Origin: Russula earlei
Taxonomy: Eukaryota > Basidiomycota > Agaricomycetes > Russulales > Russulaceae
Length of the DNA: 64,000 nt
Assembly (NCBI GenBank): GCA_025769875.1
Contig: JAGFNK010000076.1
Coordinates: 88,262 to 152,261, forward strand
Reading direction: 5' to 3'
Position 1 is the first letter of the stretch, and the number at the start of each line of letters is the position of its first letter. The notes under the pieces were generated by a model that saw only the letters and a list, made by a program, of their open reading frames with translations, ran no database searches and was not told where the DNA came from. Shown here one piece after another: positions 1-64,000 of the stretch. A program made the position numbers and the translations under genes.

Positions 1-1383
1 GCGTTAGGACCATATCTAACGAGTCCGGTTGTATTGCCGCAGCAATGAGCATGGATCGTCGGGCTGTCAAAAGCCATCGAGTCGGACAATGACGATGAGG
101 TGACGACGTGATAGACATACAAGACCAATAATACCTAAGAGATGTCAGTCTCCTGTTCCTGGCATCCCCTGCTATGTGCTCCGGTGCTATACGGACAGCA
201 ATTGCGAGAACGACAAAGAGCAAAGGTAAGAAGCGAACGTCGTTCGGATGAACGCCAACTCCGTTAACGCAAACTGAGGCATAAGACCTCCGAAAGTCTC
301 GCTCAGAGATAGGATAGCGCGTCCAATTTCTACTTGACGTCAGACAGGTATCAACCCCGACTTAGGACTGGTGGCCTACATTGAGGTAAAATAAAAGTCG
401 ATCAACACATCCGCAAACCTTTGCGGCGGAAGCTCGTGAACAAGTTCGGTTATCTTATGAGGAGAAACACCGCAATCTTGTATCAGCGTCTTGAGATTGT
501 CTGCCGCCGTAGGTTCGGCATCCTGCCGAACAGAGTCGATAGAAGCCACGAAAATTTTCGTGTCATCACCTCCTGGCGGGTTCGAAAGCAATGTTGTGGA
601 ACTCATTTGAGCGGTAGGTACGGCGTTCTGGAGCTATACACAAGATTTTAGGTACCAGGAAGCATGTAAATTGTTGACATCCTCACCTGTTGTAATACTG
701 ACGCAGGTGCTATACTCCCGGATGCACTAGTCCCGTACCATTTTCCGCTTTGAAAGGTGCCACTGCCAACGTCATCCTCTTCCGCTTGTGAGTGTGCACC
801 TGTATCGGCACCAGGGGAGAGGGAACGAGCATGCTCTCTGGACCAACTATCCTTAGAAAGGTGTGGTAAGGCAATCTCGATGATATGCTCAAGGCGAGCG
901 AGACGGAGGTGGATATCTTGATCCGGTTTACCAGGAGTGTATGCTTTACACAACTCAGGCACCTTGCGAGCCACACACTGGAAACGTAGTTAAGCGCATT
1001 CGCAGCGTTGATCTTGTGTATCGACGCATACGTGGGAACAAGGCATTTGACGGTCGCACTAAGGGAGGTATGACATGAGGCTCCGACGGAGGTGACAGTC
1101 CTGAACGTACCTTCTGCTTACGGCGGTGACACTCTCCACAAGAATAGCTGGCCGAGAAGGTCAAAGTGTAACACAGTCCTTGAAGAGGAGAGAGAACGAA
1201 CCTGACTCGGGTTCTGGCTTTCTTGGATCCGTTGAGGTCATCATCGTCCAATTTCTTCCTCTTCATGGAAGGCGGAGGGGATGTCTGTCCTGGAGATTCA
1301 TTGGGAGATTGAATGGGATTCTCGCGGTGGACCATTCGAGCCGAGTGTGGGATCTCCAGGAGTGAGTCAGGCGGTTTGTTCAA
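1..1383 (-). CDS. Zn2Cys6 fungal transcription factor, partial (cut by left edge)
   Basis: Probable sequence-specific nuclear transcription factor. Exon 1 starts at the ATG at 1383 and encodes a basic stretch (SKKARTR). An intron then leads to the zinc cluster, itself split by one more intron: CGECHRRKQK, then CDRQMPCSH, then CVARKVPELC. This gives the full CX2CX6CX6CX2CX6C binuclear cluster. A linker and heptad-like dimerisation segment follow (DIHLRLARLEHIIEIA). After further introns, the sequence FYFTSINWTRYPISERDF and the later motif LIAAAIQPDS match the start of the fungal-specific transcription factor domain typical of basidiomycetes. The frame is still open at base 1, so the C-terminal half is missing. 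It is divergent from MED17, with 67 bp between start codons. The target genes are unknown. The family call is firm; a specific symbol is not possible. Confidence 0.85.
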
Positions 1384-1450
1384 TCAACCGACTTGCATAG
1401 CCGGAATTCCGGATCGGATTCGAGATTGATTCGGCCGCCTCCTTCACCAA
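1384..1450. promoter_or_regulatory. Very short divergent promoter between the Zn2Cys6 factor and MED17
   Basis: Only 67 bp separate the two start codons, so both genes must share control elements here or use elements inside each other's 5' region. No TATA box is visible. Confidence 0.4.
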
Positions 1451-3709
1451 ATGTCAGAGTCTCCCTTTATGCTGTCCCTCGAAAGATCCTACAAAGATGA
1501 CCTTGGTCGTCCCATACCTACCGTATTCGACATCACCCCAGATGGTCGCTACGTTTTCGAGCCGTGCGCATCAACATCTTTGGTGTGGCCGTAGTTCGAG
1601 AGCTCACAGCACGTATGGACAGCGATGAACATCCCGGCACCAAACTCGGAGAGAACTTAAGACGAATATTTGTAGAACGAGGTTTAGACTTCTTTGATCA
1701 AGACGAAGAACAGCGAAAGGCCAGCAAACCAATCGATGGCCAAGTGGCGGCACCGCAGTCAAAAGATGCTGTGAATCAGTTATCGGATGGTCAGACCACG
1801 GAGTCTATGTCCCCCGAAGCCCTGTCCAACATGAGACTCGAGATTCTGCCACAGTTAAAGTACGTGCAGCTCGCGCCCAGATTCCCAGCCCACTGCTTAG
1901 AGTTCTCAGCATCGCTCTCGGTGAGATGACACTCGCCCGAGATGTGCTTTCCCTTTACTCAGCATCTACTGCCCCTGAAAGCACGTCTGCTCTGCATGCT
2001 GACCCCTCATCTGTATCCGTACTTCCAAACGGCATCCTGGGCTCTTCTTCGGTGTCACAACCCCCTTCGATAGCATCAGTACAGTCCTTCAATGCACGCC
2101 TCGTAGCAGGGGGAAAGGACGAGGCCTTGAGAAAAGCTTCGGACCTGTTTGAATCCGCCGCTATTGCGGTCGAACGTGGCCATGACGTCGGCGCGCGATA
2201 TTGGATAGACGCTTTGAAGATTAGACGACGAAACTGGGGCCTCACTCCGGCGCCCTTGCCCGTCGGAATGCCCACAGGTCGAGGCGCAGACTGGACTACC
2301 AAAGATTTCTTGATATCGTTCGGTCTGTCCGAAAGTATGTCATCTCCGTATACCTGCATACAAATGCTGAACCGGATTTCCTACAGCGTCGCCTCTCCTT
2401 CGTCAGAGAGCAACTGGCCAACTCGCTAAACACGGTTCCAAGGAACCCATTGTATTTTCTCGAAGACAAAGGACGATCCTTCGCATCAACGTTAGAACCG
2501 TAGATGCCTTTGGGACAGAAAGAACAGCTTGCAATACCATGTCGGACGAACCGAATGATGACGACCCTTTGCAATCTACTCTCCGTGAAGTACAACGCGA
2601 AGTCCTGGACCAGGAGATATTCTCTTTGCTAATCAAGGATGCGAGCGTCCTCCCAACTAGCTCTGTGCGCGTTTCAGAGAGGCTCCTCGTTGTTGAAGCC
2701 ACTCAGGACACTGAAGTATGGTTCGAGTTGGTCAGTCTCCCCGCACTTGTTGCGCCTATTCCAGGTAACAGACTCCGAATCCTAGGTAGAGCGGGATGGG
2801 TTCACGCCCAAAGGGGTAGATACAGATACCGTTTCACAAGCCAAGTGTGATCTGATTTACTACTTCCTTCACCTTCTCCTACTCCGTGAGCACTCTCGCA
2901 GGAGGCTCACCAGGATCGGAGCGCCAGAGGCGTCCGCTCCAAGACCACATATCGACATAGCATTCCCACCAACCTCCAATTTATCGCTCCTGCAACCTGT
3001 CATCGATCTCCTACAATACGAACTCTTCTGTGTCCGCGTAAAGGCGGAGTTGAACAGAATTGTCGAGATCTTACGTCGTGTTGGTGTTCCTGTGAAGTTT
3101 CACTTTGACGCCGTTGGGGAGGACAGCACAGGGATTCTTGAATCACTGATCGGGAGTGGCACCGGTTATATCAGTGGTGTCACCACCATTCGGATTGATA
3201 ACAGGCGAGTGAAGCCAACCAATCAGCGTGTCTAGCTAATTCGCAGATCACTTAGTCGAACGCTGCGCTTTACCTTCACATCGCCTTCATCTCTGGTGGC
3301 ACATCTATCCCAAGCAACTCTACCTGTTTCTTCAATTCCCCAGCTCGCACAGCTCCTTCGCGATGAGACAGAACAATGTCTCCTTCAACGAATTTGCGAG
3401 ATGGGGGCCGAAATCTCTGAGCGGCTGAATGGTACCTGGCTTGTTGATATGCCCATGAATCGAGTCGTAGGCAAGTGGGAGGGCCAAACGCTGTGCGAGC
3501 CAATCCTAAACATGTCATGGGACGTAAAGAACTAATCTATTACTAGAACATTCTCCGTCGTGTGCGAGGATACTTTACAATGTTCAGTCTCGCGGCTCGT
3601 ACGGCTCACTGGGCAAGAGGAAATTGTCTCCAGAACCTATGTCACTGGATCGGCTACGTTGTTCTCATGGATACGTGAGGTGATAGAACTATCGTTTACA
3701 AGGCAGTGA
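1451..3709 (+). CDS. MED17: Mediator complex subunit 17 (SRB4)
   Basis: Head-module subunit of Mediator, needed to link activators to RNA polymerase II. The start ATG opens MSESPFMLSLERSYKDD, followed by GRPIPTVFD, typical of MED17 N-termini. Introns: 1564-1622 (joins FEP to DEHPGTKLGENLRR), 1860-1900 (joins LPQLK to VLSIALGEMT), one after GLSE at about 2334 (joins to TSPLLRQRA), and one at about 2729 (joins FEL to VERDGFTPKG). A short intron at 3205-3246 seems to use a GC donor, and the last, at 3491, joins GQTL to TFSVVCEDTL. The middle has GADWTTKDFLISFGLSE and the C-terminal half has DLIYYFLHLLLLREHSRR and HLSQATLPVSSIPQL, both diagnostic of the family. Stop is TGA at 3707-3709. It converges with RPL5, whose stop is 168 bp away. 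Confidence 0.88.
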
Positions 3710-3876
3710 ACCCTCACTGCCCAGTCCGTGAGCGATAAACTATCTCAGTGCGAAGCACGGCGGGTATCTTAACAGAGGTGAGCGTGATTTTTGTGGATTA
3801 TGGTAAGCAGACATGAACATGCAACGAAGGCATAATGGCAAGGATGTATGTGATATGCGCAGGGGAGGCATAACAA

Positions 3877-5016
3877 CTATTCATCGTCCTCATCTTCGTC
3901 CTCATCCACGGCAGCTCCACCACTAGCCTTGAACGCCTCAATCTTCGCCTGGATTTTGGCTTTACGTTGTTCAAGAGTGAGGCGAGGCGTGACATATTTC
4001 TTGCCCTCTGCCTTCCAGTCTTTCGTCTTTTCCGTTGGCTTGAAAGTAGGATCTTCACGAATGGCTGCATATGCGTCGGTGTAGATCCCTTCGATGTCAT
4101 CTGATCCAATGCCATCCGCGAGATATGTAGAAAATTGTTTCTTAAAGCTATCGGACGGTGAGAGATATGAACTGGCAACTACCCATGAAGGATAAACTTA
4201 CCGCTCGTCATCCTCCTCTTCCAAACTCTCCATATATTCCGCGACGTGCCCACCAAAAATATATTTTTTGAGGACCTCTGAATCCAGCGCTTTGCTTTCT
4301 TGGTCGTAGCCAGGGAAGCGCTTCTCGTTGTGGGGGATGTAAAGTCCACCGTCACTGGCGCCTTTCAGAGCCCCAAAAACGCGTGAACCTGTGGAAGTGC
4401 GCTTCAAGCCGACATCAAGATAACATTTGAAAGGCCTAGGAGAATCCTCATCGCCTAGGGCTTCGGTCAGAGAAATAGTGCCATCGGGCTCTGTGACGCC
4501 CTGGTACTTGTCGGCAAGGCCCAGTTTGGTCAATGCACGGCGGGCGACAAGAAGACCAGTAGCATACGCTACAGATGCGACGTCAGGGAAATTACACGCT
4601 ATATCACAAGGGGCCAGTACCGGCAGTCCAATTTGTGAGGCCGTGGTTGATACCATAGCGTGGTAACTCTCGTGAATGTGCAGCCGCGAGGACGAAGTCA
4701 CCTTGTAGGCGAGCATAGATAATCTGGACGATGATGTCCTTGTTTGTGAAACGAACAACGAGGCGATACTTGGGCGCGTTACTGAGCTTGTGGTTTATGA
4801 AACAGTATTTGGCGTGCGCGAACGACGACTTACTACTTGTTTTTTGCTTGCGATACTAGCCGCTTGCGAGCGTAGTCTGTAAGGAAACATTGCTGTGAGG
4901 TTTCAGTGAATAAGGCAAAACTGCGTACAATCGGTTTTTCCTTCTCTCCTGCGACGGTACTTTACTTGAAAACGGGAGAAGTATGCATCAGATTTGATCT
5001 TCTTGACGAACGGCAT
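3877..5016 (-). CDS. RPL5: 60S ribosomal protein L5 (uL18)
   Basis: Component of the large ribosomal subunit that binds 5S rRNA. The N-terminus [19 protein letters not shown] is encoded from the ATG at 5016. Introns then join EGKTD to [13 protein letters not shown], and that to [15 protein letters not shown]. The core has [50 protein letters not shown] and [17 protein letters not shown], all highly conserved in L5. The last intron (about 4150-4200) joins DDER to [14 protein letters not shown]. The C-terminus is acidic (EDEDEDDE) and ends at the stop 3877-3879. An AG acceptor-like CAG sits directly before the start ATG, so the 5' UTR probably contains an intron, common in fungal ribosomal protein genes. 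Divergent from the RRM gene at 5353. Confidence 0.93.
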
Positions 5017-5352
5017 CTGGGCCAAAGTGAGCAAGCGGAAAAAGGTCAGTATCCGCAAGCCGCTCGATCCATCCACCGCCAAGGCGCGAGGCTCTTCCAG
5101 CAGGGTACAACCCGCGACACATATGGAAACGCACGGTTGGCCATGATATTTTGTAACTGTCTACTCACCTTGTGATTAACGAAGAAATCGCCCCAAGACG
5201 GTGAGGATGTCGATCTGTAAACCTGCAATGACAATTAAGGTTTATCTGCCGGGCCGTTGTCCGATTACGTAATCGAAATGTGAGCGTGAGCGTTGCGCGT
5301 CTCGTGTGTCTTCCCTTCATTTCTGCTACACTATCCCAACGGCCTTTTCAAC

Positions 5353-6141
5353 ATGCACTCAAACTACAGCCAGGGTTACAATCAGCAGGCGTCCTCCTCT
5401 TCCGATGTTAACCCCTATCATCAACCGTACCAAGGCCCAATCTATCCTTTGCCCTCTACGTCCTCTCATAGTGCACCGGTCCCCGCAAACGCGTATGAAT
5501 ATGACGTCGGCATACTCGCCCAACAATCAGTGTATGTTCCAGGTGCTATGATAGACAAAAAAGGAGGCTCAGGTGGAAAGTTGGCAAAGGGCGGAAAGCG
5601 AACGACCGTCCTTCGAAAGGGTGGCGGAAAGACTTGGGAGGATCAGACTTTGCTCGAATGGAACCCATGTATGATACCTTCTTTCTTCTCTATACGCTAT
5701 TAACATCTGTTTGTAGCGTGGTTCCGATTGTTTGTCGGAGATTTGAGTAATGACGTCTCTGACGATGTACTCGCTGGTGCCTTCAATAAGTACTCGTCAT
5801 TCCAGAAAGCGCGTGTCATTAGGGACAGGCTAAGTCAAAAGGTATGTTCCAACCGTTCTTGTTCTTCCGTAATTTCTGCTCACAGCCGACGAGGCCAAGT
5901 ATGGCTTTGTCGCATTTTCAGATCCAGAGGACTTCCTCAAAGCGTGGAAGGAGATGGATGGTCCGTTCTTCATCATTTTTACATCTCCCTTTCCTGATGT
6001 TTTTCAGGCAAATACGTCGGAAATCGCCCCATAAAACTGAAGAAAGCTGATAGTACTGCTATTCGTCCTGTGGAAATCGGCCATCGTAAAGCAAAGCAGC
6101 TGGAAATGGAGTTGAAGAAGAACAGGAAGAAGCCATATTAG
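5353..6141 (+). CDS. RBM42-like RNA-binding protein (single RRM)
   Basis: Predicted nuclear RNA-binding protein. The N-terminal third is low-complexity (Ser, Gln, Pro, Tyr rich), then a Gly/Lys-rich stretch (GGSGGKLAKGGKRTTVLRKG). The C-terminal half is one RRM: the RNP2-like strand is FRLFVGDLSNDVSDD and the RNP1 strand is AKYGFVAFSDPEDF. The first intron, after EWNP, joins to SWFRLFVGD. The second (donor at about 5842) joins LSQK to AKYGF. The third joins EMDG to KYVGNRPIKL. The final helix KAKQLEMELKKNRKKPY ends at TAG 6139-6141. The EWNP/F preamble and KYVGNRPIKL placement match human RBM42 and fungal orthologues, which are associated with the spliceosomal tri-snRNP. CTNNBL1, another spliceosome-linked gene, follows on the same strand 178 bp downstream. 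Confidence 0.85.
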
Positions 6142-6318
6142 ATACCATCATATTGTCTACGTGACTTCGTGTCTACTCGTAGAGTCTGTGTTGTTGCTTT
6201 TCCCATACCGTATAAGATCCAGTCATGACTTTGTCGTGTTCGTTTCGTACGATGCACGTGCCATTTCAAACGCGTCGTTCACTTTCTACTTAGTGTACAG
6301 TCAATACCTGCCTTATAC

Positions 6319-8633
6319 ATGGATATCGACAAGCTCTTCAAGGTACTGTGTGCACATCGGTCAGTACCTTCCTTGTGTATATTGAAGCCACTTCAGGTAC
6401 CAAAAATCCCCACAGGGGGGAACAAAAGACGCATGCCAGACGCACCAACGTCTGAGATGCTCAAGAGGATGAAGTTGGCCTCAGAAGACGCGTCCGCCGT
6501 CATCGCATCTTCATCACCTTCTACTGCTCCTCCCAAGCGAGTGGCAACAGTGCACGATGCCGATTCTGACGAGGACGGAGATGATGGCCCAGGAAGTGAA
6601 AACTTTGCACCAGGAAATGATGCAGATTACTTTGCCGAGGAGGACGAAGAAGGGCGGTTTTTCGGTGGCGGCCTCACGAAAGAACAAAAGGAGATATTGA
6701 ACATCTTTGACAATGCGGGGGCTGACCAAATTCCGGACGACGTTCGTACCCGTTCCATCGTCCGGCGTGCTCCACTCATCATTGGTGTTTGGCTTCCGCC
6801 AGTCTGAAACGCTCTCATCTTCTGGCATAAAAAAGTTTTTGTTACGGCTTGAGAGAGCCGCCAATAAGAACCAGTCACAACGGTCGAAATATCCTGACGA
6901 TCCAACGAAGTGGGTATTGCTCCTCCACTGTACCATATCCTGGCTCTCACCACAGCTGGTGTTAGGTTCATTGATTCAGAAGCGGACCTTGATGCGGCCA
7001 TTAAAGCCTTACTTCCTCTTGCTCAGGTCCCCAAGGTCGCTTATCCACTTCTCGTCGGCTCAGGTCAGCTTGAGACATTGGTCGGACTTCTTAGCCACGA
7101 AAATGCAGATATTGCGCTTGACATCATAGAATTGATTCATGAACTTACGGACGAGGATGTTGGCGAGGAGGCCGACAATGAAGAAGAGGAAGACCCGGAG
7201 CAAAGAGAGGCCGTGTTGAAGAGCTTGATTGCGGCCCTGGTGCGTCGCTTCCACGAGGTCGTGCATGGCGCTTACGTGCCCTCAGTTGGACCACTCCATT
7301 TTGGAGCTGCTTGTCGATAACATGACACGGCTCGACGAAGCAGAGGAGGCAGACCGCCAAGGGATATTTCACGTTTTGGGCATATTTGAGAACTTCGTTG
7401 GTTCCAAGCCACCGCTGGCCGAACGATTAGTCCTGAAGACCAAGCTTTTGCCCTGGTTATTGAACCGTATTCAATCTAAAACCCACGATGAGAACCGGGG
7501 CTACGCAGCCGAGTTATTATCCATTCTGCTGCAATGGAGTCAGCTCAATCGCCTCGAGCTTGGGAAAAGGGACGGGGTGGAAACACTCTTGAATGTCGCC
7601 TCGGTATGTTGCCATGCTAAAGGATTATTCAAGGGGTCTCACGTGTCCAAAGCAATTTCGTCGACGAGACCCTACCGATGCTGATGAGGCCGAATTCATG
7701 GAGAACGTGTTTGACTCGCTGTGTTCCGCCCTTGCCGAGGCGGATATCAAAGACTTATTTTTGAAAAGCGAGGGTGTCGATCTCATGGTTCTGATGATGA
7801 GGTATATCCTACCTAAATTTCCCCTGAATTTATCTCTTGACTGCTCCTCTGTCAGAGACAAGATGCAAGCGCGCTCACGTGCCATTAAAGCCTTGGATCA
7901 TGCGATGTCTGGACTTGCAGGTGCAGAGGCATGCAAGATATTCGTCGAGGCGTCGGGCCTCAAGTATTTGTTCAACACTCTCATGGGAAAGGTCCGCCTT
8001 GGTTAGATTTCCGCTCAGCCTTCCTTCTGAAAGTAGTGCCAGCCACTCAAAAAGCAGAAGGGTGGCACCCAGACGCCTGCTCCAGAAGATACGACCCACA
8101 CCCTTGGCATTCTTTCGTCGCTCTTCACAAATCTTCCTTCCGACTCTCCCGCCCGAATCCGCCTTCTCGCGAAATTTGTAGAGAATAACTACGAGAAGAC
8201 GGACAAATTACTCGACATCCGTACTTCAGCACAGGCGCGGCTCGCCGAGGTGGATCGGGAAATTGATGCGGAAAAGAAGGAACTGCTCGGGGGTGCTGGA
8301 CAAGTAGGGGACGAAGAGGACACATGGTATTTGCGACGGCTCGACGGCGGGCTCTACACACTGCAAACTGTGGATTACATCTTGGCATGGATCGTCATGG
8401 AAGATGATGGGGTACGTGCTATCCGGTTGCAGCCGTTCTTGCTTCTGATTGCGTCCTAGATTCGTGATCATGTGCGGCAGATGCTCGATCGGCGCAACAA
8501 GTCCTTTGGGGACCTCGTCTCAACGCTCCGGGTTTTCCGCGACAACATTGATGAGGGAGAACGGAATGACTCTGATGACCTCTCTCAACGCGAGATATTA
8601 CAGCATCTAATGGCTTTCTTGGAAAGTTGCTAA
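6319..8633 (+). CDS. CTNNBL1: Beta-catenin-like protein 1 (CTNNBL1), spliceosome-associated armadillo protein
   Basis: Armadillo-repeat protein of the Prp19/CDC5L-associated complex. The first exon is very short (MDIDKLFK), then an intron leads to VPKIPTGGNKRRMPD. An acidic linker ends in GRFFGGGLTKEQKEIL, a family hallmark. Armadillo helices follow: SKYPDDPTKW/FIDSEADLDAAI, ELIHELTDEDVGEE, RQGIFHVLGIFENFVGS, LLPWLLNRIQSKTHDENR, FMENVFDSLCSALAE, GVDLMVLMM and RSRAIKALDHAMSGLAG. The C-terminal part has WYLRRLDGGLYTLQTVDYI and ends at TAA 8631-8633. Many short introns split these blocks. The full family length appears to be present. Its stop lies 57 bp from that of convergent UTP15, so the 3' UTRs almost certainly overlap. 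Confidence 0.92.
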
Positions 8634-8689
8634 CATTATACGGTGGCTACACGTGGACGTACTTTTCGCCCCGGGCTCGTGCTGAACAT

Positions 8690-10507
8690 TCATGCGGAGA
8701 GCGCCACAAACGCGAACAGCATGTCGAGTGCTCCTTTCACTTTGACAAGATCATTTTGAAGCCGCAACTCGGCTTCCAGTTTTCTTTGCAGGCGCAGGAA
8801 GAGGGAATCGATGGTGGGAGACTGGCCGAGAACGGGGGTATACATCTCTGCGGGAGAGTATATCGTAAAGCACAAGTTGTGATCGAGATTGCAAATGATG
8901 ACACACCGATGATGAGCCCCGCAACATCGCATGCTATGGCACCGAAGCGAGGGTCGGTTACGTATTTCAGCAGAAGCCGCAACATGGGCTCGAGAAGGAC
9001 GTCGTCACGACCTGCCAGCGCTGACGGAAGGCCATCGCGATAAATAAGTTCTTGAATAAGCGCAAATGTGGTCGTAGGGGGAACTTGCTGAAACCTTAAG
9101 TAGTCAAACCTAGGTTAATGCCCGGTGAAAAGGCGAGCGCTCACCTTTCGTAAAGCAGAATCCAGCGCAGCCGAGTACTTGAATCCCTTCAACAGTCGAT
9201 CGTACTCCTTCAACCTTCGCCTTCGTTTGCTCTCGACCTTGAACTCGTCCACATCGCCGACCGGTTTTTTCTTGGTGCGATCCCGGACGCGGGGCTGTCC
9301 AATGCTCGGGAGGACGCCTCCCAAAACGGATTCGAGGGCGGCTACGCGGAGGGGGGCCTCGTCGAGGGCCAAAGTTCCTTCCGATGAGGCCTTCGGCTGG
9401 CGTCGACGAACCGAAAGCGTTCCATCGGACATGCCGACGGCGATGTGCGTCTCGTCGGGCTGCACCGCGAATCGTCAATCTCACGAGCCTCCCGCACCTC
9501 AGACCCCAAGGGCCGACCGGCAAGAGGCGACGCACCGATACGGAGAGACATATCACGGGGGCGGAGTAGCGCATCGTGTGCACGACATTGTAATTGCTGA
9601 CGTCGTACACCTTGATCATGTGGTCGAGCCCCCCGGACAACAACCTCGACGAGTTGGCGTTGAAGGCGAGAGACGTGACCGCCTTCTTGTGGTTCGAGAT
9701 GGCGCGGAGACACCGTCCGCCCGCGACGATGTCCCACACGCGGAGGATGGACCCAGCAGCTGACAGGGCGACCGTCCCCGATGGATACATGAGCACTTGC
9801 TCGACCGGTACGGAACCGGCACTGGACCGCGCCGAGGTTGAGCCCATGAGGAGTTCGCATTCGCCCGTGCGAGTATCGAAAATGCGGACGGTGCCGTCGT
9901 ACGAGCCGGTGAGGATGAGATGGGGATCGGTAGAGGAGACTTGGCCCGAGCGGACGTAGTCGGTGTGCGAGACGAAGGTGGTGATGGTCGACTGCGAGGG
10001 CACGTCCCATAGCCGTACGGTGGTATCGTCAGAGCACGAAAGCACCTGCGTGTGATCGAGCGCTGAGAACCTCGTGACATGCACGGGCTGCTTATGAGCA
10101 TCGAGAGTGCGGAGAATCGCCCGAGAGTTGACATCGAAGATCTAGGCATACGAGTGAGGCCTTCAAGTCATAGGTCAAGACCAGACACTCACCTGGATCA
10201 AGCCGCTGTCATCCCCGGCCACAAGCAGTTTTCCATCGTCACGAATGAAGCCGCTTCTGGCGACGTCCTTGAACCTTGCGATGGTCTTGACGATTTTCTG
10301 TGTCCGAGGGGCGTATATGTGCACTCTGGTGGCAGCGGTGACAGCATATCTATGCGGTTTTGCGAGAGTAAAATGAACGGAAGTAACGGGAGCATATTCC
10401 TTGACAAAGACGGGACTCCTGAAAGACCTCCAATATCGAGACTCTGCGCCATGTTTTTCTGGAGCAGGCTTTGCGTGTTTGCCTAGGATGACGGGCTGGT
10501 AATCCAT
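8690..10507 (-). CDS. UTP15: U3 snoRNP-associated WD40 protein UTP15
   Basis: Component of the t-UTP subcomplex of the small-subunit processome, needed for 18S rRNA maturation in the nucleolus. The start at 10507 gives MDYQPVILGKHAKPAPEKHG. WD40 repeats are readable: FKDVARSGFIRDDGKLLVAG, VLSCSDDTTVRLWDVPSQ, LILTGSYDGTVRIFD, AAGSILRVWDI and LLSGGLDHMIKVYDVSNY. An intron at about 9470-9535 joins LSVS to PDETHIAVGMSDGTL. The C-terminal UTP15_C domain contains KEYDRLLKGFKYSAALDSAL, LRLLLKYVTDPRFG and MYTPVLGQSPTIDSLFLRLQ, ending at the stop 8690-8692. Divergent from TCTP (131 bp between starts). Confidence 0.92.
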
Positions 10508-10638
10508 TCGACGTCAGGCGTGGCCCGGCACGGCAGCAAAGCTTTGCTCCTCTCATCATTTTCATAGGTCACATGTCCACGGACTGATTATCGATTCTCA
10601 CGCGCTTTTCTCTCACCTCCTCTCATTGCAGTCGAAAA

Positions 10639-11424
10639 ATGTTGTTGTATGAAGACATTCTTACCGGAGACGAGATGTTTTCCGATGCATTCCCCATGTT
10701 TGAACACTCTCATTTTGTTCCCTGTTACTCCTTCCTAACGTCCCTTTCAAGCAAAGAAGTCGACAATGTCGCCTACGAGGTAGATTGTCAATTGATACAG
10801 ATCAAGGAGGGTAATGTCGATATCGGTCGGTATTTCCCCACCCTCATTTTCTGCGACTGATTATTATCGTTTTTAATTTTTCTAAATCTCCTTTGTAGGT
10901 GCCAATCCCTCTGCCGAGGAGCAGGAGGAGGCGCTCGAGGACGGTGCTAAACAAGTCAACAATGTCGTTCATTCGTTTCGCCTACAATCGACTTCATTCG
11001 ACAAGAAGTCGTACCTCACATACCTCAAGGTTAATTATACCCATCTATCTGGTCCAGCATCTGGTGATGTCATGTCACTGCGATAGGCATATATGAAAGC
11101 TGTCAAGGAAAAACTTGCCGAAGACCGCGTTGCCTCTTTTGAGAAGGATGCTCAGGCCTTTGCGAAAAAGATCATTGGCAACTTCAAAGATTATGAATTT
11201 GTGGGACCCTCCGAGTCTTTTTTTGCTGCTGGATCCTGATGCGAGTTACAGTACGTTGGCGAGTCGATGAACCCCGACGGTATGGTGGCATTATTGAACT
11301 ATCGCGAAGATGGTATCACACGTGAGGATAGCCCGTTTCCCATATGTTTCAATTCTAATAATGAGTACCCTTCGTAGCCTATTTCACCTTCTGGAAGGAC
11401 GGCCTTAAGGAGTCAAAGCTCTAA
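10639..11424 (+). CDS. TMA19: Translationally controlled tumor protein homologue (TCTP/TMA19)
   Basis: Small, abundant, ribosome-associated cytoplasmic protein with guanine-nucleotide-exchange and stress roles. Exon 1 encodes [19 protein letters not shown]. An intron of about 60 bp joins it to [13 protein letters not shown]. Further introns join VDIG to [18 protein letters not shown] to [17 protein letters not shown] to [20 protein letters not shown], and the last exon is [15 protein letters not shown] with TAA at 11422-11424. The total of about 165-170 residues fits the family. Signature regions YEVDC and the C-terminal FTFWKDGL are present. Confidence 0.93.
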
Positions 11425-11772
11425 AACTGTACAGTTCCTCTGTCACTTGGTTGTACAGCAGATCGATCAATGTTGTATAGTTAGAGGTGGTTACTCTATC
11501 CCACTTTTATCTCTTTGGATCAGAGCGTGCGATGAACCATGAACCTTGTAAGAATTATCTTATTCCATCTCACTTACGTCGATTGGCTGGTACGTGCTGG
11601 GTTGCCTGTAGGATTGCAGACCCATGAATACTGTCCACATCAACGTTTGTCACACCCTTGTCCACGCAATGATCCATTCCAACGAGGACGGGAGCTGACA
11701 AAACTGAGCCCAAAAAAGTATCGTAATGATGTATTGCATACAGTACTTAGTATAGTATGTAGTGCCGGACCT

Positions 11773-13546
11773 TTACAACTCATCATGGGTCTGGTCATGG
11801 AACTCGACATCGGGGTGGGAAGGAGCTGATTCGTTCCCTGCAAATATTTTAAGCGGGATTTTCGCATGCTCGTCAACGAATGCAATGAGACTCTCCAAGG
11901 AGCGATCTCCATCGTAGTCAATCCAATCGTCTGCGCCAGCCAGCTTTAGTTTTAAAGTTGGGAAGCTCCCGACGCGGAAAGGTACAGAGGGCGGGAGATC
12001 ATTCTCAGGTGCTTCCATCTTGGCACTGTAGAGATCATCGGCTACGGGACGAAGAGAGCAAGAGAGAAACGTACATGATAATATGATCCTTCGCTGCTGC
12101 ATAGTGTTCACCGAGGGCGTCCCAGGTGGGCTTCAGACGTTTGCAATGTCCACACCTTCGACGCTTCAAAAAGTGCAAACGCGAGTACAAGCTTTTTACT
12201 CACCAAGACGCGAAGAACTCGACAAAAACGTGCTTGTTGCTCTGAGAGACGATCTTATCAAACTCTTTGCCCACGATGGTGTAAACGGCTTCATCTTGAG
12301 TCTCGGGGATAGGCTGGCTCTTTAGAGTGGGCTCAAGTGAGCCAGCGATATATGCCTCCACATGGGTCTTGACGACGGCCGTCGTGATCTCGGTCTTCTG
12401 GTCAACAGGATACTTGAGTTGCTTGGTCAAATCTTGTATGACAAAGCTCGGCCAAATACTTTCGGGGAGGTTGACAGCCTTTCCGTGATCGCCAAATTTG
12501 ATCGCATCAATCCAAATGAAGTTGAGCTTGGATTTATATTCGAGAGCAACGGGCCGGACGCGTTCGATGTATTCATCCTTAAGCTCAGACGTTGGGTCGA
12601 TAAAGAGATAGGCGAGCGGCTTTCCAGACTGGGCATAAAGCATGTAGTTCTCTGCGCTCACTTCGTCAATGACGGGAATGGCAAGTTCCTTGATCCAACC
12701 CTCAATCTCTTCAACTGTCGCGGAAGTGACAGGATAGGGATAAACGGAGACGGGATCGTCGAAGGAACGGTAGAGAATGATTGAAGGAGGGGAAACGCCA
12801 GCGGCCTCGATTGCGGCAGCATCGGTGGATTGTCCAAAGAGATAATCGTCACGATGCTTCTCGGCAGTGGCTTGGAACGCAGCGGCAGGGGCATCAGAGG
12901 TAGAAGAAAGGTATGCCACGGCAACGATCTTGTCATGACGCTTGAATTCCTCCAAGTTGGCTGCAGTGACTTCAGATACGGCAGGAAGTGATTGCCTTGT
13001 GAAGCGAAAAGGTGAGCAGGCAAGATGAAGGAAGTAAGATGTCAACATACTTGATCATGTAGCTAACAATGCCGTCCGCCTTCCGTGGTCCGGTGTATTC
13101 GGTGGGCTCGCCATTTCGGAAGACCTTCAGAGTGCTGAGCATCCCATAGTCAATGAAAAAAAAGGATGCTGCAAGGGAGTGAAGCGCACGGGTATCCCTG
13201 AACGCCATGTGATTGGCAGAGGTCGGGCTCGTCAACACAGTTCACTTTTGCGAGTTTGATGCCCTTTTCTTTGAGGGAAGTGGCTGCCTCCTCGTAGTGA
13301 GGAGCAAGCGCCTTGCAGTGCCCGCACCTTCAGCAAAGGGGGACGTGTCAGTTCTCTTACGACCGAAACAAAGCGGGTGGGGAGATACCATGGCGCGAAG
13401 AATTCGACGAGAATAAGCTTCTCAGGGTCGACTACCGACTGGAAATTGGCAGTGCTCAGGTCGATGACGTCGGAAGCGGCATCGGCAAGGGCAAGAGAGG
13501 CGAGGGCAAGGGAGAAGACGGCGGTTAGAAGATGAGGGATGCGCAT
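11773..13546 (-). CDS. PDI1: Protein disulfide isomerase, ER lumen
   Basis: Catalyses disulfide formation and isomerisation in the ER. The ATG at 13546 begins a signal peptide ([19 protein letters not shown]). Both thioredoxin active sites are present but each is split by an intron inside the WCGHC motif. The first joins FFAPW to [15 protein letters not shown]. The second (near 12120-12190) joins FVEFFASW to [15 protein letters not shown]. Between them lie the b and b' domains (for example [19 protein letters not shown] and [18 protein letters not shown]). The protein ends [11 protein letters not shown], an HDEL retrieval signal, at the stop 11773-11775. The two introns at the same codon of both motifs record the old internal domain duplication. 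Confidence 0.94.
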
Positions 13547-13659
13547 GCTTTGAGGGAAGGGAAAAGTGAAGTTGTGGGAGTGAGTGGCAGGCAGCAACTT
13601 ATTTAAGCCAAAGGTAAGGCTACCAAACGTGACGTGGCATAATTTAGTCAACGATCGTG

Positions 13660-15072
13660 TTACAACTGCTCTTTCAGATCATATTCGCTTCCCCGAGTTC
13701 GACCCCCCGCATACTGCTTTGCACCCGGCTGGAACCGTCGAGGTTGCGGAAAGTCCGTCGGAAATATATACGACCCCACATTCGGCGGCGGCGAGGGAAC
13801 TTGGCATCCGTTCAGTACGCACAATGGAACATCCCGTGAAAACACCACATACTCTTTCGAGTGCGCCCTGGTGAGCTCGCGACTCCGTTCGTGATCGCAA
13901 TCGCACCAGAGACAACTCGTCTCCCAGTCGGAAGAGGAGGAGGGTTGGACGTCGGTGCCGGACGTTGTGATGACGCATTCTGAGATGCAGGGCGTGTCCT
14001 TAGAGGCGGTGCCGGTCCTGCTGGGGGTGGTGGCGGTGGTGGTGGTGGTGGTGGTGGCGCCACGCTTCGTCGCGCGAGAGAGTCCATTCGAATAGCCGAT
14101 GCCTCGCTCACAGAGGCCGCCCTAGGGCGAGCGGGTGGGAGAGGTGGCCCCGGCGGCAGAGAAGGAGTAGAGAGTGAGTCCCCCCCTCCCAGTACTCTTC
14201 GTGGAGGGATCGCAGGCGCAATGCGAGAAGATGCGGATGACACAGGCCTCCCTGGAGGCGGGGGCGGGGGCGCCCTCCCAGGCGTGATCGATGCTCCTGA
14301 TCCTCTCCGCGCGGGCAGAACAGGAGGGACGGGGACGCTGCGAGCCGGCAGGGCTGGAGCTGCTCCCGGTGTTGATGCTGGCGCCGGGGATGTCGATGGT
14401 GGTTGAGAGGGCGGGGACTGCCTTCGCGGAGGTATTGCGGGTCGTGGACGCGATTGAGGAGCAGGCCGCGTAGGGGGTGGTCCTGGTCGCCGTGGAGGGG
14501 TTGCTGGAGCGGGCGGAGGTGGGGCTGATGGAATAACGGCAACGGCTGGTGCGATGCTCGACGGGCGAGGCGGCGGCAAACGAACTCGTATGCTCGGGGC
14601 GCTCGCTGGCGGTGCCGGTGGCGCAGGGACGCTGGGCCGCAGCGGGGGTGATGGCCTCTCCGGAGGCGCCGGTGGAACGGGAGGCTCAGTCGTTGGTGCC
14701 GGAGGCCTCGGTGCTGCGCTTCTACCAGGGATAGTCGGTGGTTTCGCAAGCGAGGAGGGTTTCGCTGGTGCTGCAAATCATTCGTGATGGAAAGCACTAG
14801 ATCTCGAACGTAAGAGACGAACCCGGACTCCCTGTCGGCCTGAGCTTAGGTATTCCACCTGCGAATAGACCCCCTAATTGCGGGGGTCCTCCAACTCCTG
14901 CGCCTGCGCTTCCCACCGAGGCCATCGTCGGGGCGCTGTGTCCGGCTCCTCTACCGGATACTCCACCACCAGCTTTGGCACCTTCAACGGCAGGCGCACT
15001 ACGATCATTTGTTACTGCTTTCTTGAGCTTCTTTCCAGCTTGGATTTGCTTCAGGAGTTCGCTGGACGCCAT
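13660..15072 (-). CDS. VRP1: Verprolin/WIP-like WH2 proline-rich actin regulator
   Basis: Links actin monomers and WASP (Las17) at endocytic sites. The ATG at 15072 gives MASSELLKQIQAGKKLKKA followed by VTNDRSAP, a WH2 actin-binding motif. An intron at about 14770-14830 joins GSPG to PAKPSSLAKPPTIPGRS. The long middle is a polyproline region, encoded by GGT/GGA-rich DNA on the plus strand including a (GTG)n tract near 14030-14060. A final intron (about 13800-13850) joins GRTRK to PSPPPNVGSYIF, giving a C-terminal tail PTDFPQPRRFQPGAKQYAGG ending at TAA 13660-13662, which resembles the WASP-binding tail of verprolins. Low-complexity coding makes exon edges less sure than usual. PDI1 starts 114 bp downstream on the same strand. 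Confidence 0.8.
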
Positions 15073-15424
15073 GGTGGATGAATCACAGCCCTCTGCCGGT
15101 AAATTTGAGACTTCAAGTGCTCCGCGATGCAACAAACGCAAACAAACCTAACGACAATAGCTGCGCACTGCATTTCAGTCATGTTACTCGTACAACCGTC
15201 ACGTCAAATCCGAGCCACACTCATTCACAAGTCCCTGTGCTAAAAAGTCCGTGGTCTAAAGTAAAGTGTCTAGGTCCATGCGAGAGTCATTGGATGGCAG
15301 TGTCCACCAGAAGGCAACTCCAAGTCGTGGGACTAGTACAATGGGTAGGGAAGCGGGAGGCGTGCCAGCCTCGCTGCTTCTGGAGTGACCTAATCGGCTG
15401 GTGTGATAAACCTATCTAGCTTGG

Positions 15425-17553
15425 TCAAGGCCCATACAGCGCGGAGTCCCGCAGCCGCGTGGAGGAGGGTGGTGGGCGGGGCCCGCGTACAAAACTGACC
15501 CTATTTCCCCGAGAGGTCGCCGAGAAAGTTTTTGATCGACGGACTATCGAATTTTCGACCCACGGGGACATCGAGGAACTCCCCTCTGCCGACGTGGCGG
15601 AAGCTCCCTTTGCTGAACGCATCGAGCCTGAGCTCTTCCGCGACTTGGAGCTTCGGCTCGACTTGGACCCGGATTTCGACTTCGAAGATGATGGGCGCGA
15701 CAACTGCCAGTGCACCGCTGCTTTCGGCGGTAATGTTGCCGGCGATATGTCCTCGCCAGGTGAGGGGTCAGTCGATTCTCTGGACTGCGACGACTGGCCC
15801 GTCACCCTTCTCGAAGAGGAGGAGGGGTTCGACGTCGCCAGTGAGTGTGAACGACCGATGGCGGAACGACGAATTCTCATTCGATTCTTCCACTCGTTTG
15901 AAGACGCGGATGTAGTCCTGATGATATCGGAACCCAGTACGGTTGAACGGGTGCTCTGATCCTTGGCTTCCCGACCAATGGAGTGCCTGATTGAGGAAGC
16001 AGGAGATTCGTTGTCGACAACCTCGGTACAGGGAGGAGCCTCGCTATGTGAGGCGCCGAAGGTTTCCCAGATGGGACTGGAGTAAGACAATATTTTTTCC
16101 CGGGGAACGCGTTGCACGGGTTTCAGCTGGGCCACAGGGGATACGATCTCATAAACCGACGTCGGGGAATATGCCTTGACGGGTTGAGGTGAGGCAATCG
16201 GAATCGCGTCTGCGTATACCCTGCCCGACGGAGGCGCCCTTTGCGTTGTTTGGGGAGCGAGAAACGGCGAAATATGTGCTTCGATGTCCATGTTTGGATC
16301 AGAAAGGGTGGAAACGTGAGGGTGTTGTATACGGAGAACACGATTGGAGGCGTCGCCTCGGTAAAATGGGTGTCCCGGAGCATCGTGCAGACCGCGAGAA
16401 GTCAAACCAGGATCGCCTGACCGAGCTGGATTGAGACTGGATTGACCAAACGAGCTGTTGAAGGCAGCTTAGGGTACGTCATCAATCTTGAGAGAAACTT
16501 GGTATGGGTAATGACTGACCGAGGACACCGAGTGCTCCTATGGCATACGGAACAAACTCGGCGACCCAGCTAGTGGTGGTCGCATTCGGTACGACAATCA
16601 AAAGATCAAAGAGAAAGAGGCTCCCGGCTTGTATAATCCTTGCATCCTTCACAACAAGAAGGTTCAGTTGAGAGGGTGGCGTTAGGGACAGAGAGCGGAT
16701 GATGACGTAGAACTCAAGCATGAGGTTCAGAATGGACGATACCAGCGATGTTGGAAGAAACCTGTTCTCAGTGTCTCAACGATGCACGAGCTCTTGATAG
16801 GATGTGAATCTACCTCTTTCTGAAACATAATGCCACACTATACAGATACACGGGTGAGCTGACGAAAAGTTCAGCATCTACTCGCTTTCACAGGGACGAT
16901 CGAGCGCTCACACTAGTTGGCCTGTTCCAATGCCAGCGGTGATTCCCCCGAAGACTTGAGGTGAAGTCAGGGTTAGAAGGGTCAACGGATACAAGATCAA
17001 TGCGAACCAATCCCAAGTCCCAGCCATGCCCAAAAAAGGCCCGATTCCCATGGCCTCCTCCTCAAACGGTGCCTCAAATCAAGACCCAGGATCGCCGAGG
17101 CCGAAGGTACGAGAGGCTTGAGTAGCTAGCGTAGTAGCAGCGATCACGAAGGCTGAACGTTGAACAGACGTCAGGTCTATATCTCCCTCCTTTCGTTGAA
17201 CGATTCTCACCACATGCCGCACCACTTCCAATCAGGTCGAAAGTCAACAGCGATAAAAACGAGGACAAGCTGGCCAACATGAACCCCATGCACAGTAGCA
17301 GCACAAGGGTATCCCGCTGCTCAAACGCAGCCCGACGCATTTCGCCGGATTTCTCGTGTGGAAATCGCTCGGATGCGCCAGTCTCAACAGTCCTGGCGCG
17401 CATGCGATCGACAATCTCTTTGCAACTCCACATCAACTGCCGGAGGAAAGCGGAGAACCATACGTGACGGAGGCCGCTAAAAAATACCGAACCGAGGCAG
17501 AAGGCGGCAACCAGTCGGCTTCGAGCGAGTGCAGGCTCAATATATATCACCAT
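15425..17553 (-). CDS. Multi-pass membrane protein with long Ser-rich cytosolic tail, function unknown
   Basis: No family was recognised. The ATG at 17553 gives MVIYIEPALARSRLVAAFCL, already a membrane segment. Further hydrophobic helices are read across several exons: VLLLCMGFMLASLSSFLSLL, FVIAATTLATQASRTFGL, WDWFALILYPLTLLTLTSP and FVPYAIGALGVL. The last exon (about 16440 to 15425) encodes some 300 residues rich in Ser, Pro and Arg, including a Ser/Lys run (KSKSGSKSSRSSKSRKSSGS) that looks like a phosphorylated disordered tail. The mid-gene exon joins (17230, 17100 and 16780-16900) are the least certain. Similar membrane proteins with soluble tails are common as unnamed conserved basidiomycete proteins; that comparison is inference. 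Confidence 0.6.
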
Positions 17554-18918
17554 TGTCGCGTGTGTGATAGGAGACTGTGCTTACTAGTCTGGATGGTTTA
17601 TGTAGTCGTTCACGAACTGTGCGCCTTGAACCTGATTGGCCGATGGAGGCGCGAAAGGCGAACTGGACATCCCCTTCCGGAGGGGATTAGGCAATAAGCT
17701 GGGTCAGGGCCGGCCACAAAGTGCAGAAGAAAGGGAATACTGAGGCCTGCTCAGACTGAGACGTGGGGGAAGGGTGCAAATCCTCTGAGGACGGGACGGT
17801 AGCACGCCAATGGCTCGGATATGATATAAGCTCGATTTCATGTAGGGTAGAGAATCGAGTGCAAAGTTGTGTTGCCATCTCAGTAGACGTTTGGTGGCAA
17901 TCGACAGTCTCGCCGCCCCAAACGATGGCATCATAATGCTAACGTAGCACTATTGTCTCAATTGAACCCCGATGCCTTATCATCAATCGTAGAAATCCAA
18001 GCAGAATGTGGTGGCAGGAGTACGCAGCCGTTATGGTAACGTCGGTCAGAGGGCGACCCCGCGGACACGGTCGGTGCCTAACTGTCTCGGTCAAAGCCCA
18101 CGTATTTCATGTCACGTCTCCACGCTCCCTGCGCCGTGATCCTCGCAAATTTCACTTGCTTGAAAAGGGAGAGAACAGACGCTACGTCCCACGCCTCGCC
18201 GATGTTTGCTTCCCCTTTGAACATGGGAATCTGATTTATTACTATCAATGGGAGGCTGTGACGGTACCATCACCACCGTTGATTTTTCACGCAGAGCGTT
18301 AGTTGGTCCGTTTTACCTTAGTAGAGTATTAGTGGTAGAGGCATACTGCTGCGGTACCCCTGTCTGAAGGGATTTGGGACACGGTCATCTCGGTTTGAAC
18401 GTTATCAGTTGTCCACGGGGAAGGGACTGGTACAAAATGCTGTGCAAAATGCTGATCACGGCGCTAAAATCAAATCACATCATCTTGGATCGAACCTAGA
18501 ATAATTGAATGGTAAATTTCCATGATACGTCGCGTCGTCAAGGCCAATGCTCTGCCTTGTGGGACTTTTCATTCGGTTTTTTTCCATACTCATAGTCATC
18601 TATAAAGGGCGAAGATAGGCATCCATTTGTATATGTCAGTTATGTCAGTTATTGTTTCGCTATTATATTCTTCCGCTGGTGTAATATCCAGAAAATAGTA
18701 GGGCACTCATTACTCATAATAAGAGCTGGCATGCATTGGCCAATAAAGCCCATGATTCAAACGCTGAGCGCTGGGCTCTGGGCTCTGGGCTCTAGCGTGG
18801 CACGTTTCCTAATGCAATACCGGCTGCTGCGCGGTGTGATAGGCTGTATTTGAGTCGATATCCGGGCGCTTCCAGGAGTGGTGACCCACATTCACTGCTA
18901 CATCTTTCTTCTTCCTCC
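17554..18918. other. Intergenic region between divergent membrane protein gene and VPS24
   Basis: About 1.4 kb with no convincing gene. Open frames at 17687-17934 (-) and 18006-18302 (+) have no recognisable domain. A short tandem repeat of gggctct (three copies) lies near 18773-18793 and a direct repeat of tatgtcagt lies near 18636-18653. It probably holds the promoters of both neighbours. Confidence 0.5.
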
Positions 18919-19773
18919 ATGCAAACCATCAACCGTTTCTTGTATGGCCCTACCCCAGAAGATCGTGTCCGTGCCTGGCAAGCGAAGCTCCGCCAGGAAA
19001 GCAGAGTCCTGGACCGAGAGATGAGGCAGGTCCGGCCTCTGGCGACATGTGAACGAACGCTTGTGTTGACTTGACTCACGCCTTTAGCTCGACGTCGAAA
19101 CGAACAAGGTGCGACAAACCATCAAAGAACTCGGAAAAAAGGGAGATAACAAGTCCGCGCGGATTTTGGCGCGTGAGGTCGTGCGAAGTAACAAGCAGAA
19201 GGATAGACTCTCTGTGAGCAAGGCTCGTCTGGGCTCGATAGGAACGCAACTATCTCAACAACTTGGTACCGTTTACCCCCTATTTCTTTCACCAAAGGTT
19301 CCTGATTTCAACCTGCATAGCAATGGCCAAGATCTCGGGGTCTTTGAGGAAATCCACTGAGATCATGAAACTTTCGCATAGCTTAATCAAACTCCCTCAA
19401 ATCAGCCAGACAATGCGTGAGATGAGCATGGAAATGACCAAGGCAAGGCTCCTTGGTGATCTAATTGATATGCGCTGAACTCGCATAGGCCGGCATCATA
19501 GAGGAAATGCTTGATGAAGCTATGGACGTTGAGGAGGAGGAAGGGGTTGAGGAGGAGGCCGATGCTGAAGTTGACAAAGTCTTGTTCGAACTAACGAACG
19601 GAAAGCTTGGCCAAGCTGGAACTGTGGACACCCAGATACCAGTAAGTACATTTCTTTCTGACACGTTGTCACTGAACCAAGACTCTGTATAGGCCGCTCA
19701 GGTCGAGGAGGAGCAGGCAGAGAGGGAGATGGAGCGTTATAGGGAGCAGCTCAATGGCTTGCTCAGTGGGTAG
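18919..19773 (+). CDS. VPS24: ESCRT-III subunit VPS24/CHMP3
   Basis: Charged, coiled-coil ESCRT-III protein acting in multivesicular body sorting and membrane scission. The ATG at 18919 gives MQTINRFLYGPTPEDRVRAW, the conserved CHMP3 start. Introns join EMRQ to LDVETNKVRQTIKELGKKG, QQL to AMAKISGSLRKSTEIM, EMTK to AGIIEEMLDEAMD, and DTQIP to AAQVEEEQ. The N-terminal half is basic and the C-terminal half is very acidic (EEEEGVEEEADAEVDKV), as expected of the autoinhibited family. The terminal helix EREMERYREQLNGLLSG ends at TAG 19771-19773 and fits a MIT-interacting motif position. Confidence 0.92.
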
Positions 19774-20027
19774 AGAACGTGTCATATCCACGTCGCATTC
19801 TACAGTTCAACGGGGTGTCTTGGACTGTGCCTGCTTCCTCAGTTTACCTACCGTAGATGCAAACCTCTTATAATGATTACTTTTGTCAGAGTCTCCCCTC
19901 TAGGAGGGCTTCGGTCACGTGGGGACTCGGGAGTTGTTTGTTTCTTCCCGCGTTACCTCCCGCCCGGGCCGTGTCCATTTACCCAGTGAGCAGTGGCTGG
20001 CTGTTTTCTCCGTGGGTCCTGCTTGCC

Positions 20028-21792
<1,765 letters not shown>

Positions 21793-22150
21793 ACAGCGTA
21801 GAATTTTAATTAGATGAGCGTGAGAAGGACAGCCACAGCATCGGAACATGAAAAAATGTAGAAAACAACACAAACACCGGTGATACTCGTCTCTCCCATT
21901 TGACGACAACGATTGTACGCCTTGCACGCCTACCCCAGGCAACCACTCCATTTATTCCACACTCGCCCTACAGGGCAAAGCCGTCTCTCCTACTGTCCTG
22001 GTACGTCCCGCTCTCCGTTGCTTTACGTATTTTAACATGCCCAAGTTCTTTCTTACCCTCTGAACGCACTCGGAACCATAGACAGAAAAACTATAAAATT
22101 ATAGAAAAAACACCAAATCCTTCATACTACGCCTCGGCCTTACGAACGAA

Positions 22151-25100
22151 ATGACCGACGAACAGCAGGATCCGTCCAACAAAGATAGCAGAAAACCCAC
22201 GACCGGTGCCCCTTCGGCCAATAACCGCGCGCAACGTAGAAACCCTTCCGGCGCAAAGCCTTCGAACAGCATAACTCAGACCCTCTCCAAGCCCGGGACC
22301 AACAAGAGACCAAGTAGCACCCCGGCTACTGAATCCGGTTCCGACAGCGGGAAGAGAGCCAACGAGGGCAAAAAGAGTGAGCAACGTCGCCAGCCCCAGA
22401 GCAGCGGAGGTCAAGGAAAGACAAATCACCGTAAGGGGCAGTCGACTGCTGGCCAAGGCAATCGTCATCCCGGTGGCCAGCAAGCGAACAAGCCAGCGGC
22501 TGTGGAGTCTAGCGACGCCCTGTCTTCGTTGCAGCGGGTCATTGCCGACCTGAAGACAACATCTCCCCCTAACCAGACTTCACCACTTGCGGGGAACACA
22601 CTCTCTAGCTCTACTTCTTTGCCCAACACGCAGACCACTACTTCCAATCTCCCTGCTAATGCCCCTGTCTTCCAACCTGGGGCCTCCATCTACCCACCTC
22701 CCACTGCTGCTGAGCCACCTCCTAGACATCGCAAGGCCGCATCTATGGGGACCGCAGGTTTGTCCAGTAACTTTAACAATTTCGCACCGCATCTCGGGTC
22801 TATGAGGGAAGATGTTGAGGAGGGTCAAAATGGTTACGAAGAAGGGGAGCTCCCAGATAACCTTTACAGTACACAACCGCAGATCCATCATCCCCGCTCT
22901 CAGTCCCAGACCTTCACTGCCCCTCGCTTTGCTGCACTCGCCGCTCAACAGGACCAACAACAGCCCAATGATGTTCTGGGCCCTTCTGGACGCCCACAAC
23001 TTGCGCCGAACTTCATGTTTGGGCGCCGGCGCCCGAGCTCAGGTGCTCCCATGGGTCCTCCCATTAGCGAAGAAGACGTTGGTTTCCAATTTCCACAACA
23101 ACAGATTCTCCCGAGTTATTCCGACCAGGAGTTGTTGCAGAGGAGGAATGAAGGTGCGGGCGAGATCAGGGGCATTATGGCAGAACAGGTGCACCTAACG
23201 GTCATTGAAAAAAAAAAAAGGGTTGAATTGACGGTTATATGTGAATCAGATTGCAATTCAGAACGAGATCGAAGCGCTTCAACGCCAGCAAGCCGCCCTT
23301 TATCAACAACAGCTCGCTTCCAATCAAGTTCTTTCCTTTCAAACTCCTGGACTTGCCCCAACTCGTGGGGCTGCTCATAGACGTGTGCAAAGTACCGTCC
23401 CGATGGCATTGAGTAGTCCAAGCAGCCAGCAAGCCCTCATGAGTCAGCTTGGCTTGCGCAACGTAGGCGTGGGCTTTGATGGACAACCTCAGGGCGTGCC
23501 GCGCGGCCATGGGCGCAGGCATAGTGTCAATGTGGTCAACAAGTCGGCAAGCCAATCGAATGTTGCAAACCAGGAGGGGTACGATGATGGGTTTGCACCG
23601 CCCGCGGTACTCGGCGGACATTCTCGTCAGGTGTCAAGGGCTGATTCTGCTTGGTGTTGAGTAAACTTTAAACGTCCATGTTACACCTTAGCTAATTTCG
23701 TTCCCTCCGTTACAACCCTTCTAGCTGGTGGCGTTGGCGGTGTTCAACAAGGGAATGCCCTCACTGCTGATCTTGCGCAAGCTCAAGCGCAGTTGGCTAG
23801 CCTCCAACAATTCCGCGCTGCTACTGGCGGTCACCACAAAATGCCTTCCTTTAGTTTCCCTAATATGCTTCCCAATATGATGGCCGCGAATATGATGGGT
23901 CTTGGCCTTGGGGGCATCAATCTTCTGCAACAACAGCAACAACAGTTCCAGTCCCAACTACAGCAGCAATCGAGCCAGCCACAACGCAAGTCTCTTTTTG
24001 CCCCGTATCTCCCTCAGGCGTCTCTGCCACCGCTTCTCGCTACGGGAAAGCTTGTGGTCGGTATTCTGCGAGTGAATAAGCGCAATCGTTCAGACGCCTA
24101 TGTTTCAACGGAGGTGCTGGATGCCGATATTTACATATGCGGTTCGAAGGACCGCAACCGCGCTTTGGAAGGCGATATCGTCGCTGTCGAGCTCCTGGAC
24201 GTTGACGAGGTATGGGGCACCAAGAAGGAAAAGGAGGAGAAGAAGCGTAAGAAAGAGGAGAATGCGGCTTATGAAGTAAAATCAGCCGCTGGTCGCAAGA
24301 ATGACAAGAAGAAAGATGACGTCGAAGTCGAAGGGCAAGGTTTAATGCTCTTTGAAGACGAAGAGTGAGTGCCCAAACGACACATTCAATCGTGTGTGCT
24401 TATGCATGTTTCGTAAGGGTCACCGACGAGGTGAAACCACAATTCGCCGGTCACGTCGTGGCTGTTGTGGAGCGTATGCCTGGACAACTTTTCTCTGGCA
24501 CGCTCGGCTTGCTTCGACCATCTTCTGCGGCCACGAAGGAGAAGCAGGAGGCCGAAAGACGTGAACGTGAAGGCGACCGTGGCGACGAACCGCGCAGACC
24601 GATTGATCGTCCCAAGATTGTGTGGTTCAAGCCCACCGATAAGCGTGTACCACTAATTGCCATTCCGACCGAGCAAGCTCCACCGGACTTCGTGCAAAAC
24701 TCCGAAGCATATACGAACAAGCTCTTCGTCGCCTGCATCAAGCGCCACGTACGTTTCTCATTCAATCTTGTTGTTGAGAATTCTGTACCAACGGCTGGTT
24801 TAGCCCATCAGTTCTCTTCACCCATTCGGTACCCTAGTCGAGGAATTGGGTCCAATCGGAGATATTGAAGTAGAGACTAGCGCGCTGCTGAAAGATAGTA
24901 ACTTCCCTGCAGAGGATTTCAGCGAGAGCGTATTGAAATGCTTACCTCCCATGCCCTGGACGTCAGTTTTCCCCTGCCATTTACCTTGGTATGTGCTGAG
25001 ACCACAATTGTTTTACAGGATACCGGATCATGAGTATGAAGTTCGCACTGACCTACGCGAGGACCGCATCTTCACCATCGACCCAGATGGCGCGAAAGAC

Positions 25101-27102
25101 CTCGACGATGCTCTTTCGATCAAACTTAACGACGACGGAACGTATGACGTTGGTATTCATATCGCTGATGTGTCATTCCACGTCAAGCCGAACACCACCT
25201 TGGATCGCGACGCCCGCAAACGTGCTACGAGCGTGTACTTGGTCCAGCGTGTTGTCCCTATGCTTCCGCCCGCTTTAAGCGAAGAACTGTGTAGTCTGGC
25301 GCCTGGAGAAGATCGGCTTGCTTTCTCTGTTGTCTTGACTTTGACAAAAGAGGCGAAAGTTATCAAGAAGTGGTTTGGCAAGACTGTCATCAAATCCGCA
25401 TCGAATCTGTCCTATGGAATGGTTCAAGGTGTACTCGATGGGGAATCACTGGGCAATGTCTCCGTGGTCCCTGAGCATGAAGTCTCGTCAGTAGAAAACG
25501 ACATAAAATTACTTTACGAGCTGGCGAAAATACTTCGTACGCGCCGTTTCCAGAACGGCGCCCTCCGCCTCGAGTCTCCCCGTCTATCCTTCAAGTTGAA
25601 CAATCGAGGATTGCCGGTCGACTGCTTGCAGAGCAAGAACTTTGAAGCAAACTCTATAGTAGAAGAGGTATGTCATCCGCGATGGGTTTGACAACCAACT
25701 AACAGCTTCTCTAGTTCATGTTACTTACCAACATCTCGGTCGCCCAGCAAATTGCTGTAGCGCTCCCTGAACAAGCTCTCCTACGTCGTCATGATGCCCC
25801 AATTGATCGTCGTCTTGTGAGTCCGAATGGCACTCAAACGCTTCATAGACTAATAATGTGACATAGAACTCGCTTGTGGAAAGGGCGGAGCGTCTCGGGT
25901 ACAAGCTTGACGCCTCATCTGCTGGTGCTCTCATGCGCTCATTTGATGACATCGAGGACCCTACTGCGCTCAGCGTTCTAAAGCTGATCTGCTTTAAAGC
26001 GACTCATCACGCTAAATACTTCTGCGCCGGCATGCTTGATATTGCCAAATACAGTCACTATGCGTTGAACGAACCACTGTACACGCACTTCACCTCACCC
26101 ATTCGCCGCTATGCGGACATCATAGTTCAACGACAGCTCGAGTCTATACTCCAGGGATCCAGTGCGTATTCATACCTACGTCGACTTCGTCGACGTTTGC
26201 TCACTGTATTGTTAGGCGATAATACTAAGTTCAATATGGACCGTGATGCGGTGGCAAAGGTGACACAACAATGTAACATGTATGTCTCGTAAGCACCTCG
26301 GTCGCCCATCCGAACCCTGATCTTGTTTAACAGCAAGAGGGATTCCTCCGTTCTTGCACGGGAGCAATCTGCCCACCTTTTCTTATCTGTTCTCATTTCG
26401 GACCTAACATCTCGATATGGTCCTGTCATTCGTCAAGCCAAAGTTATCGGGGTTTTGGACGCTGCGTTCGACGTCATTATCCCTGAATTCAGCATCGAGA
26501 AGCGTGTGCATGTAGACCAGATGCCCATTGATGTATGATTTTTTAAAGACATTTTCGCCGCCCATTGCTCACGATTCCGGGTGCTCGCAGAATCACGTTT
26601 ACGACGAACACTCGCATACTCTACAAATCTACTGGTCCGATCGTGACGTCATTACGTGGCTCGCGGAGAACAGTGATGATGAGCATCTTAAGAAGGTGAA
26701 AGAGAACGCAGAACAGCATGCCGTGAAGATGGAAGTTGCCTCGCGCTCTGTCCACGACGAGAAGGCTCTATTTGACGAAGACGACGGGGATGATGACGAC
26801 GAAATTATCCTTGGGCGTGATAACAAGGCGGAGGAGGAAGAAATCGAGTCGGCGCAACGTGAGATCAGCAAAGCGCGGGTCACACCTGAATTCGAGGGTC
26901 TGAAAACGACGGCAACGGGACACAAGATTCAACAAATCAAGGAACTCATGACTGTTCCGGTTTGCATCTCTCGCTTGACTACCTACGCAATTCTTTCTCA
27001 CTTGATCCGTAGGTCATCGTCACTGCCGACTTGACGAAGAGTCCTCCTGTTATCAAGGTTTACAGTGTGAACCCTTATGCCGAGCAGCAGACAAGGCAGT
27101 AA
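22151..27102 (+). CDS. SSD1: SSD1-like RNase II/Dis3L2-family RNA-binding protein
   Basis: Cytoplasmic mRNA-binding regulator of cell-wall and polarity transcripts. From the ATG at 22151 the first 600 or so residues are disordered (Ser, Asn, Gln, Pro rich), with QQQAALYQQQ-type segments. Cold-shock-like OB domains follow (KLVVGILRVNKRNRSDAYVS; KPQFAGHVVAVVERMPGQLF). The RNB domain starts near 25030 (EYEVRTDLREDRIFTIDPDG) and contains AKDLDDALSI, VGIHIADVSFHVKP and, near 26085, HFTSPIRRYADIIVQRQLES. The C-terminal region (VIVTADLTKSPPVIKVYSVN) ends at TAA 27100-27102. Introns include one with an A-tract at about 23187-23250. Unlike budding yeast Ssd1, all four Asp positions of the RNase II metal site (DX5DXDD) are present. 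The N-terminal region has several HXRXXS sites for an NDR/LATS (Cbk1/Orb6) kinase. Confidence 0.9.
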
Positions 27103-27737
27103 ATCCTCAGTCCACATTCAGTGTTTTTCTTCCGGCTTCGTTATGTTTTGTACGTTAACCCTTGTCCCGTATCTGCGTCCCCCCGTCCTGCGTGCCGTCG
27201 TCTGTGAGTTTGTATTCGACGCTCCGTTTATTCCCATGCTTTCCTTTGTCGACCTTTCACTCTTTGTCGAGTAGGTGTCTTGTGCTTTTGTACCTTTCGC
27301 GCTATTTCCCTGCTATTTCTTTTTGGAGCTCTGAGGAAGATAGTTCGTTGTACCATCTCATCCGCATTGGCAATTGATGCGTCTTTTATTCCGTTGCGCT
27401 ATTGTTTGGGAGGACATGGCACGTTCCTGGCATTCACACACACGTAAGAGACAAAGGTAAGTAAAATAGAATACAGCGCGTCTAATTATACAATGCACAA
27501 ATCGTAAGAGCACAATGCATGTGTGACGTCAGCAATGAAAGGGATTGTCGGTAATGAGTGAGAAAGGCACATAGACATATACAAAAGAAAGAGAGGAGCG
27601 AGTGAAAAAAAAAAAAAAAAAGAAAACAAGGAAACCGCGTAACAAATAGCACACGTTCGCAATCCCAACTAACAAAAAGAAAAAAAGTGACACGTAGCGT
27701 TTACGCGTGAAGAAGAGAAAGAGGGGGAAAGCAGGTT
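27103..27737. other. Convergent intergenic region, no gene seen
   Basis: 3' flanks of SSD1 (+) and the BTB-like gene (-). T-rich on the left and A-rich on the right, with an uninterrupted A run near 27605-27620. Two overlapping minus-strand open frames (27486-27741) are Phe/Leu runs created by the A-rich tract and are not considered genes. Confidence 0.6.
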
Positions 27738-29435
27738 TCATAACCAGTTACCCGCTGGCCGTCCGCGGAGCGTCGCCGACTTGACCTCCATCAGCTCGGG
27801 GCGCTCGCGACTCTGGCTCTGGCTAGTGATCCGACGATGGAGGAGCGGCGTCGTCGCAGGATGCGGAGACGGATCCCCTTTCTTCTCGTTCGCTGCTGCC
27901 GCTACAGGAGCAGTGGTGGTGCTGCGGCTGCGGCCACGACCGCGGGCGCTGCCCGCGCTTTTCGCCGAATCGATGGAGTCGCGGCCGGTGCTGGTGCTGC
28001 CAACGTCTGCGTCGGCGCCGGCATCGTTTTCGTCGCGCTCGCGGAGCGTGTCCATGCTGCGCATTGTGCTGCTGCTCGGGCCCCGGGTGTGTGCGAGGAC
28101 ATGGGAAGAGGAATTGCGGAGAAGCTGTGGGAGGTGGAGGCAGGGGTTTCGCCGCATTTCTGCGGTGCAGAGGTGCACGAGTTCGGGGAGGTCTAGGTAT
28201 GCGGCTTCGTCACGGAGCGCTAGGAGCGCTTCGAGGCGCGCGGGGGTAGCTGAGTGAAGCTGGACGGCCGTGCGGGAGAGTCGCGACATGCTCAATGGTA
28301 GTGGGCTGGGAGCGAAGGTAGGCAAGGATGTGGTCGTAGCTGTGGCCGCATGAGAGGCAAATTTTTTTAAAAGAGGGAGGACAACTCACGAAGGGCTAGC
28401 TCGGTCTAGGAAGATGTGGACATTGTACGCGGATGGAGATAGCAGCCCGGAAGAGGTGAGGTGGTTGTGGAAAATGGAATTGAACGATCTCTCCTCTGCG
28501 TGAGGAGAGAGAGAGCCGTTCTCATGATCCAACTCTTCATCTCCGTTGGCAAAGAGAGACTTGAGGTAGTTCGCGAGGCGCGACGGGCGTGAAGTGAGCG
28601 TGCTGAACGTCGTGCGGTGGGTTGCCGTGCATGTCTCGAGTGTAACGAGCACTTTGGAGAAGTCTATCGCGCTCGGCGGAGCGGGAGATAGCAGAACGCA
28701 CTCAAATGGAGGTGGCGAGGAAGGATTTGGCAAGTTATGGAGTAGGGGAGGTACGGGTGGAAAGAGAGAAGACAAGGGCGGAGGGGGCAGCTTCTTCTGG
28801 ATATCCGAGACGGGCTGAAGGGGTGGGGGACGCGTGGGGCGACCAGGCTGCGGATCCTTCAGGGGGAGGCTAGGAGTACTCTTAGATAACGGAAGGGATG
28901 AGCGGGGGGGGGAATAAGCAGGAGGGACCGAGGGTGTCTCTGACTGCTCTGCATGAGAATCAGCCTGATCGGCAGGCTCGGAGTTCATATCTCCCTCCTC
29001 TCCTTCCCCCTCTCCCTCCTCCTCCTCCTCTTCAAGAGGGGAGTTCTCCAAGACGCGCCCATTTTCGTTCTCCGGGTCCGAGGGGTATTCTAGAGTAACA
29101 CCGGTGCCGGCCAGAGCTTCCTGTGGTGTGCGGACAATGGTGACTCCGACACCAAGAGAGCTGTGGGTGATGGAACCGATGGAAGATGACTTTGCGTGAG
29201 AGGCACGGGCGGGGTGATTCTGAGAACCTGACGAGTTAGACCTAGTGAGCCAAGACATTGGGCTAGAGAGAGAGGGCCGTCTTCCGCGGTGAGACTTGAT
29301 GGACATCGATCTTTGGGTGGTTTGAGTTGGAGAGTGAAGTGGAGAGTGAAGTGTTGGGGGGTAATCTGAGAGAGGGATGGGGTAGGAAATGGAGGGACGG
29401 GCGTGATTGAAGGGTTTGTGGGTAGCAGCGAGCAT
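27738..29435 (-). CDS. BTB/POZ-like domain protein with disordered N-terminus
   Basis: Probable protein-interaction adaptor. The start is 29435 or the downstream ATG at 29306 (MSIKSHRGRRPSL). The N-terminal 250 residues are disordered, acidic and Pro-rich. A BTB-like core follows: FECVLLSPAPPSAIDFSKV, LVTLETCTATHRTTFSTLTS, YNVHIFLDRASPS, an intron at 28340-28389, then YDHILAYLRSQPTTIEHVAT. The conserved continuation RLEALLALRDEAAYLDLPEL with VHLCTAEMRR is in a different frame. Joining them needs a 2-nt shift near 28266-28290 or a 28-nt intron. The C-terminal tail (ARGRGRSRSTTTAPVAAAAN) is basic and stops at 27738. The BTB assignment comes from the ARLEALLALRDEA/YL pattern seen in many Agaricomycete BTB proteins. 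Confidence 0.6.
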
Positions 29436-29594
29436 GCTTTTACGTGTGTGTGGATGTCGCGTGTGGATTGTTCACTAACTCGAGCAAACGGGAACTCGTC
29501 CTATTTAACAAAAGGACAAAAGGAACCCGGAACGGCCCGGATGTCCCGTAACAATAGACAAGACAATGCGTGCCTTGCCTTGCCTTGCCTGGAA

Positions 29595-30156
29595 ATGGAT
29601 ACCGACGCCGTCGTAGCCATCGTTGGCTCCGTCTCCCCCTCTCTCGCTGCTTATCACTACGCGAGATCTCAAAACAGAGCGCCGTCCACATCCAGATGCC
29701 CCAGATGCGGCCATCTCCTCTTTCCGGGCACATCCCCCTCCCGTGTCGTCCGCTCGTCTACCCCAACCCGCAAACGCAAGATCCGATTCACGCTCCACTC
29801 TCAGCCTGAGGCAAACCTGTGCATCATGCGGACACGTTAACAACACCCTCCTTCATCCCGGCAAGCACGATTCCCCGTTTCAGGGTGGCTATGTCGCCAC
29901 ACCGTCACCCCCTTCTCTTCCTTCCATCCCGCCTCGCCCTCACGGCACGGATCAACATCTCCTTCCTTCGGCTCCTTCACACCTTCACCCTCCTCATCCA
30001 GCCGATCTGCCAACTCAGCTCCCATCTCGGTCCAAAAAGTCACGACCTAACCACAAGGCTGGCCTGCAGGAAATGCTCGCTCGCAACAAGGAGAGGCAGC
30101 ACCAGGCGGCGAATAGGGGCTCATCAGCACTCGCCACATTTTTACATAGTCTTTGA
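29595..30156 (+). CDS. Zinc-ribbon protein, possibly RNase P/MRP subunit Rpr2/Snm1-like
   Basis: A four-Cys zinc ribbon is visible: RCPRCGHLLFPGTSPSRVVRS and, in another frame, RQTCASCGHVNNTLL. Two CXXC pairs separated by a basic linker fit the Rpr2/Rpp21/Snm1 RNase P family, with a preceding helix (AAYHYARSQNR). Joining the frames is possible with a 49-nt intron (GTCTAC donor near 29756, CAG acceptor just before CCTGAGG near 29804), though the donor is weak. The C-terminus is Pro-rich, then basic (RSKKSRPNHKAGLQEMLARN), stopping at 30156. The start could be 29541 instead; 29595 has the better context. The gene is divergent from the BTB-like gene. The function is a guess from the Cys pattern and size only. 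Confidence 0.45.
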
Positions 30157-30942
30157 ATGATGTACATCTTTCGCTTGAATTTTTTTTTTTCAGCTCCTTT
30201 GTTTCTTCCTGATTGCCTGCTGCGGTCATGTGTTTGTGGCTCAAACACCACCTCACCCTCACCTTCTCCCCCGTATCCACGTCCATCTCTTCCTCCAACT
30301 CCGCCGATGTAGTTCTCAACCCTCGGGCCCAACGCCACATTGCTGTGGGAAGAATCGCCGCGGCCAAAAAAGGGCGCGTACACCAAGATTGCGATGATTG
30401 GTGCCATCGTGTCGAGCGCGAAATTTGGTTCAAGGAAACCCATGTGGAACTCGATAGAGCGACCTGGTCTGTGACCCTTCCTCATCGATTGCCTGCTCGA
30501 GCGAGTAAACATACGATGATACCGACACGGCTGATCCCAGGTGCATCAGCGAGCCGCACGCCAGTTTCTCTCATCATGGAGCGTCGATGCTCTGTACTCG
30601 AATCTGTAACACTCGATGCACTAGATAAAGGCGAAGGCGAGAAATAAATTTTACTGAATGATTACTACAGGGCCGAGGGCCTTTGTACCAAAGTCTAATA
30701 AGATACGTGAAGTGAGAACCATATGCACACGAGGCGCACGAATGTTAAGATGTCTGTTCGTTCGTATCTGCTTTCGAGAACGCGCACGGAATAGCGGTCA
30801 ATCAGTAATACAGCTGGTGCCACCCTTCACACAGTCGAAAAACAAACGAAGCATCCTTTTGAAAGGAACTGCAGAACATATTTAAAAATAGGAACCCAAT
30901 GACAGGGCCGTGCTATACCCGGCCAATCTAGAAGATCCAGCC
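30157..30942. other. Unresolved region, no firm gene
   Basis: Open frames occur on both strands between about 30200 and 30600. A minus-strand reading from an ATG pair near 30577 (MMRETGVRLADAPGISRVGI) joined through a GTATGT donor is possible but no domain is recognised. A T-tract ending in CAG near 30181-30195 looks like a splice acceptor on the plus strand. From 30660 to 30942 nothing is seen. Confidence 0.3.
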
Positions 30943-31388
30943 TCAAGACTTGGGTGCCCAAAGGTCATAAAGCTCTTTATCGGCCGGGTCAAAGCACGTC
31001 GCTATGGAAGGATCCACGCGTATGATTATCCTACGTCTATGGGCGCCAGGGCTTGACTCATCTCTTCCAGCGAGCCCCAGTGCTTTACTGCCAGAGGAAA
31101 ACGAGGACAAAGTTGGCGATGTGTTCACATCGGGGAACTGCAGGAGTCATGAGGTCATTGTTTGGAGACTCCCAAAAATGTCACATACTCCACCGGCCAC
31201 GAAGACTGAGGAAGATGAAGCAGCCCTGCCACGATTTCGTAGTCCCGAGGGGGAAGGTGGGTCGCTGGTGGAGGGACCTTGTTGTGGCGAGCTAGCGCCT
31301 AGTCGATAAAATGAGCATTGTGAAACGGGATACTAATTGTAGTGCAAATTTTGAACATACGCGAAAGGGTTGGTGACGGGGTGGCCAT
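30943..31388 (-). CDS. Small hypothetical protein, three exons
   Basis: Not recognised. A coherent model of about 110 residues can be built: ATG at 31388 (MATPSPTLSR), an intron with GTATGT donor, a Ser/Pro-rich exon (SSPQQGPSTSDPPSPSG, then GRAASSSSVFVAGG), a second intron with GTATGT donor, then the last exon FPDVNTSPTLSSFSSGSKAL and HRRRIIIRVDPSIATCFDP, ending KELYDLWAPKS at the stop 30943-30945. The C-terminal 35 residues look folded and conserved, while the rest is disordered. The gene shares a 151-bp divergent promoter with VID27. Both splice joins keep frame, which supports a real gene. Confidence 0.6.
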
Positions 31389-31539
31389 TGCGCTGCGGTT
31401 GTGAAAAGATATGGGATTTAAGACTGAACAAATGCTGTGGAGGACGACTAAATGCGCATCACGTTGTAATAATGAGTCACGCCTGATTTCCGTGTGCTAC
31501 AAATCGCTTCTCCAGCGTCTCCATCCCCGCAATCATATC

Positions 31540-34322
31540 ATGAACATCTTCCGAAACTGTCGGTACTCTTTCATCGCGTCGCCTTTGGGTTGTGCTGACC
31601 TCTCTGGGATCGCATAGTGATCGGCAGAGTTTGGCGTAGGTATCTCGCACCTCTCAATTGCATCTCGGTCTGACCCTTTCATATCATTAGAAGATCCCAA
31701 TGCCACCGAGGTAGTCAAGATATCGACAGGGCAGCTTCACCTGGTGCGACCAGGAAACGTACGCTCGTCAAGGGAATGCATGTTCGTGGCGTTTGTTCTG
31801 TTCTCCTCACTCTACCGGATAACTTACCGGCCTTCCTTCGTGGTAGCTACAATGACGCTATGGCCACCATCCGTCGCGTTCCATCGGTTGAGCACAACTT
31901 TCAATTAGTCATAACGCGGGTCTATGAGGAAGGCGATCAAGAGCTGCTTGAAGACGAGGAAGAGAGTGCGTCTGTTATTGTTCGTGCCTTTCCCACCTCT
32001 AACTCTTTCTTAAGCCGACGAAGAGCGCGTATTCCTCATTAGCGAGGAACTCGAATTTCGTACAAGCGAGAGTGATGGCGAGCCGACTCTGCTCTGGCGC
32101 GATCTTCAAGGCGATGTCGACGAATTCTATGAATTTGTTGCCTCCGGAACGAACGCACCCACGAAGGCTTTCTTCGAGACATGCATGTATCGTGCCATGT
32201 ATGAGCGCAAGTATAAGTCTAGTGCGGACAATCAGGGAGATGAAGATCTCGCCGAATTTGTGTGGCAGTGCGTTGCTTTCACTTCCAGCCTCGACACACC
32301 TTAGTATTTGCCCCTTTAGACCGCCTGCTAATAGTCGTAAAGGAAAAGCCGTTGTGAAGAAATCGTCCGTCAAGGTCAAGGATGACGCCAAATCACACCA
32401 GTCCCCCTCTTCGTCAAGCACTTCTGATCCGTCTTTGGAAGTTATTATCAAAGAGGAGGCTGAGCTGTTCTTATGGGATCGCGATGAAGGCTATTTCGTT
32501 CGTGAGGCAGCAGTATCCGCCAGGATAGTGCAGAGGAAGGGCGCCATTTTTTCGTTTTTCCTCACAGCAACGAGTCAGGAAGGCCAAGTGCTCGCCCACC
32601 GCGTTTCCTCCCAGATGATGCAACGCTGGTCACCAGCAACATGGTCACTCACATGGAACAACATAAACGAAAGCGGAAGCCAGACTAGTTGGTGTTTACG
32701 CTTTGAGTCCCAAGAGTCGTTCCAGGACTTTCAGGCCGAGTTCACAAAGCGTGCATGGGAGAGTTTAAATCAGACGTCGTGGGATAAAGTCAAGGTATGC
32801 GGTACCGATCCAATCAATGACAGACACACGGATTTTTTTGCAGGCAGACGACCGTGCATACGTGATCAACGCGAATGTCGAGGACGTCGAAATGGCAGTT
32901 GAAACCGACGAAGATGAGGAAGACGCAGTCCTTGACGAGCTGGGTGGTAAGCGTCGTGACGCTTGCTTTCACCCCTGCGTACTCACTACCACCGCTACAG
33001 ACGAGGACGAAGACGAGGAAGACGGAGGAACACAGGGTGGCGCTCTACCTTCCGGTCCTAAAGAAGGACGAAATTCACAGCTCACTGTCGGGTACAAGGG
33101 TGATAGGTCATACGTTGTTCGGGGAGATAAGATTGGTGTCTTCCGGCATAAACCAGACGAGGTTGAATACGTCGCATCAATCGCCAATATTGCGGACATG
33201 AAGGGGAAGAAATTCAACCCACAAAATGTGTGTGTTCCTCTCCGCTGCCTATTGCCATTTGTTTAATCGGTTGAACAGGTGATGTTGCATCAACAAGACT
33301 CAACGATGATCGTCATGAACCCTGGAGCGCCGAACTCGCTATTCCACTTGGACATTGAGCGCGCAAAGATCGTTGAGGAATGGAAGATCCATGACGACGT
33401 CACCGTGGATCATATTGCACCCAATACCAAGTTTTCGCAGACGACGCATGAGCAAACATTAATCGGTGCATCGCATAACGCGCTCTACCGCATTGACCCG
33501 CGTGTGTCCGGGAAAAAGCTTGTGGACAGTCAATACAAGCAATACGCATCAAAGCACAAGTTCTCTGGTGTTACGACAACTGCGTCCGGGAAACTCGCCG
33601 TCGCAAGCGAGAAGGGAGACATCCGGCTATATGACACGATCGGGAAAATTGCGAAGACGGCCCTTACCCCACTGGGAGACCCGATCATCGGTATCGATGT
33701 GTCTGCGGACGGGCGTTGGATAGTTGCGACAACTAATACATATCTTCTGCTGGTCGACGCGCTTATCGGGCAGGGAAAGTATGCCGGTAGTTTGGGCTTC
33801 GATCGCAGTTTCCCTGCAGATGCGAAGCCCATGCCCAAGAGGCTGCAATTACGACCGGAGCATGTCGCTTATATGAATCATAACATCTCCTTTACCCCTG
33901 CCAGGTTCGTTCTTCTCTCCCTCTCGTCATGTATACGTGCAAGAAGGTTGACAATTCTTTCCAGGTTCAACATCGGTGAAGGGCAGGAGGAAAACGCGAT
34001 TGTCACTTCGACTGGGCAGTACGTCATTGCCTGGGACTTTGCGAAAGTGAAGAAGGGGCAGATGGACAAGTATGAAATCAAGAAATATGAGGATCTCGTC
34101 GTACAAGACAACTTCCGCTTCGGAGATGACAAAGAGATTGTGCGTCCGTTCATGGCTAAAAAGCGTCCCATTCGTTGATCCCCTTTGTTGTAGATTGTCG
34201 CACTGCAGAACAATGTCCTCAGCGTAAACAAGAAGCAGCTGCGCAAGCCCACACGGACGTCGCTCGCCCCAGATCGCCGAAGTTCGCGCAGCCACTCTGG
34301 TATCGTGAATGCACCCTATTGA
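31540..34322 (+). CDS. VID27: VID27 family protein
   Basis: Conserved fungal and plant protein named for vacuolar import and degradation; molecular function poorly known. The tiny first exon gives MNIFRN and, after introns, LIGRVWQDPNATEVVKIST, GQLHLVRPGNVRSSRECI and YNDAMATIRRVPSVEHNFQL. A PH-like middle domain spans AELFLWDRDEGYFVREAAVS and WCLRFESQESFQDFQAEFTK. An acidic linker (EDVEMAVETDEDEEDAVLDE) precedes the beta-propeller-like C-terminal domain: SYVVRGDKIGVFRHK, MIVMNPGAPNSLFHLDIERA, GVTTTASGKLAVASEKGDIR, IGIDVSADGRWIVATTNTYL and KYEDLVVQDNFRFGDDKEI. A last intron joins to IVALQNNVLSVNKKQLRKPT, ending TGA at 34320-34322. All family blocks are present. Confidence 0.9.
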
Positions 34323-34475
34323 TAATGAAGAGGAGACTTTACTCGCTTTTTTCTCCGTACCTGACCATCTTGTAATGAACTTCTATGGTAATCCGGGAAT
34401 TGTATAACTACGCCAGCCGGCTTGTCACTCAGAAACGTGATGGATGATAATTAAAATTACATGAACGTGCATCTA

Positions 34476-35290
34476 CTAAGATCGCGTTCCAATTCGCGAT
34501 ATCATATCTTCGCTCGTCTCCTGATCCTCCACGGTGTCTGATTGCGTAACCTTCAGAGAGTTCTCCGTCAGCTCAGCGCCCTGCACCGCATGCCCAGATC
34601 TCACTTACCACCCTGAGCACCGATTTCTTCGAAGACTCTTGCAGTTCTCCTGCGATGATCAACTCGTCCAGGATCTACAAAGCACAAAAGTTAAGGTGAG
34701 AGTGGCATTTTTTTTGGCAAACTCACCGCATAGGCTTTCTGGAAGTTGAAAATCCTAGCGCGCAATACGCAGAGTCAGGGGCGATGTTGCACACCTCTCG
34801 TATGCGAGAAACTCACAAATCCAGCTCGCAAACCTGGTAAGGTGTGTTAAAAATTGAACAATAAAAGCACAGTTGCGACGCATTACGAACGTTTCCAAAG
34901 TATCGGTCCAAAACCTCCACATATCTATGGATAATTTCCAGCGTGACAAGTTCATTGTCCAACTGGCCGATGCCTGTTACGAAGAACAGGGACGCATATC
35001 GACGATACACGACCTTTGAGTCTTACCCAAAGCCAGGTGCCTGTCAATTGAGTTCGTAACGAGAGGAAATCAGAAGCAGACCCTTGTATTCGAGGAAGTT
35101 GCACATGCGCGTCCGGCGGGCAAGGACCAGCTGGGTGACGTCTTTGACGATCTTGGCCTTTTGCTTAGGCGGCATCGTCACAAACCACTTTGCGAGGCGC
35201 ACTTTGCCTAATGTGACGGAATTAATTTTGGCCAAATCCAGACCTCGAAAGTATACCTTGACGTGATACTAGGAGGATGTAGCTGATCAT
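34476..35290 (-). CDS. APS1: AP-1 adaptor complex small (sigma) subunit
   Basis: Clathrin adaptor subunit at trans-Golgi and endosomes. The first exon from 35290 gives [12 protein letters not shown], joined by a GTATAC...TTAG intron to [20 protein letters not shown]. Next come [40 protein letters not shown] and [18 protein letters not shown], then [34 protein letters not shown] and a short acidic end ([13 protein letters not shown]). The stop is TAG at 34476-34478. LARR and CELDLIFNF features favour sigma-1 over sigma-2. The family length of about 160 residues is met. Divergent from ISW1, 206 bp between starts. Confidence 0.92.
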
Positions 35291-35496
35291 TGATCACAGC
35301 ACAGAATCGTACAGATCTCCTTGCCGCGCGCCGCGTGACGCGTGACAGACAGTGATTGTTGGCCGGCCTGTCCCGGCCCGGACTTTGTGTGTAACCCATC
35401 CCGGAATCGGGCGGTCCGGTTTGACGGGCCGGGACGCGTGTCAGATCTCCAAGGGTTGGCCAGTCGCGGTTGAACGTTGGTAGATGTGCAAACACC

Positions 35497-39903
<4,407 letters not shown>

Positions 39904-40581
39904 ATAACACATCGCTACTTCGCCTCTCATACCTCTCATGTCTTGTTTTATTGTCTCTTCTCTTTTTGTCCCACCTATATAGCATTCTAAGCCGTTGCAT
40001 TATAGTAAATTCCGCGGGTATCATCAACCCACGTTCCATCTCGGTCAGATAGTAACCTGTGCTTGCCTCCCAATACGTGCATTGATATTCTCTTCGTAAA
40101 CGGAAAATGCTCGTACGATGCTTGACATGACAGCGAGGGGAAAGGACTATGAATTAGAGTGCTCACGCTGTAGTAGTGCGTTTGTAGTCTCATGATAATG
40201 GAAGACGCTCATTAGCTCCTGACATTCCTTCGCCTCTTAGTGGAACCTATGGCGGAATCACTCAGGCTCTTGAATGTGGTGGGAGCGACCAAAAACCTGC
40301 AAGTGGATCAGCCAAGCTTGACTCCAGCTGTCTCACGCACGCAGCTCACAACTACCACACCACTTGCCAGGTCGTCCCATCAACCCTGCTCCACTGCGTT
40401 TCATCCTATCATCATCATCTCTCTCAATTAGTTCTTATCCTAGCGACTCTATTGAACAAGAGTTCTACTCGTCCCCGCTTCCTCCTGCTCATCCGAGAAA
40501 GTCAGTGGTTAAATCAAAACTCGTCCCCAGTCATTACTCGTCCTCTCTTCCTCCGCCTCTCGAATCTATCGCTTGCCTCCC
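39904..40581. other. Intergenic region between ISW1 and the copia element
   Basis: No supported gene. Short open frames (40240-40431, 40364-40615) are Ser/Pro-rich and without recognisable domain. The right end is CT-rich and runs directly into the 5' LTR. Confidence 0.5.
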
Positions 40582-40838
40582 TGTTGGTGCTGGAAGATGC
40601 AGCCGCTTAGCTTAGTGCCGCGCGAACGGACAATCCGGACCGTACGTGTAAATAATTCGAATTAGTTATCGTTCGTCTTTTCCCTCAGCTTTGCTACATC
40701 ACACAGAAGACTGAGGTCAGTGCTACACATTCCTTTACACTCCATTTAAAGCTGATAGTGTACATAGTTATAATTCTATAGGTTAGCTGACTAACCCAAT
40801 ATAGTCTTTCGTATACAAGACTGAGCCTTCGTCCAACA
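40582..40838 (+). repeat. 5' LTR of the copia element, with candidate PBS after it
   Basis: Begins tgttggtgctgg and ends ccaaca. It shares with the 3' copy the stretch from gccgcgc (40618) through ataattc (about 40778), with small differences. The bases after it (gattatgagacctg) match the position and sense of the sequence after the LTR at 60536 in the second copia element, supporting a primer-binding site. The exact 5' limit is inferred. Confidence 0.6.
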
Positions 40839-40919
40839 GATTATGAGACCTGCCTGTCTCTGAACATTTCCATATACAGTCAAGCGCCTTCATCCTCCAA
40901 AGAAAGAGTTCTCCCACAA

Positions 40920-42017
40920 ATGAGCCGGACTAAACTCCAACGTCACGACGTGCCGATCCTTCAAGACGGCGCGGACGAATATGCTGATTGGAAGGGAGTA
41001 ATGGAAGCTATATTCGAAGCGACCGATCTGTTAGACATCGTAAACGGAACCGAAAAGAAACCGGACGCAAACGTCGAACCCGACGCCGCCGCCGACTGGA
41101 CGGCAAGGGATCGCGAAGCGCGCGCCCAAATCTTTATGTCCGTACGAGGGCACGCTCTCAAAACAATACTCGGCGTAAAGAGTTCGTCAGAGTGCTGGAA
41201 AAAGCTCTCATCTCGGTTCGAAGGGCAGGGCGACCAGCAAGTCGCCCACTTACTGTCAGACCTATACCTGACCACCCTCTCGGACACCGAAGCAATGGCT
41301 CCCCAGCTCGAGCACAAAATGCAACTCGCGCGCACGCTCGAAACGCTCGGATGCCCAATACCCGAAAATCTTCTTGCATGGATGATCGTCATTGCACTTC
41401 CGGAAACACATAAATCCATACTGTATTCCATGCCCCCCCCTGACAAACTCAGTACCGACCACGTCATCGGCCAAATCCTGGCAAACGAACAACGCCCGCT
41501 CCGCGCGTCCATTACCCAGGAGCACCTCCGAGCCGCCGATCTCAGAGACGGCTGGCTCATCGATTCCGGGGCCTCACGCATCATGACGTCCCGTCATGAT
41601 TGGTTCACACATCTCACCCCATTCGCATCACCCATCCAAATCGTCTTAGGCGACGATAGCACAATACTCGCCACCGGAACCGGGCAAGTACAAGTCCGGA
41701 TGCGCGCACGCGGCGCGTGGAGTACTGCGATACTCCGCGACGTCCTGTACGTCCCGGACCTCAAAGGGAACCTCTTATCGGTCTCCCATTTCGCTCAACG
41801 CGGGGCGGAAGTGCGCTTCCAGGGGCAGACATGCGGAATATACGATGATAACAAACTAATATGTGAGGGAAAATTACATGGAAACGTGTACACTATGGCC
41901 ATCCAAATGCCCAAATTCAAGACAGCGCGCACAGCGACGCTAGACCCAATCCTCACGGAAGGCGACCACAAAATTGAAGCCGCGCTTGCCGCGCTGAAGT
42001 GTGTCGGAGACGCTTGA
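40920..42017 (+). pseudogene. Copia gag fused to aspartic protease, zinc knuckle and downstream pol missing
   Basis: One open frame of 365 codons starting MSRTKLQRHDVPILQDGADE. The first two thirds are a copia-type Gag (UBN2-like) with YADWKGVMEAIFEATDLLDI, CWKKLSSRFEGQGDQQVAHL and a leucine-rich helix set. It passes directly from ITQEHLRAADL to DGWLIDSGASRIMTS, a retroviral-type aspartic protease motif (DSGA), with no CCHC zinc knuckle between, so an in-frame deletion is likely. The protease then reads YVPDLKGNLLSVSHFAQRGA, typical of copia. The frame ends at 42017, just where the GAG pre-integrase (H-H zinc finger) region should begin, next to the Crinkler-like gene. Confidence 0.75.
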
Positions 42018-42186
42018 GTGAGTAAGAGTGGGGCTGACCGGTCCCAAGGGAAGAGAGAGGAGAGGGGGAGAGAGGAGCAAGTGGGCGCGCGCGCAGTCGT
42101 TCGAGTTCTTCGTTCAAGCAGAGATAGATGTCAAAGAAAAAGGGATCTTATTCAAACCAAAACTATCCTACTACAGAGTAGCAGGA

Positions 42187-42201
42187 AATTTTTATATATA
42201 G
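42187..42201 (+). promoter_or_regulatory. Candidate TATA box for the Crinkler-like gene
   Basis: The motif tttttatatatag lies about 210 bp before the Crinkler-like ATG at 42408 and after the end of the copia gag-protease frame. It is the only strong TATA-like run there. Promoter role is inference from position. Confidence 0.35.
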
Positions 42202-42407
42202 GAAGGGAGTACTAAGAGAGGCATGGAAAAACGAGATGATGAGATGAGTTTGAGATGGTGAAAGGGAGTTTGAGGCCGGGCGAGGCGGTCGAGGTGGTGG
42301 CGAACGGCCTGGATCACTAATGCAGATGTTACGAAAGTAACGTAACACATGCCGAATTGTTTGTTCTCACTCCCACTCATCCTCGTCCCCGTCTACTATC
42401 ACCCTCA

Positions 42408-45126
42408 ATGCTCCTTTTTGTATATCCGATCGGACTACGCATCCCTTTCCCAGTCGAGATTGAAGAGTCGGAGACCGTTGGCCATCTAAAAAAAGCAATT
42501 TTGCGTGAAAACCCCAACGACTTCAAAGATATTGACGCCCGCCGGCTTGTCCTCTACCAAGTCGACTTACCTGATGACGAGGACCTTGAGGAAGCTGCTA
42601 AACAAGCTGCGAAAGATCGACTGTCGCTGAAAGCGACTCGCTTGCTCTCCACACTATTCCCGACGGGTCCTCCAGAGCTGAAGATCAGCATCGTCGTGGA
42701 GGATCCAAAGTTCAGAGAGAGTGAGTCCCCGACGAGCGTTGCCGATGACATTATGCTTAATCCTCGCTTCCCAATTTCATTCCAATTGCGACGTGGCAAC
42801 TCATGACATTCTTGTGCGGCGACCATGTCGTTTTTACAGATGTGGCTGAAGTCAGCCAGGCGCTCAACTCGGAACTGGTCAAAGAGTACAAAGACATCTT
42901 CATCAATGTGTCCAATTGGGGAGACTTCGAGGAGGCCGATATCCACGGCAATCATATTGTGGAAGCGACAGCGGTACCACAATTTGTTACAGAGTTTGAA
43001 AAAAAGCTGGACAGCAAGCCGACTGTGACCCCTGATGTGCGATGTTTCCTTGACTTGTCCGTCTGCTTTCCGATTTTGACTGTTTAATGTAGTTGTATTC
43101 CGCGTGCGAATGTATCTCCGGTCAATCTTTGGCTGCTGCATATGATAGAAGCAACGAGGCCATGGACATCGACGATGGGCCACCCGAGGAATCCATCTCC
43201 GACTTCCGATCTCTGGGTGAGCGGGAGGTGCCTCGTCAAGCCCAGGGAGACGAGATGTCACATGTGGTGTATATTATGTCCGATAAATGGCCAAGCCATC
43301 AGCAACGGCAACAGAATCGCAACGATGCTTTCAAGGAACGTGTGGCCCAGATGATCTTTTTCGGAAAGTTGTACTACTATTTTCAAGGGCAAACAACGAT
43401 CACGGCTCATCTGTAAGTTTTCACTTGGTCCATCTATCACGACTTAGCATCTTCCGTAGAGGCCACGAGCCATGGCCTTTCGATCTTATCGTCAAACATG
43501 AAAACGAAACCGGACCAACACAATTCCGTAAATACAAGCCTCGTAGCGATTTCCGCTTATCGAAGTCACGTCTTCCTCGACTGCTAGTAGAGGTTGATTC
43601 GACGTCAAGGGTATATGACGATCCCAACCGAAAGCCTGTGGACCTTATCCGGATGCTTTTGGCAGGGGCTGCCGTGGTCCGTTTTGCAAACAAATTCTTG
43701 GAATCGTTCAAGGGGCGGGATTTCGTGCTCGTTGCTGTCTATATCACGAGCAAAGGGGTAGCAAGTCGTTATACGATTTTTCAGGATCCGGATGATCCGA
43801 ATTCGCCATTCGTATGTCGTCCCCTGGGTTTCGAGTAAGCTCGTTGGCTGAAACATCGTAGGTTTATTACAACCAAAAGGCATTTTCGTTTGGGACCTCG
43901 AATGGCCGCATCGAGTTTGCACGCCAGTTGTACAACCTTAATTACATGCTAGAAGGGGCAAACGAAGGCAAAGACACGGAATCAAATGTTGACAGGCTCA
44001 AGGAGAAGATCTTGAAATATAGCAAGAAATTTCCTTTGGAGTCGATGTTCGGCAAGGGCACCAAGAAGAATGCTGACAAGACAGATGACGGTGCAGGTAC
44101 CGGTGGAGGTAGGGGCGCGGGTGCGGGAAGCGCAGATGCAGCAGACCACATGGAGTTCCGAGCACACGGGTATGAGGTGGAACCTGAAGTCGTGGTGGAT
44201 AACCGCGGTAACGTATTCGAGCCGCTTGTCAAGGTGTGGTAAACCTTTTCTACTCATTTTACGCGCTGACGCTTGGCCCCCAGATGCCGTCGCACATCCT
44301 CAAGGTGTATCGACCGTCGAACCCGAAAAATGTACTCATCGCGAAAAAAGTTCGCGAGGAATCGAAAGAGATCGCGATCTTCAACCTTCTTGATTCCATC
44401 CAGCCCAAGTCGAGACACATTATCTCGCTACTCGATTCGTTCCATATCTCGTCGAGGACGTGGCTCATTCTACCTAGAATGAGCTCTCTCGCGGATTATG
44501 TCACGATCTGCCCTGACGAACTTTATGGCAAGGTCGCTCAAGTTTGCGGGGGTCTCATTGAGGGCCTAGCGTATCTTCACAGACACTACATCGCTCACAG
44601 GGACATCAAGCCTCACAACCTTCTTGTCGACCGAGACTTTGACTTGAAAATCATCGATTTCGATATCGCTATGCAAGTGAAGGATGAGAACGAGGAAGTT
44701 AATGACCAATGCGGGACGAAGCATTGGATGGCACCGGAGATCGGCAAGTCGTGGTACAGTCCGATCAAGGCCGACCGATGGTCTTGCGGGCATGTTATAT
44801 TGCATCTTCTTGACGCAGTCGGGAAAGAAGACAATCAATGGAAGGCAATCGCGAGGAGGCTGGAGGCACATGATCCAGACAAGCGGCCGTCGTTACTTGA
44901 ATGGCCCATATGGTTCGCACCCCCGCCCTCGAACGTCGTCAACATAGCTGGTGAGATAAAGGCCCTGCGGCATCTCCAAGACACAGTGAAGGTCGATGGA
45001 GAAAACGCAATGCCCCTGCAGGCGAAGAAGCAGAGACTGACAGAATTTGACCGGAACGAGGGGGGGAGGGAGTTCGGAGGACGTTACGAACCACAGGCAT
45101 CGCAACCCGTGGTTAGAGTTTGTTGA
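42408..45126 (+). CDS. Crinkler-like protein: ubiquitin-like header, nuclease-like middle, protein kinase
   Basis: The ATG at 42408 gives MLLFVYPIGLRIPFPVEIEE and SETVGHLKKAILRENPNDFK, the ubiquitin-like N-terminal domain of Crinkler (CRN) effectors. Introns join it to VAEVSQALNSELVKEYKDIF and a middle region containing PWPFDLIVKHENETG and RLPRLLVEVDSTSRVYDDP, which may be a divergent PD-(D/E)XK nuclease fold. An intron near 44236 leads to a kinase: IAKKVREESKEIAIFNLLDS (beta-3 Lys), AHRDIKPHNLLVDRDFDLKI (catalytic loop), IIDFDIA (DFD instead of DFG), KHWMAPEIG and ADRWSCGHVILHLLDAVG. Stop at 45124-45126. All exons stay in frame with plausible splice sites, so the gene looks intact. It sits between the two halves of a copia element. 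Known CRN-type proteins act in host nuclei or in inter-element conflict; the role here is unknown. Confidence 0.75.
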
Positions 45127-45376
45127 ACTAATGGCACTTGTTGGTAGTGGTGTAGGCACATAGAATGTTGATACCCAGTCCCCAGTATCTATTATGTCTG
45201 AATTGTTCCCCGCTATGATTATTTTTATTTTTTCTAGATCTACTTTTATTTGTCGTTTTCAGATAATGTGACGCGCCGGAAATTTCCGAAAGAAAAGGGT
45301 TGGTAGGTCATGATCGGACCGATCCTCTTGCCGATATTATGGGTTTTCTCCGTGGCTTAAAAAAAAGTCGTTTCCA

Positions 45377-45425
45377 CTGCTTGCTGATCTGAGATGCCAC
45401 TCTAGCATCTCAGATCAGCAAGCAG
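45377..45425. repeat. Perfect 21-bp inverted repeat with 7-nt loop
   Basis: The left arm 45377-45397 (ctgcttgctgatctgagatgc) minus its last base is followed by loop 45398-45404 (cactcta) and the exact reverse complement at 45405-45425. It lies 250 bp after the Crinkler-like stop and before the copia pol remnant. It could form a strong hairpin in DNA or RNA. Flanking it, cact and agtg may extend the symmetry with a gap. Its role is unknown. Confidence 0.9.
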
Positions 45426-45661
45426 CTCGAGTGCAAGTCAAAAGGATTTTGGACGACCGTCCCATGTCTGATTCCTCCTAGTGGTCGGCATAATCCATGT
45501 GCCCCGATTACGATGAGGATGAAGAGTAGTCTGGAAATGGTTGTCGATTCTTTCTTGTGTAGCAATCCAGCCGGATGGATGAGGGCCTACAAGCTTTGAA
45601 CGCCCCTTATGGCCACCATCCTTAATGGACATTCAGATGGTCACTTTAACGGCAGAGTATC

Positions 45662-47056
45662 GTGCATGGTACTATCAGTGTGGAACCCGATCGCGTCTCG
45701 CGTACGCGTGGTCGGTGGCGAGGGCTTGACGTTGGGCGCGAGGGAGGTGGCGTGCGCGTGTGGTTGGTGGCAAGGGATAGGAAGGAGCTGAGGCAAGGGA
45801 GCGACGCGTCGCGTCGCGGTTCCGCACGTGATTTCGTGGCCATATGGCTACCTTACAGCGCGCACGATGACCCCCCGGGCCTTCTCGGACACACATGTGG
45901 GAAATCACCCACCAGAACACCCCAGCTTTCCGACTGGGTAAAAACGGAACCGCGGGAATACGCCGGCGGGCTGAAGCGCAAGTTGGAAGCGCCTCAGCAC
46001 CCCCAACCGTACACCGCAAGCGTTGAGCCCACGACCGGCCAACGCTTGAAGACCCTCCGATTAGATGGAGGGGGCGAACACACCGGGCGGGAAGTGCTAA
46101 CACCTCTAGCAAAAAAGAGAGTTAAACACGAGACTGACACCCCGGGTATGCCACAACACATCAACGTCGCGGAACGCGCGACCCGGACACATCTTGATAG
46201 GGTCCGGGCGACGCGTACAGACGCAAAACCGTCCACGCATGCCCTGGACGACACGACACCCAAGGAAGTAAGGTGTGGGGATGATCCCGACCCCTCCTGG
46301 CTGCACGTCTTCGGAGCGCACGCATCCGCGCACGCCACGGAGAAGAGACTCGCCGAGTCGACCCGAAGGTCGCTGGTGTCCACATTCCTGGGCCACACAT
46401 ATCAGCAGCAGGCATTCAAGCCTGTCGAATGCCCCACTCCTCGCACCATTACACCCCGCACCGTCATATCCGACGAAGGGGGCCCCATGTCGCGCATCGA
46501 ACGCGTGATCCTCGAATACGACGGAACAGCCGAAAGAGCCGAGAGTCGGGAAATGAGAGCGAAGTTGAGGGGGCGGCAAATGTGGAACCGGCGGACAACA
46601 CGGAACAGCTGCCGCGCGCCGCACAGCAAGGCGTCGGAGCAGACAAGCCCCTGCCCGTCTTGCCTGAAACAGTCGGACAACGCGGAACAGCCGCCGCACA
46701 CCGAACCGCAAGGCGTCGGAGCAGATGATGTTCTGCCCGCTCAGCCTGAAGCACCACACAGTCAGCCCACAACTCATAAGGCAGAAAACTTACCCGCGCG
46801 ATCCGCCACGGGACAACCAAAGCGCACCACACGCGCGCTCACCCCCGACCAAGGCGATGAAGCGGAGGATGTGGAGGCCGAAAAGGCATCGCACGCCGAA
46901 CCGCAAGCCACCAACACGGACGAGGCTCTGCCCGTCCAACCTGAAACTAAATCAGTACAACTCACAGCCCACTGCTGGACGACCGAAGCACCCCAAACGC
47001 GCCACGCTCACACCTGTCTGCGACACGGACGCTCGCCATTCCGTCATCCCGCATGA
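45662..47056 (+). pseudogene. Copia integrase remnant, still open for 464 codons
   Basis: Degenerate copia integrase. Recognisable pieces are QRLKTLRLDGGGEHTGREV (catalytic Asp region), HINVAERATRTHLDRVRATR (the NGVAER region with the Glu), DPSWLHVFGAHASAHATEKR and LVSTFLGHTYQQQAFKPVEC, in correct order. Between them the sequence departs from the family, and the amino part up to about 45900 does not resemble a GAG pre-integrase domain. The frame continues through a Pro/Glu-rich spacer of repeated units (PHTEPQGVGADDVLPAQPEA and SHAEPQATNTDEALPVQPET) before stopping at 47056. Confidence 0.7.
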
Positions 47057-47932
47057 GCACCGAATGAAACGTACCGAGCAAGGAAATGCGGCACACAAAA
47101 TGTGGCCAGCTATCCCCAAGTCCTATGCTGAGGCGACAGCCCGCGCAGATTCTGCTGAGTGGGCAAGGGCGCGCAAAGTCGAGAAACGTGTGCTCAAAAA
47201 CACCAGCGCTCTCGAAATTGCGCCGCACCCGCAGAACAGAGACGCAGCGGGGATGCAAGTGGACCTTCCGAACAAAAATGGGAAACTTCAAAAAGACAAG
47301 GCCCGCGTTATCATGCAAGGACTCACCCAAGTCGAGGGCAACGATCCCAACGAAAGTGTGCCGCCAGAAAACCGGCACTTCCTTGCACCCTGGCCCTCGC
47401 CGAAGAACGAAGTCTTGAAGGCCATCAGAAGTCCGCCTACCTAAACGGAGAGCCAATGGACAAGATTTTCATTGAAACGTGCCCAGGGAATGACCACCAA
47501 TGCACGCTCACACGCGTGACCCAATACGCCCAAGGTACGAGCGAGAGTCCGGCACCCAGCCAATCTTGGCCGGATAATCGACCCCGACTGGACCAGCAAA
47601 GTCCACTTCGGACTTCGTCTTCATGTTGACAGGTGGACCCGCAAGCTGGAGCCAAAAGAAGCAAACCCCCGGTTGCACCCTTGAGCACCGAGGCGGAGCA
47701 CACCACGGACGCACGCGCCGCCAAAGAAGCCGCCAGGCTGAGGCGACTACTCACCGGATTGGGTCAAGAGACCTATCTCCTCACAATCCCCCACATCGAC
47801 AATCAGTCGACCATCGCTGTTGCCAAGAACCCCGAACTTCACACATCGAGGTGTAACACCATTTCTTGCAGAAAGTTGACTTGCAGTGGACCAATCTCGC
47901 CTACACTCAGACATAAGAGCAAGTAGTCGATG
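47057..47932 (+). pseudogene. Copia reverse transcriptase and RNase H fragments
   Basis: Three frames are needed. AAHKMWPAIPKSYAEATARA with GKLQKDKARVIMQGLTQVEG is the start of the copia RT. KSAYLNGEPMDKIFIETCPG follows in another frame. The RT catalytic core is deleted. GGPASWSQKKQ then leads in a further frame to APLSTEAEHTTDARAAKEAA, RLRRLLTGLG and HIDNQSTIAVAKNPELH, the RNase H end of copia Pol. The piece cannot encode a working polymerase. Confidence 0.8.
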
Positions 47933-48019
47933 TATTGACAAAAGGTCCCAGCCGCGAGGAGTACAAATGTCTTCGCGATGGAGATGGGAGGGAACGCGCA
48001 CCACTCGGGCTGAGGGGCG

Positions 48020-48181
48020 TGTTGGAAGTGCCGAGTGTGCCGCGCAAACGGACAATCCGGACCGTACGTACGTTGTAAATAATTCGGATTAGTTATCGTT
48101 TGTCTTCCCCTCTGACTTGTGTCAGTACTACACAATCCTTTACACTCCATTTAATGCTAATAGTGTACATAGCTATAATTC
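48020..48181 (+). repeat. 3' LTR of the copia element, truncated
   Basis: Begins tgttggaagtgccgag after a purine-rich tract (gaggggcg, 48012-48019). It matches the 5' LTR through ggacaatccggaccgtacg, ataattcg-attagttatcg and cctttacactccattta-gct, then diverges after ataattc (about 48181). Confidence 0.7.
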
Positions 48182-48371
48182 ACCTGCACGTACCTGGACA
48201 CGCAACAGCGAAAGCTAACGATTTCTGGGCTTTAATATATACCGTACTGTCAGTATCAGTGCGGGGCCGGATGCCACGTGACACAGGCACGGTGGCAACA
48301 ACCAAGTCAAATTCAAATGACTCAAAACGACGACAGCGATGTAGGAACACCTTTACATCCAACCAACCGAC

Positions 48372-49031
48372 ATGCGCGTCCTTATACTGGGCGGTACCGG
48401 ACCATCTGGGATTCTCCTCATAGAAGAGGCTCTATCCGCGAAGCACGTCGTCGTCGTCTACGCGCGCAACCCGCAAAAGCTACCCGAGCACCTGCGCACA
48501 CACCCAGACGTCACGATCGTGAAGGGCGAGCTGGAGGACGCCGAGTCGCTCGACGCGGCGCTCGCGGGGGGAACGGACGCCGTGCTGAGCGCGCTCGGCC
48601 CATTCTTGTTCCGATACCCGCCGGGGACGCCGATCGCGGTCGGCTATCGCTCGGTGCTGGCGGCGATGCGGCGCGCGGGGGTGAGGCGCTTGCTCGCGCT
48701 CGGCACGCCGAGCATCGCGGACGAGAACGACAAGGCGAGCCTCGTATATTCCGCCATGGTCGCCGCGGTCGCGTTTACCGCACGCTCGGCGTACAAGGAC
48801 ATCGTCGCGGTCGGCGAGGTCATTCGCGCGTGCGACGACATGGAGTGGACGATCGTGCGCGTACCTGCGTTGAAGAACGACCAGAACAGGGAGGTCCTGG
48901 TGGGATACATAGGAGACGGCGGGGCTGGCGATAGATACACGCTCGCGAGGCTGGGTTTTGCCGTCTTTATGCTGCAGGAGCTGGAGAAGGGTGAATGGAT
49001 CAAACGGGCACCGCTCATTACTTCTGCCTAG
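48372..49031 (+). CDS. NmrA-like NAD(P)-binding oxidoreductase (atypical SDR)
   Basis: Intronless frame of 219 codons from ATG 48372. The N-terminus MRVLILGGTGPSGILLIEEA is a Rossmann fold with a GXXGXXG dinucleotide-binding motif. ARNPQKLPEHLRTHPDVTIV and KGELEDAESLDAALAGGTDA match the NAD(P)-binding/NmrA-like group. VRRLLALGTPS and the late ACDDMEWTIVRVPALKND also fit. There is no recognisable substrate signature. The gene is markedly GC-rich at third positions and lacks introns, unlike neighbours, and begins only about 190 bp after the truncated copia LTR. Acquisition by transfer or retroposition is possible but unproved. Confidence 0.8.
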   Translation: MRVLILGGTGPSGILLIEEALSAKHVVVVYARNPQKLPEHLRTHPDVTIVKGELEDAESLDAALAGGTDAVLSALGPFLFRYPPGTPIAVGYRSVLAAMRRAGVRRLLALGTPSIADENDKASLVYSAMVAAVAFTARSAYKDIVAVGEVIRACDDMEWTIVRVPALKNDQNREVLVGYIGDGGAGDRYTLARLGFAVFMLQELEKGEWIKRAPLITSA

Positions 49032-49739
49032 GATCCCTCTCATTCTCGTGATTATGCCTGTGGGCCATGCGGTCATACTAGTCATGCAGTCATGGCCCAA
49101 GTATGTATGTTTCTGCGACTGATTGTAATACGGGACCAAGGTACTTTTTGTTGTGCCAAATTGTGTGGCGGCAGAGGTAACAGTGACCCTGCCATATTAG
49201 ACAGGAGATTGGGGTCACCGGCAATAGCCAGCGCGGACTGTCATCGCGCCATCTCGTATCAGCTCGATCTTCTCGTCCCGAATTTGCAGATTGCCATCAA
49301 TCGAATGCGACCTAGCTCTTCGCTCTCCCAGAAACCACTTGATATGAAAAAGGACCCATCCCAGAGCGCACGCTATAACCAGTGTGTTATGTTACACCTT
49401 GAATGTGTGCGGGTCGCCCCAAGTCACTGTTTTCAGTCGGCGGTGAAAGTTCGGCCTCTTGTCGAAACCCATATCGAGCAGAAAGTTAAATTCTCTCCCA
49501 GATATACATCATAGCAACGGTACAAGATGAGCGATGTGGCGCCCCTTCCGCGGCCGGCGGCTGTGCCAGCATGAACAAAAACTAAAAACCACCATCTGGC
49601 CGCCGTGCTCGCAGCGCAGGTAGAAACACACCCTGCGTAGGGAGAAGAGTGTCAGGAATCGGAGACGTGATGCGGCGGAAGCAGGGGCAACGCACAGGTC
49701 TTTCTTTGATCGGAATGACGCAAGAGAGTCTCGGCATCA
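49032..49739. other. Intergenic, no gene seen
   Basis: Contains an open frame at 49092-49514 with no domain and no coding-like composition. Nothing else is visible. Confidence 0.45.
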
Positions 49740-50132
49740 TCATGGCTGGGGAGGGCCCCATGCCATGTTTTCCTCATCTATCATCTCGGCGTAATCTACC
49801 AGTTTGGGCTGAACGGATAGATGGTCAGCCGGTTTCTCTACAAAAGGCGGAAGGACGGCGACCTTCTGAGTGTTCTTGGTAGAGCCCTTACGCTGAACAG
49901 GCCGCGGTTTAGAAATTTTTGGTCAGATTCTAGAGTCCGGATGCTGGGAGCGACGTGTGGGGCGTACTGGTGGAGTGCAGAACGTCTGTACCGATGACAC
50001 GTCCGAGTCGGACGCATCGGAAGCTGGCAGCGAAGTGGAGCTCGATGCCTGTGAAAGTAAGGGGAGTTTAAGATGTTTCCTCTAATAAAGCATTCGTAAA
50101 ACCTTTTTATTCGAGGATTTCCACAAGGGCAT
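49740..50132 (-). CDS. Small hypothetical protein, three exons
   Basis: Not recognised. A model of about 80 residues joins MPLWKSSNKK (ATG at 50132) through an intron ending TTTCACAG to ASSSTSLPASDASDSDVSSV and QTFCTPP, then through an intron with GTACGC donor, a CTAAAC branch point and TTCAG acceptor to RKGSTKNTQKVAVLPPFVEK, PADHLSVQPKLVDYAEMIDE and ENMAWGPPQP, stopping at 49740-49742. Without the second intron an in-frame TGA (49923-49925) would interrupt it, so the intron is needed. The Pro/Val-rich C-terminus looks conserved. Confidence 0.5.
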
Positions 50133-50636
50133 GATAAACAGAGGAGGCTAGGATAGTAGTCAACTGGTCGCCAATATATAGCGTTGGCGTTGGAACGTGA
50201 AGTGTGGTTTTGCGTAATGTTATCAAAATCGAGGCTGACGACAAGGTTCCGAGACTATTCCGGGTCGGAGGAAGTGGGGACTCGACGAAATGAGGGGGAG
50301 CGGAGATTAGCATTCCTTCGAACTACCGAACGCATATTCTCACCAACCAACAAACCCAGGATCACGAGCAGGCCGTAATTCTCCCCACTGCTTAGAATGG
50401 GGAGGCACCCCCATATACAGTCGCCAAAAGAGTTTGTGATCGGTCCTACACTGCATGTCCCCAATCGGACGAAAGTTGTTGGTATCGACGTACGATCAAG
50501 AGCCTGACGAAATGGGGAGAACAGACCATCGAACCGGGTGGATGATGTACAATCGGTGTACCGATACAAACGGGGCAAGAAACTAACATCAATACAACAT
50601 TCAAAGTAGCCGAAACCCGAGATCGGATCTATGTCT
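50133..50636. other. Region between small protein gene and REX3, no gene seen
   Basis: Minus-strand open frames (50107-50313, 50255-50578) have no recognisable domain. A TATA-like run (tatatattgg on the minus strand near 50180) may serve the small gene starting at 50132. Confidence 0.35.
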
Positions 50637-52734
50637 TCAAAGTCGTGCTACATCGCCGCCGCCATGGCCACCCACACCAACAGTCGCCACTGTGGGCTTT
50701 GTCTTAGTATTGAGGACGAACCGCTTGACAAGATCGAGGGAGGCGACCGAATCTTCCACGGACGAGTGTCCCTTCGAGCCATCACCGGCTTGGATCGACC
50801 TGCTGAGGTATTCCTTCGTCCTACCAGAGACAACTCAGTCACGAAATCCACCTTGCGAAGAGAAAATGAAAAAAAAAAAAGAAAGCAGGATGACGGAGAG
50901 AATGAGAAGCTCACAGGTCACGCAATGCTCGGCGGTATGGTGGGCCGCGAGGGTGTGGGAACAGCACGGCGGTGTCGACGACGCGCCGATGAACCATACG
51001 GAGCGCGCGCAAGTCGTTGTCGAGGGCGTGCCCAATCAGGATCGTATCGGCGCTGATGAGCTGAGCCAAAGCACGCCGTACGGACTCCAGAGGAAGCACC
51101 GCGCGTGTGGTGTATTCTTCGGGACGAATTCCGGAGAACCGCGTGTTAAAATCCCTGTTGGGCAGTCGCTCCGAGTGTGAGTGACATCCGGGTAGGGAAA
51201 ACAAGGCGTAAGGGACATGACGTACACCACCTGAACACCGTCGTCCATTTTGATCAACTCGTCGAACACCTCCTTCCCAGAAGCATCGACGACAGAAACG
51301 CGGGCGATGCGGAATCCTCCAGTTGTATATACCATCTCGCAATCCAACGCAACGATGTCGAGTACCGAAGACGTCGACGGTGGACTCTCGGAGAACGGGT
51401 GGCGCGCATGAAGCAGAGAAGCTTCAGTCTCGTAAAAGACGTGCGGTCCGCGCGTGCAGCCGTCAGCGTGAACGTCGGCGGTCAAGGAGCAACAGGTGTA
51501 TGTCCGCGTGCGTTCACCTGTGTGCAATGTTATCTGCCGACGGTCATGAAAGAATCGAGGGGAGACTCACCGCCTATAGACCGATATAAAGGTTTGCCCC
51601 AGTGATAATGGCAGGCTTCGGCAATAGCTGGGTCGTGATCAAGTGGGCGCACGATGTATGGCATCTTGCAGCGCTCGCAAGTGAAGAGCTCGCCGTCCGC
51701 GCTAGGGGATTCCCCGCCCGCTCCCCACTCGACTGGAATTTCGACCATGTAATTCCAGCGCTGTAGATCTTGAGGTGTGAGGAGGATGGGCTCGAGTTGG
51801 GATGGGGTAAGTTGCAGACTCGTCTGAGCGTCGGATTCTTCCCGCCGAGCCGCAAGATCCCCAGCGGTCCCGATAGAGGAGTGAGCGAGGGATGTTGGCG
51901 TAGGGCGTTTCTTGAGAGCGGCAATAGAGGTGATGACGGTCTGAGAAAGTGAGACTACCTGCTGCGGCTAGAACAAGACGGAAAAATGATCACATTTCGG
52001 TAGGTTGACTTGTTTGTACGCCCATATATCTCTTCCTCTTGGCGGAGCGCATGCTCGGATGCAAGTGTAGGGTTTTGAGGAAGGACGGCGTTGTAGAGGA
52101 CGACAAAGTGGTCGTATATCAATTTCAACATGGACTTAAGGTGAGTAAGTAGACGGATTAGACAGGATGTGAGCATGCTGCGGGAGACGGAGACACGACA
52201 GAAGGTTGAGGGCACGCGGGAAGGTCGAGGGGGCCAGGTGGAGACCACGTTGCGGGCGGACACGAGGCAGAATGACATACCTGACGCGTCGAAACAGGAA
52301 TTTTTGACTGCCCAGCATTGACCATGAGGATCGGGACACCAGTCTAGATTTCCAGGAAGAGAAGTTAAAGGAGCCATTGTGGGGTTGAGACATGCCGCGC
52401 TCACTGCGGAAGACGAGGCTGTGGGTACAGCAACTGGCTTGGCCGCGGCCCCAGTCCTTTGAAGCTTAGTCGGCCTCTCCACATTCGCGGGATAGGATGG
52501 ACGAGTGGACGAAGAAACTTTTCGGAGATCTAGCTGTACGTCGAATTGGGCGCGACGTTTTGAGGGAACCGTTGACGTTGCTGCGATGGGGACAGGGACG
52601 GAGGCTGAATGGGGTTGAACTTGAGTTACTTTGAGGACCACCGTAGGATCGTGCGAAAATAAGCAAATTTGACGATTGCACGAAAGACCGAGAGGGCAGG
52701 GAAGGTCACGGAAGAGATGTCGAGTGTTGAACAT
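50637..52734 (-). CDS. REX3: RNA exonuclease 3-like DEDDh exonuclease
   Basis: 3'-5' RNA exonuclease for processing of stable RNAs such as MRP RNA. The ATG at 52734 gives MFNTRHLFRDLPCPLGLSCN and RQICLFSHDP, a CCCH-like zinc segment found in REX3. A linker contains MVNAGQSKIPVS-type sequence and MLKLIYDHFVVLYNAVLPQN. A second metal-binding part is FTCERCKMPYIVRPLDHDP with a later Cys-His pair. The exonuclease domain has DIVALDCEMVYTTGGFRIAR (DE motif), LIGHALDNDLRALRMVHRRV (second Asp) and KGHSSVEDSVASLDLVKRFV (His and last Asp), so the DEDDh set is complete. Stop at 50637-50639. One intron holds a 12-base A tract near 50869. Divergent from LAG1, 137 bp between starts. Confidence 0.85.
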
Positions 52735-52871
52735 CTGCCTCCTCTCTCAAGCCTGCCTGCCAGTGTTCAACAACGGAGAAACGGGTCCATCGGCCCGTTC
52801 TCTTCCGGATTTCAAAAACAATAAAACGTACTCGCGGGAGGTCAGCCAGCTCACACGGATGCCCCAAAAGT

Positions 52872-54396
52872 ATGCTGTCCGTCTTTTTCTCCCAGCTTGT
52901 TTCCCAACCTGTTCGTCATCACAACAGGCCAGTTGGCCGTTCTTTGCGCAATAGTTGCAGATCACAGATCGTCGACACGACACCCAAGTCGCATGGCTTT
53001 TGGAACGACCTCAAGACTGGCCGTTGGGTCGTCGTCCCAGGCACGTTGCTTCGTTTAACAAAAAGGTTTTAATTGTAATATTCTTTCAGGTTCTTCTCTT
53101 CGGATTCTCTTGATACCCATCTTTCTACATATCAATTGGATGATTTTCACGCCCCTCATACATTCTCATTCCCCACCTAGCCCCTTCGCCCCACTTATCT
53201 TCATCTCCCATCCCACCCCGTCACCAACGGACGATTCTACCGACCCTCGCTACCGCAAGGGTTGGCTTGACCTTGTCTTTCTTGCATACTATGTCGTCTT
53301 CTTCTCTTTCGTCCGCCAGTCCATCCTCCATAAGATCTGCTATCCCCTCGCGCAACATTTTGGCATACGCAAAGAGGGAAAGCTCGCTCGGTTTGGCGAA
53401 CAGGGCTATGCCATTTTCTACTTCTCATTTTTCGGCGCATGGGGCCTACGAATTATGTCACACCACCCAACCTGGTGGTACAACTGTCAGCACTTCTGGA
53501 TTGGTACGTGTGTCACTGATCATGATAGCGACGAGAATCTCAGGCGTCATGCTCTTGACTGCCAATACAGATTATCCTCACTGGCAGATGTCTCCTGAAC
53601 TTAAGTGCTACTATCTCCTGCAGGCGTCTTACTGGTGCCAGCAACTTATCGTCCTCGTCTTTGGTCTTGAGAAGCCACGGAAAGATTACAAGGAACTCTT
53701 CGCACATCACCTCGTCACTCTATGGCTCGTTGGGTCCGTGCTTCGTTTTGCGTTCACTTGTCTATTGAACCCGCCGTTTCCAGATGGAGTTATGGAATCA
53801 ACCTGACACTCATCGGGAACGCTGTTTACGCCTCTATGGATATCCCAGATGTTTTCCTCGCATTGGCTAAGGTGCTTAATTATCTTCATTGGGAGCGGGC
53901 ACAAGCTGTCGTGTTCATCTCCTTTATCGGGGTCTGGACGTGAGTATTCTTTATAGCTTCATTCTACCCTTTTAACAAATAGCGTTTAGGTATTTCCGCC
54001 ACTATCTTAACTTGGTTATGTTGTATTCTGTGTACAAAGACTTCGACCTGATTCCGTGCGTGTGGCTATTTCATAGTTACATCATATCTGCCTGACTCTG
54101 GTTTTACAGGCAATCAGCGCGTAGTTTCTCGCCAAGCAAGGGAGTCTGGATGGTGTGGTGGATGAAATGGCAAATTTTTACACCTATTCTGCTCCTGCAG
54201 TGTCTCAACCTTTTCTGGTACTTCCTCATCTGGCGAGTCTTTTGGCGGTGCGTCCTCCTTTTGCACCCTCTACCGCCGTCTAGATAGCTCACATTGAAAT
54301 AGGGCCGTCACATCCAGCTCGCTTAAGGATGAACGCTCTGATGATGAGGGCTCGGACAGCGAGACTACCGTCTCGAAAAGACAGAAACGCTCTTGA
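52872..54396 (+). CDS. LAG1: Ceramide synthase (LAG1/LAC1 family)
   Basis: ER membrane enzyme making ceramide from acyl-CoA and sphingoid base. The ATG at 52872 opens MLSVFFSQLVSQPVRHHNRP; KSHGFWNDLKTGRWVVVP follows, then an intron (53041-53089) whose frame demands a GC donor. SSLRILLIPIFLHINWMIF starts the first membrane helix. The TLC domain contains FGEQGYAIFYFSFFGAWGLR, YCQ-like YLLQASYWCQQLIVLVFGLE and the Lag motif KELFAHHLVTLWL with the paired catalytic His. Later helices are IPDVFLALAKVLNYL and WQIFTPILLLQCLNLFWYFL. The C-terminus SDDEGSDSETTVSKRQKRS is acidic-Ser, a likely CK2 target as in yeast. Stop TGA at 54394-54396. Confidence 0.92.
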
Positions 54397-54719
54397 ATGC
54401 CTAGGTCCACAAATTCATGAAACACCATGGACTTTTAGCACTGATGATATGCTGTATGCGGGCGCCTGTTGTGCTTGGGTTCTCTGCCCTCTTTCTCACA
54501 ATCCAAATACCCCAATATATACCTTGGCCCTCTTGTTTTTTTGTTTGTTTTTTCAATGGTTACTCTGTTAGTTGTGGACACACAGAAAGGCGGGAGGGTA
54601 CAGGCTCAGCTCGCCTGGACAACATGTGTGATTCCAACATCGACGAACTGAAACATAACTACGAATACATGAAATGCCAAACGCTTTACAGACATCTTTC
54701 GACTTGCTTGAGTCGGGAC

Positions 54720-56391
54720 CTAGTTCTCACTTGGCGGCCCATCCGCTTTGCTTGAGTCGCTGTCCCCTTCACCATTCGCCCCATCCAGCCTCTGCCGTAG
54801 TCTAGCGATGCGCTCGGCCCAACCATCACGCAGCTTACCCGTCTTTGGATCGTACGGCCCGGCAGTGATCAGTTCGTCGTCGTCGTCGTCCGACGGAAGC
54901 GCATCGCTATCCTCATCTTCCTTGGAGAAGCGGACGCGCAAGCCACTGTTGTTGCTTGTATGCCGAGGCCAACGCGTGACCCGCTGCATGTCAAGCGGAT
55001 CCCCACCAGCCAGTTCCTTGAGGACCAAGTACGTGCACTGTCGTTTTTTTTTTTTTTTTTTTCGTTCAGCTTCCAGGTCAAGGGTGAAAGGTGGAGGTAC
55101 ATATTACCCGGGCATCGTTACCGGCATTGTGCAAGTGCTCGGTCAACGTGGATTTGATCTGCAACAACCGGCACACGCGCTCGAGGGAACGTTTCTGCCC
55201 GCCCGAGTCACCTTCCAGCGCGGCGAAAAGCTCGGACGTATCGACGACATATAGCTTGGGCGTGTCGGACGTTTCGGCTTCTGAACACGATTCTGGGAGG
55301 AAGAAAGAGAGTCCGTCTAGGGGTGCGTCTATTTCAGGAGAACGGAGATACTTGAGGTCTTGGTTGTTATCGTGAAAGACAAGGAAGAGGGGGCCAGGCA
55401 CTGCCATTGACTGTATCATGGTGTGGATGCGCTCCTTCAGCTCTTTCATAGTTACGTCTTCAGACTGGCCAAAGTGATAGAACTGGATAGCGACATCAGC
55501 AAACTCGGGTGGCGACGGAATGATGGATTAACCCTTTTGTTTTCAGGAACGAAATGATTCGTGTAGCCACGGTGCTTGGCTACAATTAGATGGCCCATAT
55601 CTTCGACTGGCTCGCCTTCGATCCAGCGTACAGAACTCCAGCCGAATTCAGTGATCACGTGATGGTCCATGTCCCATGCTTCGAAGTCGACAGCGCACCA
55701 TACACCACGTTGTTCGCTCCATAAGGACCTCACACGCTCAAACATCAGGCGTCGAGCGTTGAGACCCGAGTCTGACCCTTTCAGCTTGCGGTTGTTCTTG
55801 TCGATCATCTGCAACATATCGGTTTTCGGTTAGCCGGGCCGATGCGCCAGATGCGGATGCACAGATTAGATGAGAGATGAAAGACCTTGAGAGCGCTACG
55901 GAGTTCGGAGCCCGTCTTGTAGATAACGGGGGAGTGATTTTGTAGTCGCGATGAAGTGAGAAGACAATCGGAATATGGGAGAGGGATAAGCTCCTTCGTG
56001 AGGCCCATTGCGTGCAACCAGTAGCGGATGTATTCGACCTGCGCAGAGGAGAACAACAGGCGAGCTTCACCATTCTCAAGGGTACCTGAAAGGAAGAGTG
56101 GTTGGCTGTTGGGTTGAGTTGCGAATAGTTGGAAAGCTCACCAATGCTGAGCTCGATTCCTGGCTTTCCCGCAATGCGCAGGGGATGGTCCGGGTGAACG
56201 ATAGCGTCGTGAGCTAGGATGGCCTTGACGGCGTAACCATCCGCTTGGTTTGGCAACACTTGATTCCTATGGTCTCGACAAGTCAACACCTCTGTGGTCT
56301 GTGAATACACAGAGACGATGTACCATTCGAACCATATATCCGTGTATCTGTAAAACCCATGAACGACCTTCGTGTGAGTGGTGGCTAGCAT
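54720..56391 (-). CDS. Gfd2/YDR514C-like RNase H-fold protein
   Basis: The start is the ATG at 56391 (MLATTHTKVVHGFYRYTDIW). The middle has LLFSSAQVEYIRYWLHAMGL. The nuclease-fold domain has WCAVDFEAWDMDHHVITEFG (DXE-like motif), GHLIVAKHRGYTNHFVPENK, PLFLVFHDNNQDLKYLRSPE, LYVVDTSELFAALEG and LTEHLHNAGNDA, a DEDDh-like arrangement seen in fungal Gfd2_YDR514C_C domains. The C-terminus is acidic (EDEDSDALPSDDDDDELITA), ending at 54720-54722. An intron carries an uninterrupted T tract of about 18 at 55046-55063 on the plus strand. Catalytic activity is not shown for this family, so exonuclease function is inference. It converges with LAG1. Confidence 0.7.
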
Positions 56392-56601
56392 TGTGGTAGT
56401 TGGAGGGAGGGCCTAGCTGCTGCTGCGGCTGGTTGGCTGGCCCTGCCCGCAGTGTTTTCTCTTCTCTTCTGCTCTACTTTGACTCAATTACATAATGTGC
56501 TTTACACGTTATTTCGCGATCTGGTTGAGATTTGAACATTCCCACGCTCCTCCTCTTTCCTTTCGGACACTCTCCCTCTTGAACGTTTTTGCCAGATTCG
56601 T

Positions 56602-57434
56602 ATGGCCCAAACAGTCCAAAGAAAACAGAAGCGAAAACAGCCAGCTCTCGTCGAAGCTCAGGACTCGACGCCGCCCGCGCCAAAGCGCGTGAAGGTTGCG
56701 CAAGCGCAGACGGCGCGCAAGTCTACGGGCGGACGAGGGCCCTCGCAGAGGGGGGGCGGCAGTGGCGATGATGACGGTGATGACAATGACGATGACAACG
56801 AAGGCGGGGGCCGTCGTCCTCGCGCGGGACCATCGAGACAGCGTATGTGGTGCCTTTTTCCCCCAAGAGCGCGTGAGGTCTAATGCGGGCTGCGCGCAAT
56901 TTTTAACGCGTTTGGTGGCAACTGTTGATCCTCACTCGTTCCATTCACAGGTCGGGGCTCGCATTCCGCAGCGGATCGTGACGCGCCCCCAAGAAAACGG
57001 CGATACAGACCGGGCACTGTCGCCCTTCGCGAGATCCGGAAGTATCAGAGGAGCACGGACCTCCTCCTCCGCAAGCTCCCCTTTGCCCGCGTCGTACGGG
57101 CGTTTCCTTTGCCTCCCTTTTACGTTCGCTGACCTCGCAGTAGGTGCGTGAGATCGCACTCGACATGATCACCGACGCCGGCGGCGAATATGGGGACTCA
57201 GGGCTCCGTTGGCAGAGCTCTGCAATCCTTGCCTTGCAGGAAGCAAGTGAAGCCTTTCTGGTTCATCTGTTCGAAGACGCGTACGTGTTTATGTTATGAA
57301 GTTTCCCCTCTCGCATCATTATAAGTTATGTCCTTCGTAGGAATCTTTGCGCTATCCACGCGAAACGAGTCACAATCATGACCAGGGATATACATCTAGC
57401 ACGTCGCATCCGAGGTCAATATCGTGGAACATGA
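56602..57434 (+). CDS. CSE4: Centromeric histone H3 variant (CENP-A/Cse4)
   Basis: Marks centromeric nucleosomes and seeds the kinetochore. The ATG at 56602 gives [20 protein letters not shown]. The N-terminal tail is long, basic then acidic ([20 protein letters not shown]), unlike H3. After an intron the histone fold reads [40 protein letters not shown], a long loop, [20 protein letters not shown] and [20 protein letters not shown], ending [10 protein letters not shown] at TGA 57432-57434. Loop 1 ([12 protein letters not shown]) is about eight residues longer than canonical H3, a CENP-A trait, and the alpha-N/tail differ from H3. Three introns of normal fungal type. The retrotransposon stack begins within a few hundred bases downstream. 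Confidence 0.88.
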
Positions 57435-57955
57435 TCTTCGTTCCCCGGTTCCCTATTCCGCCTTTTGTTCACAAAATCTAGGCCTATCTACTGTAATATA
57501 AAGCAATGCTTTTACAAATCAACATCGTAGATCGACTTGTTTGTATCGATAAGGGTTTGCTAACGAGCGAGAGCGACGGTGCCACCGCCGACTCGCACGT
57601 TGGACGAATCTAAGGTCGCCAACACACTAAGTGCCAGCGAGTGCCAGCAGAAGATCGAGCTGGCACAAGGAATAGTTCTCCGGAGTATCGTCTTCAGTAG
57701 TATAATACATGTCGATCGCTCTCCTGTAGACCCTAAGTCGAATCTCCTGTCCTGTAGTCTCATAGTCCCTCAATCACAGTCTCTTTTCCACTCACAAGTG
57801 TTCGGGACGCTTACTCGTACATTCAACGCCACTCAGATCTCTCGTTACTGTTGCTTCCCCAAGTGACGGTGACATTAGATCTAACTTCTTCTATTTCGCG
57901 GAACCAAGAAACTGGAAAGCGCTCGCAGAAGTCGCAGCCGGCGACGATAACCGAA
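57435..57955. other. Spacer with possible gypsy LTR/leader
   Basis: Between the CENP-A stop and the gypsy Gag ATG. It should contain the 5' LTR and primer-binding site of the gypsy element, but no second copy is in the window to define edges. The only visible hints are short repeats of gtgccagc near 57630-57650 and a CT-rich leader before 57850. Confidence 0.3.
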
Positions 57956-59500
57956 ATGACTCGGGCAGTGACGTTTTCTGTCCCACCTCCAGCCGCTGAC
58001 GAGGCACCACCAAACCCATATGTATTTTGGATCGCAGAGGGCGATAAAGGCTACCAATTCGTCGAACATCACGTTTATTGTCCCTCAGGGAGGAAAGTGA
58101 TCAATAAACAAGCAATACCGATATACTACCTCGAAAACCACTGTTACGAATTATCCTTCACCGAGGATCAACGCTTACTCGTCGGAAAAAGGCGAAAGGA
58201 TATAGAACGTCTTGAAACCGGACGAACCAAAGGACCCAGCGACACAGATGAATCCACCGACGACGTTGAAGAAGACGCTACTACTAATCAACAGATCCGT
58301 CACGCCCCCACACTCTCACTATCTTCATCTACACTATCACAAATGGAAGCTGCCCCCGCGCAAGTGGTACAAGTTGCCGCCCCCGCTGCAGCAGCAGCGC
58401 CACAACCCGCAGCACAACCACCCCCTGTTAACCCAGCACAAACCCTTTTAGCCCTACAGAACGCACTTAGACGAGGAGGTCCAGGTGGCCCAGGGGGATC
58501 AGGAGGACCACCTGCGCCGCATCCAGCGCCGCCACAACCACAAAACGTGATACCAATAAACCCGGGCGTGGAGACTTCTGGAAACTTACCCGCTACCTTT
58601 GACGGAGACCGAAGCCGAGGAGAGGACTTTATCGACGAAATAAAAGCATACTTCCGCAGTAACATTGGTGTCCCTGGCTTCGACTCACCCATAAGGAAAG
58701 TAGCCATCACCCTCACATGCATCAAAGGACCAGCGGTTGCGGGATGGGCACGCGACATGGGCACTTGGGTCGACGGCCTCAACTATGTCACAGAAAACAT
58801 CCCCGCCGTGTGGGACCAGTTCTTAGACGAATTCCAGAACCAGTTCATGGATACACAACGAGCACAAAGAGCACAGATGACGATAGAAACCCTCAAAATG
58901 AAGTGGCCTTCTATCGATCGATATATCTCAGATTTCGAAAGGCTAGCACGTGAAGCGGGTTATACTCAAGGGGATGGACCCGTTACTCGCCTCTTCTTGA
59001 AAGGACTTACACGCTCTGTGATCGACGATGTCCTCAGCCATCCAGTACCTCAAAATTACGGAGACACGAAACAAAAGGCAGTCGCAGTCACTAAAGCCCA
59101 GCAGCTGAGATACGCGCTAACGCGCGGCAACGAACGCCCGGGAGGGCCAAACGCGCGTTCCCCGATGGGAAATTGGCGCGCTCCGCCCACATATAATCAA
59201 CGACGCCCGTTCTTCACGCAAAGCCCTTCGACAAGTACACCCACCAACGCATCCACGTTCAACTTTTCTAATGCACCACGAACCATGGCAAATCAACCTG
59301 TGCCTATGGATGTGGATTGTGCACGCATCCCCCGACAGTTAAGAACAACGAGAGGTCGAGGATTCAGCGGTCGCGTCGCCCAAATAAGTGGCGCAAATCC
59401 TCCACGAACACAAAGGAACAATTCATGCTTCGAATGCGGAGAAATAGGCCATTATGCGCGCGACTGCCCCGACGTCTCAACCCTCAGGCCAACCTCATAA
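57956..59500 (+). CDS. Ty3/gypsy retrotransposon Gag with CCHC zinc knuckle
   Basis: Intronless open frame from MTRAVTFSVPPPAADEAPPN. The capsid part reads LPATFDGDRSRGEDFIDEIK, AYFRSNIGVPGFDSPIRKVA, IKGPAVAGWARDMGTWVDG and WDQFLDEFQNQFMDTQRAQR, a Retrotrans_gag domain. The C-terminus has a CX2CX4HX4C knuckle (SCFECGEIGHYARDCPD) and stops at 59500. The Gag is intact, but the downstream pol is broken. Confidence 0.88.
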   Translation: MTRAVTFSVPPPAADEAPPNPYVFWIAEGDKGYQFVEHHVYCPSGRKVINKQAIPIYYLENHCYELSFTEDQRLLVGKRRKDIERLETGRTKGPSDTDESTDDVEEDATTNQQIRHAPTLSLSSSTLSQMEAAPAQVVQVAAPAAAAAPQPAAQPPPVNPAQTLLALQNALRRGGPGGPGGSGGPPAPHPAPPQPQNVIPINPGVETSGNLPATFDGDRSRGEDFIDEIKAYFRSNIGVPGFDSPIRKVAITLTCIKGPAVAGWARDMGTWVDGLNYVTENIPAVWDQFLDEFQNQFMDTQRAQRAQMTIETLKMKWPSIDRYISDFERLAREAGYTQGDGPVTRLFLKGLTRSVIDDVLSHPVPQNYGDTKQKAVAVTKAQQLRYALTRGNERPGGPNARSPMGNWRAPPTYNQRRPFFTQSPSTSTPTNASTFNFSNAPRTMANQPVPMDVDCARIPRQLRTTRGRGFSGRVAQISGANPPRTQRNNSCFECGEIGHYARDCPDVSTLRPTS

Positions 59501-60221
59501 ACTGGGAAACCGCAACGGAGGCCACTTATGTAGAACCAACCCCGTCGGACCCGGTCAGCGCCGCATGCGCTCAATTGAATGCGTTCACGCCCGAACAAAA
59601 GGCCGAGTTGGCAGAAAAATTAGCGTCCTCGCAGGATTTTCCCTCAACCTGATTCGTGCGGCCTGGATCAGGGGAATAGATGACAAAGTGTACATGTCCA
59701 ATAGAAAATCAATGACTATGAGGTTCTATGTTCACATTGCCAACAAAAGCGCCACCGAAAACTTTCTCAACTTACATTATGCTCAAGAACTTTGACTATC
59801 CATTAAAACTATGGAGAAACCAGGCAATTTGCTGAATGTGGATGGAACACCCAACCAGATGGGTAAAATGCAGTTCTATACCAATCTATCAGCACAAACT
59901 GGTAAAACCAAAGACTTGTGAATCTTGAGGAACACAAGGCCATACTAGGCTATCCCTGGTTTGCTGCAGTACAACCCAACATTGATTGGGCTCGAGGATG
60001 GATTGACATGTCCCACCTCCCACTCATACTTCAAACTGACAATGCTGAAACATGGTCTCCAAAGTGACATTCACATGCCCAACTGATAGAAGAAGGGGAT
60101 CTATATATTGGGTGAATCATTGTAAATGCAACTGATCCTGTTGGATGTGCTGTTGAACCGGAACCCGAACAGATCAAAGAAGGAGAAGACCTTCATACAA
60201 GGTTCAAGATCCGCTCATAGA
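59501..60221 (+). pseudogene. Gypsy Pol start, protease degenerate and truncated
   Basis: Overlapping frames carry INWETATEATYVEPTPSDPV and FTPEQKAELAEKLA, then RKSMTMRFYVHIANKSATEN and FLNLHYAQEL, LGYPWFAAVQPNIDWARGW and finally EPEPEQIKEGEDLHTRFKI. This is a gypsy protease with stops and a lost catalytic DSGA region. It is cut off at the copia LTR at 60222, so the copia element inserted into it. Confidence 0.75.
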
Positions 60222-60535
60222 TGTTACGTGTTAGACAGAACTTTAGTATATGCGCTTATGGCAATAGGGTTACGCATAGTACGCTATCTATCACAAGATG
60301 CAGCCTTATGCTGCGTCTAGAACGTTTCCACATCACGCGTCACTTAATGCGCGATATAGTGGACACCTGTAGTCACCTCTTTTGGACTTAGGAACAGCCC
60401 TGGGTCATAGAGGTATAAATACCATACTTGTAGACGAGTATACACATTGCTCTACACCCCAATATCACTTGAGCATTAGCACAACCTCTAAGGTGGGTTG
60501 CTTGGCCTGTTAGCTGCGCTCTATGCTGCGCAACA
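60222..60535 (+). repeat. 5' LTR of a second Ty1/copia element
   Basis: Begins tgttacgtgttagacag and ends tgcgcaaca. A TATA box (aggtataaatacc) lies at about 60410. No second copy is in the window. The limits rest on TG...CA ends, interruption of the gypsy reading frame at 60221, and the primer-binding-like bases that follow. Confidence 0.65.
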
Positions 60536-60550
60536 GGTTATGGGCCCTGT
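60536..60550 (+). other. Candidate primer-binding site of the second copia element
   Basis: ggttatgggccctg immediately after the LTR. It resembles the bases after the other copia 5' LTR (gattatgagacctg at 40839), suggesting the same tRNA primer. Confidence 0.5.
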
Positions 60551-60703
60551 AAGCCATGCGCCTTCATCGGCTGCAACGATGGCGAAGCATCCCTGAAGCC
60601 TGCATGCTGCGGCGAGCTAGTCTACCCTATGGGGAGACTATGTCAGCTTGTTTGAATACAATACTCTTACTGACGACCTCTAAGCCCTCTTCTAACAGCT
60701 ACA

Positions 60704-61447
60704 ATGTCGTCGTCTCAACCCTCTGCCCCTGTTGTCCCCATCCTCGATGGTGCAAACTATGGTATTTGGTCAAAGGCTATGAAAGCCTACCTCATGTCCG
60801 TTGGACTGTGGGGTTATTGCAATGGCACTTTTGAACTGCCTACCGTCCCTGGCCTTCCTCAGGCACCTCTTCCCGAAGAGATTGCTGCCCAGGCTGTCGC
60901 TCTGGCAGCTGTGAAAGAATGGAACAAAGGGAATGATATGGCAGTTGGTCATATGGTCCTTAGATCGAGCATTGCGATCCAACAAGACCTTACGTCTTTG
61001 GATAACGCTGAGACTATCTGGAATCGCCTAGATACCCTTTATGGCACGGCGACGACCACGAGCATCTATAAGGACTTCAAAGAAGCCATTTCCATTCGCA
61101 TTAACCCGAGCCAGCACCCTGGCCCACAAATGGATCGGATACACGCTGCGTTCCAGCGCCTTACCGCATCCTCCCTTATCATTCCTGACGCCTTACAGGC
61201 GCTCATCATGCTTGCAGCCATTCCCCCGAAATGGGAAATGCTTGTCCACATCGTCACTCAGAACTATGAACTAGACGATCTTAGTCCAAAACATGTGCGA
61301 GAGGTTATTGTCTCTCAATATCAAACTGAGATCAATCGTGGAACAAACAAAAAGCACAGCGCGCAGAAGCTCTCAGCTGTCAAGCGCAAGCACGGTGACC
61401 CCTCCTTCTCCAATCAGCAGCAGGGCAATAAGCCCAAGCAGCGATGA
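60704..61447 (+). CDS. Copia Gag (UBN2-type), broken before the zinc knuckle region
   Basis: ATG at 60704 gives MSSSQPSAPVVPILDGANYG and IWSKAMKAYLMSVGLWGYCN, then AETIWNRLDTLYGTATTTSI and MLAAIPPKWEMLVHIVTQNY, a copia Gag. It stops after NKPKQR at 61447, but the next frame carries the natural continuation (DEDKDKRQRGKRGGKGKGKG), so a 1-2 nt shift has broken it. Confidence 0.8.
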   Translation: MSSSQPSAPVVPILDGANYGIWSKAMKAYLMSVGLWGYCNGTFELPTVPGLPQAPLPEEIAAQAVALAAVKEWNKGNDMAVGHMVLRSSIAIQQDLTSLDNAETIWNRLDTLYGTATTTSIYKDFKEAISIRINPSQHPGPQMDRIHAAFQRLTASSLIIPDALQALIMLAAIPPKWEMLVHIVTQNYELDDLSPKHVREVIVSQYQTEINRGTNKKHSAQKLSAVKRKHGDPSFSNQQQGNKPKQR

Positions 61448-62914
61448 AGATAAGGACAAGCGCCAGCGTGGCAAGCGCGGCGGCAAAGGAAAAGGGAAAG
61501 GCAAGGAGAAGGCTGATAACAGCCATGGTCCCGGACACTCCCACATTGCGGACGTTGCCTGCACTCCCACTCCCTGACCATTACCACCATCGCCCATCTG
61601 GGTCCTTCGGGGATCCAACAACGTACCGTCCCGACTGCGACTGACCCTCGCAAACGCACTCACGGCCCTTACAAGGCCTTAAACAAAGCGCTTGATCTTG
61701 CTGATGATCTTGGGGTAACTCCCACTATACAGACAGTCAAGACCCTCGAGCAGCGAATCTCGACTCAATCCGCTGCCTCGACAAGTGCAGTCAAACTTCC
61801 GTCACCCATCCCTGAGCCCATGGACCAGGACAATAGCAACTTTGCGCAAACAAACACGTCGGATTTATTCGACATATATGACGGTATCCCAGAAGGTGCT
61901 GCCACCCCTGAGCATGCTCCGACTCCGTCGGATGAAGCGCTTGATTGGGGCAGCGACCCCGAAGATAACGAAGTGTGCGTGCACCTCCCTCTCTCCTTTC
62001 ACTTGCTAAAGAACTTATTAGCATCTCCCCAGCCCCAAAGTGGGCTAGATATGTCTAATAAATGTTCACTTGTATCATATGATGTACAAATTAGCGAAGG
62101 GACTACTTCCCTTCAAAGTGAATGTAACAAAAATTGTTCGAGATGCAGAGGAAAGCACGACTTGAGTAAAATGGGATCCTTATGGCTCCTAGACTCTGGC
62201 GCGTCCGCACACTTCACCTTCGAAATAAAAGACTTTATAGAGTATACGCCGGCTTTGCCGCACGAAAGATCCCCTGTTAAAACTGCCGATAACACTATAT
62301 ATGTGGAAGGCAAAGGCGCTGTGTTGCTTCGGCACACTGTCAACTCTAAAACGGTTGTCACGCGCATTTCTCCTGTTCTCTATATTCCGAAAATTAACAC
62401 TCGGATATTATCTATGGGGGAGTTTTTACAACAAGGGATGCATGCATTGGGGAATAGAAATCATATTTCCCTATGAGAGGATGGATGTATAATCCTGTCC
62501 TCTTACCCCTTATTCCCGGGTCAAACCACGTATTGGTTAGATGCCTCAATTGAAAGCGCGCAAGCGCATTCTCTTATCTACGCGGTAGATTATGATGTCA
62601 TACACCGACGCCTTGGTCACCCATCTAAGGATGTCGTAACATGTGCTAAGACACATACCAAGGGTCTCCCTGAAGACCTGAAAATCCCTCAGGAACAGCC
62701 GGTATGTCCTGACTGCGTGCAAGGCAAGATGCCTGCATCTGCGCACCCCCCTTCTGAAACTCGTGCTTCCGCACCGTTCGAGCATATCCACTCGGACCTG
62801 AAGAGTTTCCCTGTGAAGTCGTATCATAAGTACGAATATTTCGTCAGTTTCATTGACGATTATTCCTCCTATGCATGGATCACACTCTTAAAAAATAAAA
62901 AGTCGACCATAATG
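61448..62914 (+). pseudogene. Copia protease and integrase N-terminus, several frames, truncated
   Basis: In a second frame lies a protease (LWLLDSGASAHFTFEIKDF, then SPVLYIPKINTRILSMGEFL). After another break comes the GAG pre-integrase zinc finger (YDVIHRRLGHPSKDVVTCAK with VCPDCVQGKMPASAHPP) and integrase start (FEHIHSDLKSFPVKSYHKYE, YFVSFIDDYSSYAWITLLKN). The integrase stops at the LTR at 62915, so most of pol is outside or lost. Confidence 0.8.
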
Positions 62915-63744
62915 TGTCAAGACACGTACTGCTGATCACTAAGGACTCAGGAGCAGGTGGGCAAGGGTCGGAACAGATGATACGCGGCGAAGGCGGCGTT
63001 GAACAAGAGGACGAGCCAAACGATGAGGAGGTACCAGATGGGGACTGGTAAGTGTTGCAAGAGGCAGAGGCAAAGGCTGGAGGCCAGTGCAGCGAAGGGG
63101 CTTTAGACAAGGCGGTCGTTGAAGAGTACCTTGGAGGTGAGGGAAGTCTTTAAACTGAGCGGTCGCAGGGGAGTACCCAGGAGTATGAGAGTATCACAAA
63201 TGGACAGTCTGATGACTGCCATGCTTCATTGGGGCTTATATACAGTATACAGGGTCGATTACAAAGCACTGGGACTATTCTAGACTCTTTGGTACCATCC
63301 AATAGGACTACAGAGGCATAAACTTGCTTGTGTCAACTTTTAGGCTTACTGAGCGCATTACTGATCATTGTGGAGCAATGACATCATTATGATGTCACTG
63401 TGGAGCGCTTAGTGAGCCTATGAGGTCACTGTGGAGTTGCTCAGTCAGCCATGATGTCATTGGAGCCTTGATGACGTCAGATGATTTATGCAACAGTTTC
63501 TAAGAGTTTGTGCCGCTGTTTCGGGTCCATGGTGGCTGAGTGGCCATGTGGCTGCCACGCGATGATTTCCCGATTAGGACACTGGTGCCTGGTCGTGTTA
63601 TAGTGTCTTTGCAATAGCAATATCTTGTACCGCAGGAGGGATAGCCCAGAAAATGGAAGGGAGTCGGCAATGCAAAGTGAGAGAGGTTTTTCTTGAGTAA
63701 AATAGGACAATCTTCGGCCAGGACTTGGCCTTGGTTCGTAACAT
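62915..63744 (-). repeat. LTR of an opposite-strand gypsy-type element inserted into the copia element
   Basis: On the minus strand it starts tgttacgaaccaagg and ends gtcttgaca, with a TATA box (tgtatataagcccc) near 63230-63245. It is immediately preceded on that strand by a purine tract, so it is the 3' LTR of an element whose interior lies at higher coordinates. It also holds clustered tgacgtca/tgatgtca-like motifs at 63355-63485. It interrupts the copia integrase at 62914. Confidence 0.7.
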
Positions 63745-63760
63745 TCATCCCCTCTTTATA
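63745..63760 (-). other. Polypurine tract before the minus-strand LTR
   Basis: The minus-strand run aaagaggggatgaa directly precedes the LTR start, the expected second-strand primer of an LTR element. Confidence 0.6.
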
Positions 63761-64000
63761 GGACTTGTTGCTCCTGCAACAGTAGGGATTTGTTTCTTTG
63801 GAAGGTGGAGTAGTTTGCATATGAAAAGTCGAAGTCTGCTTGTTCGTGGGGAGTTCTCCCTTGTTCTATGATTTGCTTTGGGGATGGCTGTGGTCGATTG
63901 GGTGCATGTGGTCGCAGGAGTTCTCTGAAAAGTTCGTTGGTGACAAGGATAAAGGTAGTCATCGACAGAGGTCATGATGAGAGTTGTTGGTTTAGGGGTT
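63761..64000 (-). mobile_element. 3' end of the interior of the minus-strand LTR element, cut by the right edge
   Basis: A minus-strand open frame ends at about 63756 with ADFDFSYANYSTFQRNKSLL just before the polypurine tract, as the last codons of a retroelement Pol or Gag-Pol often do. No domain can be recognised in this short piece. Confidence 0.45.

Follow-up and report, generated by a model that had tools for sequence, protein, structure and literature searches.

A permuted Crinkler-kinase block nested in a copia retrotransposon of Russula earlei and its possible passage through a DNA circle

An intact multi-exon gene lying between the two halves of a decayed retrotransposon raises the question of how it came to be there. 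We examined such a locus in the basidiomycete Russula earlei, in a 64,000-nucleotide stretch of DNA (contig JAGFNK010000076.1, positions 88,262 to 152,261; here called the window, whose numbering is used throughout). The original prediction, made from the letters alone, had placed a Crinkler-type gene within a copia element and proposed either that the gene was captured as retroelement cargo or that it inserted into an old element that now serves as a haven.

Nesting of a Crinkler block in a repeat within copia

The features of the locus are as follows, with the exons of the gene given in the next section.

40582-40826, + strand: copia 5' LTR, 3' edge approximate (pairs with 48020-48181)
40827-41994, + strand: copia 5' internal region with gag and Pol_BBD (Pfam; joined to the 3' half in 11/11 copies)
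41995-42313, + strand: left arm of repeat X, TG..CA ends, GCGC duplication (empty-site comparison)
42314-45680, + strand: Crinkler block, TGGA on either side at 42310-42313 and 45681-45684 (empty X sites; permuted relative to C118B and C394b)
45249-45305, + strand: 57-bp terminal-inverted-repeat piece of transposon T (inverted pairs elsewhere)
45306-45680, + strand: fragment U, decayed remnant of another Crinkler-type gene's body (matches at other Crinkler loci)
45681-45857, + strand: right arm of X, its first four bases repeating TGGA (empty-site comparison)
45858-48019, + strand: copia 3' internal region, frames broken, SH3-like at about 46277-46477 (Pfam, copy comparison)
48020-48181, + strand: copia 3' LTR, truncated at 48181 (pairing with the 5' LTR)

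The 5' half of copia matches gag (E = 2.5e-27) and Pol_BBD (E = 4e-24) in Pfam; in the 3' half an SH3-like match (E = 5e-4) falls under its own curated cut-off, and no reverse transcriptase was found in the three frames scanned. The LTRs differ by 17 substitutions in 157 aligned bases (10.8%), and the 5' LTR has at least 41 matches in the genome, several of which stop near 40826. The two halves are adjacent and uninterrupted in all 11 other copies examined (of 39 other places among the matches listed). Both halves and both LTRs, with gag, BBD and pol in order between them, are one element, which settles the concern that the LTR-like blocks might belong to two unrelated ones.

X is a 492-bp solo-LTR-like repeat inside copia, with TG..CA ends, a 4-bp GCGC target duplication (within the 4-6 bp of solo LTRs) and no internal region. 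The copia copies (L064-L074) continue past the X site in 11/11 cases by BLAST, 8 of them seen as aligned sequence. At the next level, 13 of the 15 other X places examined read straight across the Crinkler site as CCTGGAA, the sequence is rearranged at that point in the other two (C474, C181), and the Crinkler gene is present in none of the 15. Because empty sites exist at both levels, the nesting is not due to chance; the direct insertion target of the Crinkler block is X already within copia, not copia itself.

The original prediction was thus right that the gene inserted into an old element, and in the comparison of copia copies with and without the gene that it had called for, all 11 examined were empty. 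The interruption of copia that it described is real, with different boundaries: copia stops at 41994 rather than 42017 and resumes at 45858 rather than about 45900. Its Crinkler does lie in the gap, of which 41995-42313 and 45681-45857 are the arms of X, overlooked at the time along with the permuted block order, the DNA-transposon end piece and the decayed second Crinkler-type fragment.

The block is 3,367 bp long and runs Crinkler, 57-bp transposon-end piece, fragment U; the portion at 45249-45680 is foreign to both copia and the Crinkler gene. T is a DNA transposon whose inverted end pairs lie 2.5-2.7 kb apart in 7 contigs, and its copy L080 is flanked by AGCACTAAT; by its 9-bp duplication T is Mutator-like. 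Inverted repeats at C878 were considered as proof of a Crinkler transposon and rejected, since the repeat is T, which is present at many Crinkler-free places (40 of 79 candidate T places scored). In 9 of the 37 loci scanned (L012, L013, L019, L023, L024, L028, L029, L030, L037) the header is followed by the body of another Crinkler-type gene, and this is what U resembles; the earlier readings of U as an intergenic flank or a palindromic MITE were dropped. A search for a second haplotype of the locus returned the window itself as the sole match.

The inserted gene and its relatives

As predicted, the gene at 42408-45126 is an intact multi-exon Crinkler/kinase gene inside a decayed copia; it has six exons, all frames are intact, and the phases close by coordinates. 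Its five introns are all GT-AG and 47-56 bp long.

42408-42792, + strand: exon 1, Crinkler header PF20147 (Pfam, reading frames)
42840-43036, + strand: exon 2 (GT-AG joins, P0250)
43093-43412, + strand: exon 3 (GT-AG joins, P0250)
43460-43811, + strand: exon 4, candidate REase-like domain, SDF...LLVEVDS (alignment; fold suggestive)
43862-44233, + strand: exon 5, linker (GT-AG joins, P0250)
44284-45126, + strand: exon 6, protein kinase with HRDIKPHN and DFD, and stop (Pfam, P0250 fold search)

Exon 1 matches the PF20147 header (E = 7e-19; 69 bits against a cut-off of 24.6) and exon 6 matches Pkinase (E = 3e-30), indicating that the enzymatic C-terminal module is present; the best solved relative is PAK1. 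A database model from the same genome, P0250, lacks the header and has the same joins at introns 2-5, and in its Foldseek fold search the best 50 of at least 2,000 rows were all kinases. The earlier label of nuclease-kinase holds for the kinase, while its nuclease part is unproven: no Pfam match to an REase (PD-(D/E)XK) domain rose above the cut-off. The middle block of the P0250 model (pLDDT 39-87) has the order helix-strands-helix-strand, compatible with an REase fold; a second structure model, at pLDDT 50, was too poor to read. At the ExK lysine position the two R. earlei rows have D and the other 14 of the 16 covering rows have N. The gene may still work as a Crinkler-type conflict or signaling kinase.

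The search for Crinkler genes listed 69 matches, some of them pieces of one gene. Seven further copies in the genome match the window gene at 97-98% identity over 2.7 kb, introns included, and the introns are kept in 14 other near-full-length copies; identity at this level that extends to introns indicates DNA-mediated copying. At 19 exon sites the window differs from a base common to five close copies, and at 16 of these its base is also absent from C13 and C551a; U in the window has 16 changes of its own in 314 positions. A misassembly of one of the copies examined can therefore be rejected as the origin of the block.

Close copies that diverge by less than 2% in their bodies can be as much as 15% apart in the header exon. 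Exon 1 of the window gene is 4-11% from that of close copies, the upper end approximating the distance between the copia LTRs. The haven suggested in the original prediction is conjectural: LTR matches of this copia lie near other Crinkler genes at 5 of 37 loci scanned, or 3 if C551 and C9 are alleles, in an uncontrolled count.

Order of the block and how it may have arisen

U lies directly upstream of the Crinkler at C118B/C681B and C394b and downstream of it in the window; for C118B/C681B, in L017/L018 coordinates, U spans 2179-1902 and the Crinkler starts at 1891. C118B runs unbroken as ...CAGTGTGG-CTCACTGTCG...-Crinkler, and the window block, which begins TGGA-TCACT and ends CAGTG-TGGA, carries the two halves of this sequence at its outer ends, which are therefore neighbors in its relatives. 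The fit at the left border holds only with a 9-base gap and A for C. Upstream of U, C118B and C394b have a common stretch of 331 bp at 93% identity, and their U-Crinkler order therefore looks original. In the window the new join of the T end to U reads GGTTGGTAG followed by GTCATGATC (versus GCTAGGACATGATC), and short repeats are present at both joins. The assembly holds no exact donor; U in the window has pieces that are common with C394b and missing from C118B.

The published test for circle-mediated duplication looks for segments that have traded places and kept their direction (PMC7188851; PMC9694575), and two adjacent segments of the window block show this arrangement. We therefore favor, with a probability of roughly 0.68 and from sequence comparison, a route in which the Crinkler segment departed from a different locus in the form of a small DNA circle that then integrated into X within copia. 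A source segment of ~3.4 kb, comprising U, the whole Crinkler-kinase gene with its introns and the 57 bp that begin the neighboring T, would have come by copying or excision from a Crinkler locus resembling C118B, and its ends would have been joined at a TAG microhomology to form the putative circle. This circle would then have come apart between U and the Crinkler and been joined to TGG(A) in X, which was already in the old copia; the arrangement that results is Crinkler, T end, U, bordered on each side by TGGA. Against this reading, it concerns a single event with no other copy shown to be permuted, the donor is missing from the assembly, the left border fits C118B imperfectly, the divergence of exon 1 from close copies reaches that between the LTRs, and a 4-bp duplication also fits a transposase.

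The strongest alternative, which we regard as unlikely, is a lost tandem array (U-Crinkler-T-U-Crinkler-T) from which a linear segment, running from one unit into the next, entered X with no circular intermediate. Local duplication is seen in this family, with two same-direction copies ~20 kb apart in C118 and two inverted copies in C394, and a remnant of ~30 bp of U lies directly upstream of C118 copy A. However, C118B and C394b have one full U each, so the flank is not on both sides of the Crinkler, no listed locus has the Crinkler between two full copies of U, and among the matches listed the T-U join is spanned by none except the window itself. Both segment ends would also have to hit the identical point in two consecutive units. 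A donor with the flank on both sides is described as the tandem false positive of the circle test (PMC7188851).

Quite improbable, in our view, is that the block is an unrecognized transposable element with fixed ends that carries the Crinkler, TGGA being its 4-bp target duplication. Sharp borders, the 4-bp repeat, dispersed near-identical copies and weakly similar ends (CACTAAT versus CACTGAT) are what such an element would show, but the BLAST ends of other copies (C118A, C394a/b, C878, C13, C551a) vary on the 5' side (42314-42315, 42323, 42373-42374, 42386) and on the 3' side (45200, 45248, 45305-45306), and beyond the supposed 5' end the C118B sequence continues into U. Part of this variation comes from later insertions, namely, T before C394a/C878 and a 6.9-kb insert in C118B, where the matching block breaks off at 45194 and picks up again at 45199. 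Separate insertions of U and the Crinkler at a single point, in either order, would account for each piece having its own relatives, but the outer ends of the combined block adjoin in C118B and share TGG, which is not expected from separate events and makes them very hard to credit. We discount the cargo reading of the original prediction, in which copia captured the gene found between its halves and LTRs and moves with it, as the gene is in none of the 11 other copia copies examined, retains its introns, lies in a decayed element and is separated from copia by X.

Relation to known systems and implications

Retroelements insert into the kinetoplastid retrotransposon hot spot (RHS) genes, a polarity opposite to that of the window gene, which sits inside retroelements. 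These genes are described as encoding CR relatives associated with retroelements (PMC5289972). Crinklers of Phytophthora infestans are likewise found among mobile elements as dispersed copies, in helitron-rich regions and with a gypsy element within a CRN gene (PMC5289972), but there the elements are in or near the gene and here the gene is inside the elements. The window protein resembles CR proteins that combine an REase with a kinase (Zhang et al. 2016, in the account of PMC5289972) in its PF20147 Ubl header, C-terminal kinase and REase-compatible alpha-beta middle, and differs from them in that the canonical ExK lysine is replaced. The variation among copies reverses the description of oomycete Crinklers, as recent copies here vary in the header and are uniform in the body.

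Known circle-mediated cases include cattle color-sidedness and wine yeast (cited in PMC9694575) and three human cases (PMC7188851), the latter apparently having made no new coding gene according to that account. The window block shares with such duplications and translocations the swapped order, same direction and new location; it differs in being an intact multi-exon basidiomycete gene in a nest of retroelements, with a circle that we infer from sequence. No circle-mediated translocation is reported for 306 Magnaporthe genomes in an analysis that masked TEs and covered nonrepetitive regions only (PMC9694575). In the literature collection that we searched, nothing relevant joined Crinklers and circular DNA, and there was nothing on this genome.

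For the spread and reshuffling of Crinklers, helitron-mediated movement is one published hypothesis (PMC5289972), and the window locus gives exact joins for one event. At its most speculative, and as a long shot, Russulaceae Crinklers might spread routinely as small circles, perhaps with help from the REase-like protein that they encode, acting at the locus from which it is made; the family would then be a gene-sized selfish element without fixed ends, with header conversion retargeting near-identical bodies. The locus itself suggests a route that needs no transposase and yields a complete, intron-containing gene. If this is true, the permuted-order test would be applicable to any family of effector-like genes in fungal genomes, without leaving out repeats.

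Nesting of X and the Crinkler block within the copia element

The two copia halves are parts of one element, as the original prediction had held: the 5' half runs into the 3' half in all 11 other copies fetched, out of 39 other places listed. Between the halves in the window lies the repeat X, 492 bp with ends TG..CA and a GCGC duplication, whose borders read CTTGCCGCGC-TGAAG...CTTACA-GCGCGCACG; at this site the copia copies read CTTACCGCGCGCACG or near variants (8 copies printed). The block with the Crinkler-kinase gene lies in turn inside X, bordered by GGCC-TGGA-TCACTAATG...ATCAGTG-TGGA-ACCCG. At the Crinkler site, CCTGGAA is uninterrupted in 13 of the 15 other X places examined; of the remaining two, the place on contig C474 lacks the site and that on C181 is rearranged (CCTGGCA), and a Crinkler occupies the site in none of the 15. 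The genome searched is a single assembly of 66.6 Mb in 1374 contigs, with the window at C76:88262-152261, and genome repeat counts are lower bounds. For the adjoining NAD(P)-binding gene, the closest of the named matches is from Russula dissimulans (82%).

The order of events follows from the nesting by itself, and the divergences agree loosely with it: 10.8% substitutions between the LTRs of the window copia (13.8% between this element and one near copy), 5.5 to 10.2% for X (three comparisons), 3.3 to 6.7% for noncoding parts of the block (six comparisons), and, in comparison with five close copies, 0.9 to 1.6% for its exons 2-5 and 6. Exon 1, at 4.2 to 10.7% against the same five copies, is out of line with the divergence clock, an excess that we attribute to putative header exchange.

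LTR pieces from the copia family of the window element lie ~0.1 to 0.8 kb upstream of other Crinkler genes at 5 of the 37 loci scanned, as a raw count. The pieces, by fetched locus, are as follows.

L025/L027, ~1174-1377: copia-family LTR pieces
L032/L036, ~1922-2586: copia-family LTR pieces
L013, 1135-1272: copia-family LTR pieces

Permuted order of the block

U (window 45306-45683), which by sequence resembles the body of a second Crinkler-type gene, lies directly 5' of the Crinkler in copies B of C118 and C681 and copy b of C394; in the window it lies downstream, past 57 bp of the end of the DNA transposon T. The window block begins TGGA-TCACT-AATGC and ends CAGTG-TGGA, and in C118B CAGTGTGGCTCACTGTCGTCACAAATGC continues into the 5' flank of the gene, although aligning the two at this border needs a 9-base gap and A for C following TGG. 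Since C118B is unbroken across the two ends of the block, these outer ends adjoin in relatives. The second-gene alignment also extends beyond the breakpoint in C118B (9 of 12 bases by count, weak support alone). Farther upstream, 331 bp are common to C118B and C394b at 93%, which makes U followed by Crinkler look like the original order. Short stretches similar to U occur 3' of the header at 9 of the 37 Crinkler loci scanned, and one open piece of the second gene, at L012, is CVVEFKNELADI.

In the window, T meets U as GGTTGGTAG joined to GTCATGATC, with TAG shared by the two sides; the corresponding sequence of C118B and C394b is CTAGCTAGGACATGAT. Among the matches listed for three queries, two of which scored 40 candidates each, only the window itself spans this join. 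Paired inverted ends of T stand 2.5 to 2.7 kb apart in 7 contigs among the matches listed; of the two copies read, that on C33 has a 9-bp duplication and that on C20 has none. On C878, T ends face the Crinkler from both sides, and C394a has a 5' flank in common with C878 and a different 3' flank (L020, L021, L044 and L076 for the 5' flanks of C394a and C878 and the 3' flank of C878). In C118B, the 3' gene flank before T is split by a PIF-Harbinger-like insert of ~6.9 kb (C118:38783-45664), whose ends read GGCCCCATTTACCAACC and which is flanked by TTA at each border.

Swapped order in the same direction is a sign of duplication via a circle, according to the passages of PMC7188851 cited here, which name an older tandem array as its chief false positive. 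The window block bears this sign and probably arose by circle-mediated duplication. Derivation of the order from a lost tandem array, with no circle, is unlikely but retains some probability, since C118 is a two-copy cluster whose copy A retains ~30 bp of U; a complete U flanking the gene on each side is absent from C118B and from C394b alike. That the block is a transposon with fixed ends is improbable, since the homology blocks of other copies stop at other points, even though later insertions caused some of these differing ends. C118B itself is ruled out as the donor, because the window U keeps pieces present in C394b and missing from C118B.

Other copies and the variable header

Near-full-length matches over 2,719 bp were found at 15 places, the window counted. 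Seven copies (two each on C118, C681 and C394, one on C878) are 97 to 98% identical, introns included, and seven (C13, two each on C551 and C9, C614 and C1258) are 86 to 93% identical; C118/C681, C551/C9 and C614/C1258 are probably allele pairs. Because the copies retain introns, the gene spread by a DNA-mediated route. Exon 6 has a 5-bp deletion in C118B and a 1-bp deletion in C394b, exon 1 of C394a and C878 has two mutually compensating 1-bp indels, and in C681A the aligned exons carry a number of 1-bp differences, perhaps errors of assembly. A shrunken Crinkler, its header-region sequence fused directly to the final ~150 bp, is present at L032 2631-3235 (C551) and at C9:263302-263899.

With the window copy as reference in every comparison and no significance test, dN/dS for exons 2-5 was 0.08 to 0.21 in six close copies (9 to 14 synonymous and 4 to 7 nonsynonymous changes each), 0.10 in C681A on a shorter stretch, and 0.33 to 0.50 in the farther copies C13, C551 and C9. 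For exon 1, the six close copies that had data gave 0.38 to 1.11; the exon 6 values, 0.66 to 1.99, rest on 1 to 3 synonymous changes. Pairwise among the window, C118A, C118B, C394a, C394b and C878, exon 1 differs by 0.8 to 15.2% and exons 2-5 or 6 by 0 to 1.6%; between C394a and C394b, the differences are 55/375 in exon 1, 0/1209 in exons 2-5, and 9/842 in exon 6. Header exchange or body conversion would fit such a variable exon 1 beside a uniform body. Oomycete CRNs likewise recombine at the header end, as described in passages of PMC5289972; in those proteins, though, it is the body that varies, whereas here it is the exon 1 header.

The encoded protein

By their coordinates, the six exons sum to 2,469 bases, which encode 822 residues plus the stop codon, and the five introns, each 47 to 56 bp, are all GT-AG. 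Inspection of reading frames in the window copy found no frame break or internal stop in any exon, in agreement with the prediction that the inserted gene keeps all frames. The label of nuclease-kinase stood in part: Pfam profile searches recovered the PF20147 header in the first exon (69 bits against a cut-off of 24.6) and a protein kinase domain in the last (E=3e-30). The latter contains the kinase motifs IAKKV and HRDIKPHN, and DFD in place of DFG; DFD occurs in 13 of 14 kinase-bearing alignment rows, and P0247 has DLD. The middle region gave nothing above the Pfam cut-off, and of the 16 alignment rows that span the position of the usual ExK lysine, the two from R. earlei have D and the remaining 14 have N; we therefore do not claim a nuclease. 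In the AlphaFold model of P0250, a database protein of the same family on C878, this region runs helix, strands, helix, strand (block pLDDT 39 to 87), an order compatible with a candidate REase fold. The public gene model of P0250 begins past intron 1 and omits the Crinkler header, and annotation-based counts of such genes may therefore be too low.
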